Part shown: piece by piece, positions 1 through 53,592 of the stretch
How positions within the stretch are numbered: the stretch's first letter is position 1
Layout: each line of letters begins with the position of its first letter
From: Candidatus Eisenbacteria bacterium
GTDB lineage: Bacteria; Eisenbacteria; RBG-16-71-46; SZUA-252
Reading direction: 5' to 3'
NCBI GenBank assembly: GCA_005893275.1
Contig: VBOW01000067.1
Coordinates: 1 to 53,592, forward strand
DNA: 53,592 nucleotides
Translations under genes and position numbers: made by a program
The notes under the pieces: model-generated
Told to the model about the DNA's origin: nothing
What the model saw: only the letters and a program-made list of their open reading frames with translations
Databases searched by the model: none

Positions 1-61
1 CCTGCTCGCGCAGGCGGCGCGACATCTCGACCGGATCAGGCGTCACTTTTCCGGACCCCAT
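1..61 (-). CDS. Possible 5' end of an unidentified gene running off the left edge
   Basis: On the minus strand an ATG at 61 opens a frame that stays open for all 20 codons to the window edge (begins MGSGKVTPDP, continues VEMSRRLREQ). GAGG at 77-80 lies about 15 nt upstream; the GTG directly before the ATG (62-64) is an alternative start with better spacing. The composition looks protein-like, but the fragment is far too short to identify. It could also be chance. Confidence 0.35.
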   Translation of the reverse strand, partial: MGSGKVTPDPVEMSRRLREQ

Positions 62-251
62 CACGCCAGAGAAATACCTCAAAATGCGCGCGATACCAAG
101 CGTGGAAGGCGTAGTGCCGCGCGGGGGGGCGGGCGGCGGATTAGGGGTTCATCGCGGGAGGCCTCGTGCTGGGGGGATCTGAAGAGCGGCTGATGGCCAC
201 GGAAATACCACGATTCCACGCCGCCGCGGCGACGCGGCGCACTGGATCCTA

Positions 252-284
252 AGGGGGCGCGATCTCCTATCCACCGCGCCCCCT
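252..284 (-). terminator. Perfect 10-bp inverted repeat downstream of the secreted Asp-box gene
   Basis: AGGGGGCGCG (252-261) pairs perfectly with CGCGCCCCCT (275-284) around a 13-nt loop. It lies 35 nt beyond the stop codon of the minus-strand gene ending at 319, where a terminator is expected. There is no real U-tract after the stem, so it may be a weak or Rho-assisted terminator. Confidence 0.45.
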
Positions 285-318
285 CTCCTCGACCCCCCCG
301 TGAGGCCGGACTAGCGAA

Positions 319-3300
319 CTAACGAAGAATCGCGGTCTTCTGGACCGTCTCTTTCCCGTTGGGCAATGCCACGCGATAGAAGTAGATACCGCTCGGGACC
401 CGGCGTCCGTCGGCCAATCGGCCGTCCCAGCTGATCCCGTAATTTCCGGCGGCTTGATCCTCCGCGAACGTGCGGACGAGCCGTCCCGATATGTCGTAGA
501 CGCGGATCACCACGTGTCCCGCCTGCTCCAGGGCGTATCGCATGACCGCTTGACCGTCCACGGGATCCGCTATCGCGCCGTGCGAATGCGTGTCGCCCGA
601 ATTCGGCATGGCCGCCGCCAGACGCCCCGAGGTCGCATTGGTCGTCACCACCCGAAGCGTGTACGGCATCGCCGCAGTGCTCGCGTTCACGACCGCGACC
701 GCGTAGGTTCCGGGAGCGGTCGGAATCACTTGGAGCGAGCCGGTCGGGAGAAGATTCGCCGCGTCGCCGATCAGGGCACCGAGCGGATCGAAGATCTTGA
801 GCTCGCGGCCGCCCGCCAGTTCCTCCGGAACTTCGAGCACGCCCTCGAGCAGCTGTGTCCTCTTCGTCGTCGTGACGTGCTCCACCACGATCGCGGGCGT
901 CCCCAGGACCCCAGCGGGCGCGGTTCCGGTAAATGTGATCGTATTCTCGGTCGGATTGCCCGCGCCCGACCCGGCCCCTCCGGTGATGACGAAGCCGTCC
1001 ACGTAAAGCATGTCGCCCGGGCTGCTGGCGTCGTTCATTGCGTTGAGCCGGAAGATGTGTGCCCCGGCGGAGGTGGGGAAGCTCACGAACTCTCCGAAAG
1101 TCAGGTCATTCTTTCCGGACTGATCCGGATGCAAAGGATCGGAAGGCGGGCGGTTGAAGCTCACGATCCCCCTCGATGTTCCGTCGATCAGGACCTCCGC
1201 GTTCCCGCCGCGTGGCCCCCGCGCGATTTCGAGATCCACCTGCGTTCCCGTGTAGTGGAATTCGAGGTAGGCCCGCGGGTTTTTCTTGTTCGCGCCGACG
1301 TTGCGGCAGTAGTGGCCGTCGGTGGCGCGAACATCATCGATATCGTGCCAGCCGCCAGACTGCGTGACGGCGGGATCGTGGCAATCGAGCTCGGTCACCC
1401 CCGTGCTGCTCCCGAGCGGGCGGTTGACTCCTTTGGTGAAGAAACAGATGGCCGCGGTTGATGGCGGATTCACGCCGTTGATGATGTCCGCTTCATAGAT
1501 GATGTTCGGGAAACCCTCGTTGTCGACGGTCAGCGAAGAATATTCCGCAAGCTCCCGGGTGCCGTTCGGGCAGCCCAATCCGCGGAGGCAGATCTGGCCC
1601 TTGTGAACGACCCCTCCGCCCTGCTTGCTCGCCACGTCGATATAAATGTCCGGCTTGTCAGCCAGGGCGTTTTCGACCTGCGCGTAGATGAGCTTCCACG
1701 GCACCTGGTCCGTCTCGAAGGCCGGCGTGTCGGGATCGCCCGCTACGTCGGTTCCGTACCAGATCACCGCGACCTTCCCGGCCGCGCCGCCGTGGACCCA
1801 CGGCAGCACGCACGTGCGCGTGAACTCGAAACCGGCGACCCCAGGCGCGTTGAGCGGAACGGGTTTGGTCCAGCTCACGGCCAGGGTCGGATTCGCGCCT
1901 GCTGGGCAGCTCATGAGGAAGATGTCGTGCCGGTCGGAAAAGACAATATGGATGTTATCGCCCTGGTCCACGGTCATGATCGGGAACCGGTTGCTCGTCG
2001 TGCGCGCTCCGGCGCCGTGGAAGATGAGGCCGGTGTCGAATGTGTTCGGCGCGAAGACCGGCGCGTCCATCGTGCCGACCGGGATGTTCGCGGGACCGGC
2101 CGCGGGATACTTGGGAGTGCGCCACACGTAAAGATCACGCTTGTTCCGGCTCACGAAGGTTCCGAGCATCGTTCCGTCGCTCTGGAGCGCGCTGTTCCCT
2201 CCGACGTCGTCCCCCACGCCCGTGGCCGGATCCTGAACGAAAGAGCCTTTCGGCCACGTCGCCCCTCCGTCGTCCGACTGGGCCACATAGATGTCGTGCT
2301 GGCCGAGTTCGGCCTGGGCGAGCTTCCGGAGGCTCATGTAGACGGTCTTCTCTCCGCGCGCGACGTTCCACTGCCGGTCGAGCTGCGCGGTGGTGAAGGG
2401 GAACGGGGTCCAGTGATCACCGCGGTCCACAGAGACCGACATCGTGGCCGAGCCGAGCCAGAGGCTCGTCACGTAGACGCGCCCCGTGGACTGGATACCC
2501 GGCATGCCTGCCACCGGAGGCACGACGAAGAACGGATCGCCGAGCGCCAAGTCGACGTCGCCGCCTCCCAGCCCACCTTCCGGAGGCGGATTCGGCGTCG
2601 GGGTAGGACTCTGGGTCCCGTCCGGCTGACCCTTGAAGGTGAAGGATGTGCCCCCGTCGTCGGAACGCCAGAAGTCCACACCACCCGGCACTCCGCGGAT
2701 GGCTCCAATGTAAATCGTGCCGAAGCGGTCGATCTCGATCTCGGGCTCGAGGTCCTGGTCGATGAAGATGGGGCTCCGTTCCTGGTCGGGGAGGTTCACC
2801 TCGGGCTTGAAGCCAAAGTCGAAGTGGTTGTACGTCGCCGTCCGGAGCTCATTCGGAGGCTCGGGCGAGCCCGTCACGAGCGTGGCGGCCGCGGTGTACG
2901 ACTCGTTGACCGCACGGTAGACGAGCACCGAGATGCGATAGATGTCCGGAGCGCCGGCGAATGAAATGTGCTCCGAGTTCCCCACCGCCTGGCCGTCCAC
3001 GGCGATCTCCGTGCCGGCGCTGTTGAAGGCGTGAAGATCGAGATCGTTGAGCGGGTTCGTCCAATTGATCTGCACCGTCACCTTGTGAATCGACGCGTCC
3101 GTGCCCGTCAGGTTGAGAAGGAAGTCATCGCAGGTCGAGTTGGTGCAGTCGGCGCCGATCGGGTCGGACGTCGATTCGGTGAAGGGGCCGCCGTGCCAGG
3201 TCAGGGTCGTCGCACCGGTGGGCGACATGTCGCCGTGATCGGGGGTCGCCGCCTGGGATGCGGGTGCGAGCAGGATCGAAACGGCCAGAGCCAACGCAAA

Positions 3301-3336
3301 GACGGGGATCGGAGGAACGCGCAAGGCTGTCCGCAT
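319..3336 (-). CDS. Secreted Asp-box (sialidase-like) beta-propeller protein with FlgD-like C-terminal tail
   Basis: Predicted extracellular 1005-aa protein. Residues 1-29 form a signal peptide ending APASQA. About 60-160 looks like a PPC-type beta-sandwich. Asp-box motifs follow near 225 (SDDGGTSF), 304 (SVDRGDHW) and 355 (SDDGGATW), as in sialidase or BNR beta-propellers. A further beta-rich region (about 650-790) may bind carbohydrate. The last 90 residues are a FlgD-type Ig-like tail (VYDISGRLVR, PSGIYFYRV, ending KTAILR), the kind linked to export or surface attachment in FCB bacteria. No catalytic sialidase residues can be assigned by eye, so substrate and enzyme activity are unknown. 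The ATG at 3336 is preceded by GGAGG. The gene stands alone, flanked by terminator-like hairpins. Confidence 0.85.
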   Translation of the reverse strand: MRTALRVPPIPVFALALAVSILLAPASQAATPDHGDMSPTGATTLTWHGGPFTESTSDPIGADCTNSTCDDFLLNLTGTDASIHKVTVQINWTNPLNDLDLHAFNSAGTEIAVDGQAVGNSEHISFAGAPDIYRISVLVYRAVNESYTAAATLVTGSPEPPNELRTATYNHFDFGFKPEVNLPDQERSPIFIDQDLEPEIEIDRFGTIYIGAIRGVPGGVDFWRSDDGGTSFTFKGQPDGTQSPTPTPNPPPEGGLGGGDVDLALGDPFFVVPPVAGMPGIQSTGRVYVTSLWLGSATMSVSVDRGDHWTPFPFTTAQLDRQWNVARGEKTVYMSLRKLAQAELGQHDIYVAQSDDGGATWPKGSFVQDPATGVGDDVGGNSALQSDGTMLGTFVSRNKRDLYVWRTPKYPAAGPANIPVGTMDAPVFAPNTFDTGLIFHGAGARTTSNRFPIMTVDQGDNIHIVFSDRHDIFLMSCPAGANPTLAVSWTKPVPLNAPGVAGFEFTRTCVLPWVHGGAAGKVAVIWYGTDVAGDPDTPAFETDQVPWKLIYAQVENALADKPDIYIDVASKQGGGVVHKGQICLRGLGCPNGTRELAEYSSLTVDNEGFPNIIYEADIINGVNPPSTAAICFFTKGVNRPLGSSTGVTELDCHDPAVTQSGGWHDIDDVRATDGHYCRNVGANKKNPRAYLEFHYTGTQVDLEIARGPRGGNAEVLIDGTSRGIVSFNRPPSDPLHPDQSGKNDLTFGEFVSFPTSAGAHIFRLNAMNDASSPGDMLYVDGFVITGGAGSGAGNPTENTITFTGTAPAGVLGTPAIVVEHVTTTKRTQLLEGVLEVPEELAGGRELKIFDPLGALIGDAANLLPTGSLQVIPTAPGTYAVAVVNASTAAMPYTLRVVTTNATSGRLAAAMPNSGDTHSHGAIADPVDGQAVMRYALEQAGHVVIRVYDISGRLVRTFAEDQAAGNYGISWDGRLADGRRVPSGIYFYRVALPNGKETVQKTAILR

Positions 3337-3448
3337 AGGGGGACCTCCACCGGAAAGGGTTTCCTGCCACCCGGCCGTCGGGGGCGGCCTTCAAAGGCAT
3401 AGAAATTCTACTGAGGCCGGGAGAGGCAAACCTATCGGCGTGCTTCGG

Positions 3449-3493
3449 AAAAACGTGTAGGAGGACGGAGCCGGGGTTGTCGGCGTCCGTCCT
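3449..3493 (-). terminator. Intrinsic terminator after the small membrane protein gene
   Basis: AGGACGGA+GCC (3462-3472) pairs with GGC+TCCGTCCT (3482-3493, one bulged base) around a 9-nt loop. On the minus strand the hairpin is followed about 8 nt later by five T residues (3449-3453). It lies 45 nt past the stop codon at 3538 and separates that gene from the secreted-protein gene. Confidence 0.55.
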
Positions 3494-3537
3494 ACGCCAC
3501 TCTAACGGGGAGGGCGGATCAAGGATCCGTCGTCGCG

Positions 3538-4098
3538 CTACTTAGGCCACAGCCACCCGAACACTCCCGCGGTCAGGAGGCCGTACACCAACCCGTCGAG
3601 GGTGCTCTTGATCGTTGTGCTCCACTTCTGCTTGTACCAGATCGAATTCTGCCAGAGCGCGATCGAATAGGCGATGAATGCGGTGCAGCCGGCGAAACGA
3701 AAAACCGAAAGGTAGGGCGCGCCGGGCGCGAGCGCGCGGCCGGTGACATAGGCCGCGAAGACGCTTACGAGGACGAGATACAGAAACCACTGCGCCAGGC
3801 TCGTGCCCATGTTCACCGCGCCAGGACCGAAGACCGTCATCACCACGACCGGCCCCTTCTGAATCTTCTCCTTGAACTCAGGCGACTTCATTCCCTCGGG
3901 GCCACCCGCGTGGGGAATCATGTAATCGCCGGGAGGGACGTTGAACTTTCGCAAGGCCCCCTGAACCTCGTCCTCGGACGGAACCTTGGCGAAATCGCTC
4001 CGGTGGTAGGGGAGCAGCATGTGGATTAGCCAGCTCGCGAAGAACACGACGACCGCGGAGAGCAGGACCGGAAGCCAGAGCGACGGGATCGATACCAT
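3538..4098 (-). CDS. Conserved-looking membrane protein, about 4 TM segments, function unknown
   Basis: 186 aa. One TM helix at residues 5-27 (LWLPVLLSAVVVFFASWLIH) is followed by a soluble loop (about 35-85) with the short motif PPGDYMIPHAGG. Three more hydrophobic segments follow (about 85-110, 115-140, 160-182), ending FGWLWPK. The frame extends further upstream, but the ATG at 4098 has a strong Shine-Dalgarno (AGGAGGTGAAG) directly before it and starts at the first TM helix, so it is preferred. I do not recognise the family. It is divergent from the FlgD-tailed gene at 4276 across about 180 nt. Confidence 0.75.
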   Translation of the reverse strand: MVSIPSLWLPVLLSAVVVFFASWLIHMLLPYHRSDFAKVPSEDEVQGALRKFNVPPGDYMIPHAGGPEGMKSPEFKEKIQKGPVVVMTVFGPGAVNMGTSLAQWFLYLVLVSVFAAYVTGRALAPGAPYLSVFRFAGCTAFIAYSIALWQNSIWYKQKWSTTIKSTLDGLVYGLLTAGVFGWLWPK

Positions 4099-4275
4099 CT
4101 TCACCTCCTGGTGAGGCGGTGGACCTCGACTCCATGACCGGCGGATACTAGAGGAGATTCGCCCGCCGGGGAGAGTGAATCTCGGCGCCACAGCAACTCG
4201 TGCTATCCTCTCCGCGGCACCGCGCGTCCGGCCCGTCTCCCCCCGCCGGCCGTGGCACATTTTGGGAGGTACGTC

Positions 4276-5229
4276 ATGCGCTCGCGCCCGCTATTCGTCC
4301 CCTTCGGTTCCGGCTTCCGCGCCCGTCTCGCGCTCCTGCCCCTGCTCGCGCTACTCCACTCTGCGCCGGCCCACGCCGCGTTCCATCTGAATGAATTCAC
4401 CAAGGTGATGGTGGGACTCAACGGGAACAATACGATCCAGGCGGTCGAGCTGAAGATGCTCGCGGGCGGCGAGAACCTCGTCGGCGGCATGTCGATCAAG
4501 GTGTACAACGCCGCCGGAATGCAGGTCGACTCGCTGGGTTCCTTCGCTGGGTCGGTTCCGAACGGGGTCGCCGGGCGAAATATTCTCTGCGCGACGGAGA
4601 ACTTCTCCGCGGCCTTCGGAATCACGCCCGATCTCCTCATCAAACCGGGCCTGCTTGTCGGGACGGGCCAGGTCTCGTTCGAGAAGCCCACATGCTTTGC
4701 CAACGCGGTGGGCTACGGCTCGGTCACGACCCCAAAAAACGGAACCACGTCGGCCTCGGCGCTCCCGGCCGATTTCGCCATGGCGCTCGTGCGCACGATC
4801 GATGACGGCACGGCGGTCTTCTGCCCGCTCAGCGAGGATGCGGCCGCCCGCTTCCAGCTCGCATCCGGCAGCAGCGCGAGTCCGATCACGTTCACGAACA
4901 ACTCGGGAGCTTCGGTGAACGTGTTTCCGACCGCCTCGGGGGTTGACGGGACTCCCCCGGGCCAGGCCGCGCTCCGTGTCTACCCGAACCCCTTCAACAC
5001 CGGAGCGAGGATCGTGGCCCCGGGATATGGCTATCTCTCGGTCTACGACATCCGAGGGCGCATGGTTCGAAGCTGGGGATCGCCGTTCGTGAGCCCCGCC
5101 GTTGTGGGACCCATGCAGCTGGACTGGAACGGCACCGACGCTGCGGGGCATCGCCTCCCGTCCGGCATTTACTTCGTCCAATACGGTCTGAGCCCCCAAG
5201 ACCGCGCCCGGGTTGTCCTTCTCCGCTGA
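4276..5229 (+). CDS. Secreted protein with lamin-tail-like N-terminal domain and FlgD-like C-terminal tail
   Basis: 317 aa. A signal peptide covers residues 1-35 (arginine-rich start, hydrophobic LLPLLALLHSAPAHA). Residues 36-140 begin HLNEFTKVMVG and resemble a lamin-tail or similar beta-sandwich; this is a weak assignment. A low-complexity linker leads to a FlgD-type tail at about 235-317 (VYPNPFN, VYDIRGRMVR, PSGIYFVQYG, ending ARVVLLR). The ATG at 4276 is chosen over an upstream in-frame start because GGGAGG lies 6 nt before it and the signal peptide begins there. Surface location is inferred from the tail. No enzyme motif is visible. Confidence 0.8.
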   Translation: MRSRPLFVPFGSGFRARLALLPLLALLHSAPAHAAFHLNEFTKVMVGLNGNNTIQAVELKMLAGGENLVGGMSIKVYNAAGMQVDSLGSFAGSVPNGVAGRNILCATENFSAAFGITPDLLIKPGLLVGTGQVSFEKPTCFANAVGYGSVTTPKNGTTSASALPADFAMALVRTIDDGTAVFCPLSEDAAARFQLASGSSASPITFTNNSGASVNVFPTASGVDGTPPGQAALRVYPNPFNTGARIVAPGYGYLSVYDIRGRMVRSWGSPFVSPAVVGPMQLDWNGTDAAGHRLPSGIYFVQYGLSPQDRARVVLLR

Positions 5230-5230
5230 C

Positions 5231-5698
5231 ATGGGCTTCGGATCGGTGCCGGACCGCGCCTGGGCGATTCTGTTTGCCCGGCTCGTCCTCGGGCTGATCT
5301 TTGGGATGTCGGGCTGGGGAAAGCTTTTCCAGATGGGGGCGACGGCGCATGCCCTTCGATACTTCGTGGATCCCTATGCGTCGAGCTGGATCCCGACGTG
5401 GCTCCTCTGGGGGTTGGGGCTTGCGATCCCCTATGTTGAATTTGCCGCCGGATGGCTGCTCGTCGCCGGGCTCCTCGTCCGCCCGGCGCTCTTGGCGCTA
5501 GGGGCAATCCTTGTAATCGTGACCTACGGCCACTTGCTGAAAGATTTCCTCTATGAATTTCACACCCACGTCATCCCCAGGCTGGCCCTCTTGGTCTTCC
5601 TGCTCGCCATGCCGCGCGGCGACGACGCTCTCTCCCTCGATCATCTGTTACGCCGCGGGGTTGAGGTAGAGCCCTCCCCGACGACCCCGCTCCGTTAA
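5231..5698 (+). CDS. DoxX family membrane protein
   Basis: 155 aa with four predicted TM helices. The opening (WAILFARLVLGLIFGMSGWGKL) is the DoxX signature: an arginine in the first helix, then a G-kF pattern. DoxX proteins are small inner-membrane proteins linked to redox or thiol stress; the exact role here is unknown. ATG 5231 lies 2 nt after the TGA of the previous gene; a TTG at 5213 in the same frame is possible but less likely. It may be co-transcribed with the secreted protein gene upstream. The C-terminus is short and charged. Confidence 0.8.
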   Translation: MGFGSVPDRAWAILFARLVLGLIFGMSGWGKLFQMGATAHALRYFVDPYASSWIPTWLLWGLGLAIPYVEFAAGWLLVAGLLVRPALLALGAILVIVTYGHLLKDFLYEFHTHVIPRLALLVFLLAMPRGDDALSLDHLLRRGVEVEPSPTTPLR

Positions 5699-5708
5699 CA
5701 TCCCGTTA
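5692..5708 (+). promoter_or_regulatory. Direct repeat CCGTTA, 11-bp period: candidate OmpR-type operator
   Basis: CCGTTA occurs at 5692-5697 and again at 5703-5708, exactly one helical turn apart. That is the usual spacing of tandem half-sites bound by OmpR/PhoB regulators. It lies 80-97 nt before the GTG start of the OmpR-type regulator gene, and its first copy overlaps the doxX stop codon. Autoregulation of the efflux operon is the natural inference. Two 6-mers can match by chance. Confidence 0.35.
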
Positions 5709-5788
5709 GGGTTCTAGGCCGAAGGTTGTGTCCTACGGTGGAAACCCTTCGCGGCGGCCCGATCGCACGCCCACAAAGAGGCCCCAAG

Positions 5789-6463
5789 GTGCACATTCTT
5801 CTCATCGAGGATAGTTCTCCGACGCGCGACCTCGTGCGGCGCTCCCTCCAGGAGAGGGGCCATCGGTTGACCACGGCCGCTCGCGTTTCGAGCGGGCGGG
5901 CGGCGGCCATGGCAGAGCGGTTCGACGTCATCGTGATCGACATCATGCTCCCCGACGGAAGCGGCCTCGACCTGTGTGAGGAGCTTCGGGACCACGGCAT
6001 CGAGACACCCATCTTGTTTCTCACAGCTCGGGGCGAGGTCTCGGATCGCATCGCGGGTCTCGAAGCTGGTGCGGATGACTACATGCGGAAGCCCTTCGCC
6101 CTTGCCGAGCTCCAGGCGAGGTTACAAGCCCTCGGCCGCCGAGGGGGCCACATCGCGCCATCCCGCCTCGAGTGGGCAGGCGGGTCCATTGACTTCCGGG
6201 CGCGCCGGCTCACGACCTCCGCCGGTGAAATTCCGCTCACCGCCAGGGAGTGGAAGGTCCTCGAGGTCCTGGCCGCGCGCGCCGGACGGGTCGTTTCCCG
6301 CGATGAGCTGCTTGAATCGGCATGGGGTGAAACCGGTTCGCGGGCATCGGAGAGCCTCGACGTGATCATGAGCCGGCTTCGGCGAAAGCTCGGACCCCGG
6401 GATGGACGCGACTGGATCCGCACCGTTCGGGGTGAGGGGTACGCGCTGGACTCGCCACCATGA
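5789..6463 (+). CDS. OmpR-family response regulator of the efflux operon
   Basis: 224 aa. The receiver domain spans residues 1-115: acidic pair in LLIED, phospho-acceptor Asp51 (VIVIDIMLPDG), switch Thr in LFLTARG, Lys in DYMRKPF. A winged-helix DNA-binding domain spans about 125-220 (LTAREWKVLEVLA, RTVRGEGYAL). The GTG at 5789 is preferred because the protein then begins directly with the first receiver strand and AAAGAGG lies about 8 nt upstream. Its stop overlaps the kinase ATG (ATGA), so the two are translationally coupled. It probably controls the downstream TolC-adaptor-RND genes. Confidence 0.9.
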   Translation: MHILLIEDSSPTRDLVRRSLQERGHRLTTAARVSSGRAAAMAERFDVIVIDIMLPDGSGLDLCEELRDHGIETPILFLTARGEVSDRIAGLEAGADDYMRKPFALAELQARLQALGRRGGHIAPSRLEWAGGSIDFRARRLTTSAGEIPLTAREWKVLEVLAARAGRVVSRDELLESAWGETGSRASESLDVIMSRLRRKLGPRDGRDWIRTVRGEGYALDSPP

Positions 6464-7824
6464 CTCGGCGTTCGATCGCGGGCCGGGTGACGCTGCTGCT
6501 CCAGGCCGTCGCGGTTGTGGCTGTTCTTGCATTCGCGGCCGCGTCGCTGTGGTTCACGGCGCGGGCCCTCCGCGTCGAGGAGGTGCGACTCCTGCGCGAG
6601 ATGGCGCGTCGAGTGGCCGCCGGTATCGACGACGAGCTTCACGAGGCGGGTGGGCTCAAGAGAGCGGCCGAGGACGCGCTGGCGGGGGAAGCATCCGGCG
6701 AAGTCCGCATCGATGTCTTCGATCCGAACGGCAGGCTCATGGCCTCGACGCGGCACCTCGGCTCCCCATCGCTCGCCCTTCCCTTGCCAGCGCCGGGCAG
6801 CGTGGATCGGCTCAAGGGACACGTCCGCGCGGCCGTCCTGACCGGCACAGGTGCGCGAGTGGTGGCGTCGATTTCAGGCCGGAGCCATGAAGCGACCATG
6901 CGCGCGCTCACGGAGGCAATCACGGCAACCGCGCTGCCGCTGCTGGTGCTCACCGTGCTCGTGAGCCGCCGAATGGTGCGCAGGGCCTTGCAGCCGCTGA
7001 CGCTCATGGCGGAACGGGCGCGGGAGGCATCGGTGGAGTCCGGGGTGCGCTCCCTGGGCGGCCCGATCGGCATCGAGGAGGTGGATCGGCTGCAAGAATC
7101 GATCAACCGTTTACTCGAGCTGCTGGACGATCACCTGCAGGCCGAGCGTCGGTTCACGGCCGATGCCTCGCATGAGCTCCTGACCCCCCTGACGGTGATC
7201 TCGGGGGAGCTGGAGCTTGCGCTCGCGAGCCCGAGTCTGCCACCGAATGTCGCGTCTGGGATCCGCAGGGCAGCCGACCAAATGCAGGCGTTGCGAGACC
7301 TGGTGGAGGCATTGCTGCTGCTCCGTCGCGTTTCGGTCGGCGCGCCGGCGAAAAGAAATGGATTCGAGCCGGTCAATCTTACCGACCTGGCCACGCGGGC
7401 GCTTCAAAACGCGCGTGACGAGCACCCTGACCGCACCGCGGATATCTCGCTCGATGCGCCGGACGAGGTCATGGTGTCGGGCCATGAGGCACTCCTCGCC
7501 TCGGCTGTTCGCAACCTCGTGGACAACGCGGTCAAGTTCACAGTCCCCGGGAAGCATGTCGGCATCGCGCTCCAGAATCACGATGGCTCGGCGGTCGTGA
7601 TCGTGGACGATGCCGGGGATGGCATCCCTGCCGGCGACAGGGAGCGAGTCTTCGACCCGTTCTACAGGGGGGCCGAGGCGAGGACCCGGGATGTAGGGTT
7701 CGGCCTCGGGCTGCCCATTATCCGACAGGTCGCGCGTGCCCACGGCGGGGAGGTCATCGTTGAGGACTCCCCGGCGGGTGGCGCGCGATTCACGATGACC
7801 CTTCCGGCATGGCAACCCAATTGA
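6460..7824 (+). CDS. Sensor histidine kinase paired with the OmpR-type regulator
   Basis: 454 aa inner-membrane kinase. TM1 is at about 10-33 and TM2 at about 152-172, with a roughly 115-residue periplasmic sensor loop between. HAMP is at about 172-225. The HisKA H-box holds His238 in ASHELLTPLT; the usual Arg of HELRTPL is Leu here. The HATPase has the N box (NLVDNAVKF), G1 (VDDAGDGIP), F box (FDPFYRG) and G2 (GFGLGLPI), so catalysis looks intact. It overlaps the regulator by 4 nt and the TolC-like gene by 16 nt. The architecture matches CusS/CzcS-type metal sensors and envelope sensors. No clustered His/Met metal ligands stand out, so the signal is unknown. Confidence 0.9.
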   Translation: MTRRSIAGRVTLLLQAVAVVAVLAFAAASLWFTARALRVEEVRLLREMARRVAAGIDDELHEAGGLKRAAEDALAGEASGEVRIDVFDPNGRLMASTRHLGSPSLALPLPAPGSVDRLKGHVRAAVLTGTGARVVASISGRSHEATMRALTEAITATALPLLVLTVLVSRRMVRRALQPLTLMAERAREASVESGVRSLGGPIGIEEVDRLQESINRLLELLDDHLQAERRFTADASHELLTPLTVISGELELALASPSLPPNVASGIRRAADQMQALRDLVEALLLLRRVSVGAPAKRNGFEPVNLTDLATRALQNARDEHPDRTADISLDAPDEVMVSGHEALLASAVRNLVDNAVKFTVPGKHVGIALQNHDGSAVVIVDDAGDGIPAGDRERVFDPFYRGAEARTRDVGFGLGLPIIRQVARAHGGEVIVEDSPAGGARFTMTLPAWQPN

Positions 7825-9221
7825 ATGGGCTGGAGGGATTCCGCAGGGGGTATCGGGGCCAGCGCGTGCGGGCCGCCTTCCTCAAGCTGATCCTCTCGGC
7901 ATCGTCATTCGCGCTCGGGAGCGGTAGAACCGTCGCGTGCGCCCTTCCCGCCGACACAACCGCCCTCCCCGGCACAACCTCGCTCACCGTCGAACAGTGC
8001 GTGGCGCTCGCGCGGGAGCGCGCCCCCGACGTCACGGCCGCGGCGGCGCTCCGCCTTTCGGCACGATTGGATTCCGTCGCGACCTGGTACAACCGGCGCC
8101 CTTCCTTCGCCCTGAGCGGCGGCACCGCCGTCGCGCCGAAGGGGTTCTACGATCCCGTGATCACGAATCTCGGCGATTACCAGCTCACCCTCGGCATGGA
8201 CTGGCCCCTGCTCGACAGAGGGACCCGCGCGCGGGAACGCGCACGCGCCGCGCTGGAAACGGCGAGCGCGACGTCCGATCTCGCCCTGACCGCACGCGAC
8301 GCCGGGCGAAGGGCGGCGACCGTGGCGCTCGATCTGCTCCGGCAGGAAGAGAAAGAGCGGTATCAGGCGGACGCAGCTCTGTGGCTCGAGCGGCTCTCCT
8401 CCGCGGTGGAGTCGGGTGTGCGTTCGGGAGCGCACGGGCGCGCCGACGCGCTCCGAGCTGGACTCGAACACTCCACGGCCGCTGCGGCGCTGGTCGATAC
8501 CCGGCGGGCGCGCGCGGAGTTGGATCGGGAGCTGGCCGAGTTGATCGGTGGCGTCGAAGAGCGAACCGTCCGCGTTCTCGAGCCAGACGCGGCCGCGGAG
8601 GCACCGCTGGCCGCGGCGGATTCCGCGCGGCTCCTTGCGCGCGCCGCCGAGCTGCCGGCGGTGCGCGCCGCGGAGATCGAGGAAGCTCGGATGCGCCTTG
8701 CGGTACGGGAGGCGCAGCGCAAAAACGCGCTCGAGGTTGGATTCGCCGCGGACGCGGGACTCAAGGGAGCGGACCTCACACGGCTGGTTCCGGAGGACAT
8801 GCGCCTTTCGGATCCGGGCGCGACGTTCTCGGATCGCGTGAAGCGTGACCTTGGCGCCTCGGTCTCGCTCAACTTTCGGCGCCCGATCCTTGACCGGGCG
8901 CGCTCCGCGATGGTCGCCGCGCGCGAGGAGGCGTTGAAAGCGGCGAGCCTTCGCCGGAGGACGGCCGCGCTTCGGGCACGGCGCGACGCGCTCGATCTGA
9001 CGGGGCGATGGCGTGCCGCGTCCGAACGGGTAGCCATCGAACGGACCGCCGCCGGAAAGGGAGAGGAGAATCTGGTACGCATGAGAAGCCTCTACGCCGG
9101 GGGCGGAGCCGGCTTGCTCGAGGTGCTGGACGCGCGGCGGCAGCTCGACGAGGCGCGCTCACGACTCACCGAGGCGAGGTTCGAGGCACGTCGGGCGTAT
9201 TACGAGGCGAGGATCCCGTGA
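7809..9221 (+). CDS. TolC-family outer membrane efflux protein
   Basis: 470 aa with two long alanine/arginine-rich coiled-coil halves separated by beta-rich strands (LGDYQLTLGMDWPLLDRG in the first, LGASVSLNFRRPILDRAR in the second). This is the internal duplication of outer-membrane factors. The C-terminal half ends GGGAGLLEVLDARRQLDEA, typical of the family. A hydrophobic stretch at about 24-40 could be a signal peptide after a basic N-terminus. The ATG at 7809 overlaps the kinase; an internal GTG would bring the signal peptide closer to the start. It forms the exit duct for the adaptor and RND pump encoded next. Confidence 0.88.
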   Translation: MATQLNGLEGFRRGYRGQRVRAAFLKLILSASSFALGSGRTVACALPADTTALPGTTSLTVEQCVALARERAPDVTAAAALRLSARLDSVATWYNRRPSFALSGGTAVAPKGFYDPVITNLGDYQLTLGMDWPLLDRGTRARERARAALETASATSDLALTARDAGRRAATVALDLLRQEEKERYQADAALWLERLSSAVESGVRSGAHGRADALRAGLEHSTAAAALVDTRRARAELDRELAELIGGVEERTVRVLEPDAAAEAPLAAADSARLLARAAELPAVRAAEIEEARMRLAVREAQRKNALEVGFAADAGLKGADLTRLVPEDMRLSDPGATFSDRVKRDLGASVSLNFRRPILDRARSAMVAAREEALKAASLRRRTAALRARRDALDLTGRWRAASERVAIERTAAGKGEENLVRMRSLYAGGGAGLLEVLDARRQLDEARSRLTEARFEARRAYYEARIP

Positions 9222-10201
9222 CGAATCTGAGCCGCCGCCTGATTGCCGTGCTCTGCCTGGCCGCCTTGCTCGCGCTCGGGTCCTGCACGCGAGGGGACAG
9301 CGAGGAGCAGCGACCCCACGAGCCGATCGTTCCGATCAGGGTCGAGCAGCTCCGGTCCTTCACCTTCGAGGACCAGGTCCAGGCCACGGGACAGTGGCGG
9401 AGCAAAGCGGACCTGATCGTGGCGGCACCGTTCGCGGGCGTGCTTGGAGCTGTCCTTGCGCGCGCTGGCGACGCGCTTCGTGCAGGTGCCACGATCGGGA
9501 CCATGACGACGCTCGAATCCCACGCGACCTTGAAGGGGGCCGAGCTGCTCCTCCGCGAGGCGCGCGATCCGTCCGCCAGGGCGGAGGCGGAGCGCGCGGT
9601 CGCTCAGGCACGGCACGACCTGGTTCAGGTCCCCATCGCCGTGACCGAGAGCGGCATCATCGTGCGCCGCTCGGCGGAACCCGGAGCGCAGCTGGCGGAA
9701 GGGGCTGAGATTCTCGCCCTCGCGCCCTGGACGGGCTTCGTATTCGAAGCGCACGTCCCCGCGGGGCAGGGTCCGAGTGTGCATCCTGGACAACGGGCTC
9801 TGATCCAGGAGGAGGGACGCCCGGCGCGCGCGGCCAGGGTCGAGCGTATCCTCCCGGCCGCGGATCCGACCGACCAGACCACGCTGGTCTGGTTGGCCCC
9901 CACCACGTTGTCCCCCGCGCCGCAACTGCAGCACTTCGGGAGCACCTCGATCACCATCGGCGCGGCGCACGCAAGTATCGCGGTGCCCGACTCGGCGGTG
10001 GTGGAAGACGATCTCACCGGCGAGAAACGCGTGGCGCTCGTGGACCCGACGATGCGCGCGCACTGGACCCGGGTCCTGCTCGGGGCCGGCCTCGCGGGAT
10101 GGCACGAGCTGAAATCTCCCGCGCTGCGCCCCGGAACGAACGTGGTCGTCGAAGGTCAACGCGGTCTGCCGGATAGAGCCCGCGTCACGTTCGCGCCGTG
10201 A
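9218..10201 (+). CDS. RND efflux periplasmic adaptor (membrane-fusion) lipoprotein
   Basis: 327 aa. The signal peptide ends in a lipobox (LLALGSC, Cys about residue 24). Two lipoyl half-motifs follow (VAAPFAGVLGAVLARAGDAL, then SGIIVRRSAEPGAQLAEG). They are separated by only about 60 residues, so the alpha-hairpin is very short. A beta-barrel and a membrane-proximal domain come next (AIPDS-type strand VPDSAVVED, ending GQRGLPDRARV). GTG 9218 overlaps the upstream TGA (GTGA). The protein should link the RND pump to the TolC-like duct. The short hairpin resembles compact adaptors of RND systems of unknown substrate. Confidence 0.85.
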   Translation: MTNLSRRLIAVLCLAALLALGSCTRGDSEEQRPHEPIVPIRVEQLRSFTFEDQVQATGQWRSKADLIVAAPFAGVLGAVLARAGDALRAGATIGTMTTLESHATLKGAELLLREARDPSARAEAERAVAQARHDLVQVPIAVTESGIIVRRSAEPGAQLAEGAEILALAPWTGFVFEAHVPAGQGPSVHPGQRALIQEEGRPARAARVERILPAADPTDQTTLVWLAPTTLSPAPQLQHFGSTSITIGAAHASIAVPDSAVVEDDLTGEKRVALVDPTMRAHWTRVLLGAGLAGWHELKSPALRPGTNVVVEGQRGLPDRARVTFAP

Positions 10202-10208
10202 ACGCGCG

Positions 10209-13200
10209 GTGATCGGTCTCCTCGATTTCCTCGAACGCCAGCGTAAGGCCCTGATCGCCGTTCTCACGGCACTCACGGCGGCCGGCGTGTGGGTCGCGTT
10301 CCAGATGCCGGCGGCCATCCTGCCCGAGGTGGCCTTCCCTCGCATCAGCATCATCGCGGATAGCGGAGAACGCCCCCCCGAGGACATGGTTCGCACCGTC
10401 ACCCGCCCGCTCGAGGACGCGGTGCGCCGCGTCCCCGAGCTTCGGGAGGTCCACTCCACCACGAGCCGCGGCTCGACGGAGATCCACCTCGATTGCAACT
10501 GGGGCACCCCCATGGTCCGGGTGCTCCAGCTCACTCAAGCGCAGATCGACGCGACGCGCGAGCGGCTCCCCGCGGGAACGACGATTGAGGCCCGCATCAT
10601 GAGCCCCGTCCAGTTCCCCGTGCTCGGGTTCTCGCTCACCTCGGGATCGCGCAGCCCCGCCGAGCTGCGTGATCTCGCGATCATGGTGATCAAGCCCGAG
10701 CTGGCGCGCCTGCCCGACGCGGCCGAGATCGTCATCCAAGGAGGCCAACGACTCGAGGCGCGCGTGACCCTTGACCCGCGCGCATTGGAATCGCGCCGTC
10801 TGGATGCCGCCAACGTGGCGGAGACGGTCCTGCGTGCGGGGCAGCTCGAGTCCTTAGGCATGATGTCGGCGAACGGCGAGCTCTACCTTGGGATCTCCGA
10901 CGCCAGGCCCGACGGGCTCGACGCGCTTCGGGCGGTGCCGGTTCCGGTGGACAGCGGCCCACCGGTGCCGCTCCGTGCGCTCGGCCGGATTGCGCTCGTA
11001 CCCGCACCGGAATTCACGCGCTATGCCGCCGGCCGGGGCGAGGCGGTTCTGGTCAATGTGCTGCGCAAGCCTTCGGCCAGCACGATCCGCCTCTCGCGGG
11101 CGGCGCACGGGTGGTTTCGGACGCACCCGGACATCGTTCCTCCGGATGTGCACGTGGAAACTTTCTACGACCAGTCCGATCTCGTCCGGGCCTCGGTCGT
11201 GAGCGTTCGGGACAGTCTGGTGGTGGGTGCGCTCATGTCGGTTCTGGTCGTGATCTTTTTCTTGCGGCGCGTCCGCCTCGGCCTCGCGGCCGCGCTGGTC
11301 CTGCCCGGCAGCATTGCGCTCACGCTCTGCGGGCTTGCTTTGGGGGGGCAGACACTCAACATGATGACCCTGGGCGGCATCGCCGCGGCCGTGGGCCTCG
11401 TGCTCGACGATGCGATCGTGGTCGTGGAGCACGTCGCGCACCGGGCGTCGGAATCCGCCTCAACCCAGGATGTCCGGAGGTCGGTGGCGGAGATTCTGCC
11501 CACGCTCACCGGATCGAGCCTCTGCACACTCGCGATCTTCATCCCGTTCGCCTACCTCGGAGACGTGACGGGCGCCTTTTTCCGCGTGCTCTCCCTCGCC
11601 ATGGTGCTCATGCTGGCGGGCTCGCTTCTCCTCTGCGTTCTCATCGTACCTCGGCTCCGCATGGTTCCCGCGGCCCTCCCCCCACACCGGAGCAAGCTAC
11701 GGGAGGGCTTCGATCGCGCGCTCCACGGGGTCATGAGGCGGCGCTGGCTCGCGTTCGCGATACCGGTAGCGCTCTTATTGTGCCTGTTCCCGCTCACGGC
11801 CACGATCGGATCGGGATTTCTTCCGGAGATGGACGAAGGGTCCCTCATCCTGGATTACATCGCTCCGCCCGGATCCTCCCTCGAGGAGACCGAACGGATG
11901 CTCCGACACGTAGAGCATGAATTCACCGCGATCCCCGAGATCGCCGCGTGGTCGCGCCGCACCGGAGACCAGCTCGGCTTCTTCGTCACCGAGCCGAACC
12001 AGGGGGACTACACGTTGCAGCTCACGCAACGCGACCGAAAGCATTCCGCAGAAGACATCGCCGACGCGCTCCGGCAAAGGATTCGGATCGTCGAGCCGTC
12101 GCTCGACATCGAGTTCGGCCAGCTCGTGGAGGACGTGGTAGGAGACCTCACGACCGCGCCGGAACCGATCGAGGTGAGGATCTTGGGCGAGGACAGAAGA
12201 CTCGACGAGCGGCGGGTGGAGCAGATCGCGCGAATCCTCGCGACGGTTCCGGGAGTCGTGGACGTGCGGAGCCGCGTCGTGGTCAGCGGGTCGAACCTGG
12301 TCATCGCGCCCGGGATCGCCGCGCAGCGTGCCGGCCTCGACCCCGCTGCGTTGGCACAACGGGTGGCTCCCTACGTGCAAGGCGTCGCCGCCGGCCAGAT
12401 CGCGCGGGGCGCGCGGGAGTGGCCGGTTCGCGTCGTGCTGCCTCAGCCTGCCGGCGCCACCGGCCCCGGGGCGATCGAAGAGGCGCGCGTGCCGGTGGCG
12501 GGCGGGCGATGGGTGAGGCTGGGGGACATCGCGAAGGTCCGCGTCCAGCCCGGCGAGACCGAAATCGTGCGAGACGATCAGCGAACGATGGCGGCCGCGA
12601 CGGCGCGCCTCTCCGGGCGCGATCTCGGCTCGGCGATGCGCGAGATCCAGCGCCGGATCCGCCGGGAAGTCGTCCTCGGACCCGGGATGGCCGTGCGTTA
12701 CGCGGGGCTCTGGGCGGAGCAGCAGGCTTCCTTCCGCGGGCTCACCGCGGTTTTGATCGGCGCCGCGGCGGCGGTTCTCCTCGTGCTCTTGGTCTCGTTC
12801 CGGTCGTGGTCGCAGGCGGGTGCCGTGCTCCTTATCGCGTCGGCATCGCTTGCCGGGGTGCTGGCGGCGCTCCACATCGGGCGGGCGACCTTCAATATCG
12901 CGAGCTTCGTGGGGGCGATCATGGTCGTGGGGATCGTGGCCGAGAACGCCTACTTCTTGGTGACCAGCTTCCGCGACGGGGTCGCGAGCGGTATGACGGG
13001 GAGCGAAGCCGCGACCGCGGCCGCGAACCGCCGCATCCGCCCGGTGCTCATGACGACCGCCGCGGGAATCGCCGCCCTGGCGCCGCTCGCGCTCGGCGTT
13101 GGCTCCGGGAGCGCGCTCCTGCGCCCGCTCGCGATCGCCATCATCGGCGGGTTCATGAACTCGGCGATCTTGCTCCTGATCGCGCTTCCGCCACTCCTCG

Positions 13201-13226
13201 CGCTCACCGCGTCGCGGCGGGATTGA
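10209..13226 (+). CDS. RND efflux transporter permease
   Basis: 1005 aa, a full-length RND pump: N-terminal TM1, a large periplasmic domain, TM2-6, a second periplasmic domain, TM8-12. TM4 keeps the proton-relay pair Asp400-Asp401 (GLVLDDAIVVVEH), typical of the HAE and related branches. At the TM10 position where AcrB has Lys940, this protein has Glu912 (VGIVAENAYF). The GTG start at 10209 lies 7 nt after the adaptor stop. Substrate cannot be read from sequence: the methionine-rich metal path of CusA is not evident. It is the last gene of the five-gene operon and is followed by hairpins. Confidence 0.9.
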   Translation: MIGLLDFLERQRKALIAVLTALTAAGVWVAFQMPAAILPEVAFPRISIIADSGERPPEDMVRTVTRPLEDAVRRVPELREVHSTTSRGSTEIHLDCNWGTPMVRVLQLTQAQIDATRERLPAGTTIEARIMSPVQFPVLGFSLTSGSRSPAELRDLAIMVIKPELARLPDAAEIVIQGGQRLEARVTLDPRALESRRLDAANVAETVLRAGQLESLGMMSANGELYLGISDARPDGLDALRAVPVPVDSGPPVPLRALGRIALVPAPEFTRYAAGRGEAVLVNVLRKPSASTIRLSRAAHGWFRTHPDIVPPDVHVETFYDQSDLVRASVVSVRDSLVVGALMSVLVVIFFLRRVRLGLAAALVLPGSIALTLCGLALGGQTLNMMTLGGIAAAVGLVLDDAIVVVEHVAHRASESASTQDVRRSVAEILPTLTGSSLCTLAIFIPFAYLGDVTGAFFRVLSLAMVLMLAGSLLLCVLIVPRLRMVPAALPPHRSKLREGFDRALHGVMRRRWLAFAIPVALLLCLFPLTATIGSGFLPEMDEGSLILDYIAPPGSSLEETERMLRHVEHEFTAIPEIAAWSRRTGDQLGFFVTEPNQGDYTLQLTQRDRKHSAEDIADALRQRIRIVEPSLDIEFGQLVEDVVGDLTTAPEPIEVRILGEDRRLDERRVEQIARILATVPGVVDVRSRVVVSGSNLVIAPGIAAQRAGLDPAALAQRVAPYVQGVAAGQIARGAREWPVRVVLPQPAGATGPGAIEEARVPVAGGRWVRLGDIAKVRVQPGETEIVRDDQRTMAAATARLSGRDLGSAMREIQRRIRREVVLGPGMAVRYAGLWAEQQASFRGLTAVLIGAAAAVLLVLLVSFRSWSQAGAVLLIASASLAGVLAALHIGRATFNIASFVGAIMVVGIVAENAYFLVTSFRDGVASGMTGSEAATAAANRRIRPVLMTTAAGIAALAPLALGVGSGSALLRPLAIAIIGGFMNSAILLLIALPPLLALTASRRD

Positions 13227-13538
13227 GGCTCGGGCGGTCGTTCGCGGCCGACTCCCGGGAGGAAACTCCCTCACAGGCCGGGAGATTTCCCCCAGATATC
13301 CCCGGTACCCTCGGCCCTGCCTTGCAGAATCGGTCTTGCGTATTGAACGGCGGCGGGGGCCGATCGCGGCGAGCCATGGCACCGGCCGAGTTGGCGCCGG
13401 GGCACATTGCATCTCCGGGAGGGCAGTCCGCGGCACGGCCGGTGCACATGGGAGGGTCCACCTCGAACGAGGTGCGCCGGAGAAGGCGGGACAGGCCGGC
13501 GCCGCTGGAACAACACGAGGTCATGCAGGAGGTCCTTC
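13227..13538. other. 312-nt gap after the RND operon
   Basis: No convincing gene. It holds a hairpin set near 13252-13284 and, at its right end, the AGGAGGT Shine-Dalgarno (13527-13533) of the next lipoprotein gene. Open frames crossing the gap are arginine-rich and lack ribosome sites. I could not find a clear -35/-10 pair. Confidence 0.5.
13252..13284 (+). terminator. Nested hairpins after the RND operon
   Basis: CTCCCGG (13252-13258) can pair with CCGGGAG (13278-13284), followed by ATTT. Overlapping this, GGGAG-GAAA-CTCCC (13257-13270) forms a hairpin with a GNRA tetraloop. The two are mutually exclusive. Their position 26 nt past the RND stop suggests termination, although the T-tract is poor. 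Confidence 0.35.
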
Positions 13539-14075
13539 TTGAGACGGCCACAGAGAATGCAGATTGTCGCCCTACCGCTCTTCGTCGCGATGGCACTCAT
13601 CGTGGGATGCTCGTCCTCGCCGCTCGGGCCAGGGCAGCCTACCGCGCCCAGTCAGGGCCTCTCGACCGATCCCTCGGGCTCGAACGCGGGGCTTCTCTCC
13701 TCGACCACGAAGGTGGTTTCCGCCACGATCGACGGTCTCCTCGGCGGGGTCATCAAGAACGGCGACTGGACGGTCAAGATTCCGGCGGGCGCCTTTACGG
13801 GGATTGGAGTCATCACGGTCACCGTTCCCGACGCGAGCGTAAGAAAGTGCGATCTCCAGATTTTCCCGTCGCTCCTCAACTCATTCCGGGTTCCAGTGAC
13901 GCTCTCGTGCCGGGAGCTGACGACGGCCGACGCCCAGACGGACGTCATGATGTGGTGGGATCCGAGCGCCAAGGCGTGGAAGGTGATTCCCTCAGCGGCC
14001 AACCTCGCGACGCTCACGCGCGACGCCCCTCTCTCGCACTTCTCGACGTACGGCTGTGGAAAGGCGGGTTGGTAG
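13539..14075 (+). CDS. Small secreted lipoprotein, function unknown
   Basis: 178 aa. The start is taken as TTG 13539 because AGGAGGT (13527-13533) sits 5 nt upstream and the frame then begins with a basic n-region (RRPQR) before the hydrophobic core. ATG 13557 is the alternative. The lipobox is ALIVGC. After a Ser/Pro/Gly linker comes a beta-rich domain (TVKIPAGAFTGIGVITVTVP, VMMWWDPSAKAWKVIPS) that looks like a ZU5-type or similar beta-sandwich of extracellular proteins; this assignment is weak. It ends HFSTYGCGKAGW and is followed by a perfect terminator-like hairpin. Confidence 0.75.
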   Translation: MRRPQRMQIVALPLFVAMALIVGCSSSPLGPGQPTAPSQGLSTDPSGSNAGLLSSTTKVVSATIDGLLGGVIKNGDWTVKIPAGAFTGIGVITVTVPDASVRKCDLQIFPSLLNSFRVPVTLSCRELTTADAQTDVMMWWDPSAKAWKVIPSAANLATLTRDAPLSHFSTYGCGKAGW

Positions 14076-14111
14076 TCACTCGTTAGGGTCGGTACGAAGC
14101 AACCCTCCAAG

Positions 14112-14142
14112 GAGCGCCGCGTATCCGACCCACGCGGCGCTC
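14112..14142 (+). terminator. Perfect 11-bp hairpin after the lipoprotein gene
   Basis: GAGCGCCGCGT (14112-14122) pairs without mismatch with ACGCGGCGCTC (14132-14142) around a 9-nt loop, followed by ATCGCTTTGGGTT. It lies 37 nt past the stop codon and 57 nt before the next start. The U-tract is short. Confidence 0.55.
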
Positions 14143-14198
14143 ATCGCTTTGGGTTAAGCTCCCCGGGCATTTTTTCACGGTCTGATCTCGGGGGATCC

Positions 14199-16676
14199 AT
14201 GCCGAAGCGTCGCGCCAAACAGCCGGTCCGGCACACCGCCCTGCTCTACGTCTGTTTCTTCGCTTCGGGAATGGCCGGCCTCACACTCGAAATCGTCTGG
14301 TCCAAGTACCTCTCCTATCTCCTCGGAAACTCGATCTACGGCGTCTCGACCGTGGTCGCTGCGTTTCTCGGAGGGTTGGGGGTCGGGGCCGTCGTCGGCG
14401 GTCGGCTCGCGTCGCGGGCGCGCGAGCCCCTGCTGCTCTACGCGCGTCTCGAGCTTCTGGTCGGCGTCATGGGGCTCTTGAGCCCGCTCGCCTATCTCCT
14501 CGCGCGACCCCTTTTCGCGAGCCTGTACGGTGCGATCGGAGGAAGCGGCGCCCTATTCCTGCTGGTCCGCTTCTTGATCCTGTTCGCGGCACTCTTGCTC
14601 CCCACGATCGCCATGGGCGCGACGCTTCCGCTCCTGGTTTCCGCGTTCACGCGCCGGGAAGGGGATTTCGGATCGTCGGTGTCGCGGCTTTACGCGATCA
14701 ACACCATCGGCGCCGTCCTCGGCGTGGCCGCCGCCGGCTTCGCGCTGATCCCCTCGCTGGGGCTCTGGAAGACCGCCGCCGCCGCCGCGGCGATCGACTT
14801 CGCGGTAGCCGGGGCGATCCTCGCCCTCAAGCTCCGTGGCGGCGCCCTGCGCGGAGCGGCCGCCGGCGAGACGCCCGGAACGCCGGCCGGCCCGAGTTCG
14901 GGCTCCTTGGCCGGCGCGAAGAGCGCCCCGCGCGAGGCCGCCCGCAGTGCGATCGCTGGGCTCATCATCCCGCTCTTCGCCCTCTCCGGTTTCTGCGCGC
15001 TCCTCTACGAGGTCGCGTGGACCCGCATCTTGTCGGTCCCGTTTGGCGGCATGGTCTACTCCTTCTCCGCGATCCTCGCGGTCTACCTCTTCGGAATCGC
15101 CGTCGGCGCCGCGTTCGCCGCCGTCCTCCTCAAGCGGACGAGCTCGCCGGCGCTCCTCTTCGGCCTGCTTCAGCTCTTGCTCGCCGGGTCGGTCGTCTTG
15201 GGCACGCGCGTGTTCGCCTCGCTCCCCGACATGCAGGCGACGCTCATCGCGCAATCTCGCGGGAGCGCGAGCCACCTCTTCGCCGGCGAGGCGCTCCTGA
15301 CCGCGAGGATCGTGCTCTTGCCCACGTTTTTCCTCGGCGCCCTCTTCCCGCTCGCGGCGGCGATCTACCAGCGCGGCCGCCTTGAGCCGGGGGCCTCGGT
15401 CGGAACGATCTACGCCGCCAACACCCTCGGCTCGATCGCGGGCTCGGTCCTGACCGGGTTCGTCCTGATCCCGGCCCTGGGATCGCTCCATTCGCTCCTC
15501 GTAGCCGCGCTCGCGAACGCCGCGGTTGGATGTCTGGCGCTTCTCCTCGGCGAGGGGATCGTCTTGAAGCGCGTCATCGCCGCCTTCGCGGGTGTCGCGG
15601 CGACGATCGCGGTCTCGCTCTTCGCGGCGCCGACCTGGGACGCGGAACGGATGAGCCTGGGGTTCGTGCGCCTGCTCCGAGCGTACGAGTTCGGGGGCGA
15701 GGGGCTCGTGCACCGCATCATCGAGAGGATCGGACGGTCGAAGGAGCTCGAGCGTCTCCTCTTCTACAAGGAGGGGCGCCTCGCCACGGTGACGGTGCTC
15801 GAGACCGGCGACCGGCGCGCGCTCCTGATCAACGGAAAGACCGACGCGACCACGGGAAGCGGCGAGGACATGGCGCAGCAGGTCATGGTCGGGCAGATGC
15901 CGCTCCTCATGGCGCCGAACGCCGAATCGGTGTGCGTGGTGGGCTACGGAAGCGGGGTGACAACGCACGCGGTGCTCACGCACCCGATACGAAGCGCGCT
16001 CACGATCGAGCTGGAGGGCTCCGTGATCGAAGCGGCGCCCTTCTTCGAGACCGCCGCCATGAGGCCGCTCTCCGATCCCCGAAGCAAGCTCGTGATCGAG
16101 GATGCGGGCACCTACCTTCGCTCGACCCGGGAGGATTTCGACGTGATCATCTCGGAACCTTCGAACCCGTGGATCGCGGGCGTGGGGAATCTTTTCACCA
16201 AGGAATTCTACGAGGAGGCGCGGCGGCGTCTCAGGCCCGGCGGCGTTTTCTGCCAGTGGATTCAGACCTACTCGGTCTCACCGGCAACCCTCTCGACCGT
16301 ATTCCGCACGGTCTCGACGACGTTTCCGAAGGGGCAGCTCTTCTACGTCGAATCGTCGGGCGATCTCATCATCCTGGCCGTTCCGGATCGAGAGCTCAGC
16401 CTGGACCGGGCCGCGATGACCGCTGCCTTCTCGCGACCCGCCGTCGCTCAAGATTTCGCGCGGATCGGGGTCCGCTCGGTCCAAGACGTCCTGGGCGCCT
16501 ATCGCGGCCGCCTGGACCGGATCGCGCTCAGCGCCGGACCGGGACCCGTCAACACCGACGACAATTCGTGGCTAGAGCACCGGGCCCCGTTGGACCTCAT
16601 CACGCCCCAAGAAGAGAATCCGCTCCTCGCCTGGTCCTCCCAGGTGGAAGCGGATCTCAAAGCGTCTCTTCGGTAG
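14199..16676 (+). CDS. Fused MFS-type membrane domain / spermidine-synthase-like protein
   Basis: 825 aa. The N-terminal 500 residues contain about 14 TM helices in two MFS-like halves (GMAGLTLEIVWSKYLSYLLG near residue 25; a related repeat FCALLYEVAWTRILSVPFGG near 265). The C-terminal third is a Rossmann methyltransferase fold of the spermidine-synthase type: VCVVGYGSGVTTHA near 580, then DVIISEPSNPWIAGVGNLFT. The last motif is characteristic of the fused family. The acidic position expected as catalytic Asp in true spermidine synthase reads SEPSNPW, so polyamine synthesis should not be assumed. ATG 14199 is preceded by GGGGGAT. It converges on a small barrel gene across a shared hairpin. 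Confidence 0.85.
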   Translation: MPKRRAKQPVRHTALLYVCFFASGMAGLTLEIVWSKYLSYLLGNSIYGVSTVVAAFLGGLGVGAVVGGRLASRAREPLLLYARLELLVGVMGLLSPLAYLLARPLFASLYGAIGGSGALFLLVRFLILFAALLLPTIAMGATLPLLVSAFTRREGDFGSSVSRLYAINTIGAVLGVAAAGFALIPSLGLWKTAAAAAAIDFAVAGAILALKLRGGALRGAAAGETPGTPAGPSSGSLAGAKSAPREAARSAIAGLIIPLFALSGFCALLYEVAWTRILSVPFGGMVYSFSAILAVYLFGIAVGAAFAAVLLKRTSSPALLFGLLQLLLAGSVVLGTRVFASLPDMQATLIAQSRGSASHLFAGEALLTARIVLLPTFFLGALFPLAAAIYQRGRLEPGASVGTIYAANTLGSIAGSVLTGFVLIPALGSLHSLLVAALANAAVGCLALLLGEGIVLKRVIAAFAGVAATIAVSLFAAPTWDAERMSLGFVRLLRAYEFGGEGLVHRIIERIGRSKELERLLFYKEGRLATVTVLETGDRRALLINGKTDATTGSGEDMAQQVMVGQMPLLMAPNAESVCVVGYGSGVTTHAVLTHPIRSALTIELEGSVIEAAPFFETAAMRPLSDPRSKLVIEDAGTYLRSTREDFDVIISEPSNPWIAGVGNLFTKEFYEEARRRLRPGGVFCQWIQTYSVSPATLSTVFRTVSTTFPKGQLFYVESSGDLIILAVPDRELSLDRAAMTAAFSRPAVAQDFARIGVRSVQDVLGAYRGRLDRIALSAGPGPVNTDDNSWLEHRAPLDLITPQEENPLLAWSSQVEADLKASLR

Positions 16677-16725
16677 CGACTGGGCGGATCGTATCGGGTG
16701 TCGGGTCCTCGACGATCCAGGGGGT

Positions 16726-16780
16726 GGCCCGCCAGGGTCAGGGTTCACGCCCGGACCCGCCCCGTTAGGCCTGGCGGGCC
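16726..16780. terminator. Bidirectional terminator-like inverted repeat between convergent genes
   Basis: GGCCCGCCAGG (16726-16736) pairs perfectly with CCTGGCGGGCC (16770-16780). The 33-nt loop can itself pair in part. The repeat sits midway between the stops of convergent genes at 16676 (plus) and 16793 (minus), so it could serve both. No T-run flanks it. Confidence 0.45.
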
Positions 16781-16792
16781 CCGCCCCCGCCT

Positions 16793-17284
16793 CTAGATCC
16801 CAAAATTCCAACCGGCAATCAGCTTCATGGACGGTATGTCGCCGAGCCCGAGCTTCAGCTCGCTGAAAAATTGTGTATTGGAACGGGTGGGCGCCATGGC
16901 GCCGAACACGACATTGCCGCCCACTTCTGATGCCGTCACGTCGTTGCCGGATCTTCGCTCGACCGTCTCGTTGCTGATCCCCATGCCGGCGCCGAGATAG
17001 GGATGCCATCTCGAGTCGGTGCGGAAGTGATACTGAAGGTCGAAGTTGCCGGCGACGACGGTGCGGTTGTCGCCGAATCCGAGATCCAGGCTCGGAACGA
17101 ACATGAGGCTCGGCGCGATGGGTCCCACGGCCAAGTGGCCCCCGACCACGAACTGGTCGGGATCGATGCTGAAGCCCACGCGCGGACCTATGGCCGTAAC
17201 GACGGATGTCTGTGCGAACGCGGTGAGTGGCAAAGCCGCGAGCGCGATTGCCGCGAGAAAGCCGCGGACTACGGTTCGGGTCAT
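16793..17284 (-). CDS. Small outer-membrane beta-barrel protein
   Basis: 163 aa with a clear signal peptide (FLAAIALAALPLTAFAQ, cleavage after AFA). Alternating hydrophobic strands follow (RVGFSIDPDQFVVGGHLAVG, LDLGFGDN, FDLQYHF, PYLGAGMGIS), ending MKLIAGWNFGI with a terminal aromatic-containing strand as in 8-stranded OmpW/OmpX-like barrels. GGAGG lies just upstream of ATG 17284. Function unknown. A second barrel-like gene (17766) is divergent from it, which suggests a local pair of surface proteins. Confidence 0.8.
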   Translation of the reverse strand: MTRTVVRGFLAAIALAALPLTAFAQTSVVTAIGPRVGFSIDPDQFVVGGHLAVGPIAPSLMFVPSLDLGFGDNRTVVAGNFDLQYHFRTDSRWHPYLGAGMGISNETVERRSGNDVTASEVGGNVVFGAMAPTRSNTQFFSELKLGLGDIPSMKLIAGWNFGI

Positions 17285-17765
17285 CGTACCTCCGCTAGTG
17301 ATGGCGGGCGGAGAAGCGCGGCGGCACGGATCGCCTCAAGTTCCTCCTAGTTAGCAAATGTTTCCGCGACGCCGGACGCGATGGCTCCGTGAAGGTCTCG
17401 TGTCCCTCCCCTTCGCTATCCCCGCATCTGACCTCGAGTTCCCCGAAGAGGCCGCTACCCCCGCCCTCCAGAAGCGGACGTACATCAAGGGGCGTGCCAC
17501 GTGAGACGGAAACCGGCTTCGGACGGGTTAACGGGTTGGGCCGCCCGTGCATTGGCCGGCTCACGCCGGAGCAATATTTTCAAAGAAATTGTCCCACACG
17601 GGACGACCCTTGGTCCGATGGCGGACGATCCACGGGCGAACATGTGGTGAAACTTTAGGACATAAGGGAGTTCTGTCCGGGCTGGCACGATCCTGGATAA
17701 CGAGCGACACCGGAGCGATTGGGCGCCGAGTTATCGGGTGCGTGGAAGAATGGAGGGATACGAAG
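17285..17765. other. 481-nt divergent intergenic region between two barrel genes
   Basis: No supported gene. It should carry promoters for both flanking genes. On the plus side a sigma-54-like element sits at 17683-17698. On the minus side an AGGAGG precedes a TTG-initiated 14-codon frame ending just before the 16793-17284 gene; it is arginine-rich and not convincing. A 5-bp inverted repeat (GGACA...TGTCC) lies near 17658-17678. Confidence 0.5.
17683..17698 (+). promoter_or_regulatory. Sigma-54-like promoter with intact -24 and degraded -12
   Basis: TGGCACGATCCTGGAT matches the -24 half (TGGCACG) of the TGGCACG-N4-TTGCW consensus completely, but the -12 half reads TGGAT instead of TTGCW. It lies 68 nt before the ATG of the barrel gene at 17766. 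Loss of the -12 GC makes function uncertain. Confidence 0.3.
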
Positions 17766-18314
17766 ATGACTCGAAATATCCTCCGTGCCGCGGCAATCGC
17801 ACCACTCGTCTTACTGTTGACGGCTGCCGCGGGCAAGGCAGGAGCCACCGAGATCATTCCATCCGTCGGACTCACGCGATCGGTCGATACCGAGGAAACC
17901 AAGTCCTCGGTCGGCCTCGCGATCCGTGGGACCGCGATTCCCAGCCTCCTCGATGTGGAGCTCAGGGGACAGTATCGGAAGCAGGACCGGTTCAACGGAC
18001 AGCTCACTGAGAAGATGTGGCCCATAACGGCGTCGGCGTGGCTCAAGCCGTTGCGGGTCATTTATGCGGGTGGCGGGGTGGGCTGGTATCACACCACGCT
18101 TGACTACAACGCCCCCTCGCCATTCCCGGACAAGACCACGCAGAAGTTCGGCGTTCACGCAGGTGGAGGCGTACGCGTTCCCATCGCTCCCGGACTCGCG
18201 TTCGATATGAACGGGCGCTACGTCTGGCTGCAGAATCAGGAAACCGCCATCGTCCCCAGGGAATTCAATCCGGACTTCTGGGACATGTCTCTGGGGCTGG
18301 CGCTTCACTTCTAG
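17766..18314 (+). CDS. Outer-membrane beta-barrel-like protein
   Basis: 182 aa. The signal peptide is at residues 1-28 (LRAAAIAPLVLLLTAAAGKAGA). It is followed by short amphipathic strands (SVGLAIRGTAIPSLLDVEL, RVIYAGGGVGWYHTTLDYN, FGVHAGGGVRVPIAPGLAFD) and a C-terminal strand ending LGLALHF, whose terminal Phe is typical of barrels inserted by BamA. ATG 17766 has GGAGGGA upstream and replaces a longer frame reaching 17547 with no protein character. It resembles OmpW/OmpA-barrel style proteins. Function unknown. Confidence 0.78.
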   Translation: MTRNILRAAAIAPLVLLLTAAAGKAGATEIIPSVGLTRSVDTEETKSSVGLAIRGTAIPSLLDVELRGQYRKQDRFNGQLTEKMWPITASAWLKPLRVIYAGGGVGWYHTTLDYNAPSPFPDKTTQKFGVHAGGGVRVPIAPGLAFDMNGRYVWLQNQETAIVPREFNPDFWDMSLGLALHF

Positions 18315-18359
18315 GAAATAGGAGAAGCACGGGACGTCGTTGGCCCCGCGCTCTAGTTC

Positions 18360-18397
18360 GGTCCGGACATCCTGACATCGCGCGCACCTACCGGACC
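18360..18397. terminator. Weak inverted repeat between convergent genes
   Basis: GGTCCGG (18360-18366) pairs with CCGGACC (18391-18397) across 24 nt, spanning the stop of the minus-strand amidotransferase gene. It could end transcription from either side, but the stem is short and there is no T-tract. Confidence 0.25.
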
Positions 18398-19080
18398 GCG
18401 GGCGTGGGGCCGCTTTTTGTCGCGAAGAACGCCGCAAGGATCCGCCGACCCGTCCGCTCCACACCCGAATGGAGCGAGCGGTCGACCCGGGCGCCCCGCG
18501 ATGCGAGGAGCGGAATCCACGCGTCGAGGAGATCGCGATCGGCCTCCACGTGGAATTGGAAGCCGTAGACACGATCGCCCAGGCGGAACGCCTGGTTGGG
18601 ATAGCCGGGCGAGGAAGCGAGGAGCACGGCGCCCTTCGGCAGGTCGAACGTATCGCCGTGCCACTGGAACACGGGGACGGAACGGGCGCCTCGCCCGAGA
18701 ATGGGGTCCCGCGAGCCCTCCTCCGTGAGCGTCACCTCTCCGAAGCCGATCTCTTCCTTGAGCCCCCTGGATACGCGCCCGCCCAGGGCGGCCGCGAGAA
18801 GCTGCGCCCCGAGGCAGATCCCCAGTACGGGGATCCCCGCGCGAGCGGCCCCCGCGAGCAGGTCCCGCTCGCGAGCCAGATTCGGGAATGCCGCGTCGTC
18901 GTTCGCGGCCATCGGACCGCCCATCACGACCAGCCCGGCGATCTCCCCCGGAGCGGGAAGCGGATCCCCCGCGAACATCCGCCTCACGTCGAGCGGGATG
19001 CCGCGCGAGGCTGCCTCGGACGCGATGAGCCCGGGGCCCTCGCTCGGGACGTGCTGAATCAGGGCCCAAGGCCGCGTCAT
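18388..19080 (-). CDS. Class I glutamine amidotransferase-like protein
   Basis: 230 aa of the GMP-synthase-like GATase1 family. The nucleophile elbow is GICLGAQ with Cys89. The catalytic pair is His177 and Glu179 (YGFQFHVEA). The oxyanion region VMGGPMAANDD is near 52-62. The triad is complete, so glutamine hydrolysis, or a related peptidase-type amide hydrolysis, is plausible. The partner synthase domain is absent, as is usual for this stand-alone group; the substrate is unknown. ATG 19080 overlaps the stop of the GNAT gene (ATGA), so the two are coupled. Confidence 0.85.
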   Translation of the reverse strand: MTRPWALIQHVPSEGPGLIASEAASRGIPLDVRRMFAGDPLPAPGEIAGLVVMGGPMAANDDAAFPNLARERDLLAGAARAGIPVLGICLGAQLLAAALGGRVSRGLKEEIGFGEVTLTEEGSRDPILGRGARSVPVFQWHGDTFDLPKGAVLLASSPGYPNQAFRLGDRVYGFQFHVEADRDLLDAWIPLLASRGARVDRSLHSGVERTGRRILAAFFATKSGPTPAVR

Positions 19081-20258
19081 CCCTCACCCGCGCCCACCGC
19101 CTGGACCGAGACGCGCTCTTCGGCGCGCCGCGCTCCGACCAGGTGCTTGATGAAGCACCGCCTGCGCTTGTGTTGGCGAGCCTGGAAATGCTTCCAGTGC
19201 CCCTGCACCCGGAGGTTTTCCTCGAGCTCGGGATTCGATTCCGCCGAGAGAATTCCGTTCTGGATGAACGTCGCCGCGAGCTCGGTGATGAGGAGCGCGT
19301 CCGCGCCGCTTCCTTGCAGGTCGGGACGGATCGCGCCGATCAGGAGATCCACGTGCTTGGGCCGGCGGAGGGCCCGGAGCAGGTGGAAAATACCAAACGG
19401 GAAGAGCCGGCCCTTCGCCTTCTGGAGCGCGCGGGAGAGGGACGGCATCCCGATCACGAACCCGGCAGGTTGATCGCGCTCGTCGAGCAGGATCTTGACG
19501 TAATCCGGCACGACGTTCGGGAAGTACTGCTTCGTGTAGAACTGGATTTGCCGCTCCGTCAGCGGGACGAATCCGTAGAGGTTGCCGTAGGCGCGGTTGA
19601 TCACATCGAAGATCGCCCGCGCGTAGGGAAGGAAGTCCTTCGGGCGCTTGGCGTCCAGGATTCGGAGCTTGCGGCGCTCCAGCACGCGCCGTGAGATCTG
19701 CTCCGCGCGCTCGGGGATCGACTCGGGGGTGCGGACTTCGAATTCGACCCAGTCGACGTCCTTCTCGTATCCGTGCTGCTCGAGGTGGACCGGGTAATAG
19801 GGGTAGTTGTACATCGTCGCCATCGTCCCCAGCTCGTGGAATCCCTCGACCAGCATCCCTTCACGGTCCATGTCGGTGAACCCGAGCGGCCCGTGCACGG
19901 CATCCATACCGGCCGCCGCGGCCCAGGCCTCGACCGCCCCGAGCAGCGCGCGCGAAACCTCCCGGTCATCGATGAAATCGATCCACCCGAAGCGCGCGTA
20001 CCGCTGATTCCACGTCTCGACGTAACTCCTATTGATGATGCCCGCGACGCGCCCGACGATCGTGTCGCCGCGGCAGGCCAGCCAGTACTTCGCCTCGCAG
20101 AAGTCGAACGCGGGATTCTTGTCGCGGTGGAGCGTGTTTCGCTCGTCGAAGAGGAGCGGGGGCACCCAGCAGTCGTTGTCTTTGTAGAGGTCGAACGGAA
20201 AGCGGATGAATTGTCCGAGCCCCCTCTCGGACGTGACCTCGCGAATCTGGACCCGCAT
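19077..20258 (-). CDS. GNAT-type acyltransferase-like protein
   Basis: 393 aa. It begins IREVTSERGLGQFIRFPFDLY and contains DNDCWVPPLL, CEAKYWLACRGDTIVGRVAGI, YARFGWIDFIDD and HGPLGFTDMDREGMLVEGF. This pattern matches a widespread uncharacterised GNAT-fold family of about 370-390 aa, roughly a doubled acetyltransferase fold. A second half (about 200-350) carries PDYVKILLDERDQPAGFVIGMP, resembling the acetyl-CoA site strand-loop of GNAT enzymes. Substrate unknown. It overlaps the amidotransferase by 4 nt. The C-terminal tail after HLVGARRAEE is variable-looking. Confidence 0.75.
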   Translation of the reverse strand: MRVQIREVTSERGLGQFIRFPFDLYKDNDCWVPPLLFDERNTLHRDKNPAFDFCEAKYWLACRGDTIVGRVAGIINRSYVETWNQRYARFGWIDFIDDREVSRALLGAVEAWAAAAGMDAVHGPLGFTDMDREGMLVEGFHELGTMATMYNYPYYPVHLEQHGYEKDVDWVEFEVRTPESIPERAEQISRRVLERRKLRILDAKRPKDFLPYARAIFDVINRAYGNLYGFVPLTERQIQFYTKQYFPNVVPDYVKILLDERDQPAGFVIGMPSLSRALQKAKGRLFPFGIFHLLRALRRPKHVDLLIGAIRPDLQGSGADALLITELAATFIQNGILSAESNPELEENLRVQGHWKHFQARQHKRRRCFIKHLVGARRAEERVSVQAVGAGEG

Positions 20259-20338
20259 CCCCGCCTCCCGTCAGCGTGTTTCTCGAACCGGCGCGGTTCA
20301 GATTACGTCATCGCCCGAGCGCACGCGAGCACGAATGG

Positions 20339-20356
20339 GGGCGGCGTGCGCCGCCC
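20339..20356 (-). terminator. GC-rich hairpin downstream of msrA
   Basis: GGGCGGC-GTGC-GCCGCCC forms a 7-bp stem with a 4-nt loop, ending 10 nt beyond the msrA stop at 20366. No T-tract follows on the minus strand. A second 6-bp hairpin (GAACCG-GCG-CGGTTC, 20285-20299) lies between it and the next start. Confidence 0.35.
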
Positions 20357-20365
20357 ACCGCAGCC

Positions 20366-20941
20366 CTACTTGATATGGCAGACCGAGAGCCCGCGCTTCT
20401 CGAGGTACTGCTGGTGGTATTCCTCGGCGCGGTAAAACGTTCCGGCCTTGACGATTTGGGTCACGATGGGACGGCGGTAGCGCCGATGGGCTTCGAGGCG
20501 CGCCTTCGACGCGTGGGCCGCCGCTTCCTGGGCGGGTGAGTGGTAGAAGATCACCGAGCGATACTGCTCTCCCACATCCGGACCCTGGCGGTTCGGCGTC
20601 GTGGGGTCGTGGTTCTCCCAAAATACGTTCAGAAGATCGTCATACGAGACGCGTGCGGGATCGTAGGTCACCTCGACCGCCTCCGCGTGCCCCGTCTTGT
20701 CCGAGCACACGTCTTCATAGGTGGGGTTGGGCATTCGTCCGCCCGTATACCCGACCTGGGTCGAAACGACTCCCTTCACCTGGCGAAACGCGGCTTCGAC
20801 GCCCCAGAAACAGCCCGCGGCGAACGTGGCCTTCTCCGCGGCGGTCTTCTCCATTTTCTTCTGCGCTCCTTTCGGCATCGCCGCTTCCGCGACAGCCGCC
20901 CCCAGTAACCCTAGCACGAAAAACATCCGAAAACGGCGCAT
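20366..20941 (-). CDS. msrA: Exported peptide-methionine (S)-S-oxide reductase
   Basis: 191 aa. The MsrA signature [16 protein letters not shown] follows a signal peptide ([16 protein letters not shown]). The downstream motifs [33 protein letters not shown] and GEQYRSVIF are all present. The C-terminus ends SVCHIK, placing a possible resolving Cys near the end. It reduces methionine-S-sulfoxide in proteins, here probably in the periplasm, in line with the signal peptide. The start at ATG 20941 (GGGAG upstream) is chosen because the signal peptide begins there; the frame extends further without protein character. Confidence 0.92.
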
Positions 20942-21007
20942 GAGAGATCTCCCTTTGTCGCACGTACGAGCGGGCGGGCGAATTGGGACCGATCGGCGCA
21001 AGAGGAA

Positions 21008-21035
21008 TGCCCCGGGGAGTCTCCCCCCCGGGGCA
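21008..21035 (-). terminator. Strong hairpin between dnaK and msrA
   Basis: TGCCCCGGGG (21008-21017) pairs perfectly with CCCCGGGGCA (21026-21035); part of the loop can extend the stem. On the minus strand it lies 94 nt after the dnaK stop and is followed by TTCCTCTTG. It probably terminates the hsp20-dnaK transcript, or acts in the msrA leader. Confidence 0.5.
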
Positions 21036-21128
21036 CCATCTATCCAGCGGGATCGGACCTTCACCCGTCCCCACTAGCTTTGGATCACCGGAGACCGATC
21101 CGGGTTCCCTCAAATCGCTCCCGGAACG

Positions 21129-23036
21129 TTACTTCACGACCTCGTAGTCGGCCTCGATTTCCCCGTCGCCGCCCGGCTTCTTTTTCCCCGGCTCCTCATC
21201 CGACGGGGCACCCCCTCCCGGCGAACCGCCGGATTTCGACGCCTCCGCGTAGAGCTTGCCGGACACCTCGTTCCAGAGCTGCGAGAGCGCCTCGCTCGAG
21301 GAGCGGATCTCGTCCGTGTCGTTTCTCTCGACCGCCTTCTTGAGCGTCTCGAGCGCGCTGTCGAGCCGCGCCTTGGACTCGGAATCGATTTTCTCGCCCA
21401 GCTCCCGGAGATTCTTCTCCGTTTCGTATGCGAGCTGCTCGCCGCGGTTCTTGGTCTCGATCGCCTCGCGCCGCTTGCGGTCCTCCTCGGCGTGCGCCTG
21501 CGCGTCGGCCACCATCTTCTTGATCTCGGCTTCGGAAAGACCGCCGGTCGCTTCGATGCGGATCTTCTGCTCCTTGCCGCTTGCCTTGTCGCGCGCCGAG
21601 ACGTTCAGGATGCCGTTCGCGTCGATATCGAACGTCACCTCGATCTGCGGCACCCCGCGCGGCGCCGGCGGAATTCCGGTGAGCTGGAACCGGCCGATCG
21701 TCTTGTTGTCCACCGCCAGCGGCCGTTCGCCCTGGAGCACGTGGATCTCGACCGTCGTCTGGCTGTCCGCCGCCGTGGAGAAGATCTCCGTCTTTCGTGT
21801 GGGGATCGTCGTGTTCCTCTCGATGAGTTTTGTCATCACCCCGCCGAGGGTCTCGATGCCGAGCGAAAGCGGGGTCACGTCGAGGAGGAGCACGTCCTTG
21901 ACGTCTCCCGCGAGCACGCCGCCCTGAATCGCCGCGCCGATCGCGACCACCTCATCCGGGTTCACGCCCTTGTGGGGCTCTTTCCCGAAGAACTTCTGCA
22001 CGAGATCCTGGACCTTGGGCGTGCGCGTCGCGCCGCCCACGAGGATCACCTCGTTGATGTCGGACGGCTTGAGCCCCGCGTCCTTGAGCGCCATCTCCAT
22101 CGGCGGAATCGTCCGCTGGATGAGATCGTCCACGAGCTGCTCGTACTTGGCGCGGGTCAGCGTCACGTTCAGGTGTTTCGGCCCGCTCGCGTCCGCCGTG
22201 ATGAAGGGGAGATTCACGTCGGTCTGAACCACGGTGGAGAGCTCGATCTTGGCTTTTTCGGCCGCCTCCTTCAGGCGCTGGAGCGCCATGGGATCGCGGC
22301 GGAGATCGACCCCTTCCTGCTTCTTGAACTCGTCGGCCAGCCAGTCGATCACGCGCTTGTCGAAATCATCGCCCCCCAAGTGCGTGTCGCCGTTCGTCGA
22401 TTTCACCTCGAAAACGCCTTCCCCCAGCTCGAGGATCGAGATGTCGTACGTCCCGCCCCCCAAGTCGAAGACGGCGATCTTCTCGTCTTTCTTCTTGTCG
22501 AGACCGTACGCGAGCGCCGCCGCGGTCGGCTCGTTGATGATGCGCTTCACGTCCAGCCCGGCGATCCGGCCCGCGTCCTTGGTCGCCTGCCGCTGGGTAT
22601 CGTTGAAGTAGGCCGGCACGGTGATGACCGCCTCCGTCACCTTCTCACCGAGATAGGCCTCCGCGGTCTCCTTCATCTTCGTCAGGATCATCGCGGAGAT
22701 CTCGGGCGGAGTGTAGGCCCGGTCCCCGATCTGAACGACCGCCTCGCTGTTCTTTCCTTCCTTCACGGTGTACGGGACGTTTTTGGCCTCGCTGGTAACC
22801 TCGGAGTACTTACGCCCCATGAACCGCTTGATCGAGTAGATCGTGTTCTGCGGATTCGTGATGGCCTGGCGTTTCGCGACCTGGCCGACCAAGCGCTCCC
22901 CTGTCTTGGTGAAGGCAACGACGGAGGGAGTCGTACGGCTGCCCTCGGCGTTGGGGATGACATGCGGCTCCCCGCCCTCCATGACCGCCACGCACGAGTT
23001 CGTCGTGCCGAGGTCGATGCCGATTATCTTTCCCAT
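21129..23036 (-). CDS. dnaK: Chaperone protein DnaK (Hsp70)
   Basis: 635 aa. The N-terminal ATPase domain carries [63 protein letters not shown] and [12 protein letters not shown]. The substrate-binding domain follows ([43 protein letters not shown], cited in part), then a helical lid and the tail EADYEVVK. The start is ATG 23036, preceded by GGAGGGAAGTTT; the frame 18 nt upstream (MDGGKF) is the ribosome site itself. It folds and refolds cytoplasmic proteins with DnaJ and GrpE, which are not in this window. It lies downstream of hsp20 on the same strand, with a hairpin between them. Confidence 0.98.
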
Positions 23037-23058
23037 AAACTTCCCTCCATCCATCTAT

Positions 23059-23084
23059 GCGGAGGGGCCGGTCGGCCCCTCCGC
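23059..23084 (-). repeat. Perfect 11-bp hairpin in the hsp20-dnaK spacer
   Basis: GCGGAGGGGCC (23059-23069) pairs perfectly with GGCCCCTCCGC (23074-23084) around a 4-nt loop. On the minus strand it sits about 15 nt before the dnaK Shine-Dalgarno and has no T-tract, so it looks more like an intercistronic stability or processing element than a terminator. One arm contains CCCTCC, complementary to the dnaK ribosome site GGAGGG. Confidence 0.6.
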
Positions 23085-23137
23085 TTGGTGAGTTTTCAGA
23101 TTTGCAGCACCTCCAGAGGGCGCCGCGCGTATCCGCT

Positions 23138-23593
23138 TTAGCGAGCCGCGTTGATCGGGATCTCGCGAGCCTTGGCCTCCTCGGCCTTGGGTACCGTCAC
23201 CTCGAGCACGCCGTCGCGGTAGGTCGCCTCGATCTTGTCGGGCTTGACCGCGTGGGTCAGCGTGAATGACCGCTCGAAGGCTCCGTAAACCCGCTCGAGC
23301 CTGTGGTAGGTCGCGTTCTGCTTCTCCTCGGTTCGACTCTTCTCCCCCCGGATGAGGAGCCGGTTGTCCTCGAGGGTGATCTTGATGTCCTCGAGTTTCA
23401 TCCCCGGAAGCTCGACGTGGATGACATAGCGGTCCGGCTGCTCCTCGACGTCGACCGGCGGCTGCCAGATCATGCCCTTGCCGGCCTCCTCCGTGAGCCA
23501 ACGGCGTCCGAAAACGTCGCTAAAGACCTTGTCCATCTCGTCTTGGAACGAAGACATTTCCCTGATGGGATTCCAGCGAATGAGTGTGTTCAT
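23138..23593 (-). CDS. Hsp20 / alpha-crystallin small heat-shock protein
   Basis: 151 aa. The N-terminal region has RWNPIREMSSFQDEMDKVF, as in bacterial class A small heat-shock proteins. The alpha-crystallin domain (about 45-135) contains VDVEEQPDRYVIHVELPGM, LLIRGEK, ERVYGAFERSFTLT and DGVLEVTVPK. The C-terminal REIPINAAR carries the I-x-I anchor (IPI) that locks oligomers. It is an ATP-independent holdase that passes clients to DnaK, encoded directly downstream. ATG 23593 has AAGGAGGGG upstream. Transcription is probably from the sigma-54-type promoter at 23661-23676. Confidence 0.95.
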   Translation of the reverse strand: MNTLIRWNPIREMSSFQDEMDKVFSDVFGRRWLTEEAGKGMIWQPPVDVEEQPDRYVIHVELPGMKLEDIKITLEDNRLLIRGEKSRTEEKQNATYHRLERVYGAFERSFTLTHAVKPDKIEATYRDGVLEVTVPKAEEAKAREIPINAAR

Positions 23594-23660
23594 GACTACC
23601 CCTCCTTGTGCTGTGGGCCATGCCCGGGTTTAGAAGCTGATGACTTCTGTCGGCTTCATG

Positions 23661-23676
23661 AGCAGACCACATGCCA
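23661..23676 (-). promoter_or_regulatory. Sigma-54 -24/-12 promoter of hsp20-dnaK
   Basis: On the minus strand TGGCATGTGGTCTGCT matches TGGCACG-N4-TTGCW at 10 of 12 defined positions, with invariant GG and GC at the correct 12-nt offset. Initiation would be near 23650, giving a leader of about 57 nt to the hsp20 ATG. The adjacent upstream gene encodes a sigma-54 activator, which supports the call. Confidence 0.72.
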
Positions 23677-23688
23677 GAGGAGAGCATT

Positions 23689-23701
23689 GAATTAATTGAT
23701 T
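23689..23701 (-). promoter_or_regulatory. IHF-like site between activator site and promoter
   Basis: On the minus strand AATCAATTAATTC matches the IHF consensus WATCAANNNNTTR at every defined position but the last. It lies in an AT-rich island centred near -46, where DNA bending between a distal activator site and a sigma-54 promoter is usual. Confidence 0.5.
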
Positions 23702-23772
23702 CGTTCACAGTGGCTTACGTCATCGATGTCGCAGCCAGTGCCGATTTTTCTCGTCTATGTGTGTCAAAATGG

Positions 23773-23786
23773 AACGATTAATCGTT
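23773..23786. promoter_or_regulatory. 14-bp perfect palindrome, candidate upstream activator site
   Basis: AACGATTAATCGTT is a perfect palindrome centred about 130 bp upstream of the predicted hsp20 start, a standard enhancer position. A third half-site-like ATGAAACG follows at 23792-23799, directly at the activator stop codon. Fis-type HTH activators bind such dyads as dimers. Confidence 0.55.
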
Positions 23787-23799
23787 TAATAATGAAACG

Positions 23800-24843
23800 C
23801 TACAGCCCATATTCTCTCATCTTCCTCCACAAAGTCGAGCGGGAAATTCCCAGGATCTTCGCCGCCCTGGTTGTATTCCCGGCGGTGTGGAGGAGGACGC
23901 GGCGTATATGCTCGGCCTCGAGCTGGGCGAGCGACATGTTCTCCGAGTACGGGAAGGCGTTCCCTCGTTCGAGGAGCGGCACACGCGGCTCGCGGAGGAC
24001 GGGGGGCAGGTCGAGGTGGGTGATCTCGCCACGCTCGGCCAGGGTGACCGCCCGCTCGACCGCGTTCTCGAGCTCGCGGACGTTTCCCGGGTAGTCGTAG
24101 CGCATGAGATAGAATTGGGCGCGCTCGCTGAATCCCTTCACCTGCTTCCCGAGCGCGCGCGAGTACTTTTCCCGGAAGTAGTTCGCGAGGAGCGGGATAT
24201 CCTCGCGCCGCTCGCGGAGCGGGGGCAGCTCGATGTGGAACACGTTGAGGCGGTAGTAGAGATCCTCGCGAAAGGTCCCATCCGCGAGAGCGCGCTTCAC
24301 GTCGCGGTTCGTGGCCGCGATGACGCGAATATCAACCCGCCTGGATTCCTTGGCGCCCACGGGGCGGATTTCCCCGCTTTGAAGCGCACGGAGGAGCTTC
24401 ACCTGGACCGAGAGCGGCATCTCCGCGACCTCGTCGAAGAAGATCGTTCCGCCGTCGGCGTGCTGCATGAGCCCCACGCGGTCCGCGTTCGCTCCCGTGA
24501 AGGCGCCGCGAACGTGCCCGAACAGCTCGCTCTCGAAGAGCTGCTCGGGAATCGCGGAGGAATTCACGGCCACGAAGGTTCGGTGGGCGCGGCGGCTCTG
24601 GAGGTGGATCGCGGTCGCGATCATCTCCTTTCCCGTTCCGCTTTCTCCGGTGATGAGGACGGGGCTTTCCGTGGGCGCGACCTTCGCGACGAGCCTGAAA
24701 ATCCGCTGGAGGGCGGGACTCTGCCCGATCATGTTCTGGGTGATGGCCCCGCCGCGCGGCCCTTCCGAAACGTGGGGCGCCTCCCAGAGTCCCTTCATCG
24801 CCGGATCGCCGGCGGCGAGCTCGCTGGTCGCACGCGGGCTCAC
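23800..24843 (-). CDS. Sigma-54 transcription activator lacking an N-terminal sensor domain
   Basis: 347 aa. Only about 35 residues precede the AAA+ domain. Walker A is GESGTGKE (residue 66 on), the sigma-54 contact loop GAFTGA is at 113, Walker B is GGTIFFDEVAEMP, and the arginine finger region is FREDLYYRLNVF. The C-terminal Fis-type HTH (about 310-345) has TRAAKILGISRSTLWRKM. There is no receiver, GAF or PAS domain, as in PspF, so activity is probably set by a partner protein or by expression level. GTG 24843 is the first start; an internal ATG (MKGLWEAP) is possible. It lies directly upstream of hsp20-dnaK on the same strand, and the intergenic sites indicate that this is its target. Confidence 0.92.
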   Translation of the reverse strand: MSPRATSELAAGDPAMKGLWEAPHVSEGPRGGAITQNMIGQSPALQRIFRLVAKVAPTESPVLITGESGTGKEMIATAIHLQSRRAHRTFVAVNSSAIPEQLFESELFGHVRGAFTGANADRVGLMQHADGGTIFFDEVAEMPLSVQVKLLRALQSGEIRPVGAKESRRVDIRVIAATNRDVKRALADGTFREDLYYRLNVFHIELPPLRERREDIPLLANYFREKYSRALGKQVKGFSERAQFYLMRYDYPGNVRELENAVERAVTLAERGEITHLDLPPVLREPRVPLLERGNAFPYSENMSLAQLEAEHIRRVLLHTAGNTTRAAKILGISRSTLWRKMREYGL

Positions 24844-24863
24844 GCGGCCTCCGCGGCGGTCGA

Positions 24864-26225
24864 GTGTCGGTGAATCGTCACCGCTGGGTTCTCCTCTCCT
24901 TGGGCGCGCTGATTGTGACCTCGTCCGCCTCGATCGCGATGCTGGGCGATCTGGGCGAGCGGACCCGGACGATGCTGCTTCTCTGGGGGGCGGCCCACGC
25001 CGCGTATCTGGCCGCCGCGCGGTGGGTGTTGCGGACCGCGCCCGCCGGCGCCGAACCGGGTGCGGCTTCCCGCGCGCCGCGCGCCTCGGGGCTTCCGATC
25101 GTGCTGGCCGTCGGGCTCTTGGCGCGCGCCTCCATCATCCCGGCCCCGCCCACGCTATCGGAAGACGTCTACCGCTATCTCTGGGACGGCCGGCTCGTGG
25201 CCCACGGGGTGAATCCCTTTCCGCACGCGCCTTCCGATCCCGCGCTCGAGCGCTACCACTCGGAGCTCATCCACCACCTGAACCACGCCGGCGTTCCCAC
25301 GATCTACCCCCCCGCGGCGCAGATCCTCTTCGGGGCGGTCGCGCTCGTTTCGGCGACGCCGCTCGCCTGGAAGCTCGCGCTCCTCCTGCTCGAATCCATC
25401 CTCCTCTACGCTCTGCTCGACCTCCTGAGACGGCGAGGGCTCCCGAGCGAGCGACTACTACTCTACTACTGGAATCCCCTCGTGCTGGTCGAAAGCTTTG
25501 GGAGCGGGCACGTCGATCTGGCCGCGGCGGCCTTCCTCGTGACGATGGTCTCGCTCTATGAGAGAAAGCGCGCGGCATGGGCGGGGCTCTCCTTCGCCCT
25601 GGCGGTGCTCACGAAGTATGTGCCGGGGCTGATCCTTCCATGGCTGATCCGACGCCGCGCATGGCTCCTCCTCGGCGTGGCAGCCGTGGCCGCGGCGCTC
25701 CTCGCGGCTCCCTTTCTCGGGGCGGGCCCGGCGCTCGCCACCGGGCTCAGGACCTACGCGCGGCACTGGGAGTTCAACGGAGCGCTCTTCCACCTGCTCC
25801 GGGAAACGATCGATTCCGAGATCCGGATCCGGCGCATCCTCGCGGGGGCGGGCATCGCCGCCACGCTCGCGATCGCGTGGCGCGCGCGATCCGCGAGCGG
25901 CGCTGCGTTCGCCTCGATGGTTGCGTTCCTCTTGCTGAGCCCGACGGTATTCCCGTGGTACGCCGTCCCGGTCGTGGCGTTTCTTCCGCTCCACGCGGAC
26001 TGGGGGATGCTCGCCTTCTCGGGGCTGCTCGCGCTCTCCTACGTGCCGCTTCCGCTGTACCGCGGCACGGGTGTCTGGACGCTTCCGGGATGGGTCCTGT
26101 GGGTGGAGTACGGAGGTCTGGTCGGGGCCTGGGCCCTTGCCGCCGCGTGGAGGCTCGTGCGGGCCGGCCGCAAGAGGGATCAGGACCGCGCGCGCGCGTG
26201 GACGAGCGAGAGCACTCCCACGTAG
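24864..26225 (+). CDS. GT-C type polytopic glycosyltransferase (GT87 / MptB-like)
   Basis: 453 aa, about 11-12 TM helices. The first extracytoplasmic loop carries SEDVYRYLWDGRLVAHGVNPF, whose acidic pair is the catalytic signature of GT-C enzymes using polyprenyl-phosphate sugars. YPPAAQILF and a later SPTVFPWYAVPVVAF also fit GT87/mannosyltransferase families. It probably adds a sugar to a lipid-linked or envelope glycan on the periplasmic side. GTG 24864 is divergent from the sigma-54 activator with only 20 nt between starts. Its 3' end overlaps the convergent GT2 gene by 46 nt. Confidence 0.8.
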   Translation: MSVNRHRWVLLSLGALIVTSSASIAMLGDLGERTRTMLLLWGAAHAAYLAAARWVLRTAPAGAEPGAASRAPRASGLPIVLAVGLLARASIIPAPPTLSEDVYRYLWDGRLVAHGVNPFPHAPSDPALERYHSELIHHLNHAGVPTIYPPAAQILFGAVALVSATPLAWKLALLLLESILLYALLDLLRRRGLPSERLLLYYWNPLVLVESFGSGHVDLAAAAFLVTMVSLYERKRAAWAGLSFALAVLTKYVPGLILPWLIRRRAWLLLGVAAVAAALLAAPFLGAGPALATGLRTYARHWEFNGALFHLLRETIDSEIRIRRILAGAGIAATLAIAWRARSASGAAFASMVAFLLLSPTVFPWYAVPVVAFLPLHADWGMLAFSGLLALSYVPLPLYRGTGVWTLPGWVLWVEYGGLVGAWALAAAWRLVRAGRKRDQDRARAWTSESTPT

Positions 26226-27661
26226 AGGAATCCAAAGAGGTAGAGAAGGAAAAACGGCAGCGGCGCGTACACTTTCGCGTGGGCGAGGCTCAACATCGTC
26301 CACACGAAATAGAGCCCCAGCGCAATCTCGAGAAGCGCCCAGCCGTCGAGCGGCGAGCGGTAGCGTTTTCCGCGCCAGGGATCCCCCCGGCGTTCGATCC
26401 GAAACTTGGGCGTGCGGTGAAACGGGCTCTTGTGGCCCACCAAGGCTTCGAGGACGGCCCGCGTGTTCGTGACCGAAAGCCCCATCCCGAGCGACATGAC
26501 GAAAGGCAGGTATCGAAGCTGCCGCTTCCAGTCCGGTCTCGATTCCCGCTGCGCATACCCGAAATAGAAAATCACGGAGCTGGTCGCGATCAAGAATAGG
26601 ATCGAGTCCGCGATCGTGTACGGCGTGCTCCCGGTCCGATAGCGCGCCAGCACGACGGGATAGACGATCAGCGACAAGAGGAGCAGGAAGACGTACGCCA
26701 CGTTGTACGTCAGGTGAAAGGAAGCTTCCACCTTGACCCCGAGCGTCACGCGCGAGCGCCAGACGATCGGAAGGAGCTTTCGCGCGACCTGGATGGATCC
26801 CTTCACCCATCGGTGCTGCTGGGCCTTGAACGCGTTCATCTCGACCGGCAGCTCCGAGGGGCAGAGCACGTGTGGCGCAAAGACGAACCGCCAGCCCCGA
26901 AGCTGGGCCCGGTAACTCAGGTCGAGGTCCTCGGTGAGCGTGTCCGACTGCCAGCCGCCCGCGTCCACGACACACGCCTTCCGCAAGACGCCCGCGGTCC
27001 CGTTGAAGTTGAAGAAGCGTCGCCCGCTCATTCGCGCCGCGTGCTCGATCACGAAGTGCCCGTCCAGCGAGATCGCCTGGGCCTGGGCGAGAATCGAATA
27101 GTCCTGATTCAGGTGCTGCCACCGGGACTGCACCATCCCCACGGCGGGATCGCTGAAATAGGGAACCATCTCGCGAAGGATCGAACGGGGAGGAACGAAG
27201 TCCGCGTCGAAGATCGCGAGGAACTCGCCCTTGGCGCGCTCGAGGCCGCGCTGGAGCGCCCCGGCCTTGAACCCTTGGCGATCGTCGCGCGTGAGGTGCA
27301 CCACATCGGTCCCGAGCGCGCGCAGCTCCGCCACCTTGTGCGCCGCGATCTCGCGGCTCAGGTCGGTCGAATCATCCAGCACCTGGATCTCGAGGCGATC
27401 GCGCGGGTAATCGATCGCGCCCGCGGCCTCGATCAGCCTGTGCACGACGTATCGCTCGTTGTAGACCGGAAGCTGGACCGTGACGGAGGGCCATGATTCC
27501 GGATCCGCGGGAGGCCTTGCCGCCCGGTCCCGGCGCCGGAAAAGGCGGATCAGGTGGATCCGATGAAGGCCGTAGACCGCGAAAATCACCCACACGACAA
27601 GATAAACCGCGAGGAGACAATCGCCGAGCACAGGGGGGATGGGCGTCGTGAAGGACCACAT
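26180..27661 (-). CDS. Membrane GT2 processive glycosyltransferase (cellulose-synthase-like)
   Basis: 493 aa. N-terminal TM helices (about 10-32), then a GT-A domain with PSVTVQLPVYNERYVVHRLI, DDSTD, FDADF (DxD), TEDLDLSYRAQLRGW (TED acceptor motif) and QQHRWVKG (QxxRW). C-terminal TM helices follow (about 315-345, 365-385, 395-420, 450-490). The full D, DxD, TED, QxxRW set marks a processive or CSLA-type synthase. The substrate is probably a hexose nucleotide, not assignable by eye. ATG 27661 is preferred to an upstream GTG at 27700 because the latter overlaps the barrel gene and AGAGGG precedes 27661. It is the third gene after the lipoprotein and barrel. Confidence 0.88.
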   Translation of the reverse strand: MWSFTTPIPPVLGDCLLAVYLVVWVIFAVYGLHRIHLIRLFRRRDRAARPPADPESWPSVTVQLPVYNERYVVHRLIEAAGAIDYPRDRLEIQVLDDSTDLSREIAAHKVAELRALGTDVVHLTRDDRQGFKAGALQRGLERAKGEFLAIFDADFVPPRSILREMVPYFSDPAVGMVQSRWQHLNQDYSILAQAQAISLDGHFVIEHAARMSGRRFFNFNGTAGVLRKACVVDAGGWQSDTLTEDLDLSYRAQLRGWRFVFAPHVLCPSELPVEMNAFKAQQHRWVKGSIQVARKLLPIVWRSRVTLGVKVEASFHLTYNVAYVFLLLLSLIVYPVVLARYRTGSTPYTIADSILFLIATSSVIFYFGYAQRESRPDWKRQLRYLPFVMSLGMGLSVTNTRAVLEALVGHKSPFHRTPKFRIERRGDPWRGKRYRSPLDGWALLEIALGLYFVWTMLSLAHAKVYAPLPFFLLYLFGFLYVGVLSLVHARARS

Positions 27662-27675
27662 GGGCGTTGAACCCT

Positions 27676-28902
27676 CTATTTGTGGAAGCTCCCCTTCCAC
27701 GTCTCGTCGCTCACGAGGAAGGAGATTCCGAGCCTCACGAAACGCTCGCTCACGCCGAGCTCGCTTCGATCTCCGCGGGATCCCAGCTCGAGCGACACGT
27801 CCAGACCCCCTCCATTGTCCTTCGTCACCAGCCCCGCTCCCAGCGTAAGCGCGCGCTCATCGATCGCGGCGGTGCCGCCGTTCACGTCCTGGGCGCCGGC
27901 CCGCGGAAGGAGATCGGGCCACCGGAGAAGGTAGCCTCCGACCCGAAGGGGGAGCCGCGCCCATAAGGACCGCTCCTCCTCCGTGGCTCGTTTGCGCTCG
28001 AGCCCCACCGAAAACCGCTCCTGCGCACGAAAATCGACCAGGTCGCTCTGGAGGGAAGACCGGCTCCAGCCCGCGCGGCGGTACTGTGCGACGGCGCGGA
28101 GGCGCGGCCGGAGCGGAGCCGAGGCGCCGAGGACGAGGCCCGGCGGAATCTCAAGCTGCCCGCCCGAAAAGCGCTCCGACGCGCCGATCGTCGCCCGGGT
28201 CACATCGAGCGGAAGGTGTTGCGACGTTTCGAAGGCGGCCCCCACCGCCCAATCCTTCTTGACGAGCTGGGCGCCGAAGCGCCAACGCCCCTTCTTCGGA
28301 TATCTCACGTCGAGGCTGTCGCGGGCGGTCGCGAGACCCGAGTCGGAGAAGGTGCGGACCCACGATTCACGATAGCTGCCCGCGATCACCTCCCAATCGA
28401 CCCCGAGGCGAAGCGCCGGGACGATCCGCCGCGCCAGGCTCACCCGCAGAAAGTTGATGCCGCCGCTCCCGTCGACCGTGACGGTCGAGCGCGCTCCGGC
28501 GGTGTCCTCGCGCGCGACCGAGAACTCGGCGTCGGTTCCCGCCACGTAGCTCGCCCCGAGCACCAAGCCCCCGGGAAGCGCGATCGCGGCGCGCGCGGAG
28601 GGGAACGTGGTTTCGCGCACCGTCTCCACCGGCACCGACGCGGCGTTCACACGGCGAAACGCGGGAAGCACGGTCACCTCGAGGAGGATGCGCTCGACCT
28701 CGGAAAGCGAGGCCGGGTTGACCAGGGAGATCTCGCGGGGACCGTGCTCGGCCACGCCCGCCCCGCCAAGGGCGCGGAGGCGCGCCGGCTCTTCGAGCTG
28801 GGGCTCGCCCAGACCGCCGATCGAGAGGATCGAGTTCGCGTGGGCAGGGCCCGCCGCGGCGAGCGTGAGGGCGAGAACGAAGAGGGCCGCGCGCGCCGGC
28901 AT
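27676..28902 (-). CDS. Outer-membrane beta-barrel protein (FadL/PorV-like)
   Basis: 408 aa with a signal peptide (RAALFVLALTLAAAGPAHA). Near the mature N-terminus come RALGGAGVAEHGPREISLVNPASL, the 'gap-NPA' pattern typical of FadL-like and UPF0164/PorV-type barrels. Many amphipathic strands follow (LGASYVAGTD, LGVDWEVIAGSYRESW, FRFGAQLV-like repeats) and the end is VRLGISFLVSDETWKGSFHK. ATG 28902 overlaps the lipoprotein stop (ATGA). The stop lies 14 nt before the GT2 synthase, so one transcript is likely. It could form an outer-membrane exit for the polymer, or be an unrelated porin. Confidence 0.75.
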   Translation of the reverse strand: MPARAALFVLALTLAAAGPAHANSILSIGGLGEPQLEEPARLRALGGAGVAEHGPREISLVNPASLSEVERILLEVTVLPAFRRVNAASVPVETVRETTFPSARAAIALPGGLVLGASYVAGTDAEFSVAREDTAGARSTVTVDGSGGINFLRVSLARRIVPALRLGVDWEVIAGSYRESWVRTFSDSGLATARDSLDVRYPKKGRWRFGAQLVKKDWAVGAAFETSQHLPLDVTRATIGASERFSGGQLEIPPGLVLGASAPLRPRLRAVAQYRRAGWSRSSLQSDLVDFRAQERFSVGLERKRATEEERSLWARLPLRVGGYLLRWPDLLPRAGAQDVNGGTAAIDERALTLGAGLVTKDNGGGLDVSLELGSRGDRSELGVSERFVRLGISFLVSDETWKGSFHK

Positions 28903-30089
28903 CAGAAGCGCACCGGCGGAAGGTGGGTATAGGAAACGTGAAGCTCGGGCGGGCGCGATGATTCCCGCGAGCCGACCTGGAACTTCTTGGTCCGGTTCAC
29001 CGGATGGGTCAGGGAAACATAGAGCCCCTCGTTGGAGGAGGAGGTCGCGGCCCATTCCCGAAGAAGCGCTCCCGGAATGCGAAGGATGATCCGCCGACCC
29101 GCGCCGGCGTAGGCGGAGGTCAACGACTGGGAGGAGGAAGTCGCGTCGTCGATCGTGAGGGTCCCTTTCTCGGTAATGCCCTCGCTCCAAACGTTCCGGA
29201 TTCTTCTCACTTGGACGATGTCGGTCACGTCCCCGGAATCGGGAACCTCGATTCCCACGATATTCAGGATCAGCGTGGCCTCGTCGATCGAGACCGCGGC
29301 CGGGATTGAGTCCAGTGGAACGTGGAGCGCGAGCGCCGTCTTGAAGAGCCCGCCGAGCACGAGCGAGGTATCCGCGCCGGTCGGAGGAGGAGAAATCGGG
29401 GCGTGCAGATAGAAGTCCTGGGTCACGCGCGTGTCGACGCTGTCCAGGACCGCGTTCCCCGATACGAGGTGCGTGTAGCGCACGCGGAACACCGCGGCCC
29501 CGGGCACGTAGGCGAGCAAGCCATCGCCCGTCCTCTCCAGGGCGAACCCGGGGGCGCTGGCCGGGTCTTGCGCCCATTGCTTGACGAGATCGAACGAGCC
29601 CGGCGTCAAGGCAAGGGAGAAGGAGCCCGCCGCCGGGCGGTCGTCCTGGGCGGATCCGAGCAGCGTCGGGTGCGCGGGCCCCGGCCACGCGACGGTCGCG
29701 GTGTCCCACGGCGATGCGACCAGGAAAAGGCTCACGACCCCGGCATCGAGAAGAGTCGTGTCCCGCTTCAGCTCGAGCGAGACCATTCCAGGCGAGAACC
29801 CGGCGAGGGTCGTGTCGGGCAGCTTCCAGGACGCCACGGCCAGGAACGTGCGCGCTTCAAAGGTGGTATCCCTGCCGACGATCAGCACGTCGCCGAAGTC
29901 GGCGGTCCCCGGCTCCACGTAGGTATCGCGGTCGGGGTTTCGTAGGAAACGCACGGTCGCGCCCAAGCCCCCCGGCCCGCGTATCAGCCGGGCGCTCCCC
30001 ACGAGCCTTTCCGCCTTGCGCGAGCAGCCGACGACCGGGATCGCGCTCAGGACGGCCAGCAGGACGGCGAAGAACGGGCCATGACGCAC
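28902..30089 (-). CDS. Lipoprotein with DNRLRE/DUF4270-like beta-sandwich repeats
   Basis: 395 aa. GTG 30089 starts a basic, hydrophobic signal ending in the lipobox AIPVVGC. The body has repeated beta motifs such as TFEARTFLAVASWKLPD and SIDEATLILNIVGIEVPDSG, with the C-terminal RPPELHVSYTH. This resembles DNRLRE-type surface lipoproteins of FCB bacteria (recalled resemblance, not checked). The frame is open far upstream, over the divergent kinase gene, but that part is antisense shadow. It is the first gene of the lipoprotein-barrel-GT2 unit. Cell-surface or periplasmic anchoring is inferred. Confidence 0.7.
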   Translation of the reverse strand: MRHGPFFAVLLAVLSAIPVVGCSRKAERLVGSARLIRGPGGLGATVRFLRNPDRDTYVEPGTADFGDVLIVGRDTTFEARTFLAVASWKLPDTTLAGFSPGMVSLELKRDTTLLDAGVVSLFLVASPWDTATVAWPGPAHPTLLGSAQDDRPAAGSFSLALTPGSFDLVKQWAQDPASAPGFALERTGDGLLAYVPGAAVFRVRYTHLVSGNAVLDSVDTRVTQDFYLHAPISPPPTGADTSLVLGGLFKTALALHVPLDSIPAAVSIDEATLILNIVGIEVPDSGDVTDIVQVRRIRNVWSEGITEKGTLTIDDATSSSQSLTSAYAGAGRRIILRIPGALLREWAATSSSNEGLYVSLTHPVNRTKKFQVGSRESSRPPELHVSYTHLPPVRF

Positions 30090-30200
30090 GGGGCGGAATG
30101 ATAATCCCTTGTGGTGACGAGCGCTAGAGAAGACGTACCGAGCCTTAAACCCACCCTTTTCGCTGCAGTTCCTTGTGGTTCCGTCCGATAGGTCCGAGGA

Positions 30201-32477
30201 ATGGGGGCTTTTCCGCCAAACCATATGAAGACCGGGAAATCGAGATCGAAGGCGCCCTCGGGCGGCCTCGCGCAGGCCCCGTCGGGGCAGCCGAGCCCGC
30301 TGGACATCCGCCGGGGATACATGGTCATGACGGCGCTCGCCGCCGGCTTGGCCGGGCTCGCGGTCTATGGCGTCGCGGCGCACGTTACGGAGCAGCTTCG
30401 TCAGGAGGGGCGAATTAGGGTCGCGGCCCTGGCCGCGACGATCGCGGCGGGCATTCCCGCCGAAGAGGTCCGCGCGCTCAGAGCGCGCCAGTCCGAGGCG
30501 GGCGCGGAATACGAGGCCCTGCGTTCTCGTCTCGTCACGGCCCGTCAGGCCAATCCGGACGTGCGCCGCGCCTACGCCCTCATTCCAGGCAAATCGGCGG
30601 GCCCCTGGCGCTACGCGCTCGAGGCGGGCACCGATCCTACGCGAAAGGTCCACGCCGGCGACCTCTACGAAGGGGGCGGGCGACGGGAAATCGCGGCCGC
30701 GCTCGACGGTCCGACGGCGAGCCGGGCGCTCTCGCGCGATCCGCGCGGAAGCTGGCTCAGCGGGTACGCTCCGATCCGGGACCTCAAGGGGAGGGCGATC
30801 GCGATCGTCGGCGTGGACGTGGGCTCCGGGCTGGCGCTTGTGTCCGAGCGGCGATTCCGCGTGGAGACCGCGCTCGCCTATGCGCTCGCGTTCTGCGGGA
30901 TCGCCTTCACGGGGTTTCACCGCTACCAGAAGCGGCGGCTCGAGCTGGAGCGGAACCGCAACATCCATGTCCGGCTGAGCATCCACCGGCTGGCCGAAGC
31001 GATGACCCGCGCGGGCGTGGAATCGGACCTGGCACGACACGCGCTCGACGCGATGGCCGAGGGCACAGGGTTTGCCCATTGGGCGCTCTTCAAGCGCGAC
31101 CGGGACAAGGGGACGCTCGCCCTCTTCGCTACCCGAGGGCTGAACGAGCAGGCGCGTCTCGAGCTCACTCCGGACCCGATCGGCCCCGACTCCTCGTCCC
31201 TCGCGAGCCGCGCCGCGTTCCGCCGCGAGGCCGTGACGGGGAGGAGCGGCGACGGCTCCACGCGACACGCGTTCGCGGGGGAGATCGCCGACTTGGGCCA
31301 GGACCCCAACGTGTGCGCCGTGCCTGTGGTCGAGCACGACGAAACGACGGCCGTGCTCCAGTGCTTCGCTCCGGCTTCGCGCCGATTCGGCGCGGAGGAC
31401 GTGACCCTCATCCGCTGGATGGCCGCCCAGCTCGGGCACGGTCTCAAGAGAATCCAGCTCGAATCGCGCGATCAGCTCCTCGCCTCCTACATGCGGAGCA
31501 CCGACGAGATGCTGGTGGGATTCGATCTCGACGGGGAGGTCACCTACGCCAACCCGGCCGCCCTGCGCTCGCTCTCCGATTCCCGAGGGAGCCTTCACGG
31601 ACGCGGGATCAACGGGCTGTTCCTGGTCTCGGAGAGACCGGGCGCGGCTCCCCTTCTCGCCGTCCTGCGCGGAGCGGGTGGCTTCTCGGGGGAGCTCATT
31701 TGCTGCACGGAGCCCGGGACCAAGTTCCCGGCGGAAGCCACCGTCACGAAAGCCGTCGATCGCGAGGGGAACGAAAGCGCCTGGGTCCTCGTCGGGCGGG
31801 ATATCAGCGAGCGGCGCGAGCGGGAGCACGAGATTCAGACCCGGACCGAGCAGCTCGAGCTGATCAACGAGCAGCTCCAGCACGCGAACGACGGTCTGGC
31901 CGAAGCCAACCGGACGAAGAACGAGTTCCTCGCGAACACAAGCCACGAGCTCCGGACGCCCCTGAACGCCGTGATCGGATTCGCGACGTTGATCGAGCAG
32001 AACGTGGCCCAATCGGAGGAGGAGCGTTTCTCTTTCGCCCGCTCGATCCGGGAGAGCGCCGAGCACCTGCTCGTCGTCATCAATGACATCCTGGACCTGG
32101 CCAAGGTGGAAGCGGGACGGCTGGAACTCGCTCTGGAGGCTGGAGATGCGACCCCGACCATCCTGGCGGCGGTCGAGACACAGCGGGCCGTGGCTCTCCG
32201 GAAAGGGATCAGGCTCGAGGTCGAGACTCCGGCCGAACCCCTGCAGATGCAACTCGATCCGGCCCGGCTCCGTCAGGTGCTCCTAAACCTGCTTGGGAAC
32301 GCGGTCAAGTTTACCGATAAAGGTGAAGTGAGGATCAAGGCGCGGCGAAACGCGAGCCCCGCCGAAATCCATATCGTGGTCGAGGACACGGGGATCGGGA
32401 TCGCGAAACGCGACCAGTCCCGTCTCTTCGTGAAGTTCTCCCAGGTGGACGGTTCCTACAAGCGCCGCCACCAGTGA
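30201..32477 (+). CDS. Large sensor histidine kinase, interrupted by an in-frame TGA in the ATPase G2 box
   Basis: 758 aa before the stop. TM1 is at about 40-62, a periplasmic CACHE-like sensor at about 63-215 (SGYAPIRDLKGRAIAIVGVD), and TM2 at about 222-242. A GAF-like domain (about 265-420) and a PAS domain (about 430-540, VGFDLDGEVTYANPAA) follow, then a coiled coil and HisKA with His582 (NTSHELRTPLNAVIGFA). The HATPase N box (NLLGNAVKFT), G1 (EDTGIGI) and F region (FVKFSQVDGSYKRRHQ) come last. TGA 32475-32477 then replaces the codon expected for the Gly of GTGLGL. The same frame continues correctly beyond it. As read, the ATP lid is lost and the kinase should be inactive unless the stop is an error or is read through. 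Confidence 0.85.
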   Translation: MGAFPPNHMKTGKSRSKAPSGGLAQAPSGQPSPLDIRRGYMVMTALAAGLAGLAVYGVAAHVTEQLRQEGRIRVAALAATIAAGIPAEEVRALRARQSEAGAEYEALRSRLVTARQANPDVRRAYALIPGKSAGPWRYALEAGTDPTRKVHAGDLYEGGGRREIAAALDGPTASRALSRDPRGSWLSGYAPIRDLKGRAIAIVGVDVGSGLALVSERRFRVETALAYALAFCGIAFTGFHRYQKRRLELERNRNIHVRLSIHRLAEAMTRAGVESDLARHALDAMAEGTGFAHWALFKRDRDKGTLALFATRGLNEQARLELTPDPIGPDSSSLASRAAFRREAVTGRSGDGSTRHAFAGEIADLGQDPNVCAVPVVEHDETTAVLQCFAPASRRFGAEDVTLIRWMAAQLGHGLKRIQLESRDQLLASYMRSTDEMLVGFDLDGEVTYANPAALRSLSDSRGSLHGRGINGLFLVSERPGAAPLLAVLRGAGGFSGELICCTEPGTKFPAEATVTKAVDREGNESAWVLVGRDISERREREHEIQTRTEQLELINEQLQHANDGLAEANRTKNEFLANTSHELRTPLNAVIGFATLIEQNVAQSEEERFSFARSIRESAEHLLVVINDILDLAKVEAGRLELALEAGDATPTILAAVETQRAVALRKGIRLEVETPAEPLQMQLDPARLRQVLLNLLGNAVKFTDKGEVRIKARRNASPAEIHIVVEDTGIGIAKRDQSRLFVKFSQVDGSYKRRHQ

Positions 32478-32648
32478 ACGGGGCTTGGCCTTGTCATCAC
32501 GAAGTCGCTGGTTCAGCGGATGGGTGGCCGGATCTCGATGGAAAGCGAGGGAGCCGGTCTGGGAACTCGCGTCACTCTGGCGTTCCCGGCCGGGCCGGCG
32601 GGCGCCCAGGTGAGGGCGGAGAGGGATCCATGTCTCAACGAATCCTGA
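32475..32648 (+). pseudogene. In-frame continuation of the histidine kinase after the TGA
   Basis: Immediately after TGA 32475-32477 the same frame gives TGLGLVITKSLVQRMGGRIS, then MESEGAGLGTRVTLAFPAG. These are the remaining G2 box and last strand of a HATPase domain, 56 codons to a TGA at 32646-32648. No base is missing. The natural 3' end overlaps the next gene's ATG (32630), as expected in an intact operon. A single G-to-T change (GGA to TGA) explains the interruption. Confidence 0.75.
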
Positions 32649-33058
32649 TCGTCGAAGACGACCCGATGAACGCGAAGCTCTTCCAGCTCGTCCTGACGCG
32701 AAAGGGAAACTACACGATCCAGATCACCGAGGATCCGTCCTTCGTGATCCGGGAGATCCAGGCCGGCACCGTGGATCTCGTGATCATGGACGTGTCCCTT
32801 TCGAACAGTCAGCTCGAGGGATTGCCGGTGGACGGCTTGCAGATCACGCGGCGGCTGAAGAGAGACCCGACGACGCGCCACGTGCCGGTGCTCCTGGCCA
32901 CGGCGCACGCCATGAAGGGCTCCAAGGAGAAATTCCTCAAGGAGTCCGGTGCGGACGATTACATCTCGAAGCCGATCGTGAGCGCGGACGAGCTGCTCCG
33001 CCGGATCGAAACGTTGATCTCCAAGAGGGGCCATGCCGTTCCACCTGCTGATCGTTGA
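32630..33058 (+). CDS. Single-domain response regulator (CheY/DivK-like)
   Basis: 142 aa. A receiver domain only: acidic cluster ILIVEDDPMN, phospho-acceptor Asp54 (LVIMDVSLS), switch Thr91 (LLATAH), Lys114 (YISKPI). There is no output domain. An insertion after the phospho-site (SNSQLEGLPVDGLQI) is typical of polar-localisation or cell-cycle type receivers such as DivK relatives. ATG 32630 has GGAGAGGG upstream. It overlaps the full-length kinase frame by 19 nt and the next gene by 26 nt. It is the probable phosphate acceptor of the kinase or of the DHp protein. Confidence 0.88.
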   Translation: MSQRILIVEDDPMNAKLFQLVLTRKGNYTIQITEDPSFVIREIQAGTVDLVIMDVSLSNSQLEGLPVDGLQITRRLKRDPTTRHVPVLLATAHAMKGSKEKFLKESGADDYISKPIVSADELLRRIETLISKRGHAVPPADR

Positions 33059-33731
33059 CGACGAGGCGCACAGCCGGAAGCTCCTGAGGATGGTGCTACG
33101 CCAGGGGGACTACGCCTTCACGGAGGCGGAGAGCGGGCAGGAAGCGCTCGAGATCATGGAGCGTCAGAGGGTCGACCTCCTCGTTCTCGACCTCATGATG
33201 CCGCACCAGAACGGCTTCGACGTCATCATCGCCATGAGGAAGAGCGAGACGCTCGCGAGGATCCCCTTCATCGTGGCGAGCGCGTCGACCGCCCAGGACG
33301 ATATCCAGCGGAGCCTGGAGCTGGGAGCGATCGATTACTTCACGAAGCCGCTATCCGAATGCGACATCCGGTTCCAGATCCCGCTCAAGGTGAGGAACGC
33401 GATCGCGCTCCATCAGGCTTCCGAGGAACGGTTGCGGATCGAGCGGATGAAGGCGGTCTCGGCCATGGCCGTGGCCTTGAATCATGAGATCAACAATCCT
33501 CTGCAAGTGATCCAGGGGAACGCCCAGCTCCTCAACGTTCACCCCGGACTGCCCCCCGACGCCCGCGACAAAGTGGCACGGATCCGCGCGGCCACCGACA
33601 CGGTCGCCGGACTGACCCAGCGCATCGCGGCCCTTCGCGACATCGTGACGGTGGACTATCCCGCGGGGAACAAGGGCACCGTGCCGATGGTCAACTTCGA
33701 GGCTTCCGCCGCGGCGGGGAAGAAACCCTAG
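33033..33731 (+). CDS. Receiver domain fused to a histidine-kinase DHp domain without ATPase
   Basis: 232 aa. The receiver is at 1-118 (LLIVDDE, Asp53 in LVLDLMMPHQNGF, Lys105 in YFTKPL). A short helix leads to a DHp with His151 in ALNHEINNPLQVIQGNAQLL, the NtrB/hybrid-type H-box. Only about 80 residues follow the His, enough to complete the two-helix dimer but not an ATPase. The convergent gene begins 17 nt after the stop, leaving no room for one. It may act as a phosphotransfer or docking protein for the two neighbouring signalling proteins. It overlaps the preceding receiver by 26 nt. Confidence 0.85.
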   Translation: MPFHLLIVDDEAHSRKLLRMVLRQGDYAFTEAESGQEALEIMERQRVDLLVLDLMMPHQNGFDVIIAMRKSETLARIPFIVASASTAQDDIQRSLELGAIDYFTKPLSECDIRFQIPLKVRNAIALHQASEERLRIERMKAVSAMAVALNHEINNPLQVIQGNAQLLNVHPGLPPDARDKVARIRAATDTVAGLTQRIAALRDIVTVDYPAGNKGTVPMVNFEASAAAGKKP

Positions 33732-33748
33732 CCCCCGGACGTCGCTTC

Positions 33749-34387
33749 CTACCCGAGCCCCACCATCGGGTAGATCCAGTCCAAGATCAGGAAGTTGAGG
33801 CGGCCGATGAGGAGCGCCACGCGCCCCATCACGGTGAAGCCGAACGCGGCTCCGAAGGAGATCATGAGGAACCAGATTCCCAGGCGCGCGACGCGCCTCG
33901 TGACTTGGTCCTGCTCCTTGGAGAAGAAGAAGTAGATCAGCACGCTGAAGACGCCCAGGGCGAAAATCAGGGAATAGAAGATCGTGTGCGAATCGAAGTG
34001 CGTGAGCGGAACGATCGCCCTCGCGAGCTGTGGGAGCACTTCGCCGTGGATTCTGCGCGTGAAATCGAGCCCGATGTAATACGCGACGTAGATCGAAAGC
34101 GCGAAGCGTGAGATCCAGGCGATCTTGGGCACGTACCGCATGTAGAGAAGGACGCCGAGCAGCCCCGGAACCAAGAGATCCCAATTCTGCCGGAAGTCCT
34201 GAAACAGAGGCTGGATGAGGTTCGGCACGAGCGTCTGATTCAGCGTAACCCCGATGAAGTAGCCGAGGGAGATGCCCGCGAAGAGGCTCTCCGCGAACCG
34301 GAAAAGGGGATTGTCCTTGTAGAGAAAGCTCATGCACGCGAGCGTGAGGAGCGCGGCGATCCAGGTTTCGAGGCCCGGAATATGCAC
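33749..34387 (-). CDS. Polytopic membrane protein of the four-gene unit (about 6 TM), unknown function
   Basis: 212 aa, about six to seven TM helices, starting WIAALLTLACMSFLYKDNPLF and RFAESLFAGISLGYFIGVTL. Between helices are short polar loops with conserved-looking charged motifs (YKDNPLFRFAES; MRYVPKIAWISRF). It ends LDWIYPMVGLG. The start is GTG 34387, with AAGGGAG 10 nt upstream, 2 nt after the previous gene's stop. It is the last gene of the unit and converges on the receiver-DHp gene. I do not recognise a described family. Confidence 0.75.
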   Translation of the reverse strand: MHIPGLETWIAALLTLACMSFLYKDNPLFRFAESLFAGISLGYFIGVTLNQTLVPNLIQPLFQDFRQNWDLLVPGLLGVLLYMRYVPKIAWISRFALSIYVAYYIGLDFTRRIHGEVLPQLARAIVPLTHFDSHTIFYSLIFALGVFSVLIYFFFSKEQDQVTRRVARLGIWFLMISFGAAFGFTVMGRVALLIGRLNFLILDWIYPMVGLG

Positions 34388-34389
34388 CG

Positions 34390-35268
34390 CTAGGCTCCCT
34401 TCCTCTGCGCCGCGCGCCGGCTAAGGTACGCGACGTTCCCGATCAAGATGAACAGGATGATGACCGCGTGGGTCACCGCTTGCCCGTCCATTCCTTTGGT
34501 CGCGGTGAATCCACGGGTGCTTTGGTAAAAGCGCGCCAGGTCCGGGTAGCGCGCCGCGAGCAGCTTCTCGTACTCGGCCGCTCCCTTCATGCCCCCCAGC
34601 ATGCCCACGAGCTGGCCCGCGTTCAGGTAGGCGTAGTACTTCGGAGCGCTCACCGCCGTGGGTCCGATGATGACCGGGGTTCCGATCTGGGAGTGGACCT
34701 GGGTGATCCACCACTCCCCGATGATGCCCGTCGCGGCCGTGAAGACGAGCTGTACCTGCCGGATACTACGGAGCCCTTGCATCATGGGAACCTGTGCGAG
34801 TGGCCTCCCCTTCACGTCCGTCGGGAACGCTCCCGCAATATCCTCGCCCAAGCGCCTCATCACCGCGGAGGCCCCGTCCTTGTAACCCAGGTTCACGTAC
34901 TCCTCGCCGTAGCGCAGGTTGGGAAACTCGGCGGTCACTTTCGCGAGCGAATTGGTCGCGAGACCCAGGCCTCCCAGCGGATAGAGCGCACATACGATCA
35001 CCCGGATCTTTTTCGTGAAGCATTGGCGCATGATCGCTTCAGCCATGGGATCGTTCTCGGGGGCGGAGGACGGACCGTAATCGAAGGAGACCCAGACGTA
35101 GTCCCCCGGCTTCAGCGATTCGATGTAGTCGAAGGCCGCGCGGGTCGAGCCGGTTGTCGTGACGGGGAGCCCGATCGGCAGGACGATCGGGGTGCCGACG
35201 CAGATCAGCACGAACAAGAAGATCCATCGCCGATCGAGGCCCAGGAGCTTGTCGACCATCCCCGCCAT
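34390..35268 (-). CDS. Twin-anchored alpha/beta protein of the four-gene unit, unknown function
   Basis: 292 aa. An N-terminal TM helix (about 14-36, WIFLFVLICVGTPIVLPIGL) and a C-terminal TM helix (about 268-285, HAVIILFILIGNVAYLS) flank a soluble domain of about 230 residues, probably extracytoplasmic. That domain starts GDYVWVSFDYGPSSAPENDP and has Rossmann-like alternating strands (KKIRVIVCALYPLGGLGLA; VQLVFTAATGIIGEWWIT; PVIIGPTAVSAPKYYAYLNA). ATG 35268 has GAGAGGGG upstream and lies 1 nt after the previous stop. The fold suggests ligand binding, but no catalytic motif is evident. Confidence 0.75.
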   Translation of the reverse strand: MAGMVDKLLGLDRRWIFLFVLICVGTPIVLPIGLPVTTTGSTRAAFDYIESLKPGDYVWVSFDYGPSSAPENDPMAEAIMRQCFTKKIRVIVCALYPLGGLGLATNSLAKVTAEFPNLRYGEEYVNLGYKDGASAVMRRLGEDIAGAFPTDVKGRPLAQVPMMQGLRSIRQVQLVFTAATGIIGEWWITQVHSQIGTPVIIGPTAVSAPKYYAYLNAGQLVGMLGGMKGAAEYEKLLAARYPDLARFYQSTRGFTATKGMDGQAVTHAVIILFILIGNVAYLSRRAAQRKGA

Positions 35269-35269
35269 G

Positions 35270-36070
35270 TTATTCCCCTCTCCCCAACCCGAGATAGCCG
35301 CGCTCGATCCCGAGGATGACCCGGATCGCCATCGAGGATGCGCCGAGCGCCGCGCCGATGATGATCCCGGACTGAGCAGCGCCGTTCGGCGTGTCCATGA
35401 TCCACTCCGTCAGCTTCCCGAGCGCCTGGGTGGCGGCCGCGGCCGCCGGGTGGAGCGGCGGGAACGGCGCCGCCAGGAAATCGAGAAGGGGAACGCGCCC
35501 CGCCATGACGACCCCGCCCGCGAGCAGAAGGATCGTCGCCTCGGTGTTCCTGGCCCGAAACGCCCGGAACGCGGCGGACGCCATGAAGAACGCGAGAAGC
35601 GCGAAGATCGTGGACTGGAGCGGCTGAAAGAATTGATCCTGGATCCACTTGAATGGCGTCGGCGTTCCGTCCGCCAGGAAGGTGATCCCCTTGCGTGACA
35701 TCGCGCCATAAATCCCCGAGCCTCCCGTGACGAAGAGCCCGAGCAGAAGGACGATGGAGAAGGGCCATCCGGATTCGCGCCGCGCGACCTTGCGCGTGCT
35801 GTTCTGGAGGACGTTCACCACCCCGAGCAGAATCGCGAAGGCGTAGACGATGATGAGCCATTGGTCGAGCCGTGGGCTCATCCCGGTCGGGCCGGAGAGG
35901 AATTTCTTCGGGACGTAGAGCGAGATGATCGGGATCGCGCCGGCGAAGAAGCCCACGAAGAGCGGGAGCCTCGCCCTGAGTCCGGGGGAGCCGATCCCGA
36001 GAGCGATGCCAACGACCGGGATGATCGCGAAGAGGAAGACGAGAGCAACGCGGCCGAATTCGAGATTCAT
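35270..36070 (-). CDS. Polytopic membrane protein of the four-gene unit (about 8 TM), unknown function
   Basis: 266 aa with about eight TM segments (VALVFLFAIIPVVGIALGIG at the start; LPLFVGFFAGAIPIISLYVP; LIIVYAFAILLGVVNVLQ; FSIVLLLGLFVTGGSGIYG). A central loop has FKWIQDQFFQPLQSTIFALL, and a C-terminal helix is followed by LGIERGYLGLGRGE. ATG 36070 has GGAG upstream. It is spaced 22 nt from the FN3-bearing gene and 1 nt from the twin-anchored gene, so the three are certainly co-transcribed. No known transporter signature is visible. Confidence 0.75.
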   Translation of the reverse strand: MNLEFGRVALVFLFAIIPVVGIALGIGSPGLRARLPLFVGFFAGAIPIISLYVPKKFLSGPTGMSPRLDQWLIIVYAFAILLGVVNVLQNSTRKVARRESGWPFSIVLLLGLFVTGGSGIYGAMSRKGITFLADGTPTPFKWIQDQFFQPLQSTIFALLAFFMASAAFRAFRARNTEATILLLAGGVVMAGRVPLLDFLAAPFPPLHPAAAAATQALGKLTEWIMDTPNGAAQSGIIIGAALGASSMAIRVILGIERGYLGLGRGE

Positions 36071-36092
36071 GGCGTCTCCGCGCCCCGGGCGG

Positions 36093-37304
36093 TCATTGGG
36101 TCTTGAACAGAGCCGCGACCCAGGTCGCGCCCAGGCTCGCCGCGATGATCCCGGCGATCCCGAGCAGGATGACGATCGCCTTCGCGATGTCCTGCCCGCG
36201 CATCGAACCCAGGAGAACGGGCTCGCGGGTCAAGTAGGCGCTCGCCGCGTAGAGCTCTTCGCCGATCAGGGTGTAATCGCACGTCGCGACGAAAAACGGG
36301 AGCTGGGTCGGGTCCGCCTGGCCGGCAATCTGGATCGCCCCGGTCGACTGCCCCGTCTCCGCCAGGATCAGCGACTCCGCGAAGAAATAACCGATGAGAA
36401 AAATCGCGGCCGGCCGCTCGCGGATCATCCTCGCCGAGACAGCAGCGGTGAACGCGAACTGATCGTAGGTCACGTAGTTCACCATCTCTTCGCGGTAGAG
36501 GTCCGGCCTTCCCTCCGCGAGATAAGCCCCGCGAACGGCCTCCCGCGCCGAGGCGAAGGTGAGCGGATCCTTGTTTGGAACGTCGAGGTCGGTCCCGTAC
36601 CGCGCCGTGGCGCGCGCCACATGCCCCAGGATCGCGATCGACGCGATCGTCTGGATCTCGTCCATGCTCTGGACCCCGGGCACGTAGAGCACCTTCTTGC
36701 CGATCTCCGTGGCGCGGCCGATCGCCTCGTCCACCGCATTCAGCCCCGCGATCCGCCGGATGAAGATCTTCTTCCCGGATTTGGCGGCGGCGATCGATGC
36801 CAGCAAGATCACCAAGAAGAGCACTGAAGCGATGAAGGAGTTGGTCTTCTCAGGCCGGAACCAGTTGTCGTGCGAGGCGACCGGGTCGCTCACGACCGGC
36901 GGGCCGGCGCTGGAGGTATCGGCTGCCGAGACCGTGCGGATCTCGTATCGGTAGACGGTGCCGTCCTTCGCGGTGGTGTCCACGTAGCGCCCCACGCCGG
37001 GCTTCACCATTTCGATCTCGCTCCAGTCGTACGCGGGCGGCACGGCGCGGCGGATCTGGAGCCTCGCGCTGTCGCCGAGCCCGGGCGGATCCTTCCAGGT
37101 GAGAAGGATTGCGTTCCCCGAATCACCCGGACGATCCCCGGCGGTGAAGGAGGTCGGTGCCGGAAGGTCCGCGGGGGCGGCGGGGGATACCTCGGGCGCT
37201 ACGGCGAACGCGGAGCGCAAAAGGAGGACGAGAAGCGACGCGGTGAGCGGCGCTGCGAAGGACGGAACGCGCGCGGACGCGCGGCTCAGAACGCCGGTTC
37301 GCAT
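36093..37304 (-). CDS. FN3-bearing membrane protein, DUF6754-like, first gene of the four-gene membrane unit
   Basis: 403 aa. Signal sequence or TM at about 18-36. A fibronectin type III-like domain spans about 48-135 (NAILLTWKDPPGLGDSARLQI, cited in part; RYEIRTVSAAD). A TM helix at about 152-174 is followed by a cytoplasmic-looking domain with IRRIAGLNAVDEAIGRATE, KKVLYVPGVQSMDEIQTIAS and ARMIRERPAAIFLIGYFFAE. A last TM helix is at about 375-397. The VDEAIGRATE...LYVPG block recalls the family catalogued as DUF6754 (from memory, unchecked). Function unknown. The gene lies 10 nt after the methyltransferase. No clear Shine-Dalgarno precedes ATG 37304. Confidence 0.75.
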   Translation of the reverse strand: MRTGVLSRASARVPSFAAPLTASLLVLLLRSAFAVAPEVSPAAPADLPAPTSFTAGDRPGDSGNAILLTWKDPPGLGDSARLQIRRAVPPAYDWSEIEMVKPGVGRYVDTTAKDGTVYRYEIRTVSAADTSSAGPPVVSDPVASHDNWFRPEKTNSFIASVLFLVILLASIAAAKSGKKIFIRRIAGLNAVDEAIGRATEIGKKVLYVPGVQSMDEIQTIASIAILGHVARATARYGTDLDVPNKDPLTFASAREAVRGAYLAEGRPDLYREEMVNYVTYDQFAFTAAVSARMIRERPAAIFLIGYFFAESLILAETGQSTGAIQIAGQADPTQLPFFVATCDYTLIGEELYAASAYLTREPVLLGSMRGQDIAKAIVILLGIAGIIAASLGATWVAALFKTQ

Positions 37305-37314
37305 CGGCGCGAGA

Positions 37315-38337
37315 CTATGAGACGCCGGCGGAGGGTGTCAACACGGGTTTTCGCCCCCGAAGCCGCATGATCGGCCAGACGTAGACGGAGAGAGGGGGTA
37401 GGAGCGAGCAGAAGAAGCGAAGGACGTCCTTCACCCACTGGCGCGGATTGTTCTCGATCTTCCTCGAAAAAAAGGCGGGAAGCAGCTCCGGCTTGAGCCC
37501 CGCCTCCCGAAACTTCCGCATGAGCCAGAAGGGGCTCAGCTCCCGCTCGGGGTATTGACCATCGATCGGATGCCGGTAGAGAAAGGCGGGACGGGCGCTG
37601 ATGAGGCGAGATTCCCGGTATTCCCGGACCGCGCTCAAAATCTCCTTCCCGACCAAGCCCCGCGTGAGCCGGGCCGCTTCGAGCAACTCGTTTCCCGTGA
37701 TTTGCGGAAAATGCTCTTCGATGAGCGCCAAACGGGCGGCGAAGTAGGGCCCGTTGGGTTCCGCTTCCATTTGGCGCCATCCCCGCCGGCGCCTGGGGCG
37801 CGCGGGCAGGTAAAGGGAATTGTTTTCATCGCTCAGGAAGAAGACGCCTCCCGGCCGGAGCAGGCGGTGCGCCTCGGCCAGAAATCCTTCCAGATCGCGC
37901 ACGTGAGAGATGACGCAGTTCGCCATCACCCCGTCGAAGCTCGCCGAAGGGAATTGCATCGCGATGCCGTCTCCATATTTCGATTCGAAGTTCGTCATCG
38001 GAGGATCCATGCGCTCGGCCAAGTACCGGCCCACTTCGACCATGTCCTGATCGATTTCGGTCGCGACGACACGGCGCGCCCCGTACATCGCCACGAGAAG
38101 CGCCTCGAGCCCGAAGCCCGCGCCCAGGTCAAGGACGTCTTTGCTCTCCGCCTCGAGATAGCGGTACATGTCGCGCGCCTTCTGGAAGAGATGCTCGATC
38201 CGGGGGGGATTCCGTATAATGCGGAGGTACGTGTAGTACGTCAGGAAGTATTCGGGGAACTGCGCGCGAATCCCCTCGTCGCTCTGCATGAGAATCGCGC
38301 GCAGCGAGGCGAGACGGCGCTCGGCCAGAGACGCCAC
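37315..38337 (-). CDS. Class I SAM-dependent methyltransferase
   Basis: 340 aa. Motif I is VLDLGAGFGLEALLVA (near 88), followed by VVATEIDQDMVEVGRYLAE (motif II, acidic), SFDGVMANCVISHVRDLEGF (motif IV/V) and LLRPGGVFFLSDENNS. An extended C-terminus (from about 190) carries arginine-rich and hydrophobic segments, including SLLPPLSVYVWPIMRLRGRK near the end, which may sit at the membrane. Substrate unknown. The gene lies 16 nt after the GAF/sigma-54 regulator and 10 nt before the FN3 membrane gene, so it belongs to that operon. Confidence 0.82.
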   Translation of the reverse strand: MASLAERRLASLRAILMQSDEGIRAQFPEYFLTYYTYLRIIRNPPRIEHLFQKARDMYRYLEAESKDVLDLGAGFGLEALLVAMYGARRVVATEIDQDMVEVGRYLAERMDPPMTNFESKYGDGIAMQFPSASFDGVMANCVISHVRDLEGFLAEAHRLLRPGGVFFLSDENNSLYLPARPRRRRGWRQMEAEPNGPYFAARLALIEEHFPQITGNELLEAARLTRGLVGKEILSAVREYRESRLISARPAFLYRHPIDGQYPERELSPFWLMRKFREAGLKPELLPAFFSRKIENNPRQWVKDVLRFFCSLLPPLSVYVWPIMRLRGRKPVLTPSAGVS

Positions 38338-38353
38338 TAGGCTTCGTCCGTCC

Positions 38354-40036
38354 CTAGCCGGCCGGTTCGTTCAAGACCCGCGAGCGGCGGATGCCGTGCG
38401 AGTTCATCCGATTGTGCAGGTGTTGTCGGCTCACGCCGAGCGCGCGCGCGGCCCGCGACACGTTCTGGTCGCATTGGCGCAACGCCTCGCGGATCGTATC
38501 GGCCTCGACCGCGTCCAGGGTCTCACGCAGGGTGTGCTGCCCGTCCCAGCGCCGTGTCACCGGAGCGCCGAGTCCGAAGAGCGACGGCTCGAGCGCCGCT
38601 CCCTCGTCGGCGAGCGCCACGGCGCGCGCCATGGCGTTCTCCAGCTCCCGGACGTTCCCGGCCCAGGGGTGCCGGAGCAATAGCTCCCGCGCCTCGGGGG
38701 TAAGCCCGCGGAGCTTCCGCTGCTGTTGCTTCGCGAACTGGTCGAGGAAATGCTGCGCGAGCAGGAGCACGTCCTCCCCGCGCTCCCGGAGGGGCGGAAC
38801 ATCGATCGGCACGACGTTCAGTCTGTAAAAGAGATCCTGGCGGAAGCGTCCGCCCTCGACTTCGCCCTTCAAGTCGCGGTTCGTCGCCGCAACCAGCCGC
38901 ACGTCCACCTTGCGCGAGATCGTGTCGCCGACGCGGCGGATGTGGCCGTCTTGGAGGACGCGAAGGAGCTTCACCTGTAAGGAGGCGGGCATCTCTCCGA
39001 CCTCGTCGAGGAAGATCGTGCCGCCGTCCGCGGCCTCGAAGAGCCCGATCCGATCCTCCGCCGCGCCGGTGAAGGCGCCCTTCTTGTAGCCGAACAGCTC
39101 GCTCTCGAGGAGATTCTCGGGGAGGGCCCCGCAGTTCACCGCGACGAAATTCTTGTCGCGACGCGGTCCGTTCATATGGATCGCGCGCGCGATCAGCTCC
39201 TTTCCGGTGCCGGTCTCGCCCTGCACCAGCACGGAGACCTGCGTCGGGATGACCTTCTCCAGCAGCTCGATGACGCGGAGCATCTTGGGGCTCCGGCCGA
39301 CGAGGAGTCCGTAGCGGAAATCCTCCTTGAGCGCGCGGCGAAGGTTTTGATTCTCGATTTCGAGGCGGCTCTTCGAATCCTTGAGCGCCTCGTGCATCCT
39401 CGCGTTTTCGAGCGCCACCGAGCAGAGCGCCCCGAATCCCTCGAGAAGGGTGATGCTGTCGGGAGTGAACTCGTGGGTGATGGAATGGGAGTCGATGTAG
39501 AGCACGCCGAGCACGCGCCCGGAGTTCAGGATGGGAAGCGCCACCACGGTGCGGAGCGAGAGCTCGCGGACGCTCTTTCGGTCCTGAAAGAGCGACGAGC
39601 CCACGGCGTCGGGAACCCACACTGTCTCGCGGCGGTGGGCCGCCTCTTCGGCGATCCCCCAGGAGATATTGAATTCATCGGAAGGAAGGGTGCTCTCGTC
39701 TTTGTTGCGCGCGACTTCGAAGTGGAGCTTTCCGTCGTCGTGCATGAGCATCAGGAATCCGCGATCGGCATCCGCGACTTGGATCACGGCGTCGACGACG
39801 CGGATCAGAAGCTCATTGAGATCGAGGGTGCCCGTGACCGAGCGCGCCGCTTGCAGCACGTGCGTGATGCGGTCGAGATCGGATACGACACGTGATCGGG
39901 ATGGAGACCTTGGTTCGGCGAGAAGTTCGCGTTCCCACTGCGTCAAGCCCCTGCTGAGTCTCTCAAGAGGGTCGATCTCGGGCATTTCGGACGCGCTGGG
40001 ATCCCTCGGCTGAGACGGATCTGGACGCTGCGTCAT
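38354..40036 (-). CDS. GAF-domain sigma-54-dependent transcription activator
   Basis: 560 aa. A GAF sensor spans about 50-200 ([41 protein letters not shown]), followed by a short coiled coil. The AAA+ domain has Walker A GETGTGKE at 273, GAFTGA near 320, and Walker [14 protein letters not shown]. The Fis-type HTH lies at about 525-555 ([19 protein letters not shown]). ATG 40036 is preferred: the predicted transcription start is near 40093, and the longer frame would begin upstream of the promoter. It heads a unit with a methyltransferase and four membrane proteins and borders the polysaccharide locus, so either may be its target. GAF ligand unknown. Confidence 0.92.
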
Positions 40037-40099
40037 CGTTCCACCCACCCTTGGTTTGACCGGCAGGGCAAGGTTGCGCCCTACACCTTGCGCCATGTC

Positions 40100-40128
40100 A
40101 GAATACAAGTGTAAAAACACTTTGTCAA
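40100..40128 (-). promoter_or_regulatory. Sigma-70-type promoter with inverted repeat filling the spacer
   Basis: On the minus strand TTGACA (40123-40128) is followed by exactly 17 nt and then TATTCT (40100-40105). The spacer contains AAGTGT-TTTT-ACACTT (40107-40122), a perfect 6-bp inverted repeat that would place a repressor between -35 and -10. The -35 box overlaps the stop codon of the MraY/WecA-type gene. The predicted leader to ATG 40036 is about 57 nt. Confidence 0.7.
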
Positions 40129-41174
40129 GTGACGAACTGGCCGGTGGGACGTATGTGTCGCAGTGCGGTCCCGAATAGAGCGTAGGTGAGCGCGGAAGCA
40201 CATAAGACACCGACGATTGACAAAGGATCGGAACGCCCCCAAATCCATACGCCGAGGGATGTGTTGAGACATGCGACCATGGTGACGACACCGATCGTCC
40301 CCCAGCGTCCGAAGAGCTTCCCCAAGCGATGTGTCGTGTGATCGATACTCCCTACGTAGAAGGGCCGGTGGCCGAGGACGCGATCCCAGACGACGAAAAT
40401 TACGTCGAATAACGGATACGCGAAAATCACGAGGAGCGACGCGACGTGCGGCCACGTGAGCGATTTCTCGAGCGACTGAAGCGCGAGCGCGGCGAGCGCA
40501 AATCCGAGCAGATGGCTTCCCGCATCCCCCAAGAAGATTCGCGCGGGGGGAGCGTTGTAGACGAGAAAGCCGGCGCAGGCTCCGATGAGGCCCCATGCGA
40601 GCGCGAGGTGAACCGGCGCGTCGTGTATGAGCGCCAGCGCCGCGAATCCGCCCGCCGTGACCGGGATGAGCGCTCCCAGAATTCCGTCCATGTTGTCGAG
40701 AAAGTTGATCGCGTTGAACAGGGTCAGGACGCCGAAGAGCGCGACCAAACCCGAGAGCGGATTCTGACGGAGCGCCGGGACGTCGGTTCCCCACCAGATG
40801 AGGCATGCGCCCGCGGCGAGCTGACCCAGGAGCTTCCAGCGCGGACCGAGCGGCCGGCGGTCGTCGATCAAGCCGAGCGCGAGCGCAAGGAGAGCCCCCG
40901 CGACAAGCCCCATCGAGGGCGCAGCAACGACCGAGGCGCCGAGGACGCTCGCGAGGATCGGGGCGAGGACCAGGGCAAGCGCGATCGCGACCCCCCCCAG
41001 GAGAGGCGTCGCGTTGGTGTGGGCCTTGCGAGGGTCGGGTTGATCCACGTAGCCGGTGGCGCAGGCGAGCCGCCGCGTGAGGGGCGTCAGCGCGAGGGCC
41101 GAGAAAAACGCGAAGGGAGCGATTTCCAGAAACGGGAGCGCGGGGCTCAAGCTCCCCACTTTATCACACGGCAC
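40125..41174 (-). CDS. MraY/WecA-family undecaprenyl-phosphate glycosyl-1-phosphate transferase
   Basis: 349 aa, about 10-11 TM helices. The polytopic phosphoglycosyl transferase motifs are present: GLIDDRRPLGPRWKLLGQ (DDxxD-like), NAINFLDNMDG, ARIFLGDAGSHLLGF and the C-terminal HTTHRL histidine motif. It transfers a sugar-1-phosphate from a UDP-sugar to undecaprenyl phosphate, starting a lipid-linked glycan. The loop SIDHTTHRL groups it with WecA/TagO-like enzymes rather than MraY. GTG 41174 is the first start; GTG 41159 is possible. It is divergent from the GT2 gene at 41286. Confidence 0.88.
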   Translation of the reverse strand: MPCDKVGSLSPALPFLEIAPFAFFSALALTPLTRRLACATGYVDQPDPRKAHTNATPLLGGVAIALALVLAPILASVLGASVVAAPSMGLVAGALLALALGLIDDRRPLGPRWKLLGQLAAGACLIWWGTDVPALRQNPLSGLVALFGVLTLFNAINFLDNMDGILGALIPVTAGGFAALALIHDAPVHLALAWGLIGACAGFLVYNAPPARIFLGDAGSHLLGFALAALALQSLEKSLTWPHVASLLVIFAYPLFDVIFVVWDRVLGHRPFYVGSIDHTTHRLGKLFGRWGTIGVVTMVACLNTSLGVWIWGRSDPLSIVGVLCASALTYALFGTALRHIRPTGQFVT

Positions 41175-41191
41175 CTCCCCCGTGCGACGGA

Positions 41192-41231
41192 ACCGGGCAG
41201 CCCGGTCGGGGAGCCGCGGCCGGGGGCCGCG
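41192..41231. repeat. Two GC-rich palindromes in a divergent intergenic region
   Basis: ACCGGGC-A-GCCCGGT (41192-41206) and CGCGGCC-GGG-GGCCGCG (41215-41231) are perfect 7-bp inverted repeats side by side between divergent start codons at 41174 and 41286. They could be operators or hairpins in the leader of the plus-strand gene. GC-rich context makes chance palindromes more likely. Confidence 0.4.
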
Positions 41232-41285
41232 ACCGGGGGCCTCCGCCCCTTGCCCGGTGCCGGAGGGCGTCCTAGTCTAGCGGGC

Positions 41286-42095
41286 GTGACCCCGGAACCG
41301 ACGCGCCTCCCGGAGGCGTCCCCGCCCTCCGAGGCGGTCCTCTCCCCGCCGACGGTTTCCGTCATCACGCCCGCCCACGACGCGGCCCGTTTTCTCGACG
41401 AGACGATCCGCTCGGTGGCGGCGCAGACGTTCCGCGACTGGGAAATGATCATCGTGGACGACGACTCGGGTGACGGGACGCAGGCGATCGTGGAGCGCTG
41501 GGCGGCGTCCGATCCACGCATCCGGCTCTTCCTCCAGTCCCCCCGGCAGGGGGCCGGGGCGGCACGCAATCGCGCCCTGGAGGAGGCCCGCGGCCGCTTC
41601 GTGGCCTTCCTCGACAGCGATGACGTGTGGCGCTCCGAGAAGCTCGAGGTGCAGGTCGCTTTCATGCGGGAGACGGGAGCCGTCTTCAGCTTCGCCGGCT
41701 ACTCCATCATCGACGAGCAAGGGAAGCCGGTGGGGCGGCCCGTGCGCGCGCCCGAGCGCGTCGACTACCGCTTCCTGCTTCGCAACACGATCATAGGCTG
41801 CCTGACCGTGATGCTCGATCGTGTCCAGCTCGGTCCTCTGCGCATGCCGGCGCTTCCGCAGCACGAGGACCTCTCCCTCTGGTACGACCTCCTCAGGCGG
41901 GGGGCGGTGGCGCGAGGAATCCCGAGGGATCTCGCGCTCTATCGCATGGTGCGCGGCTCGGCGTCGAGGAACAGAATCCGGTCCGCGCTCCACATGTGGA
42001 AGGTCTATCGCGACCGGGAGAGGCTCTCTCTCCCCTCCGCGCTCCAATGCTACGCCCACTACGCGTGGAACGCCTATTGGAAGGGCCGAATCTAG
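41286..42095 (+). CDS. GT2 family glycosyltransferase
   Basis: 269 aa GT-A enzyme: VSVITPAHDAARFLDETIRS, IIVDDDSGDGTQAIV, then FVAFLDSDDVWRSEKLE, with the metal-binding DSDD. The acceptor region is LPQHEDLSLWYDLLRRG, whose ED is the likely catalytic base. No TM helices. GTG 41286 is chosen because the preceding sequence is a GC-rich non-coding block. It adds one sugar to the lipid-linked repeat unit; the sugar is unknown. Its TAG stop overlaps the stop of the convergent WbaP-type gene on a shared CTAG. Confidence 0.85.
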   Translation: MTPEPTRLPEASPPSEAVLSPPTVSVITPAHDAARFLDETIRSVAAQTFRDWEMIIVDDDSGDGTQAIVERWAASDPRIRLFLQSPRQGAGAARNRALEEARGRFVAFLDSDDVWRSEKLEVQVAFMRETGAVFSFAGYSIIDEQGKPVGRPVRAPERVDYRFLLRNTIIGCLTVMLDRVQLGPLRMPALPQHEDLSLWYDLLRRGAVARGIPRDLALYRMVRGSASRNRIRSALHMWKVYRDRERLSLPSALQCYAHYAWNAYWKGRI

Positions 42096-43492
42096 TGCGC
42101 GCTCTGATCGCGGAAGACGCGGAGCAGCGTCAAGAGGAGAATCTTGACGTCGAACCCCATGGACCAGTTCTGGATGTAGTACAGATCGTATTCGATCCGG
42201 CGATCGAGGGGCGTATCGCCTCGGAGCCCATTCACCTGCGCCCAGCCCGTGATCCCCGCCTTGACGTGATGGCGCAGCATGTAGCGCGGGATCGAGGCGC
42301 GGAACTGCTTCACGAACACCGGCCGCTCGGGGCGCGGGCCGACGAGGCTCATGTCGCCGACGAGCACGTTCCACAGCTGAGGCAGCTCGTCCAGGGATAG
42401 GCGGCGCAGGACCGATCCGAGACGGGTTCGCCTGGGATCTCCGGGACGGGTCCACACCGCCGTTCCCCCCACTTCCGCGTCGGCGCGCATGGTGCGAAAT
42501 TTGTACATCTTGAAGCGCTTCCCGCTGAGCCCCACGCGCTCCTGCGCGTAGAGCGCGGGGCCCGGGGAATCCATCTTCACGACGAGGGCGAGCAGAAGAA
42601 GCAGCGGCGATAGGGCGATGAGCCCGATGAGCGAGAAGGTGAAGTCGAACGCGCGCTTCAAGACCGCGTTCCAGCCTTGGCCGGGGCTCTCGGTGATGAG
42701 AATGATGGGCGTTCCCTCGAAGTCCTCCACGCTCGCGTTCAGCGTGAACGTGCGCGCGAGGTCGGGCACCAGCCTGACCGCCGCGGTCGAATCGTTGAGC
42801 CGCTCCATCGCTTCCACCTCCGCTTCGAACTCGGAGCGGTTCAGCGCCAGGTAGACGAGCTCCGCGCCCGTCCGCTCGACCAGCTCGGGAAGCTCAGCCA
42901 CGGTCCCGATCACACGCGAGGAGCCGACCGCCTGCCCGACCTCCGAGACATGGGCCGCCACGATCCCCTCGACCGCGAACCCGAAATCGCGCCCCGAGGT
43001 CATCTTGCGCTCCAGGTCCGTCGCGAGATCCCCGGTACCCACGATCAGCACGCGGCTGAGGTTCCGCCGATTGCGCCTCATCGAGCGGAGGACCAGGCGC
43101 ACGGCGGTGTGCGCGCCGCAGAGCGCCAGGGATGCGATGGCTGCGAAAACGAGAAGCACCGACCGGCTCAGCTCCCCGCGCGAGAGATAGGAGCCGAGAC
43201 CGGCCACCGCGGTGACGGCGACGATCCCCTGGACCAGGGAGAAGATCTCTTGCGAAAGGCGGACCGTGCGCGTCGCGCGATAGAGATGAAGGGAACGCAA
43301 GATCATCAGCGCGACGGGCGTGAGCACGGCCCCGATCCACAGATAGAGCTGGATCGGGGGGACGCCGAGAGGCGCGGGCATGCCGAGCCCGTAGAAGCGC
43401 AGCCAGTAGGCGGCGAGCCAGGAGGCCGCGATCAGATGGCCGTCGAGGAGGAAGAGGCCGGTCGCGAAGAGCTGCCGATTCTTGGTGAGCAT
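42092..43492 (-). CDS. WbaP/WcaJ-type undecaprenyl-phosphate sugar phosphotransferase
   Basis: 466 aa. Four N-terminal TM helices (about 10-125), then a Rossmann-like CoA-binding-type domain (about 143-260, RVLIVGTGDLATDLERKM). The bacterial sugar-transferase domain starts VLKRAFDFTFSLIGLI and has YAQERVGLSGKRFKMYKFRT, LRRLSLDELPQLWNV (catalytic DE pair) and GDMSLVGPRPERP. It loads the first sugar-1-phosphate (glucose or galactose in known members) onto undecaprenyl phosphate. ATG 43492 is used; no strong ribosome site is visible. It is a monotopic-type initiator next to a polytopic one, suggesting two glycans or two branches. Confidence 0.9.
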   Translation of the reverse strand: MLTKNRQLFATGLFLLDGHLIAASWLAAYWLRFYGLGMPAPLGVPPIQLYLWIGAVLTPVALMILRSLHLYRATRTVRLSQEIFSLVQGIVAVTAVAGLGSYLSRGELSRSVLLVFAAIASLALCGAHTAVRLVLRSMRRNRRNLSRVLIVGTGDLATDLERKMTSGRDFGFAVEGIVAAHVSEVGQAVGSSRVIGTVAELPELVERTGAELVYLALNRSEFEAEVEAMERLNDSTAAVRLVPDLARTFTLNASVEDFEGTPIILITESPGQGWNAVLKRAFDFTFSLIGLIALSPLLLLLALVVKMDSPGPALYAQERVGLSGKRFKMYKFRTMRADAEVGGTAVWTRPGDPRRTRLGSVLRRLSLDELPQLWNVLVGDMSLVGPRPERPVFVKQFRASIPRYMLRHHVKAGITGWAQVNGLRGDTPLDRRIEYDLYYIQNWSMGFDVKILLLTLLRVFRDQSAH

Positions 43493-43615
43493 AGGATTGG
43501 GTAGGGGCAGCCGCGCTTTGCCGCGCGGATACGGCCTAATTTTACCCGAATCGCCTCCCGGACGGAAGCGTCTCCTGCTACTATCCGGGACAGGCGCTCG
43601 ATCCGCGTCCGAACC

Positions 43616-44536
43616 ATGACCGCTCCCGACGTCAGCATCATCATCGTCAGCTGGAACACGCGCGATCTGCTGCGGGACTGCCTTCGGGCGGTCGAGGGCT
43701 CGGCCGGCACCGCGACCGAGATGATCGTGGTCGACAACGCCTCGAGCGACGGCAGCGCCACCATGGTGCGCGCCGAGTTTCCCGGGGTGCGGACGATCGA
43801 GAACCCTGGGAATCGCGGATTCGCCAAGGCCTGCAACCAGGGGCTCACGGTCGCGCGCGGGCGGTATCGTATGCTCCTCAATTCGGACACGCGCGTGAAT
43901 CCGGACGCGTTGGCCCGGCTGGTCGCCTTCATGGACGCGCACCCGAGGGCCGGCGCGTGCGGACCGCAGCTTCGCCACTTCGACGGAACCCTGCAGCCCA
44001 GCGGGCGCGCCTTCCCAACCCTGCTCGCGGCCGTGATCGCGGTCACCCCGGTGCCCATGTGGGTGCGCCGCGTGACCGCGGACCGGTTCGAGCGCCGCGA
44101 CTACAGCCGAGCCTGCGAGGTCGACGAGCTCACGGGGGCCGCCCTCTGCCTGCGCGGCGAGGCGCTCGATCAGGTAGGGGTGCTGGACGAGGATTTCTTC
44201 TTCTTCGGCGAGGACGTGGACCTCTGCTGGCGGCTCCACAAAGCGGGCTGGACCGTGACCTACCTGCCCGAGGCCTTGGTCCTCCATGGCTGGGGCGGCA
44301 GCCGCGGGAAGGTCCGCGAGCGCACCAGCTTGCTCATCCAGCGCGCCTACGTCCTCCTCATGCGCAAGCACAGGCCCGGGCTCGCTCCGGCCGTCGTGAC
44401 CGCCCTGTCGTTCGTGCTCACGCTCCTCAAGGCGGTGCGGCGGGCGCTCCCCGCCTGGGCGCGGGGCGGCCCGAGGGCGGCGCTCGCTTCGCTGCGGGTG
44501 CATCGGGACGAGCTCTTCTGGCTGTGCGCGCGGTGA
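43616..44536 (+). CDS. GT2 family glycosyltransferase (rhamnosyltransferase-like)
   Basis: 306 aa. DVSIIIVSWNTRDLLRDCLR, IVVDNASSDGSATMVRAEFP, ENPGNRGFAKACNQGL and MLLNSDTRVNPDAL are the hallmark of the WcaE/rhamnosyltransferase-like GT2 subgroup. The acceptor motif is LDEDFFFFGEDVDLCWRLHKAG. A weakly hydrophobic C-terminal helix may touch the membrane. The sugar is unassigned. It begins a plus-strand run of five genes; its stop overlaps the next gene's GTG start (GTGA). Confidence 0.88.
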   Translation: MTAPDVSIIIVSWNTRDLLRDCLRAVEGSAGTATEMIVVDNASSDGSATMVRAEFPGVRTIENPGNRGFAKACNQGLTVARGRYRMLLNSDTRVNPDALARLVAFMDAHPRAGACGPQLRHFDGTLQPSGRAFPTLLAAVIAVTPVPMWVRRVTADRFERRDYSRACEVDELTGAALCLRGEALDQVGVLDEDFFFFGEDVDLCWRLHKAGWTVTYLPEALVLHGWGGSRGKVRERTSLLIQRAYVLLMRKHRPGLAPAVVTALSFVLTLLKAVRRALPAWARGGPRAALASLRVHRDELFWLCAR

Positions 44537-45684
44537 GCGTGCCGCGCGTCGTGATCGACATCTCGGCCGGCGTTCACGAAGGCGCCGGAAACGCCCGGTA
44601 CGTGCGCGAGCTGGTGCAGGCGTTGCGCGTCCTGCCGGACGCCCCCGAGCTTGCTCCCTACAGCACGGCCGGACCCATCCACGCCGACGCGCCGGAGTGG
44701 CTGCTTCAGCTTCCGCGGCGCGAGCTCACGTGGCGGGACCGCGCGTGGCGCGGACTCTCGCTCGCCTCGCAGCTTTCGGGAGTCTCGCTCCGCTCCCTGC
44801 TGCCCGAGGGCGATCTCGTGCACGCGACGAACTCCATCCTGCCCCACACCGGGAAAACCCCCACGGTGCTCACCGTGCAGGACGTCACCTTCTTGAGCCA
44901 CCCGGAGCTCCACTCGAGGCTGAGCCGCTTCCATCTGCGCCGGATGGTGCCGCGAGCCTGCGGACGCGCCCGGCTGGTCGTCGTCCCCTCCCGGGCGACG
45001 GCCGAGGAGCTCAAGCGCCGCTCGAGCGTGGATGAGGCCAAGATTCGGGTCGTGCCCGACGGCTACGACGAGGCGCGATTCACCCCCTACGCGGGCCCCG
45101 ACGACGCCGCGGTGCTCGAGCGTCATGGCGTGGACGGACCCTACGTGCTCTTCGTCGGGACCATCGAGCCCCGGAAGAATCTCGTGCGCATGCTGGAGGC
45201 CTTCGCGCGGGTCCGCCGCGAGGGGCTCCCGCACCGGCTCGCCCTGGCGGGGGGACTCGGCTGGGGCTACGAGCCGGTGATGGAGCGCCTCGCATCCCCC
45301 GACCTCGATGGAGGGGTCGTGCGGCTCGGGCGCGTCGCCGACGCGGATCTCCCGGCGCTCTATCGCGGCGCGGCCGCGTTCGTCTACCCGTCCTTGTTCG
45401 AAGGGTTCGGCCTGCCGGTGCTGGAGGCGATGGCGTGCGGCGTGCCGGTGGTCACCTCGAACGCCTCGAGCCTGCCGGAGGTCGCGGGCGAGGCGGCGTT
45501 GACCGTGCCGCCCCACGACGTGCCGGCGCTGGCGGCGGCAGTGCGGGCCGCGCTGACCGACGAGGGCCTCGCGCTGCGGCTTCGTGCCGCGGGTCCCATC
45601 CGGGCGGCGGGCTTCACGTGGAGCGGCACGGCCCGCGGGATGGCCGAGGTCTACCGGGAGGCGCTGGCCGTTGGCGCAGGCTGA
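44533..45684 (+). CDS. GT4 family glycosyltransferase
   Basis: 383 aa GT-B enzyme. The N-terminal domain starts VVIDISAGVHEGAGNARYVREL. The linker segment VLFVGTIEPRKNLVRMLEAF opens the C-terminal domain. YPSLFEGFGLPVLEAMACGV carries the E-x7-E sugar-nucleotide motif, followed by VVTSNASSLPEVAG. It is a retaining transferase of the polysaccharide repeat unit. GTG 44533 overlaps the previous TGA. A longer open frame to 43957 lies over the previous gene and is shadow. Confidence 0.88.
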   Translation: MSVPRVVIDISAGVHEGAGNARYVRELVQALRVLPDAPELAPYSTAGPIHADAPEWLLQLPRRELTWRDRAWRGLSLASQLSGVSLRSLLPEGDLVHATNSILPHTGKTPTVLTVQDVTFLSHPELHSRLSRFHLRRMVPRACGRARLVVVPSRATAEELKRRSSVDEAKIRVVPDGYDEARFTPYAGPDDAAVLERHGVDGPYVLFVGTIEPRKNLVRMLEAFARVRREGLPHRLALAGGLGWGYEPVMERLASPDLDGGVVRLGRVADADLPALYRGAAAFVYPSLFEGFGLPVLEAMACGVPVVTSNASSLPEVAGEAALTVPPHDVPALAAAVRAALTDEGLALRLRAAGPIRAAGFTWSGTARGMAEVYREALAVGAG

Positions 45685-45688
45685 GCCC

Positions 45689-47248
45689 ATGCGGGCCGGG
45701 TCTGGCCGGGCGTCGGACCCGGCGGGAGTGGGTCGCCGCCTCGCGGCGAACACCCTGCACGCCGCTTCCGGGCGGATCCTCGGGGTCCTCCTCTGGTTGG
45801 TCTTCACGCCCCGAATCCTTCAATCGCTGGGCGTCGAGGGCTTCGCGATTTGGTCGCTCTTCCTCGCGCTCACGGGATACCTCTCGGCGCTCGACCTGGG
45901 GCTCGTGCAGAGCACCCTCCGGCATGTGGCGGCCGCCCGCGCGCGCGGATCCCACGAGGAGGCCGGCGCGTTCGCGACCCTCGGCGTCGTCGGCTTCCTC
46001 GCGCTCGGCGTTCTGTGGCTCGCGCTCCTGGCCGGGCTCCACGACTTCGCGCTTCGCGTGCTCCGCGTTCCTGCGTCTCAGGCCGCGGCCGCCCGGTTCG
46101 CGTTGGTCGCCGGGGGCGCGGCGTTCGCCCTGGCCGGAATCTCGAACGTCTTTATGGCGGTCGCGCAGGCGTACGGCCGGTTTGATCTCGCGAACTCCGT
46201 CGCCGTGACGATCAGCCTCTTCCAAGGCGCCGGCCTCCTCGTCGTGCTCTCCCATGGCTGGGGGCTCCGCGGGCTTGTGGCGAGCTTGTGCCTGGCGTTG
46301 TCCCTGGGCATCGGCCTGGCCGCGGCCGTGCTCGCGAAGAAGGTGCCCGAGTTTCACTGGAGCTCACCGCGCCGCTCCATGCCGCGCCTCCGCGAGGCCT
46401 TGTCGTTCGGCGGGACGATGCAGCTGGCCGGTATTTTCTCGGCGTTCCATCTCCAGCTCGACAAGCTCCTGCTCGCGGGCTTCATCGCCCTGGCGGCCGT
46501 CACCCCGTACGAGCTGGGGGCCCGTGTCGCGATTTCGGCGAGCACCTTCCCGCAATTGCTGCTGCTCGCCGTCCTCCCCGCCGCGGCCGCGTTTCACACC
46601 GAGGACGACCGTGCGCGCCTGCGAGAGCTGTACCGCAGGGGGGGACGTTACGTGCTCGGGGCGGGGGCGATCGCCCTTGCGATCCTCCTCGGCACCGCGG
46701 ATCGACTCTTCGTAGCCTGGCTCGGGGCGGGCCACGAGGTTTCCGCCGGGGTGCTTCGGGCCCTCGCGATCGGATTCGCGGTCGCGCTCGCCACCGGCAT
46801 GGGAACGAGCCTGGTGCGTGGTGTGGGGCGCCCCGATATCGAAGCGTGGTTCGCCGGGGTGGTCGCGGCCACGCATCTCGCGCTCAGCCTCTGGCTCGTG
46901 CCGGCGCTAGGGCTCCGCGGCGCGCTCCTCGCCTGGGTGGTTTCCAATACGGCGGGGGCCGCGTTTTTCCTGTGGCGCCTGAGCGGCCTGCTCCACTGGC
47001 ACCGCCGCGAGGTGCTGGTCGAGCCGCACGTCGTGCCGGCCCTCGCCGCGACCCTCGGTTGGGCCGCCGCGGCGATGGCGGACAAGGCGCTCCCCGCCGC
47101 CGCCGGGCTCTCGGCCTGGCTCGCCGCGATGCTCCTCGGCGCGCTCGCCGCGACGGTCGTGATCGCCGTGCTGCTGGGGTCGCGCTATCTCGATCTGCGG
47201 GAGGTGCGGTCCCTCTGGCCTTCCCTCCGGAAAGCGAACGCGGCGTGA
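45689..47248 (+). CDS. Wzx-type polysaccharide flippase (oligosaccharide translocase)
   Basis: 519 aa, about 14 TM helices. It begins RRLAANTLHAASGRILGVLL and FAIWSLFLALTGYLSALDLG, the first two helices of polysaccharide-biosynthesis/MATE-like flippases. FGGTMQLAGIFSAFHLQLDKL near 245 starts the second half. It should turn the undecaprenyl-linked repeat unit to the periplasmic face. ATG 45689 follows the GT4 stop by 4 nt. It overlaps the next gene by 4 nt (GTGA). Confidence 0.88.
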   Translation: MRAGSGRASDPAGVGRRLAANTLHAASGRILGVLLWLVFTPRILQSLGVEGFAIWSLFLALTGYLSALDLGLVQSTLRHVAAARARGSHEEAGAFATLGVVGFLALGVLWLALLAGLHDFALRVLRVPASQAAAARFALVAGGAAFALAGISNVFMAVAQAYGRFDLANSVAVTISLFQGAGLLVVLSHGWGLRGLVASLCLALSLGIGLAAAVLAKKVPEFHWSSPRRSMPRLREALSFGGTMQLAGIFSAFHLQLDKLLLAGFIALAAVTPYELGARVAISASTFPQLLLLAVLPAAAAFHTEDDRARLRELYRRGGRYVLGAGAIALAILLGTADRLFVAWLGAGHEVSAGVLRALAIGFAVALATGMGTSLVRGVGRPDIEAWFAGVVAATHLALSLWLVPALGLRGALLAWVVSNTAGAAFFLWRLSGLLHWHRREVLVEPHVVPALAATLGWAAAAMADKALPAAAGLSAWLAAMLLGALAATVVIAVLLGSRYLDLREVRSLWPSLRKANAA

Positions 47249-48330
47249 GGGTGACCTTCGTGCTGCCGGCCGCCTCCTTCACCGGCGGCGCCCGGGTGGT
47301 GTTCGAGTACGCAACCCGCTTGAAGGCGTTCGGTCACTCCACCTCGGTCGTGTTCCCGATGCTTCCGTACCGGTTCCGAGATTCGGCGAGGCGGTTCTCG
47401 GGCGTGCGCTCCTGGCTCGGGGGCATGAAGAACAACCTGCTCTACGGGCCCCGCCCACCGCGGCAGCCGATGCGGGGAGGCATCGTGATGGTGCCCAGGA
47501 TCGCCGATCGGTTCCTGCCCGACGCCGACGCCGTGGTCGCCACGGCCTGGCCGACGGCGTATTCGGTCTTCCGGCTCTCCCCCGCGAAGGGCGCGAAGTG
47601 CTACCTCGTCCAGCACCGGGAGATCGACAGCGGCCTGCCGCGCGACGTGGACGGCACGTACCGCCTTCCGCTCTTCCGCATCGCGGGGTCGGAGTACACG
47701 GCGCGCCTCCTGCGTGAAACGGTCGGCGTCGAGGTGGACGCCGTGGTCCCGAACGGAGTGGACGTGGAGTTCTGGTCCGCCCGCCCGGAGCCGCCGCCGA
47801 CCCGGTCCGGGGTGCTCATGCCGCACGCGCCCGGGGAGCGCAAGGGCGCGGCCGATGGATTCGCCGCATTCGAGCAGGTGCACCGTAGGTGTCCCGGCCT
47901 CGCGCTCCGCTGCTTCGGCCGGGAGCGCACCCCGGACGTGCCGGCGTTCGTGGAGTACGTTGAGAATCCGGACGACGATGCCCTTCGCAGGCTCTACGCC
48001 GAGGCCTCGGTCTTTCTCTTTCCGAGCCGGTACGAAGGCTACGGGCTCCCGCCGCTCGAGGCGATGACGGGAGGCTGCCCCGTGGTGGCGACGCGCGTCG
48101 GGGCGGTGCCCGATTTCTGCGTGGACGGCGTGAGCGGCGTCCTCGTCGAGCCCCGCGACGCGGACGGAATGGCTCGCGCCGTGCTCGCGCTGCTCGAGGA
48201 CCGGGCGCGACGGGAGCGCTTGGGCGAGGGGGGGCGATCCCGGGCCCGCGCCTTCGACCTCGCGCTCGCGACGCGGCAGTTCGAGCGCGCCCTCGCCCGC
48301 GCCGTGCAACGCTCCGGCGGGAGCCGCTGA
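47245..48330 (+). CDS. GT4 family glycosyltransferase
   Basis: 361 aa GT-B enzyme. VTFVLPAASFTGGARVVFEYATRL is the N-terminal Rossmann start (first 20 residues typical). The C-terminal donor domain has SVFLFPSRYEGYGLPPLEAM and GGCPVVATRVGAVPDF. The N-terminal half contains a variable loop (GGMKNNLLYGPRPPRQPMRG). It resembles rhamnosyl/mannosyl GT4 enzymes of capsule loci; the sugar is unassigned. GTG 47245 overlaps the flippase TGA. The following methyltransferase starts 4 nt after its stop. Confidence 0.86.
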   Translation: MRVTFVLPAASFTGGARVVFEYATRLKAFGHSTSVVFPMLPYRFRDSARRFSGVRSWLGGMKNNLLYGPRPPRQPMRGGIVMVPRIADRFLPDADAVVATAWPTAYSVFRLSPAKGAKCYLVQHREIDSGLPRDVDGTYRLPLFRIAGSEYTARLLRETVGVEVDAVVPNGVDVEFWSARPEPPPTRSGVLMPHAPGERKGAADGFAAFEQVHRRCPGLALRCFGRERTPDVPAFVEYVENPDDDALRRLYAEASVFLFPSRYEGYGLPPLEAMTGGCPVVATRVGAVPDFCVDGVSGVLVEPRDADGMARAVLALLEDRARRERLGEGGRSRARAFDLALATRQFERALARAVQRSGGSR

Positions 48331-48334
48331 CGCC

Positions 48335-49270
48335 ATGCCGCTCAAGGCGGAGCGCTTCCTCGAGGCGGCCCGCGCGCGGCTCGAGCCGCTGCGCGGCACG
48401 TACATCTACGAGCCGATCTCGCGCGACCTGCTGGCCAAGACCGAGCAGGTCGACTCGGGCTACGGGCGTTGGCTCGCCGCCCTCCTGCCGTACCTGGCGG
48501 TGGAGTGCGGCGTCGCGGGGAAACCGCGCGTGCTCGACTTCGGGTGCGGGTCGGGGGAGCTGACGGTGCTGATGAACACCCTGGGCTTCGAGGTCACCGG
48601 GCTCGACCTCCACGAGGAACACCTCGCGCTCGCGCGGATCCTGGCCGCCGAGAACGGCGTCTCCGGGGAGCGCTTCGTGCTGCACCGAGGCGGGCCGCTC
48701 CCTTTCGCGGACCGGTCGTTCGATCTCGTCACGCTGTTCGTCGTGCTGGAGCACCTGAGCGACCCGGTGCTCGATCTCGTGATCCCGGAGCTCCGCCGCG
48801 TCTGCTCCGGCGGGCTTTTCATTCAGGTGCCGAACCGGCTTCAAACCCGCGACGATCACACCGGGCTCGCGTTCGTGCCGTGGATGCCCCGCTGGCTCGC
48901 CGCCCGGTACGTGGGTTTGCACGGCCCGCGCCACCGGTACGCGATTTCACGCGACGGGAGCTGGGACGTTACCTACCGGACGTTCGGGGCGATCCGGCGT
49001 ACATTCGAAAGGCACGGCTTGAGCGTCCGGTTCGTCCCAGACGCGCTGGTCTATCCCCCGCTCGATGTGGCGCGGCCGCTCCTCCAACCCCCGGAGGGCA
49101 CCCCGGGGTGGAAACGCCTGGCCCACCGCGCGGCGCGAGGGGCGATACGGGTCCTGCTCGGCGGCGAGCCGCCCCCGCAGGCGTGGTATCCCTACTTGAA
49201 CTTGCTCGCGACCGCGCGGCGGGCGCCCGCCCACGACGCCGCCGCGAAAGCGATCCCCACGAGGACGTAG
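48335..49270 (+). CDS. SAM-dependent methyltransferase of the polysaccharide locus
   Basis: 311 aa. Motif I is RVLDFGCGSGELTVLMNTLG (near 66), followed by VTGLDLHEEHLALAR, then LPFADRSFDLVTLFVVLEHL and VCSGGLFIQVPN. The extended C-terminal half (HGPRHRYAISRDGSWDVTYR) is larger than in simple class I enzymes. In this context it probably methylates a sugar or a glycan end. It is the last gene of the plus-strand run; its 3' end overlaps the convergent ligase gene by 79 nt. Confidence 0.82.
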   Translation: MPLKAERFLEAARARLEPLRGTYIYEPISRDLLAKTEQVDSGYGRWLAALLPYLAVECGVAGKPRVLDFGCGSGELTVLMNTLGFEVTGLDLHEEHLALARILAAENGVSGERFVLHRGGPLPFADRSFDLVTLFVVLEHLSDPVLDLVIPELRRVCSGGLFIQVPNRLQTRDDHTGLAFVPWMPRWLAARYVGLHGPRHRYAISRDGSWDVTYRTFGAIRRTFERHGLSVRFVPDALVYPPLDVARPLLQPPEGTPGWKRLAHRAARGAIRVLLGGEPPPQAWYPYLNLLATARRAPAHDAAAKAIPTRT

Positions 49271-50388
49271 AGCAGATCGAGCAGCTCCTCGTCCCCGAAA
49301 TTCCACTCCATGAGACCCGAGACCAAAAACCCCGCGAGGGCGGCCGAGACGCCGAGCGAAATCGCCGGGCCGAGGCCCTCCCCCGACTCTCCGGCCTTGC
49401 GCGAGGATAGGAAGCCCTCCGAGGCCGCCCGCATGAGCCCGGTCAAAACGAACCCAAGGGCGGCCAGCCCGACGATCCCCATGGAGGCCGCGACTTGGAG
49501 ATACGTGTTATGCAGATGTCCCGCGGGCTCGACCGCTGCCGGCGATTTGTACTTTTCATAGATCGAGTGAAGGTCCTGTAATCCGACGCCGGTCCAAGGA
49601 TGGTCGCGCAGCATCCGAACGCCGGCTTTCCACATGTGGATCCGCTCCGTGTTCCAGGGGCTTTGCCGGTCGAAGATGCTGAACGCGCGCGCGTGGTAGG
49701 CGCCGGGCAGTAACGCCGCGAGCATCAGGACGGCGGCGCCGAGGGCGGGAAGCCATCGAGCGCGCGTGCAGGCCACGATGACCGCGAGCGCCGCGATCGT
49801 GCCGATCCAGGCGCTCCTCGTATAGGTCCCCGCGAGCGCGGGGAGAAGCACCCCGAGAGCAAGGAGCGCGCCCGCCCGCCAGCGTCCCTCGCAACGGATC
49901 GCGATCGCGCCGGCGAGGGAGGAGAGGAGGAGCGCCTGCCCGCCGAAGGTGAGCGGATGCCCGACCGCCCCCTTGACGCGATTCGGAAACTCGGGGCCCT
50001 GCGCGACGAATCGCGCGAGCGCGTAGACCGCGGCCAGGCCGGCCGAGGCGAGGAGCACCGCAATCGCGCGCCGCGCGAGCTTCTCGTCCCGCGCGTGATG
50101 GGCGGCGACGGGGACGAGCAGGAGCAGGAATCCCTTGAGAACCCGGGGCCAACTCGCGCCGGGGTCGAGCGCGAAGAGGGAGACGAGCGCCAGGGCGGCG
50201 ATCCAGGCGATCGCCGGAAGATCGACCGGGGTGCGAATCCACGGAGGCCCGTGCGGAAGAAGCCAGAGAAGAACCGTGAGCGCGACGCAGAGGACGAGCG
50301 CGACGGACATCGGGGCCACGGACCAGGGGAGCGCGACGGCAAGGAGGAGAAAGGAGAGGGCGGACGCTTTGCTCAGGGCGTCAACCAC
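49192..50388 (-). CDS. O-antigen ligase/polymerase (Wzy/WaaL-like)
   Basis: 398 aa, about 11-12 TM helices. The large periplasmic loop starts AFSIFDRQSPWNTERIHMWKA, and DHPWTGVGLQDLHSIYEKYK leads to HLHNTYLQVAASMGIVGLA, the H-N-x-Y/L-x5-G-x-x-G-l signature of the Wzy_C/O-antigen ligase family. It either polymerises repeat units or joins the glycan to its carrier lipid. GTG 50388 overlaps the GT4 gene upstream by 8 nt. A second member of the family lies at the right edge. Confidence 0.85.
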   Translation of the reverse strand: MVDALSKASALSFLLLAVALPWSVAPMSVALVLCVALTVLLWLLPHGPPWIRTPVDLPAIAWIAALALVSLFALDPGASWPRVLKGFLLLLVPVAAHHARDEKLARRAIAVLLASAGLAAVYALARFVAQGPEFPNRVKGAVGHPLTFGGQALLLSSLAGAIAIRCEGRWRAGALLALGVLLPALAGTYTRSAWIGTIAALAVIVACTRARWLPALGAAVLMLAALLPGAYHARAFSIFDRQSPWNTERIHMWKAGVRMLRDHPWTGVGLQDLHSIYEKYKSPAAVEPAGHLHNTYLQVAASMGIVGLAALGFVLTGLMRAASEGFLSSRKAGESGEGLGPAISLGVSAALAGFLVSGLMEWNFGDEELLDLLYVLVGIAFAAASWAGARRAVASKFK

Positions 50389-51487
50389 CGTTCATGGCCT
50401 CGCGATATGCCTCCATCGTAAGCTCCGCGGTGCGCTCCCACGAGAACGCCCGGGCCCGCGCGATCCCGCGCCGGACGAGGTTCTCGCGCCGCGCGCTGTT
50501 CTGGAGCAGATCGGTCATCGCCTCGGCCCAGACCTCGGGCTCGCTCGGCGGGAGGAGCGCGGCGGCGTCGCCGAGCGTTTCTTTGAGCGCGCCCGCCGAA
50601 GAGGAGAGCACGGGCGTTCCGCACGCCATCGCCTCGAGGGGAGGGAGCCCGAATCCCTCATCCAGCGAGGGCTGCACGTACAGCGCGGCTCCGGAATAGA
50701 GAAGCGCGAGATCGTCGTCGTTGTTCAGCGGGCCCGAGAAATGGATGCACGTGGATACCCCGGCGCGCACGGCGCGCTGAGCGAGCGGATGGCCGAGCCG
50801 CCACGGCGGGCCGGAGAGCACGAGCGGAAGCCTCTCGGAGCGCGGCAGACGCTCGAGCGCGTCGATCAGGAGCGCGAGATTCTTGTGCTTCTTCCGGGCG
50901 CCGACATACAGAAAATACGCCGAGGGGAGCGCTCGCTCGCGCAAGAAGCGATCCGCATCCTCCGTCGATCTCCGGGTGAACTCCTTCGAGATCCCGAGCG
51001 GCACGATGCGCACCCTGTCCCTCGGCACGCCCAGGATCTCCATCACGTCGTTCTTCACGTGGGTCGAGTCCACGAGGACGATGCGCGCCTTCCGCACGGC
51101 GGCGCCCGCGATCGTGCGCGCGTAGATGCCGGCGCCTGCCGGGAAGAACCTCGCGAACCGGACGTGGATCAGATCGTGCACGGTCACGATGGCCGGGCAA
51201 TGGATCGGCAGGGGGAGGGTGTAATGGGGCGAGTGGTAGAGATCGACGCGGGCCCGGCGGGCGGCGCGCGCGAGAAGCCAGTGTTCGGATACGGAGTACT
51301 TCCCCGCGCTGACCTTGACCTCCTCCGCCGGCGAGCCCGCGGAGGCGATCGCCCCGAGATCCTGCTCGAGCAGAAAGACGACGAACCGGTGCCCATCCTT
51401 CCGCTCGAAGAAGACGGTGAGAAGGTTGCGGATGTAGGTCCCGATTCCTCCGTCGCGCAGCTTCCGCGCGTCCACGCCGATTCTCAA
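50381..51487 (-). CDS. GT4 family glycosyltransferase
   Basis: 368 aa GT-B enzyme. The N-terminus RIGVDARKLRDGGIGTYIRN is the typical WbaZ/mannosyltransferase-like start. DLYHSPHYTLPLP, VHDLIHVRF, YFLYVGARKKHKNLALLIDA and YVQPSLDEGFGLPPLEAMAC (E-x7-E) follow. TTG 51487 is chosen: GGAGGG sits about 5 nt upstream and it overlaps the preceding stop (TTGA). Upstream in-frame starts lie inside the methyltransferase gene. It acts on the same glycan as its neighbours; the donor is unknown. Confidence 0.88.
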   Translation of the reverse strand: MRIGVDARKLRDGGIGTYIRNLLTVFFERKDGHRFVVFLLEQDLGAIASAGSPAEEVKVSAGKYSVSEHWLLARAARRARVDLYHSPHYTLPLPIHCPAIVTVHDLIHVRFARFFPAGAGIYARTIAGAAVRKARIVLVDSTHVKNDVMEILGVPRDRVRIVPLGISKEFTRRSTEDADRFLRERALPSAYFLYVGARKKHKNLALLIDALERLPRSERLPLVLSGPPWRLGHPLAQRAVRAGVSTCIHFSGPLNNDDDLALLYSGAALYVQPSLDEGFGLPPLEAMACGTPVLSSSAGALKETLGDAAALLPPSEPEVWAEAMTDLLQNSARRENLVRRGIARARAFSWERTAELTMEAYREAMNGG

Positions 51488-52191
51488 CGACGCCCTCCCG
51501 GCCCGGGGGAGCTCCTCACCGGACGCGCGACGAACAGGTACTGATACACCGTGAACGGCTTCAGCAAGCCGAGCGAGCACACCACGAGCGCGTCGTAGAG
51601 CCGGTTTCGACTCCGATTCTCGGAACGCCGGAGGATCTCGTAGCCGGTCTCGGCCAGCATCTCGCGCATTGTATGCAGGGTGAAGAAGCGCAGGTGGGAC
51701 CGGTCGAGGATTCCCGACTCCTCATACTCGAATCGGTCGGCGACGAGGGACCAGAGCGGCCTCAGGTGTCGGAGGTTGGGCAGACTCACAACGAGGACGC
51801 CCTTCGGGTCGAGGAGCCGGCGAAGCTCACGAAGGACCGCCCACGGATCGCGCGTGTGCTCGAGGATGTCGGCGCAGAGGATGCAATCGAAGTAGCCGTC
51901 GGGCGCCGGAACCGTGCAGGTCTCGACGTCTCCGCTGAGAACCCGGTCGAGCCGGGGGCCCGCGACCTGCGAGGCCCGCTCCGTCCCCTCGATTCCCCAC
52001 GCCTCGGCAATCTCCAGGCGATCTTTGGCGGCTCGGGCCGTGGCGCCCGTGCCACAACCGACGTCGAGAAGCCTCCGGGTCCCTCGGGGTATGAGCGCCA
52101 GGACGTCCTCGCGAACGAGATCGAAGTACCCGGCGGGCTTATCGGCGTACAGGGATGGACTCGTCATCTCCCTATCGGTCGTCGCGTCCAC
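51484..52191 (-). CDS. SAM-dependent methyltransferase (type 11-like)
   Basis: 235 aa. RLLDVGCGTGATARAAKDRL (motif I near 42), AWGIEGTERASQVAG, DGYFDCILCADILEHTRDPW, and LLDPKGVLVVSLPNLRHLRP. The C-terminal region SGILDRSHLRFFTLHTMREM is typical of a methyltransferase group found in LPS and capsule loci. GTG 52191 is supported by GGAGG 6 nt upstream; ATG 52167 is the alternative. It is coupled to the GT4 gene by a TTGA overlap and lies 57 nt after the ligase gene. Confidence 0.85.
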   Translation of the reverse strand: MDATTDREMTSPSLYADKPAGYFDLVREDVLALIPRGTRRLLDVGCGTGATARAAKDRLEIAEAWGIEGTERASQVAGPRLDRVLSGDVETCTVPAPDGYFDCILCADILEHTRDPWAVLRELRRLLDPKGVLVVSLPNLRHLRPLWSLVADRFEYEESGILDRSHLRFFTLHTMREMLAETGYEILRRSENRSRNRLYDALVVCSLGLLKPFTVYQYLFVARPVRSSPGPGGRR

Positions 52192-52248
52192 GTGGAGCCT
52201 CCGGTCACGCTCGCTCCCGGCGCCCCACGAAGCGAGCCCCGGAGTCTA

Positions 52249-53571
52249 TCACGCGGCCCCACGCGCGGGCGCACGCGAGTCCGCGCGAATCGCCCAGAAA
52301 ACACCCCACACGTACGCGAACACGAACGCGGTGGTCACATCGGCCAGGGAATAGTTCGTGACCAGGATCACCAGCACCTGAACCGTCGCCGCGATCGCGG
52401 CGATCGCCCAGGTCCGAACGAGCCACGAGGAATCCTCCTCGGCGACCCGCTTCGCCGCTCGGACCAGAGTCCAGAGCAGGAATCCGAAGGCGGCCAGACC
52501 TGGGATGCCGAGCTTGAGCCAGATGAGAAGGTAGTAGTTGTGAATGAACCACTGCTCCTGGGTCCTGCCCACGAGGGAGTCCCGATTGAGGATGGCGTAG
52601 CCGAATCCCTTCCCGATGACCGGAGACTCAAGCGCGACGTCGACGGCGCGCCCGTACTCGACCAGGCGGAACACGTTGGAGGCGGTCGCGCCGCTCATCT
52701 CGGTCGAGAAGGAGGCGCCGAATCTCCTACCCACCGAGGATAGTAGATCCCCTTTGCCGAAATAGAGAACCGAGAGCCCCAGGGTCACCACAAAGACCGC
52801 CAGGAGAGCTGGGAGCGCCAGGAGGCGGCGTGAACGGGTCTTGGGCTCGAAGCGCCCCAGGTTGCGCCAGCACAGGATCGTGGATGCGAGGAGCCCGGCG
52901 ATGAATCCGAACCAGTACCCGCGGGTGAAGGAGAAGAGAAGGTGCGCGAGCATGGGGACCATGCCGAGAAGGCACAGCACGCGAATCTTTCTTCTCGGGG
53001 CAAGGAGAGCCGCCGTCCAGAGCCCGACGGCGACGATCCCCGTCACGGTCGTGAAGTAGATGCCCCCCAGCCGCTGGCGGTAGATCTGCAGCATGGTCAG
53101 GCCGAACGCAGTGTGGATCAGGCCGATCGCCACCAGGGCGAGCCCCGCGTAGGCGGCGCTCTTCCGGCCGTAGACCTGGATCATCCCGAGCCCCAACGCC
53201 GGCCAGAGCGCGGCTGCGAGCTCGAGGCCCAGATACCGAAGATTGTTTCCGTGAACCAGGCCGACGACGACCCCGAGGGCGCAGGCGCCGAGCCAAACCG
53301 CGAGCCCCAGCGCCATCCCGGAAGGAGGATGGGTCCAGCCCCTCCAGGCGCTGCGCCAGATCAAGAGGAGGGCGGTCCAGGCAAGCCACGTGCAGACGAC
53401 GGTCATCTCCAGAGTGAGGTGGCCGGTCTTGTAGTCGACGAACGTGGCCAGCAGGACGGTGACGACAAATGTCGCCCGGATGTCGAGGAGCGACCAGACG
53501 CCGAGGGCGGCCACCCCCCCCAGCAGGAGGAGAAGCCACCAGGCGCCGGTCGCCAGGGACCCGATCAACAC
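52249..53571 (-). CDS. O-antigen ligase/polymerase family protein (5' end near or beyond window edge)
   Basis: At least 440 aa with about 11-12 TM helices. LRYLGLELAAALWPALGLGM, then LLFSFTRGYWFGFIAGLLAS and the large loop with ESPVIGKGFGYAILNRDS, followed by WFIHNYYLLIWLKLGIPGLA, the Wzy_C signature. GTG 53571 is the first visible start, but the frame stays open with hydrophobic codons to the window edge, so the true start may lie outside. It is the second ligase or polymerase of the locus; the two may split polymerase and ligase roles. No Wzz-type chain-length regulator is in the window. Confidence 0.8.
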   Translation of the reverse strand: MLIGSLATGAWWLLLLLGGVAALGVWSLLDIRATFVVTVLLATFVDYKTGHLTLEMTVVCTWLAWTALLLIWRSAWRGWTHPPSGMALGLAVWLGACALGVVVGLVHGNNLRYLGLELAAALWPALGLGMIQVYGRKSAAYAGLALVAIGLIHTAFGLTMLQIYRQRLGGIYFTTVTGIVAVGLWTAALLAPRRKIRVLCLLGMVPMLAHLLFSFTRGYWFGFIAGLLASTILCWRNLGRFEPKTRSRRLLALPALLAVFVVTLGLSVLYFGKGDLLSSVGRRFGASFSTEMSGATASNVFRLVEYGRAVDVALESPVIGKGFGYAILNRDSLVGRTQEQWFIHNYYLLIWLKLGIPGLAAFGFLLWTLVRAAKRVAEEDSSWLVRTWAIAAIAATVQVLVILVTNYSLADVTTAFVFAYVWGVFWAIRADSRAPARGAA

Positions 53572-53592
53572 GGCGGGCGCGAGAGCCGCCGC

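Follow-up and report, generated by a model that had tools for sequence, protein, structure and literature searches.

A four-gene locus on the minus strand

The window analyzed here is the whole 53,592-nucleotide stretch of contig VBOW01000067.1 from a Candidatus Eisenbacteria bacterium (assembly GCA_005893275.1). Between positions 33749 and 37304, it carries four tightly packed minus-strand genes, P1 to P4, separated by gaps of 22, 1, and 2 nt, an ORF reading that agrees with the first-pass annotation of this DNA. The features of the locus are as follows.

37314..37341 (-), candidate sigma-70-like promoter TTGACA-16-CATAGT, matching the consensus at 10/12 positions, directly ahead of P1
36093..37304 (-), P1, 403 aa: signal-like segment, FN3 domain, transmembrane (TM) helix, predicted cytoplasmic DUF6754 (PF20539), C-terminal TM helix
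36927..37154 (-), FN3 domain of P1, residues ~51-126, predicted extracytoplasmic
36108..36872 (-), DUF6754 domain of P1, residues 145-399
35270..36070 (-), P2, 266 aa, integral membrane protein
34390..35268 (-), P3, 292 aa: TM helix, Rossmann-like alpha/beta domain (~35151-34519, predicted extracytoplasmic), TM helix
33749..34387 (-), P4, 212 aa, GTG start, integral membrane protein

The sigma-70-like sequence is only suggestive as a P1 promoter; about 0.6 such matches would be expected in the region by chance. It lies within the 3' end of the upstream methyltransferase gene and ends ~10 nt ahead of the P1 start codon, and the message would be almost leaderless. An Rfam scan of the window gave no match.

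In addition to the methyltransferase gene, the window copy of the unit adjoins sigma-54 and two-component genes, namely a GAF-sigma-54 activator and a histidine kinase/response regulator group. No hydrolase gene lies beside it. A PAS/GAF histidine kinase of the window (30201-32477 and following, plus strand) is interrupted by a TGA codon within its ATP-binding domain (RRHQ*TGLGL). The frame carries on without a shift after the TGA, and the ortholog on L019 (12540-15017) has no stop at this point and encodes 825 aa. Either a nonsense mutation or a sequencing error could account for the TGA.

Sequence and predicted structure of the four proteins

P1 is a full-length member of PF20539 (DUF6754; E 1.2e-111, 372.3 bits against a Pfam cut-off of 27, profile positions 2-256 of 257). 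PF20539 is a Pfam domain of unknown function that covers one of the four proteins, not the unit as a whole, and it is named in no paper within the literature searched, under either designation. The first-pass annotation had recognized no signature of a known transporter, secretion system, or enzyme in any of the proteins. This holds insofar as no characterized family was matched, but it has to be amended for P1, which carries this named, uncharacterized domain.

A profile search of the PDB places an FN3 domain in P1 (best match titin FN3, E 6e-8), and Foldseek agrees. Family-averaged hydropathy gives P1 a signal-like segment and TM helices at ~151-175 and ~362-390, in keeping with its initial description as an anchored protein with an FN3 and a cytoplasmic domain. 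Following the positive-inside rule, FN3 and the P3 domain are predicted to face outward and DUF6754 to face the cytoplasm. FN3 is missing from the Bacillota copies of P1 and is therefore accessory.

Across 109 sequences of P1, 26 positions are at least 93% identical. The invariant residues of DUF6754 include E193, R197, E200, R295, E310, E316, Q334, D343, Y344, E350, D372, and K375. No other stretch of the unit is as constant as residues 297-361, within DUF6754 (56% identity among the copies of the Bacillota genome G056). The P1 model (pLDDT 74.2) comprises FN3, a TM helix, an alpha/beta cytoplasmic domain, and a second TM helix, with the most conserved stretch poorly resolved. FN3 matches dominate the Foldseek list for this model, in which the DUF6754 part is partly of low confidence. 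The PDB sequence-profile search found no relative of DUF6754, matching P1 through FN3 only.

P2 and P4 are membrane proteins. P2, first described as an 8-TM protein, is indeed an integral membrane protein, but that count is slightly high, because the window copy has ~7 hydrophobic segments, of which the N-terminal one is confined to the window's clade; six are seen family-wide by averaged hydropathy. R169 of P2, within the SAAFRAFRARN motif, is invariant in the alignment. For P4, family-averaged hydropathy gives ~6 TM helices, as originally proposed. P3 was likewise read correctly as an alpha/beta domain held by TM helices at both ends: its model (m6be6340964a7; pLDDT 86.7, pTM 0.83) shows a Rossmann-like alpha/beta domain between two TM helices, and the distribution of charges predicts this domain to lie outside the membrane. 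Variation is highest in the first TM helix of P1, in FN3, and in the outer domain of P3 (31% identity in G056), while the membrane-near part of P3 (residues 216-262) is conserved.

None of P2, P3, and P4 matches a Pfam or NCBIfam family, including when the P2 and P3 alignments were scanned member by member. In the PDB sequence-profile search, P2 had no match, and those of P3 and P4 were at chance level; neither DUF6754 nor any of P2-P4 has a counterpart among solved structures. Foldseek with the P3 model returned generic Rossmann proteins only, none below E 1e-3, and no specific fold match. No Walker A motif is present in P1-P4, and neither a catalytic or cofactor motif nor a Pfam signaling output domain was recognized in them. 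By hhalign, P1 is not homologous to P3, nor P2 to P4.

An invariable gene order across distant bacteria

We identified 108 complete distinct units and 28 more in a later set, and all 136 are ordered P1-P2-P3-P4. They come from the window's phylum, Binatia, a Planctomycetota-labeled genome, and Bacillota. By record title, the taxa in which the unit was found are Eisenbacteria, Binatia, the Planctomycetota-labeled genome, an unclassified bacterium, and Bacillota. Even a very diverged copy (L178) keeps the order, its four proteins scoring 114, 89, 203, and 144 bits. One contig titled Latescibacterota (L020, JACQPZ010000039.1) was not counted as a further phylum, because its coordinates are identical to those of a same-genus relative of the window; it is the same genome, and its title is probably a taxonomic mislabel.

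DUF6754 is present in all 39 relatives searched, and the P3 profile recovers those same 39 genomes. Within the window's phylum, it occurs in 45 of 47 genomes and in every one of the 26 of good quality. When genomes were drawn evenly from the phylum of one Bacillota genome, 16 of 199 carried the unit. DUF6754 was found in none of 14 well-known control genomes and in none of the plasmids and phages searched. Apparently solitary P3 genes were explained by contig ends: all P3 matches without P1 sit there, leaving no solitary copies, and the incomplete units that were checked all end at contig edges.

The unit is amplified in some of these genomes. A 3.8 Mb Bacillota genome (G056) has 27 copies and a 1.4 Mb genome has 11. 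Nine copies each occur in two more genomes, one of them of 1.7 Mb; Eisenbacteria have up to seven, with three in the window's genome. Mean identity among the 24 complete paralogues of G056 is 44, 37, 35, and 38% for P1 to P4, and the paralogues are old. Tandem units, two or more head to tail, were also observed (L024/L145 and L089, L131, in the Planctomycetota-labeled and Bacillota genomes). Distances for P1-P4 are correlated, both within G056 alone (r 0.48-0.70) and across all units (0.80 to 0.85). The four genes have therefore been inherited as matched sets.

Strict co-occurrence, the absence of solitary copies, co-inherited paralogues, and the lack of any match to a characterized family uphold the first-pass proposal of one undescribed inner-membrane complex. 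The two findings that would have spoken against it, genes occurring separately in other genomes and matches to unrelated characterized families, did not emerge from the neighborhood comparison or from the Pfam, NCBIfam, PDB profile, and Foldseek searches, which returned only PF20539 and FN3 for P1 and generic Rossmann folds for P3. We infer contacts among the four proteins, which very probably form an obligatory complex. We regard the four-gene unit as an undescribed system, categorically new in sequence and fold; a transport role, if true, would be familiar.

Genomic neighbors of the unit

Neighbors of the unit are highly varied, and many copies adjoin housekeeping or regulatory genes. Our discovery set comprised five Bacillota genomes, with 17 distinct loci, counted by hand, in which P4 is closely followed by a gene of the same direction. 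At nine of these loci, scattered over the unit tree, the next co-directional gene encodes an amidohydrolase. Other Bacillota neighbors encode PxpA-type LamB_YcsF, M24, creatininase, urocanase, formiminotransferase (FTCD), AAT, DUF885, and TldD/PmbA. In the window's phylum, too, some copies are flanked by TldD/PmbA pairs (L039, and L043 by sequence). Peptidase M20 was considered as a linked family and rejected, because in the discovery genomes it showed no enrichment close to units.

The neighbor prediction, in a narrow and a broad form, was fixed before the independent test loci were read. The narrow form, an amidohydrolase directly downstream of the unit, fitted the discovery set but did not hold in the test set. 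Peptide- and amide-bond hydrolases, more broadly, accounted for 16 of the 85 test-set genes lying no more than two genes from a unit, versus 1 of the 59 at a distance of four genes or more (Fisher test, P = 0.001). When families that first came up in the test set are excluded, 11 of the 85 near genes remain (P = 0.013). The evidence for such enrichment is moderate, because the families were partly picked after looking and the annotated sets were small.

A second kind of context involves MutL (PF13941). One near-fixed Eisenbacteria paralogue has the arrangement gcvT-gcvH-gcvP-(138 aa)-(141 aa)-MutL-(375 aa)-P1-P2-P3-P4-lplA. In Bacillota, the order is P1-P2-P3-P4-MutL-u375 on L148 and L150 and P1-P2-P3-P4-MutL on L149. 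On L140, u375 (~370 aa) lies ahead of P1, with MutL ~2 kb further up. MutL and the ~370-aa protein, which has no Pfam match (for example, L036:11216-12343, minus strand), are linked to the unit across phyla, ahead of it in Eisenbacteria (once in each genome, in L036, L058, L062, L068, L073, and others) and behind it in Bacillota. The window copy, with its methyltransferase and regulator neighbors, represents a third kind of context.

A small conserved protein of ~140 aa with the motif PAIFFLESVKPLSFLGSQALHFFEP is encoded ~30 nt ahead of P1 in Binatia (L025-L028, L035). It is also linked to the unit in Eisenbacteria (L036:14206-14631, minus strand). This protein is a possible fifth component of the unit.

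A possible transport complex

We tentatively favor the interpretation that the unit acts as a substrate-specific transporter of small compounds of the amino-acid, amide, or peptide type, a reading that we hold at somewhat short of even probability, with both transport and the substrate class deduced indirectly. P1-P4 would assemble as one membrane complex, probably for uptake, in which P2 and P4 would make up the membrane channel. The Rossmann-like domain of P3 may select the substrate outside the membrane, and DUF6754 of P1 may couple or gate transport at the cytoplasmic face through its invariant charged residues. Because the unit encodes no ATPase, transport would draw on an ion gradient or on some unknown partner. 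The variable outer domain of P3 and the constant stretch 297-361 of P1 inside are as expected if specificity lies outside and mechanism inside.

Five features argue for transport at this guarded level: the strict unit, globular domains on both sides of a membrane architecture, the amplified paralogues, the contrast between the outer and inner domains, and the hydrolase neighbors. A transporter best fits the combination of amplification, an outside that varies while the inside stays constant, and catabolic neighbors of mixed kinds. Against it, homology or fold matches to any transporter are absent, and no energy-coupling component was found in the unit. The failure of the narrow neighbor prediction, the lack of M20 enrichment, the wide variety of neighbors, and the absence of a hydrolase beside the window copy also count against it.

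ABC/ECF importers share with the unit a multi-protein membrane assembly, an outside domain, and paralogous copies. Unlike the unit, they have an ABC ATPase with Walker A, of which no unit has any, and among the best ABC_tran matches listed in five genomes, no gene lies within 3 kb of a unit. TRAP/TTT tripartite transporters have several membrane subunits and an outside globular subunit, lack an ATPase, and are often amplified beside catabolic genes, all features with parallels in the unit. However, they have no sequence match to it: the TRAP/TTT Pfam models (the large ~12-TM permease, the small 4-TM subunit, and the soluble binding protein) gave no match in single-protein or family-wide scans. 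The unit also has no 12-TM subunit (~7 plus ~6 TM instead), its outside domain is held in the membrane at both ends, and it has in addition a conserved cytoplasmic domain. A somewhat bolder and slightly less probable proposal is that the unit represents an unrecognized class of multi-protein transporter, unrelated to ABC, TRAP, TTT, or known secondary carriers, with dozens of substrate-specific copies in certain uncultured Bacillota and a presence in nearly all Eisenbacteria.

It is also conceivable, if rather unlikely, that the unit is an enzyme complex bound to the membrane and active in amino-acid or amide metabolism. DUF6754, perhaps with the P3 domain, would then be catalytic on a product of the neighboring hydrolases, and P2 and P4 would serve as anchors or as an electron or ion path. 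The invariant charged and polar residues of DUF6754 occur at an enzyme-like density, and these dense E/R/D/Q/C residues could equally be an enzyme active site. The neighbors are catabolic enzymes, one Eisenbacteria paralogue sits in a gcvT-H-P/MutL/lplA cluster, and MutL and the ~370-aa protein flank the unit on Bacillota contigs L148-L150. Yet no catalytic motif, cofactor motif, or Walker A was recognized, 27 diverged copies of an enzyme are rarely needed in one genome, and the P3 domain lies, by prediction, outside the cell membrane.

Doubtful to a greater degree is a sensor or signaling complex, in which FN3 and P3 would perceive an outside signal and DUF6754 relay it inward. The regulators beside the window copy are consistent with such a role, as are the histidine kinase and sigma-54 response regulator genes that immediately follow the unit of L022 on its own strand and the two-component genes within two genes of some Bacillota copies. 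Most of the 136 units, however, have no adjoining regulator; DUF6754 is unlike known output domains; and the Bacillota copies do without FN3. The first-pass suggestion of a large extracytoplasmic sensing part is not supported in that form: FN3 is accessory, conservation is strongest in the cytoplasmic DUF6754, and the genomic context leans toward amino-acid or amide metabolism over sensing.

We consider it improbable that the unit serves protein or cofactor maintenance, for example with an ASKHA ATPase of the MutL/GlmL type and a system that depends on lipoyl or B12, the MutL-u375-unit arrangement being ancestral: c141-MutL-u375-P1-P2-P3-P4-lplA is conserved in one near-universal Eisenbacteria paralogue, with u375 and MutL near the unit on L140, L148, and L150 and MutL on L149, but both genes are missing from the window copy and from most of the Bacillota paralogues, and most Bacillota MutL genes are not near units.

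Of the four protein families, three were absent from every database searched, and the fourth is a domain of unknown function. If the unit is indeed a transporter class, it would explain substrate uptake in several poorly cultured fermentative or peptide-using lineages and provide a new family for structural work. If it is instead an enzyme or a sensor, it would still be a new membrane complex, with clear residues for testing. A unit this strict and widespread, near-universal in one phylum and present in up to 27 copies per genome, must have an important role.
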